Shown here: in pieces, positions 1 to 48,234 of the stretch
How the letters are laid out: every line of letters begins with the position of its first letter
Position numbering within the stretch: position 1 is the first letter of the stretch
Assembly: GCA_001872725.1 (NCBI GenBank)
Contig: MNWR01000092.1
Span: 1 to 48,234, forward strand
Direction: 5' to 3'
DNA: 48,234 nt
From: Proteobacteria bacterium CG1_02_64_396
GTDB taxonomy: Bacteria > Pseudomonadota > MNWR01 > CG1-02-64-396
Position numbers and translations under genes: made by a program
Notes under the pieces: generated by a model
Seen by the model: only the letters and a program-made list of their open reading frames with translations
Told to the model about the DNA's origin: nothing
Database searches by the model: none

Positions 1-154
1 AATCGAGGCCAAATTTTCACGGTTTTGAGGATCATAGTGGTGGCTATGTGACGAAAAACCGGGGAAATTTGGACCGATTACCCGCCGGCGCACGACTGCA
101 TGGATGCAGGAGCAATTGCCGAGTAGGACGATCTCAAGTCCGACAGACTCCTAG
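1..154 (-). repeat. Dispersed repeat family 1, copy 1 (MITE-like, cut by the window edge)
   Basis: This segment matches the reverse complement of the copies at 29421-29566 and 45666-45834 almost base for base. It ends in the same terminal motif, CCGACAGACTC followed by CTAG at 151-154. The other end lies outside the window. Compared with the other copies it carries 30 extra bases at about 93-122, containing the small palindrome CTGCATGGATGCAG. Short reading frames through the repeat are not credible genes. Copy-to-copy identity is seen directly; calling it a non-autonomous transposable element is inference. Confidence 0.85.
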
Positions 155-243
155 GGGATCGGTGGTGCCGAGCAGCCACCCTTCGGGCATGTATTGGTCG
201 CCAACATGTCGGGCCTCAGCACCACTGCCGCGACAGGTATCGG

Positions 244-581
244 TCAGGCGACCACGAGGTAGGTAAACGCTGCGTTCATTCCTGACGATGTCACCTCGGC
301 CAAGGCACCCTGGGGCGTTTTGCGGATGGTGCTGGTCCTCCCCTGTGGGGTGGTGACGGTGGTGGTTAGGGTGGCGGCGTCATAGGTGGAGGTGGTGACC
401 CGACCGTTTTGATTCACGGCGCCCGTTTGGGTGAGCAGGCTCAGGGGTCGGCGGCGCTTGCCAGGGAGATCGTGTGGGTGGCCTGGGCCGCATAAGTCAG
501 CCCCGAGAGCAGAACGACGGATTGCGCCGCGGTCATCGGGGCCTGCTGGCCGAAACGGGGATCAGGGCGGGGGAGTGGCAT
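244..581 (-). pseudogene. Decayed RHS/YD-repeat protein fragment
   Basis: On the minus strand, conceptual translation gives a piece typical of RHS/YD-repeat proteins. A segment beginning DPRFGQQAP leads into SLASAADP, then, after a one-base frame change near 441-450, LSLLTQTGAVNQNGR, the YD-type TSTYDAATLTTTVTTPQGR, and STIRKTPQGALAEV, ending at a stop at 244. The DPRFG entry, the NGR turn and the STYDAAT core are family hallmarks. There is no full-length gene, the N-terminal thousands of residues and the toxin/core end are missing, and a repeat copy lies just downstream. It is a dead remnant. Confidence 0.6.
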
Positions 582-634
582 ATCAAGACCCCGTTCTCTT
601 GATATGGGGTGGTGGTTTTCGACATGAGGGGCCC

Positions 635-1228
635 CTACGGTTTGGCGGCGATGGCGTAGACGTGGTTGAGCGGGTGTTGATCCAGTTCCAGATGCAGCAC
701 TTCAAGCCCTCGCCCCCACAGAAGTTCAAGGTTTTGCCGGATCCCGATGGAGCTGTAATAAAAAGTGTCGTCGTGCCAGCGGTCGGTGTGTTCGCCGCTG
801 GCGTTGCCGAAGGTGTAGATCAAAACCCCCTGCGGGCGGAGCCAATCGCACAGTTGGGTCAGCACCCGGGGATGTAGGGCCAGGGGCAGATGGAAGAGGC
901 TGTCCCAGGCCACGATCAGATCGAATGGCTCATCGTTCTGCCAAGTGGCGATGTCGTGGTGGAAAAACCGGTGTTCGGGATGGGCCGCCCGCGCCAGATC
1001 CACCATCGCCCGCGACACGTCGACCCCCGTCACCGCAAACCCACGATCTTGCAGCAGCCGGATCACCCGCCCCCCCGCGCCGCAACCCACATCGAGCGCC
1101 TTGCCCCCCGTCGGCGCGAAACCCAGCGCCTGCTCGATCTGGGCAAGGCCGTAGTCGGAGCCGTCATGCCGGTCGCGCCACCAGTCGGCGATCTTGTCGT
1201 ACTTGGTTCCAAGAACAGTGGGATCCAT
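635..1228 (-). CDS. SAM-dependent class I methyltransferase
   Basis: Predicted 197-residue cytosolic methyltransferase. Motif I, LDVGCGAGG, is at about residues 45-53. An acidic ribose-binding residue follows in VTGVDVS, and FDLIVAWDSLFHL is the motif IV region. This is the small Methyltransf_11/25 fold used for diverse small molecules, so the substrate cannot be named. I chose the ATG at 1228 rather than the one at 1249 because GGAGGGG lies seven bases upstream. It is the last gene of a four-gene minus-strand operon, 30 bp after the acetyltransferase gene. No partner gene reveals the substrate; a role in modifying a metabolite or toxin would be guesswork. Confidence 0.85.
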   Translation of the reverse strand: MDPTVLGTKYDKIADWWRDRHDGSDYGLAQIEQALGFAPTGGKALDVGCGAGGRVIRLLQDRGFAVTGVDVSRAMVDLARAAHPEHRFFHHDIATWQNDEPFDLIVAWDSLFHLPLALHPRVLTQLCDWLRPQGVLIYTFGNASGEHTDRWHDDTFYYSSIGIRQNLELLWGRGLEVLHLELDQHPLNHVYAIAAKP

Positions 1229-1258
1229 CGCACCCCTCCATTGCCACAAACATCCGCC

Positions 1259-2131
1259 TCAAAACAGCGACGGCCCGGACGGCAGATATTGCTCCAACGC
1301 CCCGAAAGGAGCCGAGGTCATGAACTGGGCGTGGGCGACGAGCTTGAGCCCCGCCGCCATCGCCAGCGTCTGCGCCGCGCGGTTGCACCCCGGCACCGCC
1401 AGCCGCACCTCGCCCCCCGCCCCCGCCGCCTCGCGCAGCGCCAGGGCGAGCACCGCGGGGCCGTCCGCGGGGGCGCGCCAGGCCACCGGACCGACCGTCC
1501 CCAACCGGTGGCGAAAATAGCCGATTTCCTCCCCGCCGCGCACGACGGCCCGTCCCATCAGCCCCCCCTCCTCCCAAAAACGGTGATCGACCATCCGTCC
1601 GGCGCCCCGCACCTGCCGGTCGAGCGCCTGCGCGACCGACGTTTCGAGGGGGACGGTTGTGGTGTCCGACGCCGCTTCGGGGAGCGATTTTGGGATCCCC
1701 TCGAATTGCAGAATCGGGCCGCCCGGCCACATCCCCAGCTTCAGGTAGGCCGCCATGGCGCTCGGGTCGATGGAGGACCAGGTGAAAAACCGCTCGGCCC
1801 CCCGCGCCGCCCCCTCCCTGTGCACCCGGCGCAGCAGCGGCATCCCGATCCCCTCCCGCTGCCGGGCGGGCAAGACCCAAAAGGCGCTCAGGAACCACAG
1901 CCGATCCCGCACCACCGCCCCGGCGATCCCGACGATCTCCCCCTCGATTTCGGCCACCTGGAAGATCCCGGTTTCGAGCACGTGGAGGTACCCCCGCTCC
2001 ACCGCAGCGCGGGGGGGGATCGGGGTGGCGACGCCGTGGCGGTCGAACATGTCGGCCACCGCCTCCAGGAAAACCCCAGCCAGGGCGGGGATATCCTCGG
2101 GACGGGCATCCCGATAACCGATTGCGCTCAT
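1259..2131 (-). CDS. GNAT-family N-acetyltransferase
   Basis: 290-residue protein. The N-terminal half is a clear GNAT domain: YRDARPEDIPALAGVFLEAV opens it, and the acetyl-CoA pyrophosphate loop QREGIG is at residues 91-96 after the beta-4 strand LWFLSAFWVLP. The C-terminal half (about 150-290) looks like a second, degenerate GNAT-like lobe with ALALREAAGAGGEVRLAVPG and AAQTLAMAAGLKLV, as in two-domain acetyltransferases. The substrate is unknown. Its ATG overlaps the stop of the upstream NHL gene as ATGA, and GAGGAAAA provides a ribosome-binding site. It therefore appears translationally coupled in the operon 4666-635. Confidence 0.85.
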   Translation of the reverse strand: MSAIGYRDARPEDIPALAGVFLEAVADMFDRHGVATPIPPRAAVERGYLHVLETGIFQVAEIEGEIVGIAGAVVRDRLWFLSAFWVLPARQREGIGMPLLRRVHREGAARGAERFFTWSSIDPSAMAAYLKLGMWPGGPILQFEGIPKSLPEAASDTTTVPLETSVAQALDRQVRGAGRMVDHRFWEEGGLMGRAVVRGGEEIGYFRHRLGTVGPVAWRAPADGPAVLALALREAAGAGGEVRLAVPGCNRAAQTLAMAAGLKLVAHAQFMTSAPFGALEQYLPSGPSLF

Positions 2132-2309
2132 TGGATTTTCCTCACGGTGTGGTTGCCGTAGTCGCTCACAAAAAGGGCGCCGCCCAGACTCACCACCCCC
2201 GACGGATCGGTGAAGCGGGCCGCAGCGCCGCCCCCGTCGCTGGATCCCGCCATCCCCGCCGAACCGGCCAGGGTGGCGACCGCTCCGGTCACCGGATCGA
2301 CGGTTCGGA
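2128..2309 (-). pseudogene. Out-of-frame 3' end of the NHL-repeat lipoprotein gene
   Basis: Downstream of the premature stop at 2310, a different frame continues the same repeat pattern: NRLIRTVDPVTG, AVATLAGSAGMAGSSDGGG, AARFTDPSGVV and LFVSDYGNHTVRKIQ, then a stop. Restoring one missing base near 2310-2323 aligns the sixth repeat perfectly with the 55-residue period. It makes the whole gene (4046-2128) 639 codons, ending in an ATGA overlap with the acetyltransferase gene. The original gene clearly ended here. Whether the deletion is real or a sequencing error cannot be told from the sequence. Confidence 0.75.
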
Positions 2310-4046
2310 TCAACCGGTTGAGCGGTCGGTCACGTACAGGGTCGATCCGTCGCCGGCGATCCCCTGCGGATTGGCAAACCTGGCGGCGGCGCCGATCCCG
2401 TCGCTGGCCCCCCCCTGACCCGTCGTTCCGGCCAGGGTGGTCACCGTTTGGGGGGTAATCAGAATCTGGCGGATCGTGTTGTTGCCGCTGTCGGCCACGA
2501 ACAACGAGGCGCCGTCGCAGGCGATGCCGTAGGGGCCGTTGAAGGTCGCAGCCGTGCCGACGCCGTCGTCGCTCCCCCACACCCCCGCGCTCCCCGCCAG
2601 GGTGGTGACCGCGCCGGTGATCGGGTCGATGCGGCGGATGGTGCTGTTGCCGTAATCGCTGACGTACAGGTCGATCCCGTCGGTCGTGATGCCGTAGGGG
2701 TTGTTGAAGCGGGCCGCCGCGCCGACCCCGTCGCCCGATCCCGACAATCCCGCCGTGCCCGCTAGGGTGGTCACCCGGGTCGTGGCCAGATCGATCTTGC
2801 GAATGGTGTGGTTGGCGTAGTCGGCCACATACAGGCTGGCTCCGTCGCAGACGATGCCACTGGGACCGTTGAAACTCGCCGCTGCCCCGATGCCATCCGC
2901 GCCGCCCCAGGTGCCAGGGCTCCCTGCCAGGGTGGTCACCATGCCGTTGGCGGGATCGATTCTGCGAATGGTGCTGTTGCCGAAATCGGCCACATACAGG
3001 TAGGTGCCGTTGCCGGTCAGACTGTAGGGGCCGTTGAACTGAGCCAGGGGACCGGCATTGTCGACCGCGCCGCCGATTCCGGCGGTTCCAGCCACGGTGG
3101 TCACCGCCCCGGCAAGGCTCAGGGAGGCCCCGATGATACCGCCCCCCACCAGCCCGGTACGCACCACCCGCGCCCGGATTTCGAGGGGAACTCCACCCAA
3201 GGGGGGGGCGGCGGCGAAGTTGTAGGCGGCCACGACGAGGGCATTCACCCCGGCCGGATCGAGCGGCGGCAGGGGAACGGTCGTCCCTGTACCGGTAGAC
3301 ACCGCAATTGCACCACCGCTCGCGCCGATCCCGTCGAGTTTGCCATCGGCCAGATCGTCGCTCAGAGCGACGTTCACCGCGAAGGGATCGGCGCCACCGA
3401 GCCCCGCCACCGTCAAGGCCGGGTCCCGACCGAGCAGCGCCAGCCCCCCGAGTAGGGCGGCATATTGTTTCTGAGCCGCGCTCGACCCGGCAGGCAAGTT
3501 CAGGGGATCGACCGGCTCCGTGGCAAAGGGGTCGATGCCGAAGCGGTTGCGGGTTTCGATCCGCGCCCGCGCCGCAGCGGTCGTGATCGCCATCCCCCCC
3601 GCGGCCAGACTGCGTGCTCTCAGATCGGCGGCGTGGGTCAAGGGAGTGACCGCCACCGTCAGGATAGCGTCGGCGCCGGGCAGGGTTTCGATCAAGCCGC
3701 GCAGCTCCCCACCCATGGCGACGCTGGCTCCAGTGGCCGGATCGACGTAATTCCCCCCGCTGGCGACCACCTCCAGCGGCAGGCTTGCCCCGGCGGGAAT
3801 CCGCCCCACCCAGCTGCCGGAGCCGTTCGTTGCAAAGGGGCCGGCCACCGCCGCCCCCCGCGCCCCTCCGGTCTTCAAGGTGTACACGGTGACTGTCGCC
3901 CCGCCAACTGGGGTCACGACGACCGTTCCCTGGATGGTGACGGTGGGAACCGGCTTGGTGGACGAGGAGGCGACGAAGCAACCGCTCAAGGCAATGCAGA
4001 CAGCGCTCCCGAACAAGAGCGATTTTATGGGAATCGAGGTATTCAT
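2310..4046 (-). CDS. NHL-repeat lipoprotein (frameshifted, C-terminally truncated as read)
   Basis: The signal peptide MNTSIPIKSLLFGSAVCIAL ends in the lipobox LSGC, so this is a probable outer-membrane or periplasmic lipoprotein. Residues 30-320 are a Ser/Thr/Gly-rich region with beta-sandwich character (TVTIQGTVVVTPVGGATVTV). A beta-propeller part follows, with 55-residue NHL repeats of the type DGVGAAARFNNPYGI...LYVSDYGNSTIRRIDP. Five repeats lie in this frame; the sixth lies beyond a one-base frameshift (2128-2309). The start at 4046 (second of two ATGs) sits seven bases after AAGGAG. It follows the 199-residue lipoprotein gene by 20 bp. NHL propellers bind proteins or act as lyases or sensors; no specific ligand can be named. 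Confidence 0.8.
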   Translation of the reverse strand: MNTSIPIKSLLFGSAVCIALSGCFVASSSTKPVPTVTIQGTVVVTPVGGATVTVYTLKTGGARGAAVAGPFATNGSGSWVGRIPAGASLPLEVVASGGNYVDPATGASVAMGGELRGLIETLPGADAILTVAVTPLTHAADLRARSLAAGGMAITTAAARARIETRNRFGIDPFATEPVDPLNLPAGSSAAQKQYAALLGGLALLGRDPALTVAGLGGADPFAVNVALSDDLADGKLDGIGASGGAIAVSTGTGTTVPLPPLDPAGVNALVVAAYNFAAAPPLGGVPLEIRARVVRTGLVGGGIIGASLSLAGAVTTVAGTAGIGGAVDNAGPLAQFNGPYSLTGNGTYLYVADFGNSTIRRIDPANGMVTTLAGSPGTWGGADGIGAAASFNGPSGIVCDGASLYVADYANHTIRKIDLATTRVTTLAGTAGLSGSGDGVGAAARFNNPYGITTDGIDLYVSDYGNSTIRRIDPITGAVTTLAGSAGVWGSDDGVGTAATFNGPYGIACDGASLFVADSGNNTIRQILITPQTVTTLAGTTGQGGASDGIGAAARFANPQGIAGDGSTLYVTDRSTG

Positions 4047-4066
4047 CATCGGTCTCCTTGCTGGCA

Positions 4067-4666
4067 TCACTGGGCTGTGAAGTCCCAGGTAGCGGTCAGG
4101 TCACGCCCCAGACAGCTCCAGGTCCCGGTCAGACGGGCGGCATCGGTGTGGTGGACCAACCCACTGCCGCCGGTGGAGCAGGCGGCTGTCCCCACCATGA
4201 AGAGCAGCCCCGAAGCGGGGTATGGGGTTGCCACACCACCGCAGGTCAGGTTGATGACGGCGGTCGGATCGACCTTGAGGGTGAAGTTGTGAGACAGGGT
4301 GTAGGGGGCGGTGGCCTGGCCGTTGAAAGCGGTCAACAGCGAATCGGGGTTGAGTGCGTCGCCGCTCGAAATGGCAAGCGAAAAGGTCGCCGGGGTGCAG
4401 CCGGGAACGGTCAGGGTGCCATCCAGAGTGCCGCTGCCCAGATAGCCGCCGTAGTCGATTTGGCTGTCGTACAGGCTCCAGTTCAAAGTGGCGACCGCGT
4501 CGAGATCGGAACGGAGCAGATGGACACTTCCGACATAGGTCACCGGGGTGGTGGCGGTGCTGCCGCTCCCCCCCGAAGGGTTGGCGACGGTCGTGTCGCC
4601 GCCGTTGCAGCCGGGCAGCAGCGCGACTGCCAAACCGGCAATCAGAAGGATGGGATCGATTTTCAT
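4067..4666 (-). CDS. Small secreted lipoprotein of unknown function
   Basis: 199 residues, first gene of the minus-strand operon. The signal peptide MKIDPILLIAGLAVALLPGC ends in a clear lipobox (LLPGC). The mature part starts with a Gly/Ser/Thr linker and continues as a beta-rich domain with four or five cysteines (VPGCTP, LTCGG, AACSTGG, WSCLG), consistent with disulfides in the periplasm. AAGGAG stands seven bases before the ATG. I recognise no family. It shares promoter and probably cellular location with the NHL-repeat lipoprotein that follows, so the two may work together at the envelope; that is inference. Confidence 0.8.
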   Translation of the reverse strand: MKIDPILLIAGLAVALLPGCNGGDTTVANPSGGSGSTATTPVTYVGSVHLLRSDLDAVATLNWSLYDSQIDYGGYLGSGTLDGTLTVPGCTPATFSLAISSGDALNPDSLLTAFNGQATAPYTLSHNFTLKVDPTAVINLTCGGVATPYPASGLLFMVGTAACSTGGSGLVHHTDAARLTGTWSCLGRDLTATWDFTAQ

Positions 4667-4712
4667 GGCGGCTCCTTGGGCAGGCTCCTAGAACGGGGGT
4701 AAGAGGTTGACT

Positions 4713-4726
4713 CGCAAAGGTTTGCG
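4713..4726. promoter_or_regulatory. Palindrome in the regulator/lipoprotein intergenic region, site 1
   Basis: CGCAAAGGTTTGCG is a perfect six-base inverted repeat around GG. It lies in the 193 bp between the divergent lipoprotein operon and the LuxR/MalT-type regulator. Placement suggests an operator; no protein has been assigned. Confidence 0.35.
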
Positions 4727-4808
4727 ACGGGGCGCAGTCTCGACACCCTCCACCGCAACCACATCGCCCAAAAGAGCCATTGCCCCCCTCGAAAAGAGCC
4801 ATCACCCT

Positions 4809-4824
4809 TGCGTTTGTGAACGCA
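4809..4824. promoter_or_regulatory. Palindrome in the regulator/lipoprotein intergenic region, site 2
   Basis: TGCGTTTGTGAACGCA has perfect six-base arms (TGCGTT and AACGCA) around TGTG, 36 bp before the chosen start of the regulator. Its half-site resembles site 1 (4713-4726) in containing GCGTT/GCAAA-like bases, but the two are not identical. Autoregulation is a guess. Confidence 0.3.
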
Positions 4825-4859
4825 GTCACGCCATCCATCTCCTCCCCAGCGGTTGCCCC

Positions 4860-7499
4860 ATGACCTTCGATCCCGCCACCCCTTTTTTGCGCGCCAAGAC
4901 CCAACCTCCACGACTACGCACCGAGTTGATCCCCCGTCCTGCGCTGGAGGCACGGCTGGCCTCCGCAGTGGGGGCCACACGGCTGGTGCTGGTCTGCGCC
5001 CCGGCGGGCTACGGCAAGACCAGCCTGCTCAGTCGGGTGTTGACCGAGGGGCGGGAGGGGACGGTGCGGGGGTGGCTGTCGCTCGACGCCGAGGACGACC
5101 TGCCGAGGGTGTTGCTGGCGCTGGTCGAGGCGCTCGATCCCTTCGATCTGCCCTGGCGCATCGCCCCCGAGGCGCTGGCCCAAATGGCGGGGCGGGAGGA
5201 CGGCGGGGCGCAGCGGGCCGCCGAGGTGGTGCTCGATGCCCTGGCGGGGTGCGAAGCGACCGCTGGGGTGGTGGTGTTCGAAGAGCTCCACCGCGTCGTC
5301 CATCCCCCCTTGTTTACCTGGCTGGAGCGGATGGTCGAGCGGCTCCCCCCCGGCTGGAGTTTCGTGCTCGCCACCCGTGTCGATCCCCCTCTCCCCCTGG
5401 CCCGTCTACGGGCTCAAGAGGAGCTCACCGAATTCCGGGACGAGGATCTGCGGTTTTCGAAACAGGAGGCGCTGGCCCTGGGGCAGCGGATCGGTAGCGA
5501 CAATCCGGCCTTGATCGAACCGCTTTGGCAACGCACCGGGGGGTGGCCCGCCGGGCTGCGGCTGGCGCTGCAAACCGGTGATCTGGCCCATGCATCCTGG
5601 GCCACCGACCGCCACGCCTTCGACTACCTCGCCAGCGAGGTACTCGATCAAATGCCGACCGAATTGCGGATCTTCCTGCTGCGTTGTTCGGTATTGCCCG
5701 AACTGACCGCCGAGCGTTGCCAGGCGGTGAGCGGCGATCCCGAGGTGGCGGCCCGGCTCGATGAAATCGAACGGCGCCGCCTCTTCGTCGCGGTACTGGA
5801 GGGGGAGGAGCGGACCCTGCGGTTGCACGACCTCTTCCGCGATTTTTTGCAGATGCAACTGCGCCGCTGGCGGGGCGAGGAGCTGCCCGAGCTGCTGCGC
5901 CGGGCCGCCAACTGCGAGCGCGATCCGGCCCGCCGGGTCGATTGGTGGCTTCAGGCTGGCGACCTGACCGCCGCCCAACAATCGCTGGCCGAGGCGGCCC
6001 CGCTGCTGCTGCTGGCGGGGGACGATGGCCGGTTGCTTCGGTTGGTCGAGACTTTTCCCCCCGAGATCCGCAACAGCTCCCCAGTGCTGGCCTTCGTTCG
6101 GGGGATGTGGGCTTGGCCCCGTTTCAAATGGCACACGATGATCGATGCGATGGGGCAGGCGACGCAGGGGTTCTCGGCGCTGGGGATGGAGGAGCGGGCG
6201 CAACAGACCCGGGTTTTCGGCGCCCTGGGGGCCATCGCCGTCGGTCGGATCGAGCAGGCACAGGCACTGGAGCAAGAGGTCTTACAGGGACCGAGTTTCC
6301 CCGAGTTGGAGGTCATGAGCGCCCTGATGGCCTATTGGCTCGAAGGGTTGCGCGGCCCCGCCGAGGGGCCCGCCCGGCAATTGGAGCGGATGATCGACGG
6401 ACTGATTCGGCTCCCTAGCCCTCAGCTTTGGCTGCGCTGCACCCCCCACTCCATCTTCATGGGCCGCCCCGGCGTCGCCTCGGCGATGGAGCGATTTGCC
6501 CGGCAGGCGGCGCTGCTGGCGGGGGAGGAGCACCCCCAATTGGCGGCGACCGCCCGCACCCTGATGGTGTGGGTTCTCTTTTGGCGGGGACGGGTCACCG
6601 AGGCGCAGCAAGCGATGCGGGCGTGTCTGAGCGACGAGCGCTGGTTTGGCCAGACGGCGCAAATGCGCATCGCCCGGGCCTCGTTCGAGTGCATCCTGCA
6701 ACTGCTGCGGGGCAGCCACGAGGGGTGCCTTCAGGCGGGGATTGCTCTGGTGGCCGAGGTCGACCGAGACGAGCAGCGCAGCAAAACCGGACGGGGGGTC
6801 TACCTCTTTCAAGCGGGGAGAATCTCAGCCGCCGTCGGCGACTGGGATACGGTACGGCTTCGCCTCGACGACCTGGCGATCACCCCCACCGACACCGAGT
6901 GGCCCTACATGGCGGTGGCCCGCCCCAATCTATTGGCCCGGTTGGCGCTGCACGAGGGGGATTTTGAACGGGTGGTCGCCCTGCTCGAACCGGTGCTGGA
7001 TTCCTCAGCCGCCCACGATCTGTTTTCGTGCGACGAAATGGTGCGGGCGACCCTGGCGGCGGCGCAGGTGGGTTTGGGGCGGATGGCTCAAGGCTGGAAC
7101 AGCCTTGCCCCAGCGATTGCGGCGGCGCGTAGAAGCGGCGAAATCATGGGGTTGCTCATGGTGGGGAGCGAACTGCTCGAAACCCTAGCCCGGACCGACT
7201 GGGGGGCGGTCGCCCCCGAGGCCGACCGCATCTGGCTTTCGACCCTACTCAAACAAAGCCGGGCACTGCGCCAAGCCGAACCCGAAGCGCGCCCCCTCAC
7301 CGACCTGGAGGCGCTTTCCCCCAGGGAGCAAGAGGTGCTGGCCCTGATCGCCGCAGGCAGCAGCAACAAACAGATCGCCCGCGACCTGGCCCTTTCGACC
7401 CATACGGTCAAGCGGCATGTCGCCAACATCCTCGACAAACTCGACCTTGCCACCCGAGGACAGGCCGCCGCATGGTGGCACAGCCATCATCCCGCCTGA
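4860..7499 (+). CDS. MalT-like ATP-dependent LuxR-family transcriptional regulator
   Basis: An 879-residue LAL-type (large ATP-binding LuxR) regulator. The N-terminal STAND ATPase has Walker A APAGYGKTS at residues 48-55 and a Walker B-like VVVFEELH, where MalT-type proteins usually have two aspartates. A long helical TPR-like sensor region fills residues 350-800. The C-terminus is a LuxR helix-turn-helix, LSPREQEVLALIAAGSSNKQ through THTVKRHVANILDKL. MalT relatives multimerise on binding ATP and an inducer. I chose the ATG at 4860 because conserved sequence (LRAKTQPPRLRTELIPRP) begins just after it; an in-frame ATG at 4707 adds unconserved sequence. It is divergent from the lipoprotein operon, its most obvious candidate target. 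Confidence 0.88.
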   Translation: MTFDPATPFLRAKTQPPRLRTELIPRPALEARLASAVGATRLVLVCAPAGYGKTSLLSRVLTEGREGTVRGWLSLDAEDDLPRVLLALVEALDPFDLPWRIAPEALAQMAGREDGGAQRAAEVVLDALAGCEATAGVVVFEELHRVVHPPLFTWLERMVERLPPGWSFVLATRVDPPLPLARLRAQEELTEFRDEDLRFSKQEALALGQRIGSDNPALIEPLWQRTGGWPAGLRLALQTGDLAHASWATDRHAFDYLASEVLDQMPTELRIFLLRCSVLPELTAERCQAVSGDPEVAARLDEIERRRLFVAVLEGEERTLRLHDLFRDFLQMQLRRWRGEELPELLRRAANCERDPARRVDWWLQAGDLTAAQQSLAEAAPLLLLAGDDGRLLRLVETFPPEIRNSSPVLAFVRGMWAWPRFKWHTMIDAMGQATQGFSALGMEERAQQTRVFGALGAIAVGRIEQAQALEQEVLQGPSFPELEVMSALMAYWLEGLRGPAEGPARQLERMIDGLIRLPSPQLWLRCTPHSIFMGRPGVASAMERFARQAALLAGEEHPQLAATARTLMVWVLFWRGRVTEAQQAMRACLSDERWFGQTAQMRIARASFECILQLLRGSHEGCLQAGIALVAEVDRDEQRSKTGRGVYLFQAGRISAAVGDWDTVRLRLDDLAITPTDTEWPYMAVARPNLLARLALHEGDFERVVALLEPVLDSSAAHDLFSCDEMVRATLAAAQVGLGRMAQGWNSLAPAIAAARRSGEIMGLLMVGSELLETLARTDWGAVAPEADRIWLSTLLKQSRALRQAEPEARPLTDLEALSPREQEVLALIAAGSSNKQIARDLALSTHTVKRHVANILDKLDLATRGQAAAWWHSHHPA

Positions 7500-7514
7500 T
7501 CGGATCGTCCATGC

Positions 7515-7790
7515 CCCCTCGGCGCACCGCCTCAAAAAGTGGTCCCAAGAAAGCTGGTGCGGGTCGGCCCAAGGGCGGATGGAGGTGGTAATGCGCGACG
7601 GCACCCGCTGCGACTGCCTGACCGCGACCCACGCTGTCGAGATCGATTACGCCAAGAAGTGGGCCGAGGTGATCGGGCAGGCGTTGCACTACGGGGCGCT
7701 GACCGGCAAAGAGGCGGGGATCCTGCTGATCGTGCTCAAACCGGAGGAGGAGAAATACGTGCGCGGATCAAACACGACCGATGGGGATCA
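7515..7790 (+). pseudogene. Truncated conserved hypothetical protein remnant
   Basis: The reading AHRLKKWSQESWCGSAQGR, MEVVMRDGTRCDCLTATHAV, EIDYAKKWAEVIGQALHYG and TGKEAGILLIVLKPEEEKY resembles a widespread small conserved family of unknown function. Family members have a tryptophan-rich start, a DGTRxDCLT core and a KWAEAxGQAL helix. Here no start codon or signal peptide precedes the domain. The end runs out of frame into unrelated sequence around 7755-7790, just before repeat family 2. It is read as a relic; assignment to the family is from memory of the pattern. Confidence 0.5.
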
Positions 7791-7833
7791 GGACCGATGG
7801 GGTCTACCATCGGATTTTCCAGCAAAGTCGGAC

Positions 7834-8163
7834 TTGGGGTTCGGCCACGGGGTGGCCTCCTACGCGCAATGGTTCCTGCGTCGGTCCAGGCCTGACCTGC
7901 CCCCCCCATCCCGGCGTCATCCCCGCGCAGGCGGGGATCCAACGGTCGCGGGGGCGACAGCGCTGGGTGGGATGGGGTCGCTGCGGGGGCGAGGCTGCCC
8001 CGGTGAGCCCACCGTGCATTCGGGCTCCGAGTTCGGGCTCCGAACGGGACGCAATCGCGCCGAGGGCGGCGCTCCTACCACGCCGTCTCATGGCGCCTAT
8101 TGTTGGTTTTTGCGAAGCGGCGCTGAAAAAGGCAGGAGACCTTTATTCAGCGTTTCTCTAAGA
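7834..8163 (-). repeat. Dispersed repeat family 2, copy A (REP/BIME-like composite)
   Basis: From 7834 to 8163 this matches the reverse complement of much of 42554-42928. Shared blocks include CTTGGGGTTCGGCCACGGGG, TGCGTCGGTCCAGGCCTGA, the GCAGGCGGGGATCC palindrome, GGGGGCGACAGCGCTGGGTG, the REP-like core CGCCGAGGGCGGCGCTCCTA, GGTTTTTGCGAAGCG, and the terminal CCTTTATTCAGCGTTTCTCT. Its left end lacks the terminal inverted repeat, so this copy looks truncated. It fills most of the space between the gene remnant at 7515 and the cyclotransferase-like gene. Confidence 0.75.
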
Positions 8164-8595
8164 AGACGGTTGCATTGCTTGGTTTGGCCTGTGAGTCCCT
8201 TCGTCATCGGCACTCCAAACCTCCACCCGCCTTGCCCCCCTCGACACCCGATTCAGCCCATACACCCAAGCCTCGACCCTCCGACCCGAATCGAGCCTTA
8301 CCTCCACCAACCGCCTGCCAAACAAACCCCGCCGCGATGCCACCCCGAGCGGTTCTTCGTAGTGATCGAGCAGCGGCAGCAATGCCGAGGGGCTGCGTAG
8401 ACGCAGCAGCACGCCGCGCACCCGATCACCCTTGCCCCCCGAAAGAATCACGCCAGGGTAGGCCCCCAGGTCGTACAAACGCCCCCGAACGGATCCGCGC
8501 CCAACCCGGCTGCAGCCCAGCTTGACCCGGCTTTGAATCCCCGGATCGGCCCGCCCCCAGATCAGGGTGCCGTACACAAAAAGGTACCGGTTCAT
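8158..8595 (-). CDS. Gamma-glutamylcyclotransferase-like (AIG2/GGCT fold) protein
   Basis: 145 residues. The N-terminal YLFVYGTLIWGRADPG carries the YGTL substrate-binding loop of the GGCT/AIG2 fold. VRGRLYDLGAYPGVILSGG is the usual second conserved stretch, and LLDHYEEP follows with the acidic position expected for catalysis. Family members release 5-oxoproline from gamma-glutamyl amines or peptides; which substrate applies here is unknown. The last residues (about NQAMQPSS) run into the terminal repeat of family 2, so the native C-terminus may have been replaced. It ends seven bases downstream of the hemerythrin stop on the same strand and is probably co-transcribed. Confidence 0.82.
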   Translation of the reverse strand: MNRYLFVYGTLIWGRADPGIQSRVKLGCSRVGRGSVRGRLYDLGAYPGVILSGGKGDRVRGVLLRLRSPSALLPLLDHYEEPLGVASRRGLFGRRLVEVRLDSGRRVEAWVYGLNRVSRGARRVEVWSADDEGTHRPNQAMQPSS

Positions 8596-8602
8596 CGCCG
8601 CT

Positions 8603-9148
8603 TTAAACCCCCTCCTCCCATCCCGCCAGTTGCCGTTCCAGGGCTTGCAACCGCTCTGTCCACGGCACGATCCAGCTCTCTTCCACCAACGCCCCCAACC
8701 TGTGGGCGGTGGCGGAGTCGATGCGGGCTTCGGCCATGGGGTAGAGAACCCGATCCTCCTTGAGGATGTGTTGCCCGATCAAAAAGGTGTACTGGCGCAC
8801 CGCTCGACAGAAGGCCTCGCCGCCCCCCCGCTCCCCTGCCGCGATTTGCTGGGCAGCAGCCCCCATTGCCTCAAGGTATTTTCGCCCGTTGTCATGTTCG
8901 AACAGCATCACCCCCAGCGGCCCCCCCTCGCGTGGCACCCCTGCAGCCTCCATGGCGGAGAAGAGCAGCTGTTCCTCCTTGTGGTGGTGCCAGTGGTCGG
9001 CGTATTCGACCAGCCACCCCACCCCCCGCAGCGCCGCCTGACCATCGACCGGCTCGCCCCCGCGAATGGCCACGCACCAGTGGTCGAGCACGTTGAGCAT
9101 GCGCTCGATGGTGCGGTGTTCCTGTCGGAGGAGCTCGGTAAGCTTCAT
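8603..9148 (-). CDS. Hemerythrin-domain protein
   Basis: 181-residue single-domain hemerythrin/HHE cation-binding protein, expected to hold a di-iron centre in a four-helix bundle. Ligand motifs in order are RQEHRTIERM near the start, DHWHHHKEEQLLF, MLFEHDNGRKYLE and HILKEDRVLYPM. Relatives sense or carry O2 or NO, or act in repair of iron-sulfur centres. The ATG at 9148 follows GAAAGGGG. An upstream in-frame ATG at 9262 would add 38 unconserved residues spanning the promoter region. A strong palindrome at 9208-9228 in front of the gene suggests specific regulation. The cyclotransferase-like gene follows directly. Confidence 0.88.
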   Translation of the reverse strand: MKLTELLRQEHRTIERMLNVLDHWCVAIRGGEPVDGQAALRGVGWLVEYADHWHHHKEEQLLFSAMEAAGVPREGGPLGVMLFEHDNGRKYLEAMGAAAQQIAAGERGGGEAFCRAVRQYTFLIGQHILKEDRVLYPMAEARIDSATAHRLGALVEESWIVPWTERLQALERQLAGWEEGV

Positions 9149-9207
9149 GGCAACCCCTTTCTGGGGTGAAAAACCCAGCCGTTCCAAAATCATCTGGTAT
9201 CGACTAA

Positions 9208-9228
9208 TTAAGGTATCGTAATACTTAA
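9208..9228. promoter_or_regulatory. Palindromic operator candidate upstream of the hemerythrin gene
   Basis: The 21 bases TTAAGGTAT, CGTA, ATACTTAA form an inverted repeat with one unpaired base, in an AT-rich patch of a GC-rich genome. It lies 60-80 bp upstream of the hemerythrin start. Rrf2-family repressors such as NsrR often control hemerythrin genes through AT-rich dyads. The link here rests on position and symmetry only. Confidence 0.4.
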
Positions 9229-9364
9229 ATAGAGATAGGGCCACGCAGGCTGTACAACCCACCCACGCACCAGTCAGGATGGTCAGGAACTGTCAACGTC
9301 GACCCGACTCAAGCAACACGGGACGTTGGCCCCAAGGGAACAGGAACCCACACTCGGAGCGACC

Positions 9365-9715
9365 ATGACTGCCCTGCCGCTGGCCCAGCACCATTGCACC
9401 GCACTCCCCCCCGGCACCCCCCCTTTGAACGAAGAGGCGGCGGGGCTTTTGCTGCAACAACTCAACCACGGTTGGACCATCAAAGTCGGCCCCATACTGA
9501 ACAAACGTTTCGATCTGCCCGACTTTGCCCGGGCCTTGGCCCTGACCCAAACCATCGGCGCCCTGGCCGAGTCCGAAAACCATCACCCCGAAATCTGCCT
9601 GGCCTGGGGCAAGGTTGAGGTCCGGCTGCGGACCCATTCGGTGGGGGGCTTGAGTTTGAATGACTTCATTCTTGCGGCCCGTATTGAGGAGCAACGGGGT
9701 TCGGGTTTGGGGTAA
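9365..9715 (+). CDS. phhB: 4a-hydroxytetrahydrobiopterin dehydratase (pterin carbinolamine dehydratase)
   Basis: A 116-residue protein of the PCD/DCoH family, which dehydrates 4a-hydroxytetrahydropterin to regenerate the pterin cofactor of aromatic amino acid hydroxylases. The signature is visible: ESENHHPEICLAWGKVEVRL has the paired catalytic histidines and proline, a third histidine follows in RTHSVGG, and the terminal aspartate is in LSLND. GWTIKVGPILNKRFDLPDF is the usual first strand-helix unit. The ATG at 9365 has GGAG seven bases upstream; an ATG at 9326 is less likely. No phenylalanine hydroxylase gene is adjacent. The gene is divergent from the hemerythrin gene. Confidence 0.9.
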   Translation: MTALPLAQHHCTALPPGTPPLNEEAAGLLLQQLNHGWTIKVGPILNKRFDLPDFARALALTQTIGALAESENHHPEICLAWGKVEVRLRTHSVGGLSLNDFILAARIEEQRGSGLG

Positions 9716-9825
9716 GCAGGGGTCAACGACGTTGTATCAAAAAGCGGCGTGGCGCACAGTTTGCACCACTTAAATATGCTCGGATCATGCAAATTTAGTC
9801 ACCTATCGCGACAACGAGACTGAGG

Positions 9826-12099
9826 ATGGACAAGCCCCCTTTCCCCGCGCAGATCCTCGACTCACGCAAGATGTTGACCGTCACCCTCACAGGCCTGGGG
9901 ATCGCCCTGTTGGTCTGGTCGCAAGCGGTGAACTTCCTGATCTTCCACGCCCTCGTCGAATTCTTCTCGGTGGTGGTCGCCTTCACCATCGGGGTGGTCG
10001 CCTGGCAAACCCACCCCTTCACCCGCAACCACTTTCTGCTGTTTCTGGGCTGTATGTTTCCCTGGATCGGCGGCCTGGATCTGATGCACACCCTGCTCTA
10101 CAAAGGGATGAATCTTCTGCCGACCGACGCCAATCCCCCCACCCAATTTTGGGTGGTGGCCCGCCTGCTTCAGGGGGTGGCGCTGCTCTGTGCCCCCGTT
10201 TACCTCACCCGAACCCTACGTCCCGTCCCGATCTTGATCGGGATCGGTACCCTCGCCGTCACCCTGTCGATCGCCATTCTCACCGGCCATTTTCCCGACG
10301 CCTACATCGAGGGGATGGGGCTGACCTCCTTCAAGGTGGGGATGGAGGTGGTGGTGATCGCCCTGCTCGTGGGGAGCCGGCTGTTCCTCATGGCCCGTCG
10401 CCGCCTGGTGGACGAACAAACGCTGACCTGGATGACCCTGGCCATCGGGTTTTCCATCGTCTCGGAGCTTGCCTTCACCTTCTACACCGACCTCTTCGGA
10501 CTCTCGAACCTGATCGGCCACATCTTCAAGGTGGGCGCCTTCTGGTTCATTTTTTTAGCGCTGGTCCACACCACCCTGCACGAACCCTTCCGGCAATTGG
10601 CCCGACAGGTCTCCACCTACGACTCGATCCCCGACCCCATCGTGGTGGTCGACAAACAGGGGGTGATCCGCCAAAGCAACCGCGTTGCCGAGGCTGTGTC
10701 GGGCTCTGCCACCCTGGTCGGGGCAGCTTTGCATGAGCGGTTGCACTCCCCCTCCACCCCCATCGAGCAATGCCCGGTCTGCCGTCTGCTGGCGCTGGGG
10801 GAATCGAGCCATGGAGTGGAGCTGCACCTGCCCGAGGTGGGACGGTGGCAAATGGTGGTGGTCTCCCCCCTGTGGACCGGCACCGATCCCAGCGCCATGG
10901 TGTTGGTCGTCCACGACATCACCGCCAAAAAACGGGGGGAGTTCCGTCTGCGTCGTCTCAACCGGGCCCTTTACACCTTAATCACCTGCAACCACGCCAT
11001 GATTCACGCCCACAGCGAGGAGGGTCTGTTCCAGGATGTCTGCGATCTAATCGTGCGCCGGGGGGGGTACGCCATGGCCTGGGTGGGGCTACGGGGGGAT
11101 GACCCGGAGCGGCGGATCGTCCCGGTCGCCCATGCGGGAAAAGAGGATGGATTTCTCGAAACGGTCCCCTTCTTCTGGGACGGCCCCCCCGAAACCCATT
11201 GCCCGGCGACGCGGGCGCTGCGCCGGGGAAAAACCACTTATATCAACGATATCGTTCACGAAATTGTTTATCCCCGGTTGCGCGAAGAGGCGCTCAAACG
11301 GGGGTACGCATCGACCCTGGCCATCCCGCTACGCGGTGATGGGGGCCAACCCTGGGGGGTCCTGACCGTCTACGCCGACCGCCCCCACTTCTTCACCGAC
11401 GACGAGCTGGTGTTGCTCGACAATCTGTCGGGCGATCTGGCCTTCGGGGTCGAATCGCTGCGTAACGAAAAGGCCCGCACTCAGGCCCAGCAAGAGCATC
11501 GCTCCAGCCTGGAACGGCTCAACCGCTCGATGGAACAAGTGGTGGAGGCGGTAGCCCGCACCATTGAAAAACGGGACCCTTACACAGCGGGGCATCAACA
11601 ACGGGTCGCCACACTGGCGGTCGCCATCGCCCGCGCCATGAGCCTGCCCGAGGAGCAAATCCGGGGGATCGAACTGGGGGCCTCGATTCATGATCTGGGC
11701 AAGATCAACATCCCCACCGAAATCCTCACCCGCCCCGGCAAACTCAATCCCTACGAGATGGAGATCATCCGCACCCATTCCCAAAGCGGCTGGGAGATCA
11801 TGGATGGGGTCGACCTGCCCTGGCCGGTGGCGACCATGATTTTGCAGCACCACGAACGGCTCGACGGTTCGGGCTACCCTCATGGCATTCAAGACGGGGA
11901 GATCCTGCTCGAAGCCCGGATCATCGCGGTGGCCGACGTGGTCGAGGCGATGAGCTCCCACCGCCCCTACCGAGCCCGCAATCCCCTGGATGCCGCCTTG
12001 AGCGAGATCGAAACCCACGCCGGGAGCTTTTACGACCCGGAGGTGGTACGGGCCTGTTTGCACCTGTTCCGAGAGGAGGGGTTCAACCTGGAGGGATGA
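9826..12099 (+). CDS. MASE3-PAS-GAF-HD-GYP c-di-GMP phosphodiesterase
   Basis: 757 residues. The N-terminal membrane sensor of MASE3 type spans about residues 15-250, with the typical FFSVVVAFTIGVVAW and GGLDLMHTLLYKGMN. A PAS domain (about 260-370) begins YDSIPDPIVVVDKQG, and a GAF domain covers about 385-535. The C-terminal HD-GYP domain (about 560-750) has KRDPYTAGHQQRV, IHDLGKINIP and HHERLDGSGYP, so all metal and GYP residues are present. The predicted role is hydrolysis of cyclic di-GMP in response to a membrane and a cytosolic signal. GAGG precedes the ATG. It is followed 82 bp later by a paralogue on the same strand. Confidence 0.92.
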   Translation: MDKPPFPAQILDSRKMLTVTLTGLGIALLVWSQAVNFLIFHALVEFFSVVVAFTIGVVAWQTHPFTRNHFLLFLGCMFPWIGGLDLMHTLLYKGMNLLPTDANPPTQFWVVARLLQGVALLCAPVYLTRTLRPVPILIGIGTLAVTLSIAILTGHFPDAYIEGMGLTSFKVGMEVVVIALLVGSRLFLMARRRLVDEQTLTWMTLAIGFSIVSELAFTFYTDLFGLSNLIGHIFKVGAFWFIFLALVHTTLHEPFRQLARQVSTYDSIPDPIVVVDKQGVIRQSNRVAEAVSGSATLVGAALHERLHSPSTPIEQCPVCRLLALGESSHGVELHLPEVGRWQMVVVSPLWTGTDPSAMVLVVHDITAKKRGEFRLRRLNRALYTLITCNHAMIHAHSEEGLFQDVCDLIVRRGGYAMAWVGLRGDDPERRIVPVAHAGKEDGFLETVPFFWDGPPETHCPATRALRRGKTTYINDIVHEIVYPRLREEALKRGYASTLAIPLRGDGGQPWGVLTVYADRPHFFTDDELVLLDNLSGDLAFGVESLRNEKARTQAQQEHRSSLERLNRSMEQVVEAVARTIEKRDPYTAGHQQRVATLAVAIARAMSLPEEQIRGIELGASIHDLGKINIPTEILTRPGKLNPYEMEIIRTHSQSGWEIMDGVDLPWPVATMILQHHERLDGSGYPHGIQDGEILLEARIIAVADVVEAMSSHRPYRARNPLDAALSEIETHAGSFYDPEVVRACLHLFREEGFNLEG

Positions 12100-12181
12100 T
12101 CGCACGCACCGTTGAAAACCACGTCCCGAACCCGAACCAGATGAAGTAGCATCATCCGACGTACCCCCCGCCGGAGACCCC

Positions 12182-15100
12182 ATGCCCCCCACGCACGACA
12201 CCAACCTTGAACACCTGATGCAGCAGCTCCGCGACGGACGCCTGCCGGTTGAGGCGTTGCGTTCCGCTGTCACCGCCCTGCTCGACGCCCCCGACACCCC
12301 CCCAAAAACCTTGGTCCGGGTCGGCCACGACCTGCTCAACTTGGTGCAAGAGCTGGAGCTCAGTCGTCGGGGCATCGAACGGGCGCGCAGGGAGTGGACC
12401 GCAGCCATCGACGCCGTTACCGAGCCTGTGTTTTTGCACGACCGCGAATTCAACATCATCCGGGCCAACAAGGCCTACGCCGAAGCGGCCGGCCTTCCCC
12501 TGCCCGAACTCCTCGGGCGTCCCTACTACGAGGTCTTCCCTAAAAGCAAAGGGCCCACCCACCTCTGCCAAGGGGCGCTCGAAACCAAGCAGCTCGATCC
12601 AGCCCGCGAAGAGCTCCACCTGGTCGACGGCAAGGTGTTCGTCAGTCGCGACTACCCGCTGCGCGATCTGCGCGATCAATACCTGTATTCGGTCCACCTG
12701 CTCGACGACGTCACCGAGGCGCGCAGCGCCGAACAGGCGCTACGGCGCAGTGAGGCGATGCTCAACCGGGCCGAGCGCCTGGCCCATCTGGGCAGTTGGG
12801 CATTCGATCCCCGCAGCGGCAAGATGATCTGGTCGGCCGAGGTGGCCCACATCTTCGGGCTTGAGGAGCAAACCGAGTCCGGCAACTTGGAGACCCTGCT
12901 GCGGCTGGTCCACCCCGACGACCGGGAGCGGGTTGCCCAAACCCTGAAGGGGCACCTGACCGATGCGGTCGATCTCGATTTTCGCATCGCCCCCTTCGAG
13001 GATCTTGAGCTACTGATCCACGAACATGCCGAGCCGCTTGAAGGCGACGGCGCAGGGGTGGTCGGGACCTTTCAAGATGTCACCGAGAGCAGGGCCACCG
13101 AGGCGGCGCTGCTGCAACGTTCCCTCGATCTCGGGGAGCGGGTCAAAGAGCTCGACACCCTGTTCAAGCTCTCGCGGCTGATCGACGAACCGGGCATCGA
13201 CGCCCCGCGGCTGTTGCAACAAACCGCCGCGTTGATTCCTGTCGGCATGCAGCACCCCGAGCGGGTTTCGGTCCTCGTCGAGTTGTCGGAACACCGCTTC
13301 CACGCCGGTTGCACCCCCTTCCTCCCCGGCCAGGCCGAAGAGCTGGCCCTGCCCATCAAAATCGAACATCGCCAAGTGGGCACCGTCGCAGTGGCGGTGC
13401 AGCGCGGGGCGGGCGAGAAGGAAACGATTCAGCCCGAAGAGCGCAATATGCTGGCCGCCATTGCCGAACGGCTGGGCCATGTGCTGGGACGCTGGCAACT
13501 GGCCCAAGCCCGACGCGAGGCGGAGCACAAGGTGCGCGACAGCAACGCCCTGCTCGAACAGGTCTTCGAAAACGTCCATCTGCTGATCGCCTACCTCGAC
13601 GCCGATTTCAACTTCTTGCGGGTCAACAGCGCCTACGCCGCCATCGAGGGGCAGCTCCCCGCCTATTTCGTCGGCAAAAACCACTTTGCCCTGTACCCCA
13701 ATGCCGAAAACGAGGCGATCTTCCGTCGGGTGGTGCGCAGCGGGGAGCGGTTTCAGGTACAGGCCAAACCCTTCAGCTACCCCAACCACCCCGAATGGGG
13801 AATCAGCTATTGGGATTGGACCCTGACCCCGGTGAAAAACGAGCAGGGGGTGGCGACAGGGGTGGTGCTGGCGCTGCTGGACGTCACCGAGCGCACCCGC
13901 GCCGAGGGTGAGGTCCACCGCAGCGAAACCAGCCTAAAACAGGCCCAAGCCATCGCCCATTTGGGCAATTGGGACTGGAACATCGTCAGCAACGAGCTGG
14001 CCTGGTCCGACGAGATCTACCGCATCTTTGGGCTACATCCCCAGCAGTTTGGCGCCACCTACATCGCCTTTTTAGAGAGGGTTCACCCCGACGACCGCCA
14101 GGCAGTGATCGACGCGGTGAACCACGCCGTCGCGCAGCATACCCCCTACGGCATCGTCCACCGTCTGGTTCGCCCCAACGGAGACATTCGGGTGGTTCGG
14201 GAGCAGGGGCAGGTGACCTACGGCCCAGAGGGGCAGCCGCTGCGTATGGTCGGGGTGATCCACGACATCACCCAGATCGTCCAGGCCGAGGCGATGAGCC
14301 AGCGGTTGGGCAGGATTCTCGACCACGCCCCCACCCTGGTGCTGGTCCTCGACGCCGCCACCCTGCTCATCGTTCAGGTCAACGAGGGGACGGCCCAGCG
14401 CCTGGGCTCCCCCAGTCAAAACCTGCTTGGGCACTCGGTGGCCGAGCTGCTGGGTGAGGTCGATCTGGCCCGTTTGCGGTCCGAAGGGGCGTGTCTGCGC
14501 TCGGGCGAAACAACCCAAGCGCAGTTCGACATCGAGCTGCACCCCCACCACGGCGACCCCTTTCCCGCCGAGGTGCGACTGAGTTACGCCGCCGACGAAC
14601 CGACCCCCTTGCTGTTGCTCATCGCTCAGGACATCACCCAGCGCAAACAGACCGAGGCGGAGTTGCTGGCAACCCTGCGCGCCCTCAAGACGATCTCAAC
14701 CTGCAACAAAACCTTGATCCACGCCGTGGACGAAACCCGGCTGCTGGGCGACATCTGCAAACTGGTGGTCGAGGTGGGGGGATACCCCATGGCATGGGTC
14801 GGACTGGCGCGGCAAGACGAACGGCGCACCGTGGATCCGGTCGCCTGGGCAAGCAACTCCGGGGAGGATGTCACCCAGGAGTTTATCGCCTCCCTCGAAC
14901 CGAGCTGGTCCGTCGACACCCCCAAGGGATACGGGCCGGCCGGCCGGGCGATTCGCACCGGGGCGCCGGTGGTCCTCGATGTGACCGATCCCGACTTCGA
15001 GCCGTGGCGCGAACTGGCGACCGAGCACGGTTTCGCGTCGGCACTGGCGCTACCCCTGACTTCAGAAGGGATCCCCCTCGGCGCCCTGACCATCTACGCC

Positions 15101-15850
15101 GACCAGCCCCAACTTTTTACCGAGGCCGAGATCGCCATCTTGTCCGAGCTGGCCGACGACCTGGCCTTCGGCATGACCACGCTGCACACCCGCGCCGCCC
15201 GTCACCACGCCGAACATCTGGCCCACCAGCGCATGGAGCAACTGGGACGAGCGATGGAGCAGACGATTCGAGCCATTGCCCTGACCATCGAAAAACGGGA
15301 TCCCTACACGGCGGGGCATCAACTACGGGTCGCCGATCTGGCTGCCCATATCGCCCAAGAGATGGGGCTTTTGCCGGAGCAGATCGAGGCGATTCATATG
15401 GGGGGGCAGATCCACGACATCGGTAAAATCTATGTCCCGGCCGAGATTCTGGGCCGCCCCGGCACGTTGACAACCAACGAAATGAACCTGATCCGAGCCC
15501 ACCCCGAGATCGGCCACGAGATCGTGGCGGGGATCGAATTTCCCTGGCCGGTGGCCGACATCATTCGCTACCACCACGAGCGGCTCGACGGCTCAGGCTA
15601 TCCCGACGGACTCAAGGGGGAGGCAATCCCCTTAGAGGCCAGGGTTCTGGCGGTGGCCGACGTGGTCGAGGCGATGGCCTCCCACCGCCCCTACCGACCC
15701 GGATGGGGCATCGAACCGGCGCTGGCCGAAGTCGAGGCCAACGCAGGCACCCTATACGACCGCGATGCGGTCGCCGCTTGTCTGCGTCTGTTTCGCGAAA
15801 GGGGGTATGTCATCCCTCCGCCCGAAGAGCGGGCCATCCCCAACCCTTGA
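12182..15850 (+). CDS. Multi-PAS/GAF HD-GYP phosphodiesterase
   Basis: 1,222-residue cytosolic sensor enzyme with no evident membrane segment. Domains in order: PAS (about 70-185), PAS with HLGSWAFDPRSG (about 190-305), a GAF-like segment (about 310-440), PAS beginning LLEQVFENVHLLIAYLD (about 455-580), PAS with HLGNWDWNIVSNELAWSD (about 580-700), PAS (about 700-815), GAF (about 830-1000) and HD-GYP (about 1020-1210). The HD-GYP has TAGHQLRVADL, IHDIGKIYVP and HHERLDGSGYPDG, so it should be catalytically competent. The GAF-HD-GYP half is closely similar to the preceding gene, indicating duplication. Its stop touches the left end of repeat family 2, copy B. Confidence 0.92.
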   Translation: MPPTHDTNLEHLMQQLRDGRLPVEALRSAVTALLDAPDTPPKTLVRVGHDLLNLVQELELSRRGIERARREWTAAIDAVTEPVFLHDREFNIIRANKAYAEAAGLPLPELLGRPYYEVFPKSKGPTHLCQGALETKQLDPAREELHLVDGKVFVSRDYPLRDLRDQYLYSVHLLDDVTEARSAEQALRRSEAMLNRAERLAHLGSWAFDPRSGKMIWSAEVAHIFGLEEQTESGNLETLLRLVHPDDRERVAQTLKGHLTDAVDLDFRIAPFEDLELLIHEHAEPLEGDGAGVVGTFQDVTESRATEAALLQRSLDLGERVKELDTLFKLSRLIDEPGIDAPRLLQQTAALIPVGMQHPERVSVLVELSEHRFHAGCTPFLPGQAEELALPIKIEHRQVGTVAVAVQRGAGEKETIQPEERNMLAAIAERLGHVLGRWQLAQARREAEHKVRDSNALLEQVFENVHLLIAYLDADFNFLRVNSAYAAIEGQLPAYFVGKNHFALYPNAENEAIFRRVVRSGERFQVQAKPFSYPNHPEWGISYWDWTLTPVKNEQGVATGVVLALLDVTERTRAEGEVHRSETSLKQAQAIAHLGNWDWNIVSNELAWSDEIYRIFGLHPQQFGATYIAFLERVHPDDRQAVIDAVNHAVAQHTPYGIVHRLVRPNGDIRVVREQGQVTYGPEGQPLRMVGVIHDITQIVQAEAMSQRLGRILDHAPTLVLVLDAATLLIVQVNEGTAQRLGSPSQNLLGHSVAELLGEVDLARLRSEGACLRSGETTQAQFDIELHPHHGDPFPAEVRLSYAADEPTPLLLLIAQDITQRKQTEAELLATLRALKTISTCNKTLIHAVDETRLLGDICKLVVEVGGYPMAWVGLARQDERRTVDPVAWASNSGEDVTQEFIASLEPSWSVDTPKGYGPAGRAIRTGAPVVLDVTDPDFEPWRELATEHGFASALALPLTSEGIPLGALTIYADQPQLFTEAEIAILSELADDLAFGMTTLHTRAARHHAEHLAHQRMEQLGRAMEQTIRAIALTIEKRDPYTAGHQLRVADLAAHIAQEMGLLPEQIEAIHMGGQIHDIGKIYVPAEILGRPGTLTTNEMNLIRAHPEIGHEIVAGIEFPWPVADIIRYHHERLDGSGYPDGLKGEAIPLEARVLAVADVVEAMASHRPYRPGWGIEPALAEVEANAGTLYDRDAVAACLRLFRERGYVIPPPEERAIPNP

Positions 15851-16113
15851 CCTAAGGAGACGCTGATTAAAGGCAAAACTCCGCCATTGAAGCGCCTGTA
15901 AATCCCCCCTGTCCCCCCTTGAACAGGGGGGGGAGGGACGCTCACGGGAGGCGTTCGGGTCGAGTGCATCAGCGCTTCCGAGCAGCCCAGGGATGGGCCG
16001 CCACAGTGGTGCGCAGTCGTAGGAGGCGACCTAAGTCGCCGAAGCTCTGCTTTTGGTTTTTGCGTAGCGTGCTGATTCAAGGCAGGAACCTTTAATCAGC
16101 GTTTCCCTAAGGA
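15851..16113 (-). repeat. Dispersed repeat family 2, copy B
   Basis: The element fills the whole gap between the HD-GYP stop and the next gene. Its ends are inverted repeats: CTAAGGAGACGCTGATTAA at the left, and CCTTTAATCAGCGTTTCCCT at the right. Inside are a CCCCCTGT...ACAGGGGG hairpin near 15906-15935, the block GGATGGGCCGCCACAGTGGT, a REP-like dyad GTAGGAGGCGACCTAAGTCG near 16019, and GGTTTTTGCGTAGCG. The right end supplies the AAGGAG used by the downstream gene. Confidence 0.75.
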
Positions 16114-16119
16114 GTTCTC

Positions 16120-16671
16120 ATGGCCCTGGTCGAATCGATCGACATCCCCCTCGGCACACCGATGCCCCCCTTCGATCTGCCCGACCCCAACGGCAACGTG
16201 CACACTTTGCGAGGGGCGCTCGGTCCCAAAGGGCTGTTGATCGCCTTTACCTGCAACCACTGCCCCTACGCCATTGCCGTCTGGCCCCGGCTTGTGGCGT
16301 TGGCAGCGCGGGGTCGGGCGCTGGGGATCGCCACCGTGGCGATCAATCCCAACATCCACCCTAGCTACCCCGACGACGCCCCCCCAAAAATGAAAGAGGC
16401 GGTGGCCCGTTGGGGGGTCGACTTCCCCTATCTGGTCGACGAATCCCAGACGGTGGCCCGCGCCTACAAGGCGCAGTGCACCCCCGACCTCTATCTGCTC
16501 GACGGGGGGGGCAAGCTGGCCTACCACGGCCGGATCGACGACTGCTGGCAGAACGAGGCCAAGGTAACCCGGCGCGAATTGCTGGCCGCCATCGAGGCGG
16601 TGGCGACGGGGCAAACGGTGGACTTGGAGCAGATCCCCTCGCTGGGGTGCTCGATCAAATGGAAGGGGTGA
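16120..16671 (+). CDS. Thioredoxin-fold redoxin family protein
   Basis: 183 residues of the AhpC/TSA-redoxin type, with FDLPDPNGNVHTLRGALGPK, then LLIAFTCNHCPYAIAVWPRL. CNHCPY supplies two cysteines in a CxxC arrangement. PYLVDESQTVARAYKAQCTP includes the cis-proline region, and DLYLLDGGGKLAYHGRIDD follows. It has no signal peptide, so it is cytosolic. The family is common next to unrelated genes and probably acts as a thiol peroxidase or disulfide reductase; substrate unknown. Its Shine-Dalgarno AAGGAG, five bases before the ATG, lies at the boundary of repeat copy B. BioC follows 78 bp downstream. Confidence 0.87.
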   Translation: MALVESIDIPLGTPMPPFDLPDPNGNVHTLRGALGPKGLLIAFTCNHCPYAIAVWPRLVALAARGRALGIATVAINPNIHPSYPDDAPPKMKEAVARWGVDFPYLVDESQTVARAYKAQCTPDLYLLDGGGKLAYHGRIDDCWQNEAKVTRRELLAAIEAVATGQTVDLEQIPSLGCSIKWKG

Positions 16672-16749
16672 GTCCCAGTTTGGATGCGGGGGTAGGCTCG
16701 GGTACCATCGCGCCCCCTTGTCCCCCACCCCCCATCGATCTGAAATCCC

Positions 16750-17613
16750 ATGCCTTTAGAAGCAACCGACAACTGGCTCGACCAAGCCGCCATGCGCCAG
16801 GCTTTTTCGAAGGCGGCCCCCCGCTACGAGGCTGCCGCCACCTTTCAGGCGGCGGTCGGGGCGGAGCTGGTGCAACAACTTGAGGTGATCCGCCGTTTTC
16901 AGCCCCGCCGCATCCTCGATTTGGGTTGCGGCCCCGGCAACGTGGGGCGCTTGGTCGCCAAGATGTACCCCAAGGCCGAGGTGGTGATGGCCGACATCGC
17001 CGAGGGGATGGTGGTGCAGGCCAGAAGCCACAAGCGCTGGTTGGCCAAACAACGTTTCGCCTGCGCCGACGCTCAATTGCTCCCCTTTGCGGGGCGCAGC
17101 TTCGATCTGGTGATTTCGAACCTGGCCTTGCAATGGTGTCCCGATCTGCCGCTCGCCCTGAAAGAGATTCACCGGGTGCTCGCCGGCGGCGGACTGCTGC
17201 TGGCCACCACCATGGGGGAGCGCACCCTCGAAGAGCTGCGCACCGCCGCCGCCCAGGCCGACCAAACCCTGGGGCACAATCCCGCCCCCCACACCTCCCC
17301 CTTCATCGACCTGCACCATTTCGGCGACCTGGTTTCGGTGAGTGGCTTTCGTCAGCCGGTGGCCGACTCCGACCGCTACCCCCGCCGTTTTGCCACCCTG
17401 CGCGATCTGATGGGGGAGCTCAAAGCCATCGGCGCCCACAACGCCGACCGCCGCCGCCGCCGCGGCTTGAATACCCGCCGCTGGCTGGAGGCGCTCGAAT
17501 CCCATTACCCTCGCCGCGACGAGCAGGGAATCGTCGCTACCTTCGAGGTGCTGTCGGTACTGGGTTGGAAGGAGGAGGCGAGTATTGGGGGGATTCCGGT
17601 GGCGGGGGGATGA
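16750..17613 (+). CDS. bioC: Malonyl-[acyl-carrier-protein] O-methyltransferase BioC
   Basis: 287 residues. BioC methylates malonyl-ACP so that fatty acid synthesis can build the pimeloyl chain of biotin. The typical start is present: MRQAFSKAAPRYEAAATFQA. Motif I is RRILDLGCGPGNVGRLV. DLVISNLALQWCPDLPLALK matches the BioC-specific NLALQW stretch, and the C-terminal region (YPRRFATLRDLMGELKAIGA, plus an Arg-rich loop before LNTRRWLEALE) matches the BioC insert. No other bio gene is adjacent, but birA and the biotin enzyme pyruvate carboxylase lie in this window. A strong terminator follows 14 bp later. Confidence 0.82.
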   Translation: MPLEATDNWLDQAAMRQAFSKAAPRYEAAATFQAAVGAELVQQLEVIRRFQPRRILDLGCGPGNVGRLVAKMYPKAEVVMADIAEGMVVQARSHKRWLAKQRFACADAQLLPFAGRSFDLVISNLALQWCPDLPLALKEIHRVLAGGGLLLATTMGERTLEELRTAAAQADQTLGHNPAPHTSPFIDLHHFGDLVSVSGFRQPVADSDRYPRRFATLRDLMGELKAIGAHNADRRRRRGLNTRRWLEALESHYPRRDEQGIVATFEVLSVLGWKEEASIGGIPVAGG

Positions 17614-17627
17614 GTCCTCCATCGGGC

Positions 17628-17683
17628 GCAGTCCCAAAAACAAAAAGGCCGGGGAGACCCGGCCTTTTTGTTTTTGGGACTGC
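17628..17683. terminator. Bidirectional intrinsic terminator with 26-bp perfect arms
   Basis: Arms at 17628-17653 and 17658-17683 are exact reverse complements around the loop GAGA. The stem contains GGCCGGG/CCCGGCC flanked by an A-run on one side and a T-run on the other, so it can end transcription in both directions. It separates bioC (plus) from ridA (minus) and would end the long rimP-to-ridA unit. Confidence 0.92.
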
Positions 17684-17698
17684 GCGACCTCGAAGGTT

Positions 17699-18082
17699 TT
17701 ACCCCCGCATCGCTACCATCTCAATCTCGACCTGCGCCCCCAGAGGGAGCGCCGCCACCTGCACGGTGGACCTGGCCGGGCGGTGATCGCCCAGGGCGGA
17801 TGCGTAAGCGGCGTTGACGACCGCGAAGTGAGCCAGATCGGTAACGAAGATGGTCGATTTGACCACGGCGGTGAAATCGAGCCCCGCTGCCGTCAGCACC
17901 GCCCGCAGGTTGGCCATCGCCCGCTCGGTTTGGGCTACCACGTCCCCCTCGATCATCTTGCCGGTGGCCGGATCCAGGGCGATTTGCCCCGAGGTGTAGA
18001 GCAGATTCCCGGCCCAACGGGCTTGAACATAAGGGCCGACCGCCTGGGGGGCATGAGGGGTGGCGACGATGGTTTCACTCAT
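17699..18082 (-). CDS. ridA: RidA family reactive-intermediate deaminase
   Basis: 127 residues of the RidA/YjgF/UK114 family, which hydrolyses reactive enamine/imine intermediates such as 2-aminoacrylate. Visible family features are TPHAPQAVGPYVQARWAGNL at the start, LYTSGQIALDPATG, QTERAMANLRAVLTAAGLDF, and the C-terminal ARSTVQVAALPLGAQVEIEM, which contains the substrate-binding arginine. The ATG at 18082 lies within the end of spoT (8-bp overlap) with AGGAG upstream, so the two are translationally coupled. The rpoZ-spoT-ridA order is common in proteobacteria. It is the last gene of the long operon. Confidence 0.92.
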   Translation of the reverse strand: MSETIVATPHAPQAVGPYVQARWAGNLLYTSGQIALDPATGKMIEGDVVAQTERAMANLRAVLTAAGLDFTAVVKSTIFVTDLAHFAVVNAAYASALGDHRPARSTVQVAALPLGAQVEIEMVAMRG

Positions 18083-20306
18083 GGGTACTCTCCTGGATGG
18101 CGGATTGACTGGGCGATTCCAAACCACTTTTGTAAGCCTCGGCGGCGACCAGATCGTTTTGACGGTCTGGGTCCTCCTCCTCTTGCTCCTTAAACAAACG
18201 ACCGATCTCCTGCACCCCCTCCAGGTAACGCAGGCGGGCGGTGAGCTCCTCGATTTGACCGGCGTCGTGCACCTGAACCGAGAAAATCAACTCGGCAATA
18301 CGCCCCACCCGATTGACGGTGCGCGATTCGCGGATGTTGATCCCCAACTCGGCCACCGCGTTGGTGATCGAGGCGAGCATGCCGGGTCGGTCCTGGGCGA
18401 CCAGGTGCATCCGGGCGGTGTAGACCTCCTCCCCCTTGGGGGCCCAGTTGACCTCAAGGCAGTGCACGGTGGGATCGCTCAACGCCCGCACCCGCGGGCA
18501 TTCGCGGTGGTGGATCTCGACCACCAGCCGCCCCTCCTGAATCAACCCCACCAAGGGATCCCCATGGACCGGCATGCAGCAGGTCCCCAGGCGAATCAAG
18601 GCTCCATCCATGCGGGCGATCCCCAAGGGGCGGCGCACCCCCCGCTCCTTGCGGTGGGGCCACCCCTTTTCTTTGATGAGGGGGACCAAGGCATCGAGGG
18701 GGGTGACCCTTTGCAGACCGACCCGATGGCAGAGTTCGTCGACCGAAAAGCGCCAGTGGTCGCTGAGGATCTTGGACTCCTCCTCGGTCAGTTCGTCCAG
18801 GGTGTGATCGAAGCGGTGCAAGACCTGATCGAGCAATACCCGACCAATCTCGATGGCCTCCTCGTGCTCCTGCTTGCGAAACCAATAGAGGATGGCGCTG
18901 CGCGCCCGCGCCGAGACGACAAAGCGCAGCCAGCGCCGCTGCGGCTTGGCTCGGGGACCGGTGAGGATCTCGATCTGGTCGCCGCTGCTAAGTACCGTAT
19001 CGAGGGGGAAGAAGCGACCGTTAATCTTGGCCCCAACGCAGGCGTGGCCCAGGTCGGTGTGGATGGCATAGGCCAGATCGACCGGGGTGGCGCCGCGCGG
19101 CAGGCTGCGCACCTCACCCTTGGGGGTGAAGACGTAGGTCTCGCCGGGGAATAGGTCGACCCGCACATGCTCGACGAACTCCTCGCTGCTCAGCGAGGTT
19201 TGCTGAAACTCCAGCAGCTGGCGAATCACCTTGTAGCCCTGGTTGACCCCATCCTGGGTCACCCCCGCCACATCTTTGTAAAGCCAGTGACTGGCCACCC
19301 CGAATTCGGCCACCCGATGCATGTCGCGCGAGCGAATTTGAATCTCGGCCTGATTGCCCAGCGGTCCGATCACTGCGGTGTGCAGCGATTGGTAGCCGTT
19401 GGGTTTGGGCAGGGCGATGTAGTCTTTGAAGCGGCCCGGAATCGGTTTGAAGGTCGTGTGGACGATCCCCAAGGCCCGGTAGCAGTCCTCCACCGAATCG
19501 ACCAGCACCCGGTAGCCATAGATGTCGTGAATCGCTTGGAGGGTCATCCCCTTGTCGATCATCTTGCGGTAGATCGAATAAATCGTTTTGGTCCGTCCCG
19601 CCACCGCCGCACCGATCCCGGTGTCGTTGATCTTCTTTGAAATGATGGCGGTGACCTTGGCGATGACCTCTTCCCGCTCGGTCCGGTTGCGACCCAGGCT
19701 CTCGGCGATGCGCTGGTACTCCACCGGATTGAGGTGTTTAAAAGCCAGATCTTCGAGTTCGGAGGCGATGCGGGTCAGCCCCAGACGACGGGCGATGGGG
19801 GCGTACAGATCGAGGGTTTCGCGGCTGTTGCGGATGCGCGCCTCTTCGGAGAGGTGCTCCAAGGTGCGCATGTTATGCAGGCGGTCGAGCAGCTTGATGA
19901 TGATGACCCGGATGTCCCGGCCCATCGCCATCAGAATCTTGCGGAAGTTCTCGGCCTGCTCCGCCTCGCGGGTCGAGAAGGCCAGCTGAGTCTTGGAGAT
20001 CTTGGTGACCCCGGCGACCAAAAAGGCAACATCGGCGCCGAAGCTCTGCTCGATCTCCTCGCTGGTCAGACCGGTGTCCTCCACCGTGTCGTGGAGCAGA
20101 CCCGCCGCGATGGTGTCGACGTCCATATGGAGGTCGGCCAGCATCGAGGCAACCTCCAGCGGGTGAATCAGATAGGGCTCGCCGGAGCGGCGCATTTGGC
20201 CGCCATGGCTGCTGGCCATGAGTACATAGGCCTGCTGCACCGGAGCCAGGTCGGCTTTGGGCTGGTAAGCCTCGATCTTTTCAAGCAATTCGTTGGCGCG
20301 AATCAT
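18075..20306 (-). CDS. spoT: Bifunctional (p)ppGpp synthetase/hydrolase SpoT/RelA
   Basis: 743 residues, the normal size for a long RSH enzyme. The N-terminal HD hydrolase domain has GEPYLIHPLEVASMLADLHM and AAGLLHDTVEDTGLT, with the metal residues intact. The synthetase domain has GRTKTIYSIYRKM, DIYGYRVLVDSVEDCYRALG and RFKDYIALPKPNGYQSLHTA. The TGS domain has VFTPKGEVRSLPRGATPVDL, and the C-terminal ACT domain has RPGMLASITNAVAELGINIR. A CCMP zinc-finger-type segment (LGTCCMPVHGDPLVG) lies before ACT. The hydrolase residues are complete, so this is a bifunctional enzyme controlling the stringent response. It follows rpoZ by 127 bp and overlaps ridA. Confidence 0.95.
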   Translation of the reverse strand: MIRANELLEKIEAYQPKADLAPVQQAYVLMASSHGGQMRRSGEPYLIHPLEVASMLADLHMDVDTIAAGLLHDTVEDTGLTSEEIEQSFGADVAFLVAGVTKISKTQLAFSTREAEQAENFRKILMAMGRDIRVIIIKLLDRLHNMRTLEHLSEEARIRNSRETLDLYAPIARRLGLTRIASELEDLAFKHLNPVEYQRIAESLGRNRTEREEVIAKVTAIISKKINDTGIGAAVAGRTKTIYSIYRKMIDKGMTLQAIHDIYGYRVLVDSVEDCYRALGIVHTTFKPIPGRFKDYIALPKPNGYQSLHTAVIGPLGNQAEIQIRSRDMHRVAEFGVASHWLYKDVAGVTQDGVNQGYKVIRQLLEFQQTSLSSEEFVEHVRVDLFPGETYVFTPKGEVRSLPRGATPVDLAYAIHTDLGHACVGAKINGRFFPLDTVLSSGDQIEILTGPRAKPQRRWLRFVVSARARSAILYWFRKQEHEEAIEIGRVLLDQVLHRFDHTLDELTEEESKILSDHWRFSVDELCHRVGLQRVTPLDALVPLIKEKGWPHRKERGVRRPLGIARMDGALIRLGTCCMPVHGDPLVGLIQEGRLVVEIHHRECPRVRALSDPTVHCLEVNWAPKGEEVYTARMHLVAQDRPGMLASITNAVAELGINIRESRTVNRVGRIAELIFSVQVHDAGQIEELTARLRYLEGVQEIGRLFKEQEEEDPDRQNDLVAAEAYKSGLESPSQSAIQESTHE

Positions 20307-20433
20307 GATGCGGACCGTCTCAAGCTGATCGGCTCAAACCCAGGGCCGAAGACCGCGCCCCACCCCCACGTTGCATCCCGATGGGCCGCCCGGCCCGAAA
20401 CCATGGCTCGGATTCGGACCGGGCCGCACGGGA

Positions 20434-20790
20434 TCACTCGGCGTCGTTGTCAGCCTCGGCGGGGGCGCCACCACTGAACAGGCTTTCGGCCTTCTCAAGG
20501 GCAGTCGCCTCGCGGGGCGCGCTGCTCACCGCCTTGCCGCTCATCGCACCGCGACCGGAATCCATCGGCGAGGTGCGGGGACGGGGGGGCGGGGTCAACC
20601 ACAGCCTTTCTTTATCGAGCTTGCCGGTGGCGATCTCTTTCAGGCTGAGCACGGTCGATTTGTGATGCTGACGGGGGGCAACCGGATCGGCGCCACGCAG
20701 CAACTGCCGCGCCCGCGCCGAGGACTCCAGCACCAGATGGAAGCGGTTGGGCTCATGGACCAAGCAGTCTTCAACGGTAATACGGGCCAT
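20434..20790 (-). CDS. rpoZ: DNA-directed RNA polymerase omega subunit
   Basis: 118 residues. MARITVEDCLVHEPNRFHLV is the conserved start of omega, and SSARARQLLRGADPV is the core helix that clamps the beta-prime C-terminus. KSTVLSLKEIATGKLD covers the usual KPTVVALREI region. The Pro/Ser/Ala-rich tail after residue 65 is longer than in many omegas and low in complexity. GAGGAGAA precedes the ATG. It sits 63 bp after truB and 127 bp before spoT, fitting the usual rpoZ-spoT pairing through which omega and ppGpp act together on polymerase. gmk, often upstream, is absent here. Confidence 0.92.
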   Translation of the reverse strand: MARITVEDCLVHEPNRFHLVLESSARARQLLRGADPVAPRQHHKSTVLSLKEIATGKLDKERLWLTPPPRPRTSPMDSGRGAMSGKAVSSAPREATALEKAESLFSGGAPAEADNDAE

Positions 20791-20853
20791 TTCGATTCTC
20801 CTCGAACAACGCAGTGCCGTGCCCCAAAAGGGACGGAAACCCCAACTTCTCGG

Positions 20854-21762
20854 TTATGAATTCAGTAAAAACAAACGTTTGGGCTGAACAGCGCCCTCTT
20901 GGGCCCAGGCGATCCCCAGCAACCGGTCGGGGCCGAACACCGCCACCTGACCGGTAACGCCCCCCCCTACCACCCCGGCGATTTTTATCCCCTGGGTAAA
21001 GCGGGCCGTCTGAGCGCCATCCAGGGTACACGAAGGAAGAAGGGCGAGCAGTCTGGCCACCGGCAAAACCGCTGCTGCCCTGGCCTCAACCCCCAGCGCC
21101 TCAAGTTGGTCGAGGGTGATCGCATCGGCCACATCGAAGGGGCCGGTGCGCAGACGGCGCAGCGCCGTCAAATGCCCCACCGTTTCCAGGCGCTTCGCCA
21201 ACGTCTCACCCAGACTGCGGATGTAGGTCCCCTTCGAAACCTCGGCGGTCAACTCGATGCGGCCGGGGGCGATCCAGCGGCATTCCAACGATGCAACCTC
21301 GATCTCCACCGGGGTCAGCGCCACCTCGATCCCCTGTCGGGCCAGATCGTAAGCCCGCTTTCCATCAACTTTCTTGGCCGAATATACGGGAGGGGTCTGC
21401 ATCTGCCGCCCCAATAGGGTGCTGCAGGCCTGCTCTACCAACCCTTGATTCAGCTCGGGGACCACACCCCGTTCGACCTCTTGCCCCTCGGCGTCGCCAC
21501 TGTCGGTCGCCACCCCCAATTGCAGGGTCGCGGCGTAGACCTTGTGGGCGTCGCTGAGCAGCGCCGCCGCTTTGGTCCCCTCCCCCAACACCACTGGCAA
21601 AAGCCCCGTGGCCATCGGATCGAGGGTGCCGGTGTGTCCGGCTCGCCGCTGCCCGGTCAGTCGTCCCACCGCGCTGACCACGTCGCGGCTGGTTTTGCCC
21701 GAGGGTTTGTCGATCAGGATGACGCCGTGCAGGGGGGAGTCGCTTTTGCGCCGACGCCCCAT
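20854..21762 (-). CDS. truB: tRNA pseudouridine(55) synthase TruB
   Basis: 302 residues. TruB converts U55 of tRNA to pseudouridine in the T loop. The catalytic motif GHTGTLDPMATGLLPV contains the nucleophilic aspartate; HGVILIDKPSGKTS precedes it, and PPVYSAKKVDGKRAYDLAR and VSKGTYIRSLGETLAK are the other conserved blocks. A PUA-like C-terminal region ends the protein. I take the ATG at 21762 because it overlaps the upstream nrnA stop as TGATG and begins just before the conserved region; in-frame codons back to 21933 encode unconserved sequence. rpsO, which often follows truB, is replaced here by rpoZ. Confidence 0.94.
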   Translation of the reverse strand: MGRRRKSDSPLHGVILIDKPSGKTSRDVVSAVGRLTGQRRAGHTGTLDPMATGLLPVVLGEGTKAAALLSDAHKVYAATLQLGVATDSGDAEGQEVERGVVPELNQGLVEQACSTLLGRQMQTPPVYSAKKVDGKRAYDLARQGIEVALTPVEIEVASLECRWIAPGRIELTAEVSKGTYIRSLGETLAKRLETVGHLTALRRLRTGPFDVADAITLDQLEALGVEARAAAVLPVARLLALLPSCTLDGAQTARFTQGIKIAGVVGGGVTGQVAVFGPDRLLGIAWAQEGAVQPKRLFLLNS

Positions 21763-22790
21763 CAATGCCCGCCTTGGGTCGCCTCGACCAGCGCCTGTTC
21801 CAGCTTTTCGAGCCAGCGTTCGGCGTTGCCCACGATGTTGAAGCCCGCAGCGAAAGGGTGTCCGCCGCCGTCGAAGTTTTCGGCCACTTTGGAAACATCG
21901 GCCCGGCGCTTGGCACGCAGGCTGACCTTCCACCGTCCCGGCTCCTCTTCACGGGCCAGGGCGGCGACCTCGACGGTGTCGATGCGGCGCATCAGGTCAA
22001 TCAACCCCTCGACGTCGTCTTTGGTGGTACCGGTTTTGACAAACATATCGAAGGGGATCAGCGCCATCGCCACCTGCTGGGTCGCCCCCACCAACCGGGT
22101 GTGGGCCAGCACGTCGCCGGTCAGCGCCATTTTGCCCTGGGAGGCGGTCTCGAAGACCTCCAGCGCCACCGGCCAAGGCTCGACCCCCAGGTCGACCAGA
22201 TGGGCGGCGATGCGGAAGGTGCGGGCGGTGGTGTTGGTGTATTTGAAGCTGCCGGTATCGGTGGTAATCGAGGTGTAGAGCCCCAGTGCCGATTCTCGTT
22301 TCAGGGGGGCGCGCAGCGCTTGCAGCAGGTCGTAGACGATCTCCCCCACCGCGCAGGCCTCGGGCAACACCAAATTCAGATCGCCGAACCGTTCGTTGGT
22401 CACGTGATGGTCGATGTTGACGACACTGCTGGCCCGATCGCGCAGATGCCAGGCGTCCCCCAGGCGGTCGCTGTCGCCACAATCGACCACCACCATCACG
22501 TCGACCTGATCGGGCAGATCGCCGCAACCCTGGATCCCCAACCGCTGCCAATCCGGCAGGAAACGGTACATGGCGGGGACCGGTTCGGCGTTGACCACCC
22601 AGACCTTTTTACCCATCGCCTCTAGAGCGTGGAGCAGGCCGATCTCGCTGCCCAGACCGTCGCCATCGGGACCAACGTGGGTGGCCAGCATCAGGGTTTT
22701 GGCCCGGCGCAGCCGCTCGACCACCGCATCGAAGGCGGCGCGGGTATCGGGGCAAGCGGGCAGAGGGAGAATCTTGGCGACGGCGTTCAC
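21762..22790 (-). CDS. nrnA: DHH/DHHA1 phosphoesterase, NrnA-like oligoribonuclease
   Basis: 342 residues. The DHH domain shows THVGPDGDGLGSEIGL, VVVDCGDSDRLG and the signature NIDHHVTNERFG; the DHHA1 domain ends with FDGGGHPFAAGFNI. NrnA-like enzymes degrade nanoRNAs and 3'-phosphoadenosine 5'-phosphate. Metal-binding aspartates and histidines are present. The start codon is GTG in a GTGA overlap with the rbfA stop, and its stop overlaps truB as TGATG. The rbfA-nrnA-truB order is widespread outside the enteric bacteria. Whether nanoRNA or pAp is the main substrate here cannot be told. Confidence 0.9.
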   Translation of the reverse strand: MNAVAKILPLPACPDTRAAFDAVVERLRRAKTLMLATHVGPDGDGLGSEIGLLHALEAMGKKVWVVNAEPVPAMYRFLPDWQRLGIQGCGDLPDQVDVMVVVDCGDSDRLGDAWHLRDRASSVVNIDHHVTNERFGDLNLVLPEACAVGEIVYDLLQALRAPLKRESALGLYTSITTDTGSFKYTNTTARTFRIAAHLVDLGVEPWPVALEVFETASQGKMALTGDVLAHTRLVGATQQVAMALIPFDMFVKTGTTKDDVEGLIDLMRRIDTVEVAALAREEEPGRWKVSLRAKRRADVSKVAENFDGGGHPFAAGFNIVGNAERWLEKLEQALVEATQGGH

Positions 22791-23149
22791 AGGTTCCTCA
22801 AAAGCTCGTCGATCCGCGATCCCTGCTCGAAGGACTCATCCACTAAAAAGCGCAGTTCGGGGGCGCGGCGCAGTTCAAGCTCATGGGCCAGACGGCGTTG
22901 AATGTACCCGGCGGCATGGCCCAGCGCCTTGCGCTGTTCGGCCAACACCCCCTGATCGCGCTCCCCCAACACGATGAAGTAGATCGTGGCGACCTGAAGA
23001 TCGCGGCTGACCTCAACCCCGGAAATGACAATTTGCTTCAACCTGGGGTCTTTCAATTCACCTTTGAGCACCATGGAAGCCACCGAGTCTCGGATGGCCG
23101 CCTCAATGCGTCGCGCACGGGGGAAAGCCCGTTTAACCGGTCGTTTCAT
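22787..23149 (-). CDS. rbfA: Ribosome-binding factor A
   Basis: 120 residues, the normal size. RbfA is a KH-fold assembly factor for the 16S 5' end in the 30S subunit. Conserved stretches are RARRIEAAIRDSVASMVLKG, LKDPRLKQIVISGVEVSRDL, QVATIYFIVLG, and RRAPELRFLVDESFEQGSRI, the last being the characteristic PEL.F..D.S...G.RI pattern. It is joined to both neighbours by four-base overlaps: ATGA with the DUF503 gene and GTGA with nrnA. Confidence 0.94.
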   Translation of the reverse strand: MKRPVKRAFPRARRIEAAIRDSVASMVLKGELKDPRLKQIVISGVEVSRDLQVATIYFIVLGERDQGVLAEQRKALGHAAGYIQRRLAHELELRRAPELRFLVDESFEQGSRIDELLRNL

Positions 23150-23469
23150 CGCTCCTCCAAGGCCACGTCGAGCAATGCCAACCGGGGATCCCGAGACAGA
23201 TCGTCGACAAACAGCGACAGACGGTCCTTCAGGCCCGAGCCGGGACGACCGACGGCGGCAAATGCCAACTCGGCCCGCTGCCAGCGATCCCCCTTGCTAA
23301 GGTCGGCGGCGGCAAAACCAGCTTTGGCGGCCCGTTCCACGATGGGATGGACCAGCGCCCGACGCCCCTTGAGCGACTGGGCCTCAGGCAAATGAAGGGA
23401 CACCACGGCGACCCAAACATCGGCGTCGAGGGTCCCTTCAGGTAGGTTGTCGATCCGCGAAAAAGGCAA
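23146..23469 (-). CDS. DUF503 (YlxP-like) protein
   Basis: 107 residues between infB and rbfA, where ylxP/DUF503 genes commonly lie. The family pattern is visible as VWVAVVSLHLPEAQSLKGRR, followed by DRWQRAELAFAAVG and a C-terminal helix. About 15 extra residues precede the usual start and several common positions differ, so it is a divergent member. YlxP-type proteins are linked to ribosome assembly or ribosome binding, but the exact role is unsettled. It starts 13 bp after the infB stop and overlaps rbfA as ATGA. Confidence 0.78.
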   Translation of the reverse strand: MPFSRIDNLPEGTLDADVWVAVVSLHLPEAQSLKGRRALVHPIVERAAKAGFAAADLSKGDRWQRAELAFAAVGRPGSGLKDRLSLFVDDLSRDPRLALLDVALEER

Positions 23470-23482
23470 TCAGGGCGGTCTC

Positions 23483-26353
23483 TTACAGATCGGCCACGGT
23501 GGCAGCGGTCTCCTCGACCACGTAGCACTCGATCACATCCCCGACCCGTAGGTCGTTGTAGTTCTCGATGCCGATACCGCACTCGTAACTCTCGCGCACC
23601 TCTTTGACGTCGTCCTTGAAACGGCGCAGCGAGAAGAGCTTGCCTTCGTAGACCACCACGTCGTCGCGCAGCACCCGGATTCCGGCATTGCGTTGCACGA
23701 CCCCCTTGGTGACGTAGGAGCCGGCGATGGTCCCCATCTTGGGCACCTGGAAGAGATCGCGCACCTCGGCGTAACCGATAATCCGCTCCTTCTTGATGGG
23801 GGCCAGCAGCCCCGACATCGCCTCGCGGATCTCATTAACCGCATCGTAAATGATGCTGTAGTAGCGAACGTCGACCCCTTCGCGGTCGATCACCGGCTGC
23901 ACCTTGGGATTCACCCGGGTGTTGAAGCCGATGATGATGCCGTTCGAGGCAGCCGCCAGCAGGGCGTCCGATTCGACGATGCCGCCGACACCCGAGTGGA
24001 TGACCTTGACCTTGACCTTGTCGGTCGAAAGTTTCTCGAAGGCATCGCGCAGCGCCTCCACCGAACCCTGGACGTCGGCCTTGACGATGAGGCTGAGGTC
24101 GACCGCACCCCCCTCCTGCACCTGGGAGAAGATGTCTTCCAAAGAGGCGTGGACCTTCTTGGAAAGCTGGATCTCTTTGTACTTGCCCTGGCGGAAGTTG
24201 GCGACCTCGCGGGCTTTGCGCTCCGACTCGACCACGATGAATTCGTCGCCGGCGTGGGGCACACCCGACAAACCGGTCACCTCGACCGGGTGGGCCGGGG
24301 TGGCGCTGAGTACATCTTTGCCATGTTCGTCGATCATGGTGCGCACGCGACCGTACTCGCGTCCCATGACGTAGAAATCGCCCGGTTTAAGGGTGCCGCG
24401 CTCCACCAAAATGGTGGCCACGGCGCCGCGACCCCGGTCGAGCCGCGCCTCGATGACCACACCACGGGCCGGACCGGTGGGGTTGGCCTTAAGGTCAAGC
24501 ACGTCGGATTGCAGCAACACCCCCTCAAGCAAGGCGTCGATGTTCATCCGTTGTTTGGCCGAAACCTGGACAAACATGGTGTCGCCACCCCACTCCTCGG
24601 AAACCAGACCGTTGTCGGCCAGTTGCTGGGTCACCTTCTCGGGGTTGGCGCCCGGTTTGTCCATCTTGTTGACCGCCACCACGATGGGAACCTCGGCGGC
24701 CCGAGCATGGTGGATCGCCTCAACCGTCTGGGGCATGACCCCGTCGTCGGCCGCCACCACCAGGATCACCACGTCGGTGACCTTGGCGCCGCGGGCACGC
24801 ATCGAGGTGAAAGCCTCGTGACCGGGGGTATCGAGGAAGGTGATCTGACGACCATCCTCAAGGTGCACAACGTAGGCGCCGATGTGCTGGGTGATGCCGC
24901 CCGCCTCGCGGGAGGCGACGTCGGCCGAGCGGATGGCGTCGAGCAAGCTGGTTTTGCCGTGATCGACGTGGCCCATGACGGTGACCACCGGGGGACGGGT
25001 TTCGAGGTCCTCTTCGCGGTCCTCGGCAAGCCCCAGCTCTTCTTCGACCAAACTGTCGAGCACCATGACCGCTTTGTGGCCCATCTCTTCGACCACGATC
25101 TGAGCGGTCTCGGCGTCGAGGGTCTGATTGATGGTGACCATGGTCCCCATCATGAACAGCTGCTTGACCACATCGCCCGCCTTGACCCCCATCCGCTTGG
25201 CCAACTCGGACACGGTGATCGCCTCCGGAATCTTGACCTCACGGGCAATCACTTGGGTCGCAATGGGGGCAGCAACCTTCTTGCGCCCGGCCAAACCACG
25301 CCCACCCACCTCGTCGCGGAAACGGTCCTTTTCTTTGCGTCCCTTTTTGCGGCGACTGCGGTCGTCGGTCGGGGCGCCGCCGGGGGCTGCCGGTTGGGTC
25401 GCACCGGGAGCGGCAGGGGCGGCGGTCCGTTCGGGACGGGGGGGACGATCGGCCGTCGGCTGCTTGCCGGGACGGGAACGGCTCTCCGGCTCGGCCTTCT
25501 TGGCGGGCTCGGGCTTAGGGGCCGCTTTTTTGATCAGTTTGGGACGGAAGATCCCCAGGGTCGGCCCCAAATTGGGGGCGCTGGCCTCGGCATCGGCTTT
25601 GGCTTTGGCCTTCTCGGCCTGACTCGGAGCGGCGGGGACGGCGGCACCCTTTGCCCCGGTCTCGACCGGCGCTTTCTTCTCGTCTTTTTTGTCTTTGCCC
25701 TTGTTGGCGGGCTTGGGCTGTTCCTTGGGCTTCTCGGCCACGGATGCCACTTTCTTGGCCTCGGCAACCTTGGGCGCAACCGCTTGGGGCTCCACCACGG
25801 GGGTCTTCTCGACGGGGGCGACCACCTCGGATTCGGGTCCGGACACGGGAGGTGCAACCTCGACCGGCGCCTCGGGCTGACCCTGGACAACCTCGGGGGC
25901 TGCCGGGGTGGCCTCAACCTTGGTTTCGACCGTAGGCTCGACCGGCGCTGCCTCCACCACCGAGGCGGTTGGGACCGGTGCTGGGGTCACGACCTCGTCG
26001 ATCGGCTCCTCACCCTTCGCCTCGTGTTTGGCATCTTCGGGGCGGACGAAGGTGCGCTTTTTGCGGACCTCGACCTGAACCGAGCGGGAGCGACCCCCCG
26101 CCAGACTCTGGCGGATTTCGTCGCTACGCACCTTGCGTTTTAGGGTGATCTTGGTCGGCGCTGCCACATCGCCGCCAGCCTCGGGACGCCCCTCCTCTTG
26201 GCGCAACAAGGCCAGAAGGCGGTGCTTGTCCTCATCGCTCACCAGGGAGGTCTCGTCGTCCACATCGACTTCAGCTCGCTTGAGCTGGCGCAGCAGACGT
26301 TCGCTGTCCATCCCCAGTTGCCGTGCCAGATCGCTGACCCGCACGTGACTCAT
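23483..26353 (-). CDS. infB: Translation initiation factor IF-2
   Basis: 956-residue GTPase that places initiator fMet-tRNA on the 30S subunit. The N-terminus has an IF2N module ([20 protein letters not shown]), an IF2-associated segment [13 protein letters not shown], and a long Ala/Pro/Glu/Lys-rich linker (about 100-370). A second IF2N module follows ([20 protein letters not shown]). The G domain has [27 protein letters not shown] and NKMDKPG, followed by domains II-IV. I chose the ATG at 26353 because GGAGG is eight bases upstream. A 137-bp gap with three small dyads separates it from ylxR. Confidence 0.96.
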
Positions 26354-26401
26354 GTGACGCCTCCAAACCAAGTTCCACTAAACACAATAGATATGCCGAT
26401 C

Positions 26402-26456
26402 GCCGGACCGGCTGTCCACCCCTTGGGGGTGAACCGACGGGGTCCCACCCGGGACC
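26402..26456 (-). promoter_or_regulatory. Cluster of three small dyads in the infB leader
   Basis: Between ylxR and infB are GCCGGACCGGC (26402-26412), CACCCCTTGGGGGTG (26417-26431) and GGTCCCACCCGGGACC (26441-26456). Together they could form three consecutive RNA hairpins in the leader of infB. There is no T-run, so none is an intrinsic terminator. A role in mRNA processing or translational control is possible but unproven. Confidence 0.35.
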
Positions 26457-26490
26457 ACCGATGATCCAACGAAACCAATGCCGCGCCGTC

Positions 26491-27075
26491 TTATTCGGCG
26501 CTGCTTTCCCGGCTCCACAACCCCAGAGCCGTACAACGACGAGCCTGCCCGAGGAAGGTCGATTCGACCCCCACCACCGCCAATCGACCGCGATCGAGCA
26601 CCAGCCCCATTCTTTCGGCGGGGGGGCCTAGCAACAGGGCAACCCCGGATTGATCCGACGCCTTTTCAAAGCGATGCCACATGCGCCCGGCAGCGTCGCA
26701 AGCAACGACCACCGCGCCACCTGCACCGCCCCCCTGGCGCAACCACTGCTCCACCTCGTCTCCCCCCATCTTCAGGGCGCCCGCCTTCACCGCCAATCCC
26801 ATCCAGCCGTCCCAGCCTTCAAGCGCCGTCTGGCTGCGCAGGGATTCGAGCTGCCCCCAGTCGGGGGTCGCGGGCCCTTTGAGGCCACGGGGAAAGGGGT
26901 TGCGCTTATGGGCCTGAGCCCAGCACTCGGGCGAAAGGCACAGCCAAGCGCCGCGCCCTGGCAGACGGTGAAACCGATCCCACACCAACCGCCCCTCAGG
27001 CCCTTGCACAAAGCGCATCAGCGCCTCGGGCTCGAACACCTCACGGCAAACCACACAGGTTCGCTCCGGGGCCAT
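26491..27075 (-). CDS. ylxR: YlxR (DUF448) RNA-binding protein with L7Ae-like domain
   Basis: 194 residues. The N-terminal YlxR domain has PERTCVVCREVFEPEALMRF and PGRGAWLCLSPECWAQAHKR, which includes the GRGAW motif. The second half (ALKMGGDEVEQWLRQGG, GAVVVACDAAGRMW, VALLLGPPAERMG) resembles the ribosomal L7Ae/L30e fold found fused to YlxR in alphaproteobacteria and relatives. YlxR proteins bind RNA or nucleoid and affect expression. The ATG overlaps the nusA stop as TGATG, indicating coupled translation. Confidence 0.86.
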   Translation of the reverse strand: MAPERTCVVCREVFEPEALMRFVQGPEGRLVWDRFHRLPGRGAWLCLSPECWAQAHKRNPFPRGLKGPATPDWGQLESLRSQTALEGWDGWMGLAVKAGALKMGGDEVEQWLRQGGGAGGAVVVACDAAGRMWHRFEKASDQSGVALLLGPPAERMGLVLDRGRLAVVGVESTFLGQARRCTALGLWSRESSAE

Positions 27076-28601
27076 CAGGATTGGGCCGCTTCTTCCTCTT
27101 GCCCCCGTTCATCCTCGGTGAACCAGGACTCGCGGGCCTTCATAATCAAACGGGAGGCCTGCGCCCGTTTCATGCCGGGGACCATCTCCATCAGTTCGTC
27201 GACCGCCAGTTCGGCAAGATCGTCGACATCTTTAACCCCGGCCTGACCGACGGCGACGGCGACCTCTTCGGTCATCCCCTCCATCTCAATCAATGCGGGG
27301 GCGACCCCCAGGTCGCGCAGTTTTTCTTCGCGGCGCAGGGCATCGACCAGCAAGAAGTCACGCGCCCGGTTGCGCAGTTCGCTGGCGATCTCCTCCTCCA
27401 TCCCCTCGATGGCCATCATCTCCTCCATGGGGACGTAGGCAATCTCTTCGATGGTATGGAAACCCTCCTCGACCAGCACCAGAGCCAGCTCCTCGTCGAC
27501 CTGCAAAGCGTCGATGAAGGTCTGGATCATGGTCCCGATCTCCTCCTCTTGCTGAGCCACCGCCTCGTCCTCGGTGAGGACATCGAGGCGCCAGCCAGTC
27601 AATTTGGAGGCGAGATTGACGTTCTGGCCGCCACGGCCAATGGCGATGGGGTATTGCTCCTCGGTCACCACGACCTCCATGGCGTGTTCGTCCTCGTCGA
27701 CCACCACCTTGACCACCTCGGCGGGGGCCATGGCGTTGAGGACAAAGGCGGCGGCGTCGCCGCTCCATTCGATGATGTCGATCCGCTCCCCTTGCAGCTC
27801 GCCCACCACCGCCTGGACACGGCTGCCGCGTGGACCGATGCAGGCGCCGATGGGGTCGATGCCGCGCTCGGGGGTGAAGACCGCCATCTTGGCGCGCCGA
27901 CCCGGATCGCGAGCGACCGCCTTGATCTGCACGAACCCTTCGCGGATCTCGGGGACCTCCATCTCGTAGAGACGGACCAGGAAGTTGTTGTGGGTGCGGG
28001 AGAGAAAAATCTGCGGCCCCTTCTGGGTCCGCTTCACCCGGGCGATCAAGGCGCGGATGCGGTCACCCTGTCGGAAGCTGTCGCGGGGGATCAAATCGTC
28101 GGGCTCGACAATCGCCTCGATGCGACCGATGTCGACCATAATGCCGCGATGATCGACCCGCTTCACCACGCCGGTGACCACCTCGCCGATACGGGGGGTG
28201 AAGTCGGAGACGACCCGGTCGCGCTCGGCCTCGCGGACCCGTTGCAGCAGCACCTGTTTGACGGTCTGCGCCTCGATCCGACCCAGGTCTTTGCCCAGGG
28301 AGGTTACGGTGATGACCTTGTGGACCTCGCCCCCGACCTCGGCCGCATCGCTGATCGCAAGGGCGGCGTCGAGCTCAAGCTCCTCGTCGGGGAATTCGAC
28401 CTCGTCGACCACCCTCCAGCGCTCGAAATAGGTCAGCTGACCGTTCATACGGTCGAGTTTGGCCTCCACAGGACGGCCGGGACCCACCCGTTTGCGGGCG
28501 GCGGTGGTCAAACCCATTTCAAGGGCGCGGAAGACCGACTCTTTGTCGATCCCTTTTTCCCTGGAAAGGGCGTCCACCTGGCGCAGCAGATCACCGTTCA
28601 T
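27075..28601 (-). CDS. nusA: Transcription termination/antitermination factor NusA
   Basis: 508 residues. NusA binds RNA polymerase and nascent RNA. The N-terminal polymerase-binding domain begins MNGDLLRQVDALSREKGIDK. The S1 domain has IGEVVTGVVKRVDHRGIMVD. KH domains contain ERGIDPIGACIGPRGSRVQA and YPIAIGRGGQNVNLASKL. The C-terminal acidic region has helix-hairpin-helix-like repeats (IEEIAYVPMEEMMAIEGMEE, VDDLAELAVDELMEMVPGMK). The ATG at 28601 follows AAGGAG with a somewhat long spacer; upstream in-frame sequence to 28664 is not conserved. It lies 99 bp after rimP. Confidence 0.95.
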   Translation of the reverse strand: MNGDLLRQVDALSREKGIDKESVFRALEMGLTTAARKRVGPGRPVEAKLDRMNGQLTYFERWRVVDEVEFPDEELELDAALAISDAAEVGGEVHKVITVTSLGKDLGRIEAQTVKQVLLQRVREAERDRVVSDFTPRIGEVVTGVVKRVDHRGIMVDIGRIEAIVEPDDLIPRDSFRQGDRIRALIARVKRTQKGPQIFLSRTHNNFLVRLYEMEVPEIREGFVQIKAVARDPGRRAKMAVFTPERGIDPIGACIGPRGSRVQAVVGELQGERIDIIEWSGDAAAFVLNAMAPAEVVKVVVDEDEHAMEVVVTEEQYPIAIGRGGQNVNLASKLTGWRLDVLTEDEAVAQQEEEIGTMIQTFIDALQVDEELALVLVEEGFHTIEEIAYVPMEEMMAIEGMEEEIASELRNRARDFLLVDALRREEKLRDLGVAPALIEMEGMTEEVAVAVGQAGVKDVDDLAELAVDELMEMVPGMKRAQASRLIMKARESWFTEDERGQEEEAAQS

Positions 28602-28700
28602 CTCGGGATGACTCCTTATCGAAACTGTTCGGCGCGGACTTAGGCCGCCACGCCATCGTATCAATGCAAACCTAAAGGGCGCCCCCCTCGGGGGCCGAAT

Positions 28701-29165
28701 TTAATCCAGGTCGAGCTTGGCTTTCGCCACCGCGCCGAACCCGAGGATCAGCGCCTCTTCCCCGGTATCGGGGAGCAGGGTGATCTGTCCATCGACCGCC
28801 GCCTCAATCCGTCCCCGGATTTTGTTTTTTCCGGCCAGCGGCTCATGCAGAACCACCACCACCATCCGCCCCACCGCCCGGATCCAGTCTTCCCACTTTT
28901 TCAGGGGGCGGGTCAAACCGGGGGAGGAGACCTCCAGGTTGTAGCGGCTTGAGATCGGATCTTCGACATCGAACAGTACCGACAGCTCGCGGGACAGACT
29001 GGTCAGATCGTCGAAACCGATACCACCGCCGGGGCGGTCGGCCACGATGAGCAAATGAGCTCCGCCTCGATCCCGCCGCAATTCCACCGACCAGATTTCC
29101 AGACCGAGACCCTCGGCCACCGGCTGAGCCAACGCCATAATGCGTTCTTCCACCGGAAGTCCCAT
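28701..29165 (-). CDS. rimP: Ribosome maturation factor RimP
   Basis: 154 residues. RimP supports 30S assembly and is usually the first gene of the nusA-infB operon, as here. Conserved stretches: AQPVAEGLGLEIWSVELRRD, FDDLTSLSRELSVLFDVEDP, and SSRYNLEVSSPGLTRPLKKW, the most typical block. The ATG at 29165 is preferred. An in-frame ATG at 29249 would make the protein start upstream of a terminator-like hairpin and add unconserved residues. Its ribosome-binding site is weak (GGGTTGAG). Confidence 0.92.
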   Translation of the reverse strand: MGLPVEERIMALAQPVAEGLGLEIWSVELRRDRGGAHLLIVADRPGGGIGFDDLTSLSRELSVLFDVEDPISSRYNLEVSSPGLTRPLKKWEDWIRAVGRMVVVVLHEPLAGKNKIRGRIEAAVDGQITLLPDTGEEALILGFGAVAKAKLDLD

Positions 29166-29189
29166 GCGCTCAACCCTGATGAACAAAGC

Positions 29190-29228
29190 CAATAAAAAAG
29201 AAAAAGCGGCCCTAGGTGGGGCCGCTTC
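29190..29228 (-). terminator. Intrinsic terminator-like hairpin in the rimP leader
   Basis: On the minus strand AAGCGGCCC and GGGCCGCTT pair exactly around a six-base loop. They are followed by a T-rich run (TTTCTTTTTTA) that ends about 25 bases before the rimP start. The hairpin lies downstream of the putative operon promoter, so it is either a terminator for a short leader RNA or an attenuator of the ribosome/transcription operon. Confidence 0.7.
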
Positions 29229-29375
29229 ATTGGGAAGCTTCCGATTCATTCAGAGAACCGACCGGGCGGGTCGACCCCCTTCCACCCGCACCCCTCTGTA
29301 CAAAGTAGAGGCACGCGCCGCTTCGAAGCGCCCGATGACCCTTGCCGCCAAGCCAACGACCTCAAAGCGGGGCGA

Positions 29376-29403
29376 ATGGTACACAAAGCCCTTTGAGGGT
29401 CAA
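29376..29403 (-). promoter_or_regulatory. Likely sigma-70-type promoter of the rimP operon
   Basis: On the minus strand TTGACC (-35) and TACCAT (-10) are separated by 16 bases, about 210 bp upstream of the rimP start. The -35 element is five of six to consensus. Repeat family 1, copy 2, lies immediately upstream, so the insertion seems to have spared the promoter. Confidence 0.5.
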
Positions 29404-29420
29404 GCCAGCCCGGGGGGAAC

Positions 29421-29566
29421 CTAGGAGTCTGTCGGACTTGAGATCGTCCTACTGCGCCGGCGGGTAATCGGTCCAAATTTCCCCGGTTTTTCGTCACATA
29501 GCCACCACTATGATCCTCATTCCCCACTCGGCTCGCTACGGACGCTCAAGCCCGACAGACTCCTAG
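29421..29566 (+). repeat. Dispersed repeat family 1, copy 2 (internally deleted)
   Basis: 146 bp, bounded on both sides by CTAG and by inverted GAGTCTGTCGG ends. It matches the copy at 45666-45834 closely but lacks 23 bases: the stretch running from AAACCGTG to GGCCTCGA. That stretch is one arm of the element's internal inverted repeat. It lies between the rimP promoter and the stop of the SulP-cNMP gene. Confidence 0.9.
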
Positions 29567-29574
29567 AAAAACCA

Positions 29575-31743
29575 TCAATGTAGCGCCAGTTGGTGGATCT
29601 CCCGATCAGCCCAGCGCAGATGCTGCCCCAACTCTCGGCTCAACGCCTGCAACAGCGCCATCCCGGCATTTTGGTCGACCTGGAGCAGGCGATTGAACCC
29701 CTGCTGATCGAGCACCAACAGTTCACACTCCTGGGTGGCCACCGCGTCGGCGGTGCGAGGGCCGGGATCAAGAAAAGCGACCTCTCCGAAGAAAGTGCCG
29801 GGGCCGAAGGTCGCCAAACGACGGTGATGGTGGGAGGTGGTTGGCAAGATGATGTCGACTTCGCCACGCACCACCATGTAGAGGGCGTCCTCTTCGTCCC
29901 CCGCCTTAAATAGCTTGGTTCTGGGGGGAACCGTGCGCCGCTCCAACACCTGGGACAACAACGCCACCCCCCGATCCCCCAACCCGGAACACAGGGGGTG
30001 CTCTTGAATCGGCATCGCCTCCCCCTTGGTGTGGGTGATCAACCCCGCCTCGGCAAAGAGTTTGTCCTCGGCGTATTCGAGCGCCTCGTCGGCGTCGATG
30101 AAGGTCCTGGCCCTCTTGCCCGCCCCCGCCGGGTTGATTTTGGCCAACGCCTTGCCCCCCTTGCGCCCCATCCCCACCTGTTTGTGCAGGTTGGCAAAAA
30201 TCAGCTCGCCTCCGTGATCGCGCAGCCGCCCCGCCATCTGATCGAGGATGCGCATTGCGGTCAGATCGACCTGATCGACCCGCTCCATGTCAAGGATCAT
30301 CCAATTGGGGCCGTCGAGGTCGTCTTGCACCTCTTCGAGGAGCTTGTCGGCGGTGCCGAAAAAAAGATTGCCGCGCAGGGCAAAATGGACGATGCGCCCC
30401 CCTTGTTCGACCAACACGGTCCGCTGCTCCTGGGTGCGGCGCTTCAGCGATGGTCTCACCGCTGCCGTCATCCGCTGCATCACCACCGGCGCCTGCACCT
30501 GAAGCCGGACGAACTGCACTACCGCCAGCGCTACCCCGAAGCCGACCGCCACCATCAGGTCGTACCCGACCGTCACCCCAGTGACCAACAACGCCACCAA
30601 ACCGTCGATCCGGGTGCGACGACGTTGCAGCCACCGAAACAGATCGACATTGAACATCGACCCCAAGGCGACCCCCAGGATGATCCCGGCCAGGGCGCTG
30701 ATCGGCAGCAGGGCAGTGATCGGCGCAAAAAAGAGGACCATTGCCAGAAAGGTCGCCCCGGTCACCGGGCCGACCCAGCGCCTGCCTCCACTGCGAATCG
30801 CCACCACCGTCGCCCCGGTGGTCCCCGCCCCCGCCATGCCGCCCAGTAGCGAATTAACCATTTGGCCAAGCCCCTGACCTACAAGCTCTCTGCGAGCGTC
30901 ATGGCGGGTACCGGTGGCGACATCGGCCACCACCGAGGTCAGCAGGGTATCGAGGGAGGCAAGGATCGCCAGCGCCAACCCCGAGGCGAGGATCGCCCCC
31001 CAAGGCAAACTCGACAGCGCCCCCAGGTGCCAGGGCAGCTCCAACGCCCCCAACGGCGGCAAAGAGCCGATCACCCAGGCCAAGGGAACCTCCCCCGGCC
31101 CAAACGCGGCCAGACCGTGGAAGGTCAAACTTCCCACCACCAATCCGGCCACAGAGCCGGGGATCTGCTTCAACCAGCGCGGCAAGAGCAGCATCACCGC
31201 CAGGGTGACCCCAGCGGTGAGGGCGGGCAGCCAGCGCCAATCGTTCCACCCCCCCTCCCCCCCCTTGCCCAACATCGGATCGAGCTGAGAGAGCACCATC
31301 AGAATCGCCGAGCCCGTGATGAACCCGTTGACCACCGGGAAGGGGATAAACTTAATCAGTCGCCCACCCCCCGATAACCCCAACAACATTTGGAAGACCC
31401 CAGCCAAAAGCAGCACCGCCGCAATCGCGGTGGCAAGGTGTTGTCCCGTCAGACCGAGCCCCATCAAGGTCGCCACCGCCCCACCCAACAACACCAAGGT
31501 CGGACCGGTGGGGGCGCTAATCAGCCCCAGAGTCCCTCGGAACAGCCCCGAGACCGCACAAAGCACCGCCGCACTGAGCAGCCCCGCCAAAGCGCCCGTG
31601 GCGGCCGCAACCCCGGTGGGGGCAAACAGGGTGACCCCAAAAGCCATCGCCTGGGGCAACACCACGGCGGTCGCCGCCAGCGCCCCCCAGCCATCACCCG
31701 CCACCAGCCCCCATTGAGCGTTTGTTGGCCCAGTCGATCCCAT
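29575..31743 (-). CDS. SulP-family anion transporter fused to STAS and cyclic-nucleotide-binding domains
   Basis: 722-residue inner-membrane protein. Residues about 15-430 hold ten or more hydrophobic segments of SulP type, with ISAPTGPTLVLLGGAVA, FIPFPVVNGFITGSAILMVL and MAGAGTTGATVVAIRSGG. A STAS domain (about 440-560) includes NWMILDMERVDQVDLTAMRI, and a short linker follows. A cNMP-binding domain (about 590-715) has RTKLFKAGDEEDALYMVVRG, FGPGTFFGEVAFL and PRTADAVATQECELLVLDQQ, i.e. the phosphate-binding cassette GEVAFLDPGPRTA. Such fusions suggest an anion (sulfate, bicarbonate or similar) transporter or permease-like sensor gated by a cyclic nucleotide. AAAGGGG precedes the ATG. It is divergent from pycA. 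Confidence 0.88.
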   Translation of the reverse strand: MGSTGPTNAQWGLVAGDGWGALAATAVVLPQAMAFGVTLFAPTGVAAATGALAGLLSAAVLCAVSGLFRGTLGLISAPTGPTLVLLGGAVATLMGLGLTGQHLATAIAAVLLLAGVFQMLLGLSGGGRLIKFIPFPVVNGFITGSAILMVLSQLDPMLGKGGEGGWNDWRWLPALTAGVTLAVMLLLPRWLKQIPGSVAGLVVGSLTFHGLAAFGPGEVPLAWVIGSLPPLGALELPWHLGALSSLPWGAILASGLALAILASLDTLLTSVVADVATGTRHDARRELVGQGLGQMVNSLLGGMAGAGTTGATVVAIRSGGRRWVGPVTGATFLAMVLFFAPITALLPISALAGIILGVALGSMFNVDLFRWLQRRRTRIDGLVALLVTGVTVGYDLMVAVGFGVALAVVQFVRLQVQAPVVMQRMTAAVRPSLKRRTQEQRTVLVEQGGRIVHFALRGNLFFGTADKLLEEVQDDLDGPNWMILDMERVDQVDLTAMRILDQMAGRLRDHGGELIFANLHKQVGMGRKGGKALAKINPAGAGKRARTFIDADEALEYAEDKLFAEAGLITHTKGEAMPIQEHPLCSGLGDRGVALLSQVLERRTVPPRTKLFKAGDEEDALYMVVRGEVDIILPTTSHHHRRLATFGPGTFFGEVAFLDPGPRTADAVATQECELLVLDQQGFNRLLQVDQNAGMALLQALSRELGQHLRWADREIHQLALH

Positions 31744-31860
31744 CGTGACCCCTTTGCGTTTCTGGTACGCCCCCTACTCGGGGCCGCAATGAACCCGATT
31801 GAGGATGACTCTACCGCGCCCAAAGGGCCAGCCTCCACCCCCGGGAACCGCACCCCCCCG

Positions 31861-31887
31861 TTACTTTCGCGGTGAAATGGATATAAT
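31861..31887 (+). promoter_or_regulatory. Candidate promoter of pycA-pycB
   Basis: A perfect TATAAT at 31882-31887 lies about 110 bp before the GTG start of pycA. The upstream TTACTT at 31861-31866 is a weak -35 with a short 15-base spacer. It may need an activator. It lies in the divergent region with the SulP-cNMP gene. Confidence 0.4.
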
Positions 31888-31995
31888 CCCGCCCTCTTTC
31901 GGGGCCCGAAGGATGGCTCGATTCGCCCCGTGGAGCCTGCACGGTCGTTCCAAAGAATCATCCTCCGGTTCAACAACCTCCTTGAAGGAGTTCGA

Positions 31996-33414
31996 GTGTT
32001 CCGTCGAATCCTGGTCGCCAATCGGGGCGAGATCGCCACGCGCATCATCCGGGCCTGCAAAGAGCTCAACATCGAAGCCGTGGCCATCTACACCCCCCCG
32101 GATCGTTTGTCCCTGCATGTCAAAAAGGCCGATCAAGCCTTCCTGTTGGGGGACCATCCGGTTAAGGGTTATTTAAATCCCTACCGCATCGTCGAGCTGG
32201 CCCGCGAGGCCCGCTGCGACGCATTGCATCCGGGCTATGGCTTTTTGGCCGAGGATCCCCGGCTGCCCGAGCTGTGTGCCAAATACGGGATCACCTACAT
32301 CGGCCCCAATGCCGAGGTCATCACCGCCATGGGCGACAAGACCATCGCCCGGCAGACGATGATTAAGGCCGGCATTCCGATCATTCCCGGCACCGAGGAC
32401 AACTTGGCCAGCGCCGACGAGGCGGTTCAGTGGGCCGAAAAGGTCGGCTTTCCGATCATGCTCAAGGCGACCAGTGGCGGCGGCGGTCGAGGCATTCGCA
32501 AATGTGCCGATGCCGAGGAATTGCGGGCCAACTATGAGCGGGTCCTCTCAGAGGCCCAGGCAGCCTTCGGTCGGGCCGATATCTTCCTTGAGAAGGCCAT
32601 CGAAAACCCCCGCCACATCGAATTTCAGATCATGGCCGACCATCACGGCAACGTGGTCCACCTGTACGAACGCGATTGTTCCATCCAGCGCCGCCATCAA
32701 AAGCTGATCGAGATCGCCCCCAGCCTTTTTCTCGACGATGAACTGCGGGCCAAGATGGGGGCCTGCGCCGTCGAGGTGGCCAAGGCGGTCGATTATCGCA
32801 ACGCCGGTACCGTTGAGTTCTTGGTCGACAAGGACAAGAACTTCTACTTCATGGAGATGAACACCCGGATTCAGGTGGAGCATCCGGTCACCGAGGCGAT
32901 TACCGGGATCGACATCGTTGCGCTTCAGATCCGCATCGCCGCCGGTGTCCCCATGCCCTACAAGCAGGAAGACATTAAAATTCGGGGCCATGCGGTTGAA
33001 TTCCGCATCAACGCCGAAGATCCCAAAAACAATTTCACCCCCTCGACCGGCAAGATCTCCCGGTACCACTCCCCGGGCGGCATGGGGGTACGGATCGACG
33101 GCACGGCCTACCCCGGCTCTACCATCACCCCCTATTTCGACTCGATGTGCGCCAAAATGACCATCTGGGGCATGACTTGGGAAAAAACCGTTCGGCGCTG
33201 CCGTCGAGCCCTGGATGAGTTCGAGATCCGGGGGGTAAAAACCACGATCCCCTACTTCCGGCAGATCGTGCAAACCAAAGCGTTCGAACAGGGCGATTTC
33301 GATACTTCGTACATCGACAGCAATCCCGAGCTGCTCCAATACAAAGAGAAACTCAGCCGCGAGGATCTGGCCCTGATTATTTCGGCCACCATCGGCGCCC
33401 ACCACGGACTCTGA
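31996..33414 (+). CDS. pycA: Pyruvate carboxylase subunit A (biotin carboxylase)
   Basis: 472 residues. It uses ATP and bicarbonate to carboxylate biotin. The ATP-grasp features are clear: FRRILVANRGEIATRIIRAC at the start, then HPGYGFLAEDPRLPELC, KATSGGGGRGIRKC (the glycine-rich ATP loop), FLEKAIENPRHIEFQIMADH, ERDCSIQRRHQKLIEIAPS, and FMEMNTRIQVEHPVTE. The start is GTG at 31996, five bases after AAGGAG; the in-frame ATG at 31930 lies in the leader. The pycB gene follows after 75 bp. Alone the subunit could be read as AccC, but the adjacent carboxyltransferase identifies the two-subunit enzyme. Confidence 0.92.
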   Translation: MFRRILVANRGEIATRIIRACKELNIEAVAIYTPPDRLSLHVKKADQAFLLGDHPVKGYLNPYRIVELAREARCDALHPGYGFLAEDPRLPELCAKYGITYIGPNAEVITAMGDKTIARQTMIKAGIPIIPGTEDNLASADEAVQWAEKVGFPIMLKATSGGGGRGIRKCADAEELRANYERVLSEAQAAFGRADIFLEKAIENPRHIEFQIMADHHGNVVHLYERDCSIQRRHQKLIEIAPSLFLDDELRAKMGACAVEVAKAVDYRNAGTVEFLVDKDKNFYFMEMNTRIQVEHPVTEAITGIDIVALQIRIAAGVPMPYKQEDIKIRGHAVEFRINAEDPKNNFTPSTGKISRYHSPGGMGVRIDGTAYPGSTITPYFDSMCAKMTIWGMTWEKTVRRCRRALDEFEIRGVKTTIPYFRQIVQTKAFEQGDFDTSYIDSNPELLQYKEKLSREDLALIISATIGAHHGL

Positions 33415-33489
33415 TAACAGTCCCTCAAAGAACACCCGATAACCCATATCAAATACTGCGTGGACACGCTGATCGTTTTTGGAGATTCC

Positions 33490-35340
33490 ATGGCTGACAT
33501 CCGGAACATTCGCATCACGGAAACCGCCCTACGCGACGCGCACCAATCGCTGCTGGCCACCCGCATGCGCACCGAAGACATGCTCCCCATCCTCGAAGAG
33601 ATGGACCGCGCCGGATACTGGTCCATCGAGGCCTGGGGCGGCGCCACCTTCGACACCTGCCTGCGGTTTCTCAAAGAGGACCCGTGGGAGCGGCTGCGCC
33701 AGCTCAAGGCGGGACTGAAAAAGACCCCGATTCAGATGCTGCTGCGCGGTCAGAACATCCTGGGCTACCGCCACTACCCCGACGATGTGCTGCGCAAGTT
33801 CATCGACCGCGCTGCCCACAACGGGGTGGGGGTTTTCCGCATCTTCGACGCCATGAACGACCTGAGAAACGTTCGGGTCGCCATCGAACATACGGTGCGC
33901 ATCGGCGCCCACGCCCAGGGGGCGATCAGTTACACCACCAGCCCGGTCCACACCTCGGCTCTGTTTGTCGAACAGGCCCAGCGCCTGGCCGAGATGGGCT
34001 GCCAATCGCTGGTCATCAAAGACATGGCCGGGTTGCTCGACCCCGACACCGCCTTTCATCTGGTTTCTGAGATCAAGCGCAAGGTCGCTCTTCCCCTACA
34101 TCTGCATTCCCACGCCACCTCCGGCATGGCCTCCATGACCATGCTCAAGGGGATCGAGGCGGGTCTCGACGGTCTGGACACGGCGATCTCCCCCCTGGCG
34201 GAGGGGACCTCCCACCCCACCACCGAGGCGATGGTCGCGGCGATCAACGGCACCCCCGGCATCTCCACCGGAATCAAACTGGATTCGTTGTCGCCCATCG
34301 CCGATCACTTCCGCCAGGTGCGTAAGCGTTACAAACGGTTCGAGAGCGCCTTCAACGGGGTCGACCCCCGGGTGCTCATCAACCAGATCCCCGGCGGCAT
34401 GATCTCCAACCTGGCCAACCAGTTGCGTGAACAGGGGGCGCTCGACCGCATGGACGAGGTACTTGCCCAGATTCCGGTGGTGCGTGAAGACTTCGGCTAC
34501 CCCCCCTTGGTCACCCCCACCAGTCAGATCGTCGGCACCCAGGCGGTGCTCAACGTTTTGACCGGCGAGGAGTACAAGGTCATCACCACCGAGACCAAGA
34601 ATTACCTCAAGGGGCTGTACGGCAAACCGCAGGGGATCATCGACGAAGAGGTGCGCAAGAAGGCGATTGGCGACGAAGGGGTGGTGACCTGCCGTCCCGC
34701 CGACCTGCTTGAGCCCGAGATGGACAAGCTCACCCGCGAGTTGGGCGACCGGGCCAGGTCGACCGAGGATGTGCTCTCCTACGCCCTGTTCCCCCAGATC
34801 GCCCTGGAGTACTTCGAAGAGCGGGCCAGCGGTCATTTCCGCCCCGAACCCCTCGAAGAGCCCCAAAAGAGCGCAACCACCAGTACCGGCGCCCCAATCC
34901 TGGCCCCCACCGAGTTCAACGTCTCGCTGCATGGCGAAACCTTCCATGTGGTGGTGGCCGGCGTCGGCCATAAAGAGAACGATCTGCGTCCCTATTTCAT
35001 CCGCATCGACGATGCGCTTGAAGAGGTTCTGGTCGAACCGTTGGTCGAGGTACTCCCCTCCCAAGGTGGCGAGGTCGACACCAAGAAGCGCAAGGGTGGC
35101 GCCAGCCGCCGTCCCCGCCCCAGCCACGACGGCGATGTCGGCGCCACCATGCCCGGCACCGTGGTTGCGGTGAAGGTGACGGTGGGCGATAGCGTCAAGG
35201 CGGGCGATGCTGTGTTGGTGATCGAGGCGATGAAGATGGAGAGCGAGATCCACGCCGCCGTCGACGGCAAGGTTGAAGAAATTTTCGTTGAGGTGGGCGA
35301 CGCCATTAACCCCGACGAGACCTTGATTCAAATCCGCTGA
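33490..35340 (+). CDS. pycB: Pyruvate carboxylase subunit B / oxaloacetate decarboxylase alpha-type
   Basis: 616 residues. The N-terminal carboxyltransferase domain has ITETALRDAHQSLLATRMRT, WGGATFDTCLRFLKEDPWER and LPLHLHSHATSGMASMT, with metal-binding residues in the D and HxH motifs. The PYC-associated domain runs from about 300 to 450. A Pro/Thr-rich hinge leads to the C-terminal biotinyl domain with VIEAMKMESEIHA, in which the lysine is biotinylated by BirA. Together with pycA it makes oxaloacetate from pyruvate. No sodium-pump oadB/oadG genes are present, favouring anaplerotic carboxylase over decarboxylase. GGAG precedes the ATG at 33490. Confidence 0.92.
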   Translation: MADIRNIRITETALRDAHQSLLATRMRTEDMLPILEEMDRAGYWSIEAWGGATFDTCLRFLKEDPWERLRQLKAGLKKTPIQMLLRGQNILGYRHYPDDVLRKFIDRAAHNGVGVFRIFDAMNDLRNVRVAIEHTVRIGAHAQGAISYTTSPVHTSALFVEQAQRLAEMGCQSLVIKDMAGLLDPDTAFHLVSEIKRKVALPLHLHSHATSGMASMTMLKGIEAGLDGLDTAISPLAEGTSHPTTEAMVAAINGTPGISTGIKLDSLSPIADHFRQVRKRYKRFESAFNGVDPRVLINQIPGGMISNLANQLREQGALDRMDEVLAQIPVVREDFGYPPLVTPTSQIVGTQAVLNVLTGEEYKVITTETKNYLKGLYGKPQGIIDEEVRKKAIGDEGVVTCRPADLLEPEMDKLTRELGDRARSTEDVLSYALFPQIALEYFEERASGHFRPEPLEEPQKSATTSTGAPILAPTEFNVSLHGETFHVVVAGVGHKENDLRPYFIRIDDALEEVLVEPLVEVLPSQGGEVDTKKRKGGASRRPRPSHDGDVGATMPGTVVAVKVTVGDSVKAGDAVLVIEAMKMESEIHAAVDGKVEEIFVEVGDAINPDETLIQIR

Positions 35341-35374
35341 CCGAGCCGTTTTGGCCAGCTTTGAGGCCCAAAAC

Positions 35375-35411
35375 AAAAAAGCCCGAACCGGCTGCCGGTT
35401 CGGGCTTTTTT
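35375..35411. terminator. Bidirectional intrinsic terminator
   Basis: Perfect 17-base arms, AAAAAAGCCCGAACCGG and its complement, surround a three-base loop. A and T runs on either side allow termination both of pycB (plus) and of the convergent receiver gene (minus). Confidence 0.92.
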
Positions 35412-35434
35412 ATTGGGATGATGGCGACGTCGGA

Positions 35435-35800
35435 CTAGCGGCCCGTCCCCCCGAGAATATCGCGCACCGCCTGTTTCAGAGTAGCAAAGGTGTAGGGCTT
35501 GAGCAGGTAGCCGAGGTGGGGCTGATCCAAGGCATCGCGGCGCGGCTCGCTGCCGGTTACCAGCAACACCGGGCACACGGGGGCCAATGCATGGATTTGT
35601 TCGGCGACCTCAACACCGTTCAAACCCGGCATATGAAAATCGAGAATCACCAAATCGAAGGGTCGACCCGCCTTGAACAAGGCCAGCGCCCCCGCCCCAT
35701 CATCGGCCACCTCGACCTCAAACCCGTCGCTTTCGAGGATTTCCCTACCCAACTCCAGCAACATGGGTTCGTCATCAACCAAAAGAACCCGTGTCTGCAC
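35435..35800 (-). CDS. Stand-alone response regulator receiver protein
   Basis: 121 residues consisting of a single CheY-like receiver domain. TRVLLVDDEPMLLELGREIL carries the acidic pair, DLVILDFHMPGLNGVEVAEQ carries the phosphorylated aspartate, LLVTGSE supplies the conserved Thr, and GYLLKPYTFATLKQAV the conserved lysine. There is no output domain. The GTG at 35800 is preferred because GAGGGGG stands five bases upstream; the ATG at 35833 would add eleven residues. No histidine kinase is adjacent, so it is an orphan acting by protein interaction or phosphorelay. It converges on pycB. Confidence 0.88.
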   Translation of the reverse strand: MQTRVLLVDDEPMLLELGREILESDGFEVEVADDGAGALALFKAGRPFDLVILDFHMPGLNGVEVAEQIHALAPVCPVLLVTGSEPRRDALDQPHLGYLLKPYTFATLKQAVRDILGGTGR

Positions 35801-36056
35801 GGCAACCCCCTCATCGATTATCGAAAACGTCAAAACATCTGTAAGACGGTAACACCCCCGATGTTAGGTGCAACCTTCGGTAGAACGTGGGATCCGCCGC
35901 ACAACCGCTCAACATTTCATGCCGCTTTCGGTATCGTTGCGCCCCGCGTCGCACCCTTCACCCCCGGCGCGGCGCCGACACACGGATGTCACTTTCCCAG
36001 CCAATCGTTTATTGCCTTTTTCGCCCCCTTAACGGGGCTCGACACGGTAGATCCTC

Positions 36057-38852
36057 ATGTCCTCAGCCCAGCTTGACAAAGCCTACGACCCCCGCCCCAC
36101 CGAAACCCGCTGGTACCAGATTTGGGAGGCCTCGGGCGCCTTCGCCCCCAAAGGCGAGGGGGACGACCCCTTCTGCGTCATGCTGCCGCCGCCGAACGTT
36201 ACCGGCAGCCTGCACATGGGCCACGCCTTCCAAGACACCATCATGGACATCCTCACCCGCTACCACCGCATGAAGGGGCGTCCCGCCCTGTGGCAGCCGG
36301 GGACCGACCACGCTGGGATCGCCACCCAGATCGTGGTGGAACGCCAGCTCGAAGGGGAAGGACGTACCCGCCACGACCTGGGGCGCCACGCCTTCATCGA
36401 GCGGGTTTGGCAGTGGAAGGGGGAATCGGGGGGGACCATCGTACAACAGCTGCGCCGTATGGGGGCCTCCTGCGACTGGTCGCGCGAGCGCTTCACCATG
36501 GACGAAGAGCTGTCTCAAGCGGTGGTCGAGGTCTTCGTCAGCCTCTTCGAAGAGGATTTGATCTACCGGGGCAAACGGCTGGTGAACTGGGACCCCGTTT
36601 TGCGCACCGCCGTAAGCGACCTGGAGGTGATCAGCGAAGAGGAGCAGGGGTCGATGTGGCATCTGCGTTACCCCATCGTGGGGGATAGCGGCTATCTGGT
36701 GGTCGCCACCACTCGACCCGAGACGATGCTGGGGGATCAGGCGGTAGCGGTTAGCCCCGAGGATGAGCGCTACAAAGATTTGATCGGACGCAGGCTCATC
36801 CTGCCGCTCACCGGTCGCACCATCCCGGTGATCGCCGACGATTACGTCGATCCCACCTTCGGAACCGGCTGCGTCAAGATCACTCCGGCCCACGACTTCA
36901 ACGACTACCAGGTCGGCAAACGACATGATCTGGATCTGCTCAACATCTTCACCGAAGACGCCAAAATCAACGACGCCGCCCCCGAGCAATACCGGGGGCT
37001 GGACCGCTATGAGGCACGCAAGAAGATCGTCGCCGACCTCGACGCCGAAGGGCTGCTCGAAAAGATCGAACCCCACAAGTTGATGGTGCCCCGGGGCGAC
37101 CGCACGGGGGTGGTGATCGAGCCCTACCTGACCGATCAATGGTATGTGCGGGTCGGCCCGCTGGCCGAAAAGGCGATCAAGGTGGTCGACAGCGGGCAGA
37201 TCCAGTTCGTCCCCGAAAACTGGAGCAAGACCTACTACGACTGGATGCACCGCATCGAAGACTGGTGCATCAGCCGCCAGATTTGGTGGGGGCATCAGGT
37301 TCCAGCCTGGTACGGCCCCGACGGGGAGGTCTTCGTCGCCCGCAGCGACGAAGAGGCCCACCACAAGGCGGCGCAGCACTACGGCATGGCGGTGACGCTG
37401 GAGCGAGACCACGACGTGCTCGACACCTGGTTCTCGTCGGCTTTGTGGCCTTTCACCACCCTGGGCTGGCCCGACAAAACCCCCGAACTTGAGCAGTTCT
37501 ACCCCACTTCGGTGCTGGTGACCGGTTTCGACATCATCTTCTTCTGGGTCGCCCGGATGATCATGATGGGCAACAAGTTCGCGGGGGATGTCCCCTTCCG
37601 TAAGGTCTACATCCACGGCCTGGTGCGCGATGCCGAGGGGCAGAAGATGAGCAAATCGAAGGGGAACGTGCTCGATCCCCTCGATTTAATCGACGGCATC
37701 GAGTTGGAGGCGCTGGTCGCCAAGCGGACCGGCAATCTGATGAACCCCAAGCAGGCCGAGAAGATCGCCAAGGCGACCCGCAAGGAGTTCCCGGAGGGGA
37801 TCCCCTCCTTCGGCGCCGATGCCGTGCGCATGACCTTCGCTGCCTTGGCAACCCAAGGGCGGGACGTGCGCTTCGATCTCAACCGGGTGGGGGGCTACCG
37901 CAACTTCGTCAACAAAATCTGGAACGCCGCCCGCTTTGTGTTGATGCACACGGGCGAGCTGCAGAACACCGGGCCTGCGGGCAGCAACCACATCATCGAC
38001 CGCTGGATCGTCTCGCAACTGGCCCGCACCGTGATCGATGTTGAAAAAGGGATCGAGGAGTACCGCTTCTCGGACGCCGCCCATCATCTGTATCAGTTCG
38101 TTTGGGGCACCTTCTGCGACTGGTACATCGAGCTAAGCAAGCCCCGTCTGGCGGAAGGGGGCAAAGCGGCCGAGGCGGCCATCGTCACCGCTGTCGATGT
38201 GCTCGAACAAATCCTGCGTCTGGCCCACCCGATCATGCCCTTCATGACCGAGGAATTGTGGCAGGCGGTGGCACGGACCCGCTTCGGGTCCGAAAACCGG
38301 GGGGGATACGACACCCCCACCGGACGGCTCTTGATGACCGAACCGTTCCCGACGGCGGGGGCCGTCGACGAGCAGGCCGAAACCGAGATCGCCCTGGTGC
38401 AGGGGGTGGTCGGTGCCATCCGCACCGTCCGCGGCGAGCTGAACGTCAATCCCGGCAAGCAGGTCGAGGCCTACCTTGCCGGGGCCGACGAGGCACAGCA
38501 GGCGCTGCTGACCGGCCACATCGCCCTGATCGCCTCCCTGGCCCGGCTCGAAACCCTGCGCTTCGCTTCACTGGAAGAGACCCCCGAGGGTGGCGTCGCC
38601 CAGTTCGGCAACCTGACCACCACCATCCCCATGGCGGGGTTGATCGACGTGGCTGCCGAGCGGGCGCGGCTCGAAAAGGAGCTGGGCAAGCTGCAAAAAG
38701 AGCTGGAGCGGACCGCAGGTAAACTGAGCAACCCCAACTTCCGAGACAAAGCCCCCCCCGAGGTGCTGGCCAAAGAGGAGGGCAAGCTGGCCGAATTTGA
38801 GGCCGAGATGGCAGGGATGCGGGAGTCTTTGGCAAAGTTGGAGCGGCTGTAG
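36057..38852 (+). CDS. valS: Valyl-tRNA synthetase
   Basis: 931 residues, typical length for a class Ia synthetase that charges and edits tRNA-Val. The ATP-binding HIGH-type motif is [17 protein letters not shown], and KMSKS is in [20 protein letters not shown]. The CP1 editing domain includes [20 protein letters not shown] and [20 protein letters not shown]. The C-terminal coiled coil is visible as [20 protein letters not shown]. No good Shine-Dalgarno precedes the ATG at 36057; the start is set by conservation ([15 protein letters not shown]). It is separated from nadC by 111 bp containing a REP-like dyad. Confidence 0.96.
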
Positions 38853-38886
38853 TCCATCAAACCCTTGAATCGCAGCTCCGAGATTC

Positions 38887-38911
38887 GTAGGAGCGCCGCC
38901 CTCGGCGCGAT
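38887..38911 (+). repeat. Single REP-like palindrome (family 2 fragment)
   Basis: GTAGGAGCGCCGCCCTCGGC followed by GCGAT folds as GCGCCG/CGGCGC. The same core is present inside family 2 copies at about 8053-8078 and 42637-42661. It stands alone in the valS-nadC gap and resembles the GTAGGAGCG...CGCGAT REP sequences known in pseudomonads and xanthomonads. Confidence 0.65.
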
Positions 38912-38963
38912 GATTCAAACCCCATCGCCCCGCCGCGATAACCCTGCCCTATCCGAGGCCCCC

Positions 38964-39809
38964 ATGACCCTACGCGACCCCTTGATCGAAGAACTCGCCC
39001 GTCTGGCGGTGCTGGAGGATGTCGGCACCGGCGACCTGACCACCCGCGCCACCACCCCCCACGGCTGCGTCCGCGCCGATTTGGTGGTCAAGCAGGCGGG
39101 GGTGGTGGCCGGGTCGGCCTGGATCGCGGCGGTCTGCCGTCAGGTCGACCCCGACATCGCCATCGACTGGCATGCGGTCGACGGCGACTTCTTGCAGCCG
39201 GGGGCGATTTGGTGTTCGTGGCAGGGGGAGGCAGCCTCGATCCTGGTCGCCGAACGGCCCGCCCTGAACGGTGCCATGATGCTCGGCGGCATCGCCACCC
39301 TGACCCACCAGATGGTGAAGGCCATCGCGGGAACCGGCGCCAAACTGCTCGACACCCGCAAAACCGCGCCGGGAATGCGTGCCCTGGCCAAGGCTGCGGT
39401 ACGGGCCGGGGGGGGATTCAACCACCGCATGGGACTCTTCGATGGGGTGTTGATTAAAGACAACCACATCGCCGCCGCCGGGGGGATCGCCGAGGCGGTG
39501 GCCCACGTGCGGGGCCGTATTCCGACCACCCTCAAGGTCGAAATCGAATGCGGCGAGATTGAGCAGGTCGAGCAGGCCTTAGAAGCGGGGGCCGAGATCA
39601 TCATGCTCGACAATATGGATCTAGAGACCATGCGCGAGGCGGTGCGCTTGATCGGCGGGCGGGCCAAGGTCGAGGCAAGCGGCAACGTTACCCTAACGAC
39701 CATCCGCGCCATCGCCGAAACCGGGGTCGATTACATCTCCAGCGGCGCCCTGACCCACTCGGCCCCAGCGCTTGATCTATCGCTACGCATCAATGCTCCC
39801 AACCCCTGA
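38964..39809 (+). CDS. nadC: Nicotinate-nucleotide pyrophosphorylase (carboxylating)
   Basis: 281 residues. NadC converts quinolinate and PRPP to nicotinate mononucleotide in de novo NAD synthesis. Conserved stretches: LAVLEDVGTGDLTTRATTPH, TGAKLLDTRKTAPGMRALAK (the phosphoribosyl-binding DTRKT), GGGFNHRMGLFDGVLIKDNH (HRMGLxD and KDNH), and TLKVEIECGEIEQVEQALEA. EASGNVT and VDYISSGALTHSA complete the active-site barrel. The ATG at 38964 fits the conserved start; the ATG at 38865 would read through the REP-like dyad. It is followed within 6 bp by birA. Confidence 0.95.
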   Translation: MTLRDPLIEELARLAVLEDVGTGDLTTRATTPHGCVRADLVVKQAGVVAGSAWIAAVCRQVDPDIAIDWHAVDGDFLQPGAIWCSWQGEAASILVAERPALNGAMMLGGIATLTHQMVKAIAGTGAKLLDTRKTAPGMRALAKAAVRAGGGFNHRMGLFDGVLIKDNHIAAAGGIAEAVAHVRGRIPTTLKVEIECGEIEQVEQALEAGAEIIMLDNMDLETMREAVRLIGGRAKVEASGNVTLTTIRAIAETGVDYISSGALTHSAPALDLSLRINAPNP

Positions 39810-39815
39810 CCCCCC

Positions 39816-40835
39816 ATGCCCGATAACGCCTTAGCGACCACCATTTTGGGCGCCCTCATGGCCGCCAATCGCCCCCGCTCCGGGGGTGAGCTGGGGACGG
39901 TGGCCGGGGTGAGCCGGGCGCGGGTATGGCAGGCGATTGAAACGCTGCGCCGCCGGGGCCACACCATCCACGCCGTGGCGGGGGTCGGCTATCGCTGGGT
40001 CGACGACGGCGGCGCCGGGGAACGGCTCGATCCAATCACGGCGGCGGCGACCCTGTCCCAGCGCCTGCCCTGGCTCGGGCCGGTGGTCGCCACCGCAGAG
40101 ACCCCCTCGACCAACGCCAGCGCCATGGCGGCGATTCGCGACGGCAACCCAACCGAATGGAGCCTGTGGCTGAGCGACCGGCAGACGGCGGGGCGGGGGC
40201 GCCTCGGGCGCACCTGGATCACCCCCCCCGGTCGCAACCTCGCCTTCTCGCTGATCCTCACCCCCCCCTGGCCCCCCGGCGAGGCGGCCAGTCTAACGCT
40301 GACCACCGCCGTGGCCCTCTTCGACGCCCTGTGCGACATCGCCCCGGCGCTGGCCCCCGATTTGAAAATCAAGTGGCCCAACGACCTGATGCTGCAAGGA
40401 CGCAAACTGGCCGGGATCCTCACCGAGCTTGAGGCGGAGATCGATCGCATCCACGGAGTGGTGATCGGGCTCGGGGTCAACGTATTGGGCAGCAGCGACG
40501 ATTTACCCGACGATCTAACGCGCCGCACCGTCACCGTTGCGCAGGTGTTGGGGCGCAAAATCGACCGGCTTGAGCTGCTGATCGCTTTTCTAGAACGACT
40601 GCGCTCCGCCTATCTGCTGCACCTGGAGCACGGATTCGAGGCGATCCGCCAAGGGTGGTGGGATCGGGCCGGGATCGAGCGGCAACGGGTGAGCGGTTTT
40701 GACAAGAACGATCCCACACACATCGCCTCGGTGGTGGGGATCGATCCCGGCGGCGCCCTGCTCCTACTCGACGAAAACGCCCATCTTGTTCGTATCTCAG
40801 CGGGGGAATTGACGTGGCACGATCTGGCCTATTGA
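39816..40835 (+). CDS. birA: Biotin--[acetyl-CoA-carboxylase] ligase BirA (bifunctional, with helix-turn-helix)
   Basis: 339 residues. The N-terminal winged helix-turn-helix (about 5-65) has GGELGTVAGVSRARVWQAIE, so this form may also repress biotin genes. The ligase core has AETPSTNASAMA, SDRQTAGRGRLGRTWITPPG (the biotinyl-AMP loop GRGRLGR) and LKIKWPNDLMLQGRKLAGIL with the catalytic KWPND. The C-terminal SH3-like domain covers about 280-339. It biotinylates carrier lysines such as that of PycB in this window. Its end overlaps the start of coaX by 22 bp. No biotin operator was recognised. Confidence 0.93.
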   Translation: MPDNALATTILGALMAANRPRSGGELGTVAGVSRARVWQAIETLRRRGHTIHAVAGVGYRWVDDGGAGERLDPITAAATLSQRLPWLGPVVATAETPSTNASAMAAIRDGNPTEWSLWLSDRQTAGRGRLGRTWITPPGRNLAFSLILTPPWPPGEAASLTLTTAVALFDALCDIAPALAPDLKIKWPNDLMLQGRKLAGILTELEAEIDRIHGVVIGLGVNVLGSSDDLPDDLTRRTVTVAQVLGRKIDRLELLIAFLERLRSAYLLHLEHGFEAIRQGWWDRAGIERQRVSGFDKNDPTHIASVVGIDPGGALLLLDENAHLVRISAGELTWHDLAY

Positions 40836-41623
40836 TCGCCATCGACATCGGCAACAGCCACTGGGTGGTCGGCCTGACCCACGGTCGCCAAACCCTGGGA
40901 GAATGGCGGATGGAAACCAAGGCCGAGCGGACCGCTGACGAATACATCGCCCTACTCAAATCGATCATGACCCTCGATCAGGCGGCCCGAGAGGTCGACG
41001 GGGTGGCGATCACCTGCGTCGTCCCCGCCATGGTGCCGGTGGCGGTCGAGCTGGCGCAGCGGCTCTTCCACAAAGAACCTCTGGTGGTGGGGCCTGGGGT
41101 TAAAACCGGGCTCTCGCTCAAGGTCGACCAACCCCGCGAGGTCGGTCCCGACCGCATCGTCAACGCAGTGGCGGGGGTCGACCGGGTCGGCTTCCCCATG
41201 GTGGTGGTCGATTTCGGTACCGCAATTACCTTCGATGTGGTCGACCAGGGGGGCAATTACCGGGGGGGGGCCATCGCGCCGGGGATCGGGCTTTCGGCCA
41301 AGGCGCTCTTTCAAGGGGCGGCCCGCCTGAGCGCCGTCGAGTTGACCCCACCCCCCAGCGCCATCGGCCACAACACGGTCGACGCCATCCGCTCGGGGCT
41401 GCTGCTCGGCTACGCCGGGCTGATCGAGGGGCTTTTGGCCCGTATTCAAGCCGAGTTGGGGGTCGACAAGCTGCCGGTGATCGCCACGGGGGGGTGGGGC
41501 GCCACCTTGGCCCCGCTGTGCCCCGCCATCGACCTGTACGATCCCCACCTGACCTTGACGGGGCTGGTTTTGATCTGGCATCGCCATTTCGGCCTGCCGC
41601 TGCCGGAGACCTCGGAAGTATGA
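40814..41623 (+). CDS. coaX: Type III pantothenate kinase
   Basis: 269 residues. CoaX phosphorylates pantothenate in the first step of CoA synthesis. ASKHA-fold motifs are LLIAIDIGNSHWVVGLTHG (phosphate 1), GPDRIVNAVAGVDRVG, VVVDFGTAITFDVVDQGGNY (phosphate 2) and RGGAIAPGIGLSAKALFQGA, with ATGGWGATLAP near the end as the adenosine motif. The start codon is GTG at 40814, inside the last codons of birA. The birA-coaX-SPOR order is common in proteobacteria. The stop overlaps the next gene as ATGA. Confidence 0.94.
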   Translation: MARSGLLIAIDIGNSHWVVGLTHGRQTLGEWRMETKAERTADEYIALLKSIMTLDQAAREVDGVAITCVVPAMVPVAVELAQRLFHKEPLVVGPGVKTGLSLKVDQPREVGPDRIVNAVAGVDRVGFPMVVVDFGTAITFDVVDQGGNYRGGAIAPGIGLSAKALFQGAARLSAVELTPPPSAIGHNTVDAIRSGLLLGYAGLIEGLLARIQAELGVDKLPVIATGGWGATLAPLCPAIDLYDPHLTLTGLVLIWHRHFGLPLPETSEV

Positions 41624-42252
41624 GCCCCCGCGCCACCTTTGCGCTGGTTACCCTACTCTGTGCCGGAGCGCTGGGGGGGGGCTGGTGGTGGCAGCATCAA
41701 GGGGGGGGCAGCACCGCCATCGGCGGTCTCTTCCAGCAGCCCCCTCCCCCGCCACCCCCACCCGACCATCGCCTCTACCGCATTTTCGTGGCCGAATACC
41801 ACCTGGATGCCGCCAAGAACCACCTAGTCGACCGGTTGCACGAGGTGGGGCTCGATCCCCAAGTAGAGACGGTGGTCGAGCAGAACACCCTTAAAGCGGT
41901 CGTCATCGGCCCCTACAACAGCCGGGCTGCAGCCGACCAAGCCACTGCCGAGATCCGCAAGATGGGGGGTCAACTCAAGGATGTCTGGGTCGCCGAGGAA
42001 GATGGCCATTTCTGGGCTCGAACCGGCGCCTTCTTCTATCCCCAGAACGCCTTGAATCTGCAAGCGAAGTTGCTGCAAGAGCAGTATCCGGCCCAAATTC
42101 GCCGCATCGGCACCGACCAAACCCAATTCCGCATCTATCTGGGTCCCTTCGAGGGTAAGGACCGTGCCCTGGCCATTGCCCAAAAGGTGCTGGATTTGGG
42201 GCTGCCCGCACCGGGGTTGATGCCGGTCGCTGAGAACACAGCGCCCCCTTGA
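41620..42252 (+). CDS. SPOR-domain membrane-anchored protein
   Basis: 210 residues. One N-terminal transmembrane anchor (about 5-25, FALVTLLCAGALGGGWWW) is followed by a glycine-rich stretch and eight consecutive prolines. Two SPOR-like repeats come next: LYRIFVAEYHLDAAKNHLVD to VVIGPYNSRAAADQATAEI, and FWARTGAFFYPQNALNLQAK to FRIYLGPFEGKDRALAIAQK. SPOR domains bind denuded peptidoglycan at division sites, so a periplasmic cell-wall or septal role is likely. The start overlaps the coaX stop as ATGA. Confidence 0.82.
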   Translation: MSPRATFALVTLLCAGALGGGWWWQHQGGGSTAIGGLFQQPPPPPPPPDHRLYRIFVAEYHLDAAKNHLVDRLHEVGLDPQVETVVEQNTLKAVVIGPYNSRAAADQATAEIRKMGGQLKDVWVAEEDGHFWARTGAFFYPQNALNLQAKLLQEQYPAQIRRIGTDQTQFRIYLGPFEGKDRALAIAQKVLDLGLPAPGLMPVAENTAPP

Positions 42253-42315
42253 GCGCCGCACTCCTGTTGAACGTCACGACATCGCCGATTTCCTCGATTT
42301 TTTCGCTTTTGACCG

Positions 42316-42343
42316 TTGACTTCCCGTCCTTGCTTCCTAGAAT
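42316..42343 (+). promoter_or_regulatory. Promoter of the tRNA-Met gene
   Basis: TTGACT (-35) and TAGAAT (-10) with a 16-base spacer lie about 55 bp before the tRNA. They are followed by a C-rich stretch (CCCGCTCCCG), the discriminator type common in stringently controlled stable RNA promoters. Confidence 0.65.
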
Positions 42344-42396
42344 CCCGCTCCCGTTTCGGTTCGACCCTCCTTCCCCGAGTCGAAACGGATTGATGT

Positions 42397-42473
42397 GGCG
42401 GCGTAGCTCAGTTGGTTAGAGCAGCGGAATCATAATCCGCGTGTCCGGGGTTCAAGTCCCTGCGCCGCTACCA
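42397..42473 (+). tRNA. tRNA-Met (anticodon CAU)
   Basis: 77 nt including an encoded CCA. The acceptor stem GGCGGCG pairs with CGCCGCT (one G-U). GCTC opens the D arm, the anticodon stem GCGGA/TCCGC holds the loop ATCATAA with anticodon CAT, and GGTTCAAGTCC is the T arm. The 5' end pairs normally, so it is not an initiator tRNA, which has an unpaired first position. The overall sequence resembles elongator Met rather than the lysidine-modified Ile-CAU species, but the latter cannot be excluded by eye. Confidence 0.93.
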
Positions 42474-42476
42474 AAC

Positions 42477-42514
42477 AAAAAAAGGGCTTACGAGCAATCG
42501 TAAGCCCTTTTTTT
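42477..42514 (+). terminator. Intrinsic terminator of the tRNA-Met gene
   Basis: GGGCTTACGA and TCGTAAGCCC pair exactly around GCAA and are flanked by seven A's and seven T's. It begins four bases after the tRNA CCA end. Confidence 0.93.
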
Positions 42515-42553
42515 GTTGCCAAAGCCGACACGAACACCCTGCGTGGGAACACC

Positions 42554-42928
42554 TTAAGGAAACGCTGATTAAAGGCCTCCTGCCTTTTTCAGCGACGCTT
42601 CGCAAAAACCAAAAATAGTCGCCCTGAGGCGAGTGGTAGGAGCGCCGCCCTCGGCGCGATGGCGTCCCGCCCCCCGCAGCGGCCCCATCCCACCCAGCGC
42701 TGTCGCCCCCGCGACCGCGGGATCCCCGCCTGCGCTGGGATGACACGCCAGGATGGGGGCTTCGGCTCAGGCCTGGACCGACGCAGGCGCCACTGCGCGA
42801 GGAGGCACCCCGTGGCCGAACCTCAAGTGGCTGCTTCGGCGACGGGGTCGCCTCCTACGACAGCGCACCACTGTGGCGGCCCATCCGTGGGTCGCTCGGA
42901 AGCGCTAACCAATCAGCGCTTCCCTAAA
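42554..42928 (+). repeat. Dispersed repeat family 2, copy C (fullest copy)
   Basis: 375 bp between the tRNA terminator and the second SulP gene. The left end TTAAGGAAACGCTGATTAAA and the right end AATCAGCGCTTCCCTAA are inverted repeats. Inside, in order: TTCGCAAAAACC, the REP-like core GGTAGGAGCGCCGCCCTCGG, CCCACCCAGCGCTGTCGCCC, GGGATCCCCGCCTGCGCTGG, TCAGGCCTGGACCGACGCA, GGCCGAACCTCAAG, and a second REP-like dyad near 42838-42860. It shares most blocks with copy A (inverted) and the ends with copy B. No coding gene is evident. Confidence 0.78.
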
Positions 42929-42934
42929 AATCAA

Positions 42935-44482
42935 TCAGGCCAGTCTGTCGCTCGCCACCCGGTAACGGGGGTCGGTCTGCATGTCAACCTCGACCAAATC
43001 CCCCGATTTTTCGAGCAGGGCGCGACATTCAGGGCTGAGGCGGGTCAGACGGATCGTCTTGCCCAACTTGCGGTAGCGCTCAGCGACGCTGTCGATCGCC
43101 TCAATGCCGGAGTGGTCGTAAACCCGGGTGTGGCGGAAGTCGATTCGCACCCGCTCGGGATCCTCGGCGGGATCGAAGAGCAGGCCAAAGTTGTGGATCG
43201 AGGCGAAGAACAGCCCCCCTTGCAGCTCGTAGACCCGCTCCCCGTCCTCAGCGTCGTAAACCTTGGCATCCATGCGCCGCGCCGCCTGCCAGGCAAACAC
43301 CAGCGCCGAGACGATCACCCCGACGATCACCGCAATGGCCAGATCGGTCAGCACCGTGACCACCGCGACCAGAATCCCCACGAAGGTATCGGCGGGGGGG
43401 ATCTTGCCGATCAGGCGGAACGAGCCCCACTCGAAGGTGCCGAGCACGACGATGAACATCACCCCGATCAGGGCGGCCAGCGGAATCATCTCGATCAACG
43501 AGGAGGCGAAGAGGATGAAGATCATGAGGAACGCCGCCGCCGAGATCCCCGACATCCGCCCAAGTCCCCCTGAGCTGATGTTGATCATCGACTGCCCGAT
43601 CATGGCGCACCCCCCCATGCCGCCGAACATGCCAGTCACCACGTTGGCGCTCCCCTGTCCGATGCACTCCTTGTTGCCCCGCCCCCGGGTTTCGGTGATT
43701 TCGTCGATCAGGGTCATGGTCAGAAGCGACTCGATCAGCCCGATGATGGCGAAGATGAAGCTGTAGGGCAGGACGATCCACAGGGTTTCTAGGGTCAGCG
43801 GCACAGCGGGGATGTGGAATTCGGGCAACCCCCCGGCGATGGAGGCTAGGTCGCCCACCGAGCGCACATCGAGGTTCAGCCCCATCACCAAAGCGGTGAC
43901 CACGATGATCGCCGCCAAGGATGAAGGGATCGCCTTGGTCAGCTTGGGCAGAAAATGAATGATCGCCATGGTCAGGGCGATCAGCCCCAGCATCAGCCCC
44001 AGCGCCGGGCCGCTCATCCAGTGTTGGACCCCGTCGGCACCCTCCACCTGAAAGTGCTGGAGCTGCGCCAAAAAGATGACCAGCGCCAGACCGTTGACGA
44101 AGCCGAGCATCACCGGGTATGGCACCATGCGGATGAATTTACCCAGCCGCAGCACCCCGAAGCCGATCTGAATGACCCCCATCAGCACCACGGCGGCGAA
44201 GAGGTACTCAACCCCGTGGGAGGCGACCAATTCGACCATGACCACCGCCAGCGCCCCTGTGGCTCCAGAAATCATGCCGGGACGCCCGCCGATGGCGGCG
44301 GTGATGAACCCGACCATGGCGGCGGCGTAGAGGCCGACCAAAGGGTGGACCCCGGCCACGAAGGCAAATGCGACCGCCTCGGGCACCAGGGCCAGGGCGA
44401 CGGTGAGGCCGGAGAGGATGTCGTCTTTGAGGGAGGTGTGGTGACCGCGCAGGGAAAACATGGGGCTGCCGACTTTCTTCAT
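42935..44482 (-). CDS. SulP-family inorganic anion transporter with STAS domain
   Basis: 515-residue membrane protein. The SulP core has LSGLTVALALVPEAVAFAFV, GGRPGMISGATGALAVVMVE, PYPVMLGFVNGLALVIFLAQ and GQGSANVVTGMFGGMGGCAM, with about eleven hydrophobic helices. A short C-terminal STAS domain has VYELQGGLFFASIHNFGLLF and RVRIDFRHTRVYDHSGIEAI. It probably carries sulfate, bicarbonate or a similar anion, perhaps coupled to sodium. Start choice is uncertain: ATG 44482 and ATG 44461 both lack a good ribosome-binding site, and codons back to 44629 are unconserved. It is distinct from the SulP-cNMP protein at 29575. Confidence 0.88.
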   Translation of the reverse strand: MKKVGSPMFSLRGHHTSLKDDILSGLTVALALVPEAVAFAFVAGVHPLVGLYAAAMVGFITAAIGGRPGMISGATGALAVVMVELVASHGVEYLFAAVVLMGVIQIGFGVLRLGKFIRMVPYPVMLGFVNGLALVIFLAQLQHFQVEGADGVQHWMSGPALGLMLGLIALTMAIIHFLPKLTKAIPSSLAAIIVVTALVMGLNLDVRSVGDLASIAGGLPEFHIPAVPLTLETLWIVLPYSFIFAIIGLIESLLTMTLIDEITETRGRGNKECIGQGSANVVTGMFGGMGGCAMIGQSMINISSGGLGRMSGISAAAFLMIFILFASSLIEMIPLAALIGVMFIVVLGTFEWGSFRLIGKIPPADTFVGILVAVVTVLTDLAIAVIVGVIVSALVFAWQAARRMDAKVYDAEDGERVYELQGGLFFASIHNFGLLFDPAEDPERVRIDFRHTRVYDHSGIEAIDSVAERYRKLGKTIRLTRLSPECRALLEKSGDLVEVDMQTDPRYRVASDRLA

Positions 44483-44677
44483 AGGGGCGGGAGAAAAGCC
44501 GCGGACCCTACAGGAATGAACCCCTGAAAACAAACTGGAATGGTCGGGAATACACAAAGGGTTCAGGGAAGGGTGAACCGCAGGGGGACTCCCGGGTGAA
44601 GCGAGAATGGCAATCCCCTGGGACGCCAATCGATGATCCGGCGTCGCACTGCCACGGGGTTCCCGCCCGACTCGTGG

Positions 44678-45646
44678 TTACCTCAATACAGCCACACTAC
44701 CGTTCTTGATGGCCTTCAGACCACGGTGGACACGAGGCCAGTCGATCGATTCTGGCTGGCGCGCCATATTGTGGTACGGGCCGCGTCGATCCAAGAACCA
44801 CACGATGCGTGCATAGAGCATGTCGCCCGCCACCCCACCCAACCGATCCGCAGAGATCTCGGCAAATGCCTCCCACTCTCCGGGTTCTCCAAACCAACGC
44901 GGCATCAAATGCCATGCTTTGCGAAAATAGTAGGCGGTGTAGGTGGGCTCGTTGGCAATGGCCTGTTGAAACAGCCGCTCATAGGGTTCCCGTTCCCATC
45001 CGGAAAGGGCGATGCGCTGGAACGCCGCCAACCAACCGGGACAACGGGTCCCATGTTCTTGAACAGCCAGCAAAGCCTGGGTTGCCTCCTCCAATCGATC
45101 ATCAAATAACTGCCACTGGCTCTGAGACACATCTTTGGACCAACCGTAGCTGCGTCCAAAAAAGGCGTACCCCACCTCACACTCGGCAAGCGCCACATGT
45201 GCGGTCACCGAGTCGGGGTTTTCGGCAACCCATTGCTTCAATCGCTTGAGCCGTTGTTCCCAGTTCTCCTCGGAAGCGGTGCGCAGGTAGTACGACATGC
45301 CGTCGTAAAAAACACTCAGCTTCCATTCCCCATCTGAAAACATCTCCTTCGAAGCGCGGAATTTCGAAGCCAATGCCTCAAGCTCGGCGAACTTCCCCGA
45401 CAGCAACAACCGTTCGGCCTGTTGTTGCAACCCTTGCTTCATTGCCAACTCTTGCTGGTAGACGCCGGCCTCCTGTTGCCAAACGACCGAATCCGCCGCC
45501 CCTGCCGACAATGGTTGGAACAGCCCCAACAACATCGAGATGAGTATGACCGCGCGTTGGACGCGATCCCCTCTTGGAGATCGGGTGTTGGGTGCCGAAC
45601 CTCCCGATTCAACCGAAGCAAAACCTACTTGGGCGGGTACGGCCAT
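44678..45646 (-). CDS. DUF4034-like secreted protein
   Basis: About 322 residues as given. A hydrophobic stretch preceded by arginines (RVQRAVILISMLLGLFQPL, then SAGAAD) looks like a signal peptide. The mature part matches my memory of the DUF4034 pattern: LLSGKFAELEALASKFRASK, DGEWKLSVFYDGMSYYL, WEQRLKRLKQWVAENPDSVT, and WHLMPRWFGEPGEWEAFAEI followed by SADRLGGVAGDMLYARI. The family's function is unknown. The protein stops soon after WPRVHRGLKAIKNG, probably short of the usual C-terminus. The start is uncertain. ATG 45646 has no ribosome-binding site and lies only 20 bp from repeat family 1 copy 3, which may have removed the native start; ATG 45535 would leave too short a signal. Confidence 0.68.
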   Translation of the reverse strand: MAVPAQVGFASVESGGSAPNTRSPRGDRVQRAVILISMLLGLFQPLSAGAADSVVWQQEAGVYQQELAMKQGLQQQAERLLLSGKFAELEALASKFRASKEMFSDGEWKLSVFYDGMSYYLRTASEENWEQRLKRLKQWVAENPDSVTAHVALAECEVGYAFFGRSYGWSKDVSQSQWQLFDDRLEEATQALLAVQEHGTRCPGWLAAFQRIALSGWEREPYERLFQQAIANEPTYTAYYFRKAWHLMPRWFGEPGEWEAFAEISADRLGGVAGDMLYARIVWFLDRRGPYHNMARQPESIDWPRVHRGLKAIKNGSVAVLR

Positions 45647-45665
45647 CGCGACTACGGGGATCAAT

Positions 45666-45834
45666 CTAGGAGTCTGTCGGACTTGAGATCGTCCTACTGC
45701 GCCGGCGGGTAATCGGTCCAAATTCCCCCGGTTTCTCGTCACATAGCCACCACTATGATCCTCAAAACCGTGAAAATTTGGCCTCGATTCCCCACTCGGC
45801 TCGCTACGGACGCTCAAGCCCGACAGACTCCTAG
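45666..45834 (+). repeat. Dispersed repeat family 1, copy 3 (fullest copy, MITE-like)
   Basis: 169 bp with CTAG at both ends. Terminal inverted repeats of about 21 bp share GAGTCTGTCGG and TTGA with one mismatch. Inside are a second inverted repeat (GGTCCAAATTCCCCCGGTTT against AAACCGTGAAAATTTGGCC) and a central dyad CATAG...CTATG. The element can thus fold into a long branched hairpin. CTAG fits the CWAR target preference of IS5-type transposases and may be the target duplication. It has no transposase and would need one in trans. Confidence 0.9.
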
Positions 45835-45874
45835 GGAAAAACGAGGGCATCTCAACCTCCAGTGTCTGAGTGAT

Positions 45875-46120
45875 TCAGTTGGGTCCATCGGAGTTTATCA
45901 ACGTGCCATCGCTCTTGGCGAATGACAACCCTTTCCCACCATTCAGGGGGTGGCCGTCCCAGTCGAGCGGTGCCTCGAACAGGTGGATGTCGATGAAGCC
46001 CGACAAAAGGGGTCCGACAGGAAAACCGCCCCGTCCATTGCCATTGCAACCGCGTCCGCATCGAGTTGAAGATTGATCCCCAATGATGGACGGCGTTGGT
46101 CGGTGTCAACCCAAAACACG
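45875..46120 (-). pseudogene. Decayed gene fragment of unknown family
   Basis: On the minus strand the reading TVFWVDTDQRRPSLGINLQL, DADAVAMAMDGAVFLSDP is followed, after one missing C in a CCCC run at 46009-46012, by LLSGFIDIHLFEAPLDWDGH, PLNGGKGLSFAKSDGTLINS and DGPN, then a stop at 45875. Both halves have protein-like composition and join smoothly, so this looks like the 3' part of a former gene. Its 5' part would overlap the small gene pair and is gone. I do not recognise the family. Confidence 0.4.
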
Positions 46121-46170
46121 GTTAAACAACGCCCCGCTCCACCATCGGACCAAGAAAGGAATCTTCCACC

Positions 46171-46287
46171 ATGCGCCGACGCCTCTCGATCCTGCTGCTT
46201 CTGCCCGTCCCTTGGATTGCCCACGCCGAGGTCTTTGAATCGGGGATGGGGATGCTCTTCGAGGCGGACCGACCGACCGCGCCATGA
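46171..46287 (+). CDS. Very small secreted peptide (38 residues)
   Basis: An open frame too short for most gene finders: MRRRLSILLLLPVPWIAHA is a well-formed signal peptide (three arginines, a leucine core, AHA cleavage site). The predicted mature part is about 19 residues, EVFESGMGMLFEADRPTAP. AAGGAA stands nine bases before the ATG. Its stop codon overlaps the ATG of the next gene as ATGA, the same coupling used by real genes elsewhere in the window, which is the best evidence that it is translated. No family is recognised. The product would be periplasmic or secreted. Confidence 0.6.
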   Translation: MRRRLSILLLLPVPWIAHAEVFESGMGMLFEADRPTAP

Positions 46288-46517
46288 CCGAACACGACAT
46301 CATCGCCGCCTTTTGGCGTTTGTTTGAGGCCCCGCTGATTTGGACCGGCGAGATCATCCTGTTCATCGTGAGCTTTGGAAAACATCGCCCCCGTTGGGAC
46401 CTCTACCAAACCGAACGGGGCAGCCGCTGGGCCTTTTTCTCAGAGATCAGCTGGTGGATCGGCGCATTGTTCTGGCTGGGGGTTATGGTTGCGGTGTGTG
46501 CGTCTTGGGGGACGTAA
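46284..46517 (+). CDS. Small membrane protein of unknown function (77 residues)
   Basis: Two hydrophobic helices (about residues 15-32, APLIWTGEIILFIVSFG, and about 54-73, EISWWIGALFWLGVMVAV) are joined by a charged loop KHRPRWDLYQTERGSRW. The positive loop suggests a hairpin with the loop in the cytoplasm. It is translationally coupled (ATGA) to the 38-residue secreted peptide. Tryptophan content is high (six in 77). I recognise no family. A small envelope module made of a short exported peptide plus its membrane partner is one reading, but nothing in the sequence states its function. Confidence 0.65.
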   Translation: MTEHDIIAAFWRLFEAPLIWTGEIILFIVSFGKHRPRWDLYQTERGSRWAFFSEISWWIGALFWLGVMVAVCASWGT

Positions 46518-46642
46518 CCCGTGCGAAATGGGTGCGCCCCATCCCTCGGCTCCACCCCGAAATGTTGGCGCGATGAACGTGGGGTCGGGCGGATCGGCGT
46601 CAGCGCGTCCACCCGACCGCCACATCCATCACCATCCTCCGT

Positions 46643-47518
46643 TTATACAAACCGCTTCACGTACTCCTCGACCCCCATCAACGCACCGCCCGCCAAACGC
46701 TCGGCATCGTGCGACGTCGCCGCCATCTCCCCCGCCGCCACCGCCGCGTACATCCCCAGAAGCGCCTCGACCAGGTAAGGAGGCAGGCCGAACTGGGCGA
46801 GCATGGCGCCGAACTGCTCGGGATCGGCATCGACCGCCTGAATCGTTTTGCCACTGGCCGCCGACAACGCCGCCGCCACCTCGCTCAAATCGAGCGCCCG
46901 GGTTCCGGCGATTTCGTAGGTTTTGCCCTCGTGCCCCGACTCGGTCAGCACGGTCGCCAACGCCCGAGCGATGTCACCCCGCCCGATGTAGGCGACCTTG
47001 CCCGTCGCCCCCGGCTGGGCCAGAACGCCGCTCTCCAAGGCGTGGGGGATGGCGCTGTCGAGGTTTTCGAAATACTGGTTGTTGCGCATCAAGGTGTAGT
47101 CGAGCCCCGAAGATTTCAGATAGTCCTCGGTGTCGCCGTGGACCGCCCCAAAGGTGAACAAACTCGCAGGACTGGGATTGCTGAAGCTGGTGTAGACCAC
47201 CCGCTTGACCCCGGCGTGCTTGGCAGCATCGATGGCGGCGCGGTGCTGGGCGATGCGCAGCTCGTTGGGGGCGTCGCCCGAGATCAGCAGCAGCACCTCA
47301 CCACCAGCAAAAGCGGCCTCCAGGCTGGCAGCATCGCCGAAGTCGGCCCGAACGGTGGCGGCCCCTTGCGCGGCAAAGGGGGCAAGTTTGGCGGGATCGC
47401 GGCTGGTCAGACGCAGCTTGTCGGTGGACAGCCCCCGGTCGAGCAACGCTTGGGTGGTCAGGGTTCCGAGGTGACCGGCGGCGCCGGTGATGACGATGAA
47501 GGGGGATGCGCTGCTCAT
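46643..47518 (-). CDS. NmrA-like/SDR family NAD(P)-dependent oxidoreductase
   Basis: 291 residues. The N-terminal Rossmann motif is FIVITGAAGHLGTLTTQALL (GxxGxxG), followed by LRLTSRDPAKL, where the arginine would favour NADPH. KHAGVKRVVYTSFSNP and DYTLMRNNQYFENL are typical of NmrA/QOR2-type atypical SDR proteins, which reduce quinones or sense NADP(H). The ATG at 47518 follows AAGGAG. It is divergent from an HxlR regulator, a common arrangement in which the regulator senses electrophiles or quinones and controls the reductase. Confidence 0.88.
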   Translation of the reverse strand: MSSASPFIVITGAAGHLGTLTTQALLDRGLSTDKLRLTSRDPAKLAPFAAQGAATVRADFGDAASLEAAFAGGEVLLLISGDAPNELRIAQHRAAIDAAKHAGVKRVVYTSFSNPSPASLFTFGAVHGDTEDYLKSSGLDYTLMRNNQYFENLDSAIPHALESGVLAQPGATGKVAYIGRGDIARALATVLTESGHEGKTYEIAGTRALDLSEVAAALSAASGKTIQAVDADPEQFGAMLAQFGLPPYLVEALLGMYAAVAAGEMAATSHDAERLAGGALMGVEEYVKRFV

Positions 47519-47537
47519 GGATTGCTCCTTGGGGTTG

Positions 47538-47572
47538 GGAACCATCGGTTCCTTGAGTAGGATTGGTTCCTT
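47538..47572. promoter_or_regulatory. Operator candidate between the NmrA-like reductase and HxlR genes
   Basis: GGAACCATCGGTTCC (47538-47552) is a perfect dyad, and GGTTCCTT is repeated directly at 47547-47554 and 47565-47572, 18 bp apart. It lies 20-55 bp upstream of the reductase start. HxlR dimers bind such paired sites in divergent promoters; assignment is by position. Confidence 0.5.
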
Positions 47573-47653
47573 CAAGATACCGATCAACATCCCACCCGCA
47601 AGAAGGGTGGAAAAAGTCACCTGGTTACCGCCACGTCACCTTTGGAGTCCGAA

Positions 47654-48037
47654 ATGGTTCTACGCCCCTGCAAAGCCAGCGCCGACTGGTCTCACCGCTG
47701 CCCGGTTCGTGACGTTCTCGACCGGGTCAGCGACCGTTGGAGTGTGTTGGTCCTGCATACCCTGCAACCGGGGACAATGCGATTTACCGAACTCAAGCGG
47801 GCCATCGGCGACATCTCGCAGCGGATGCTGGCCCAGACCCTGAGGCGTCTGGAGGAGGACGGCATGGTCACCCGCACCGTCCACCCCACCGTCCCCCCCA
47901 AGGTCGAATACACCCTCACCCCACTGGGGGCCTCGTTGATGGAACAGATGGAGGGATTGGTGCGGTGGGCGTCGATCAACCATGACGCGGTGCGGCAGGC
48001 GCGCAGCAGGTATGCCGAGGCAGTGTCATTGGACTGA
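47654..48037 (+). CDS. HxlR-family transcriptional regulator
   Basis: 127 residues of the MarR-like winged-helix HxlR family. The typical opening CPVRDVLDRVSDRWSVLVLH is followed by the recognition region RFTELKRAIGDISQRMLAQT and LRRLEEDGMVTRTVHPTVPP (wing), then VEYTLTPLGASL. A cysteine at residue 16 precedes the helix, where redox- or electrophile-sensing HxlR proteins carry theirs. The ATG at 47654 follows GGAG by six bases; an in-frame TTG at 47642 is less likely. It is divergent from the NmrA-like reductase gene and probably controls it. Confidence 0.9.
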   Translation: MVLRPCKASADWSHRCPVRDVLDRVSDRWSVLVLHTLQPGTMRFTELKRAIGDISQRMLAQTLRRLEEDGMVTRTVHPTVPPKVEYTLTPLGASLMEQMEGLVRWASINHDAVRQARSRYAEAVSLD

Positions 48038-48052
48038 AAGGGGGAGTGCGAA

Positions 48053-48234
48053 AGGGAGGCGCTGATCCCAATCGGGCCACCGAAGGCTGTGGGAACGGAT
48101 TTCGATCCGCGAATGAGGCGGCAACACTGGCGTCCCAACCCCACCCTCACTCGATGCCCCCAAAGATACAGGGAAGTTGGAGGTGAGGGATCATGCTACG
48201 GGCAGGGGGTGGGGGCGACAGCGCTGGGGGGGAT
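48053..48234 (+). repeat. Possible partial family 2 repeat at the window edge
   Basis: Near 48055, GGGAGGCGCTGATCCCAATC resembles the family 2 end. The last 30 bases contain GGGGGCGACAGCGCTGGG, an exact match to an internal block of copy A. The middle is not alignable by eye. The element would continue past the window. Confidence 0.4.

Follow-up and report, generated by a model that had tools for sequence, protein, structure and literature searches.

The downstream member of two small overlapping genes, ORF2, is by its sequence no orphan, and belongs to a rare, uncurated and scattered family of membrane proteins that is sparse in the sampled genomes. We regard this hairpin protein as the functional core of the locus and the upstream frame, ORF1, as a real, lineage-specific translated leader that would feed it ribosomes, a reading that we hold with about even confidence. 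Both frames were found in a 48,234-nt stretch of DNA (hereafter the window), and their coordinates are collected in Table 1 with those of the flanking genes.

Both frames lie exactly where a first-pass annotation had placed them, at the lengths that it gave, and the features it ascribed to them were recovered: an ATGA overlap between the two, a signal peptide and a Shine-Dalgarno sequence for ORF1, and a two-helix, tryptophan-rich protein for ORF2. The ORF1 translation (MRRRLSILLLLPVPWIAHA / EVFESGMGMLFEADRPTAP) begins with three arginines and a hydrophobic core that lead to an A-H-A cleavage pattern (AHA/E), and a crude rule-based pattern recognises this N-terminus as a secretion signal. The AAGGA upstream of ORF1 is modest as a Shine-Dalgarno and slightly far from the start (-4.9 kcal/mol against the anti-Shine-Dalgarno, spacing about 9 nt), the anti-Shine-Dalgarno letters used for pairing energies being general ones rather than those of this genome's 16S. 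ORF2 carries eight tryptophans in its 77 residues, and an AlphaFold2 model built on a five-row alignment has helices at residues 3-29 and 46-75 (mean pLDDT 82.5, pTM 0.62).

Table 1. Features of the ORF1/ORF2 locus and its flanks, in window coordinates.
Feature	Coordinates	Strand	Description
DUF4034 protein	44678-45520	minus	
Shine-Dalgarno-like AAGGA of ORF1	46153-46157 (approximate bounds)	plus	anti-Shine-Dalgarno pairing
ORF1	46171-46287	plus	38 aa; residues 1-19 predicted as Sec signal peptide, leaving 19 residues as the mature peptide
ATGA start/stop overlap	46284-46287	plus	4-nt overlap of ORF1 and ORF2
ORF2	46284-46517	plus	77 aa; two-helix membrane protein with conserved W-T-G-E and G-K-H-R-P-R-W-D-L-Y
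NmrA-like NAD(P)-binding protein	46643-47518	minus	

The reference table for codon usage came from 29 of the window's long ORFs, which we selected from the ORF list by eye. Against it, ORF1 scored +8.9 bits and ORF2 +27.1 bits (0.234 and 0.351 per codon, respectively), both per-codon values falling within the range spanned by the 29 genes themselves (0.11 to 0.59), and the long competing ORFs across the two frames had negative scores. In 90-nt segments, the best-scoring, positive frame changed from that of ORF1 to that of ORF2 at the overlap; a dip in the score was seen around 46210, where one minus-strand frame briefly reached +5.8. Codon statistics thus back both frames, ORF2 strongly and ORF1 moderately, and the description of the locus as two coupled small envelope genes finds support in them as well as in the sequence. 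We take ORF2 to be a real gene and consider it quite probable that ORF1 is one too.

That ORF2 is the only gene here, preceded by an open frame (ORF1) that arose by chance, seems unlikely to us. Such a reading draws on the 47% of 20,000 ORF1 shuffles that stayed open, so that the length of ORF1 is by itself uninformative, and on the lack of ORF1 relatives in 59 further phylum genomes (its own genome returned only ORF1 itself) and in the plasmids collection. Against it, just 1.6% of the open shuffles matched the signal rule and 0.02% attained the codon score of ORF1, and a chance frame would also have to account for the Shine-Dalgarno and the exact ATGA junction. A similar picture emerged from 157 ATG-initiated ORFs of 25-70 aa, ORF1 included, that are not in frame with the 29 table genes: at least 8.9 bits were reached by six and the signal rule was matched by three, with ORF1 the only one to combine the two. 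Against Pfam and NCBIfam, ORF1 gave nothing above cut-off (Piezo_TM25-28, at E 0.32, fell below it).

ORF2 likewise had no library match in Pfam, NCBIfam, PHROGs or PADLOC; one other member of its family reached E 0.065 in PHROGs. In the 59 other phylum genomes, single-sequence searches with ORF2 gave weak matches only (E 0.004 to 0.96), many of which had stop codons, were very short or lay within long unrelated frames; plasmids and phages gave none. Across 398 phylum genomes, among which the window's genome is the only one of its class, such a search returned its own genome and one weak match (G358, E 0.00245) that lies within a 345-aa open frame and was taken as chance. A loose motif occurred at seven places in six of these 398 genomes, with only ORF2 itself fitting when the letters were judged by eye, and exact ORF2 peptide patterns were found in neither genome_contigs nor viral_contigs.

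Relatives of ORF2 were obtained with a motif pattern combining the Gly-Glu of helix 1 with the basic loop and modelled in part on similar small proteins. In genome_contigs this pattern returned four stretches, of which two (L033 and L035) were rejected as chance motif matches and two are relatives: L036, from the Deltaproteobacteria MAG nDJH13bin5, and L034, a broken copy (879-1043, minus strand) from the Desulfarculales MAG UBA702. L036 and ORF2 share 55% identity over 56 aa (pairwise E 4e-23), and the identity extends well beyond the searched stretch; it takes in FSEIS.WIG..FWL, which was no part of the pattern. A three-row profile then detected the family in three of 345 genomes of the phylum to which the L036 genome belongs, that genome included; the new members come from G703 and G551, where they were read in L041 (E 4.0e-15) and L042 (E 7.0e-13), respectively. 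With a five-row profile, one of 393 genomes in the window's own phylum was recovered, namely the window's genome, and further profile searches over overlapping sets (1 of 118, 2 of 117 and 2 of 104 genomes) added no member. Viral contigs, plasmids, phages and PDB sequences yielded no match to the family profiles.

All four relatives resemble ORF2 in having two hydrophobic helices, the same motifs and a similar length, and similarity was found across both helices together with G-E and G-x-x-x-P-R-W. The family shares [WF]-[ST]-G-E in helix 1 and a loop of the form G-x-[HR]-[KR]-P-R-W. Residues F10, G22, E23, G32, P36, R37 and W38 are invariant in the five-row alignment, the invariance of G-E and G-x-x-x-P-R-W being in part built in for L036 and L034, both of which were found by motif. 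The literature offered parallels only and no description of this family. The earlier remark that neither protein could be recognised therefore holds for the curated libraries; for ORF2, which has four relatives, it does not.

Hydropathy profiles showed two hydrophobic segments each in ORF2, L036, L041 and L042, and in ORF2, L041 and L042 the N-termini are acidic and the loops basic. Basic loops of membrane proteins generally face the cytoplasm (the positive-inside rule), which together with the acidic N-termini suggests a cytoplasmic loop in ORF2. ORF2 is thus probably an inner-membrane hairpin with both ends outside. The invariant Glu within helix 1 hints at contact with an ion or a partner. 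As for its role, a small regulator or an accessory subunit of a larger membrane protein appears most likely to us, this being the least certain part of our interpretation. A PDB fold search gave a single, meaningless match (E 10), and SMR transporters and ATP synthase c subunits were set aside as parents, in a general comparison, for having the wrong number of helices or lacking the motifs.

The relatives have different neighbouring genes at every locus: the L034 copy is flanked by frames that we read as yebC and ruvC, L041 by what we take to be exonuclease-III-like and nitroreductase-like frames, L042 lies downstream of a presumably Mrr-like frame, and L036 adjoins a frame that we assume to be tyrosine-phosphatase-like. 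We surveyed the sequence upstream of each for same-strand frames of 15-120 codons ending near the start. None of the four had an exported-looking frame and none an ATGA overlap, a count weakened by the uncertain exact start of the L034 and L036 relatives. Within the two genomes from the sampled phylum of the L036 genome, L041 has a 26-codon frame with an 8-nt overlap and no signal, and L042 has no qualifying same-strand frame at all. Unlike ORF2, the relatives stand alone, with no exported peptide coupled to them, and the broken copy in L034 suggests gain and loss of a free-standing gene. At L042 (5825-6441, minus strand), another small frame of membrane-like character directly adjoins or overlaps the ORF2 relative, and the two may form a different small membrane pair.

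Strict coupling had been proposed in the first-pass annotation to mark a functional unit of peptide and membrane partner, and co-conservation of the ATGA overlap had been suggested as a check. At family level, and over large evolutionary distance only, the relatives keep just the second frame, an outcome that the first-pass annotation had named as refuting its proposal. As none of the four has the peptide, their surroundings are unrelated and ORF1 is unmatched in the phylum genomes and plasmids searched, we conclude that the two proteins do not form a conserved unit. The proposed arrangement, in which an exported 19-residue peptide binds or signals via the ORF2 hairpin and coupling sets their ratio, is doubtful for the same two reasons, namely the relatives without such a peptide and the lack of ORF1 matches in the phylum and plasmid searches. 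It does gain from the clean signal peptide with its A-x-A site, from the codon bias of ORF1 and from the 4-nt overlap, since genes for subunits of heteromeric complexes have more than their share of short overlaps (PMC10666635), and, as close relatives are missing from the sampled genomes, the pairing could be young and lineage-specific.

Within the window, the flanking genes lie on the other strand, so ORF1 and ORF2 stand alone without an operon partner. Beyond the NmrA-like gene is an HxlR regulator on the plus strand, and a sulfate-permease-family protein is encoded further left. A MITE-like element with 22-nt inverted repeats (CTAGGAGTCTGTCGGACTTGAG) occupies 45666-45834; its second full copy in the window, at 29421-29566, is slightly shorter, a right-hand arm lies at about 140-154, and no match was found in plasmids. 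Coding-like fragments resembling the remains of a gene occur on the minus strand at 45875-46130 (43-aa frame, GC3 0.77), and the 43-aa piece had no Pfam match.

ORF1 and ORF2 show the short stop/start overlap (-4 or -1 nt) of termination-reinitiation pairs, and the window contains a second 4-nt overlap (2310-4070 with 4067-4666). ATGA overlaps are common in bacteria (PMC6728339; PMC10666635). Overlapping pairs were strictly coupled in 13 of 14 cases tested (PMC6728339), and for two pairs the final 15 nt of the upstream gene proved to be enough (PMC10666635). Our pair is like those described there in its 4-nt overlap, its upstream Shine-Dalgarno and the lack of a well-placed one downstream, and differs from them in that ORF1 has only 38 codons with a signal peptide and in that coupling is here predicted from the sequence. 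The only match to the anti-Shine-Dalgarno upstream of ORF2 is G-rich and 13 nt away (-5.3 kcal/mol). This match pairs at least as strongly as that of ORF1 and falls short in its spacing alone, and the energies are compatible with ORF2 initiating independently of ORF1; several real genes of the window also have no Shine-Dalgarno, so its absence at ORF2 proves little. No promoter-like sites were found in our search, three terminator-like matches all fell within ORF2, and the RNA fold at the junction was ordinary (z +1.1).

Given the measured coupling at overlaps of this kind and an ORF2 without a well-placed Shine-Dalgarno, ORF1 is most likely a leader. A ribosome would start at the ORF1 Shine-Dalgarno, make the 38-residue signal-bearing peptide, stop at the TGA within ATGA and restart at the overlapping ATG to translate ORF2. 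ORF1 would in this way supply ribosomes to a gene whose own Shine-Dalgarno is poorly placed; its peptide, predicted to be exportable, may leave the cytoplasm, and would not be a required partner of ORF2-type proteins. A chain of 38 residues is about the length held by the ribosome tunnel, so co-translational targeting via ORF1 is unlikely and any export would follow release. The clean signal peptide exceeds what a leader needs, which suggests that the peptide has its own function.

A further reading has ORF1 sensing export. In work on monitoring arrest peptides (PMC10987492; PMC7897499), a genome survey looked for small ORFs upstream of sec or yidC that carry a localisation signal, have a C-terminus conserved among homologues and place a spacer of over 30 residues between the signal and the C-terminal end. 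Like SecM, VemP, MifM and ApdP in these sources, ORF1 is a small upstream ORF with an N-terminal localisation signal, and its C-terminal T-A-P-stop, with proline before the stop, recalls the N-A-P-stop and N-S-P-stop clusters reported upstream of Bacteroidota sec genes (PMC10987492). ORF1 could slow or stall at T-A-P-stop unless export pulls on it, and so tune ORF2, in the manner of SecM, VemP and MifM. We consider this very unlikely: only 19 residues follow the signal, shorter than the published spacer, ORF1 precedes neither sec nor yidC (ORF2 having no Pfam match), ORF1 contains no RAPP-like motif, four of the 29 other window genes also end in proline, and the junction fold is not unusual. 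Slimmer still is the chance of a version centred on the rare hairpin gene, in which a self-exported leader would report insertion or export through T-A-P-stop and thereby set the ribosome restarts on ORF2.

TimP, a very short protein with an N-terminal Sec signal (PMC7667032), has a build similar to that of ORF1, and ORF1 could by that likeness be a small membrane peptide with toxic action, akin to TimP or type I toxins. We rate this lowest among the readings considered, because the only Rfam match in the window at the gathering threshold was a tRNA, with none to the timP RNA family (RF00126), because alanine at -3 and -1 favours cleavage in ORF1, unlike TimP, and because ORF1 is coupled to a second gene.

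Were ORF1 nonetheless to sense export, which the evidence makes unlikely, it would widen the class of monitoring peptides, and would do so with a sensor leader far shorter than known ones and outside sec and yidC genes. The case also shows that two small genes need not be a conserved unit just because they share an ATGA overlap. With this locus, an uncurated family of small membrane proteins that bears a clear signature joins the catalogue, and one member only is preceded by a signal-bearing micro-ORF.
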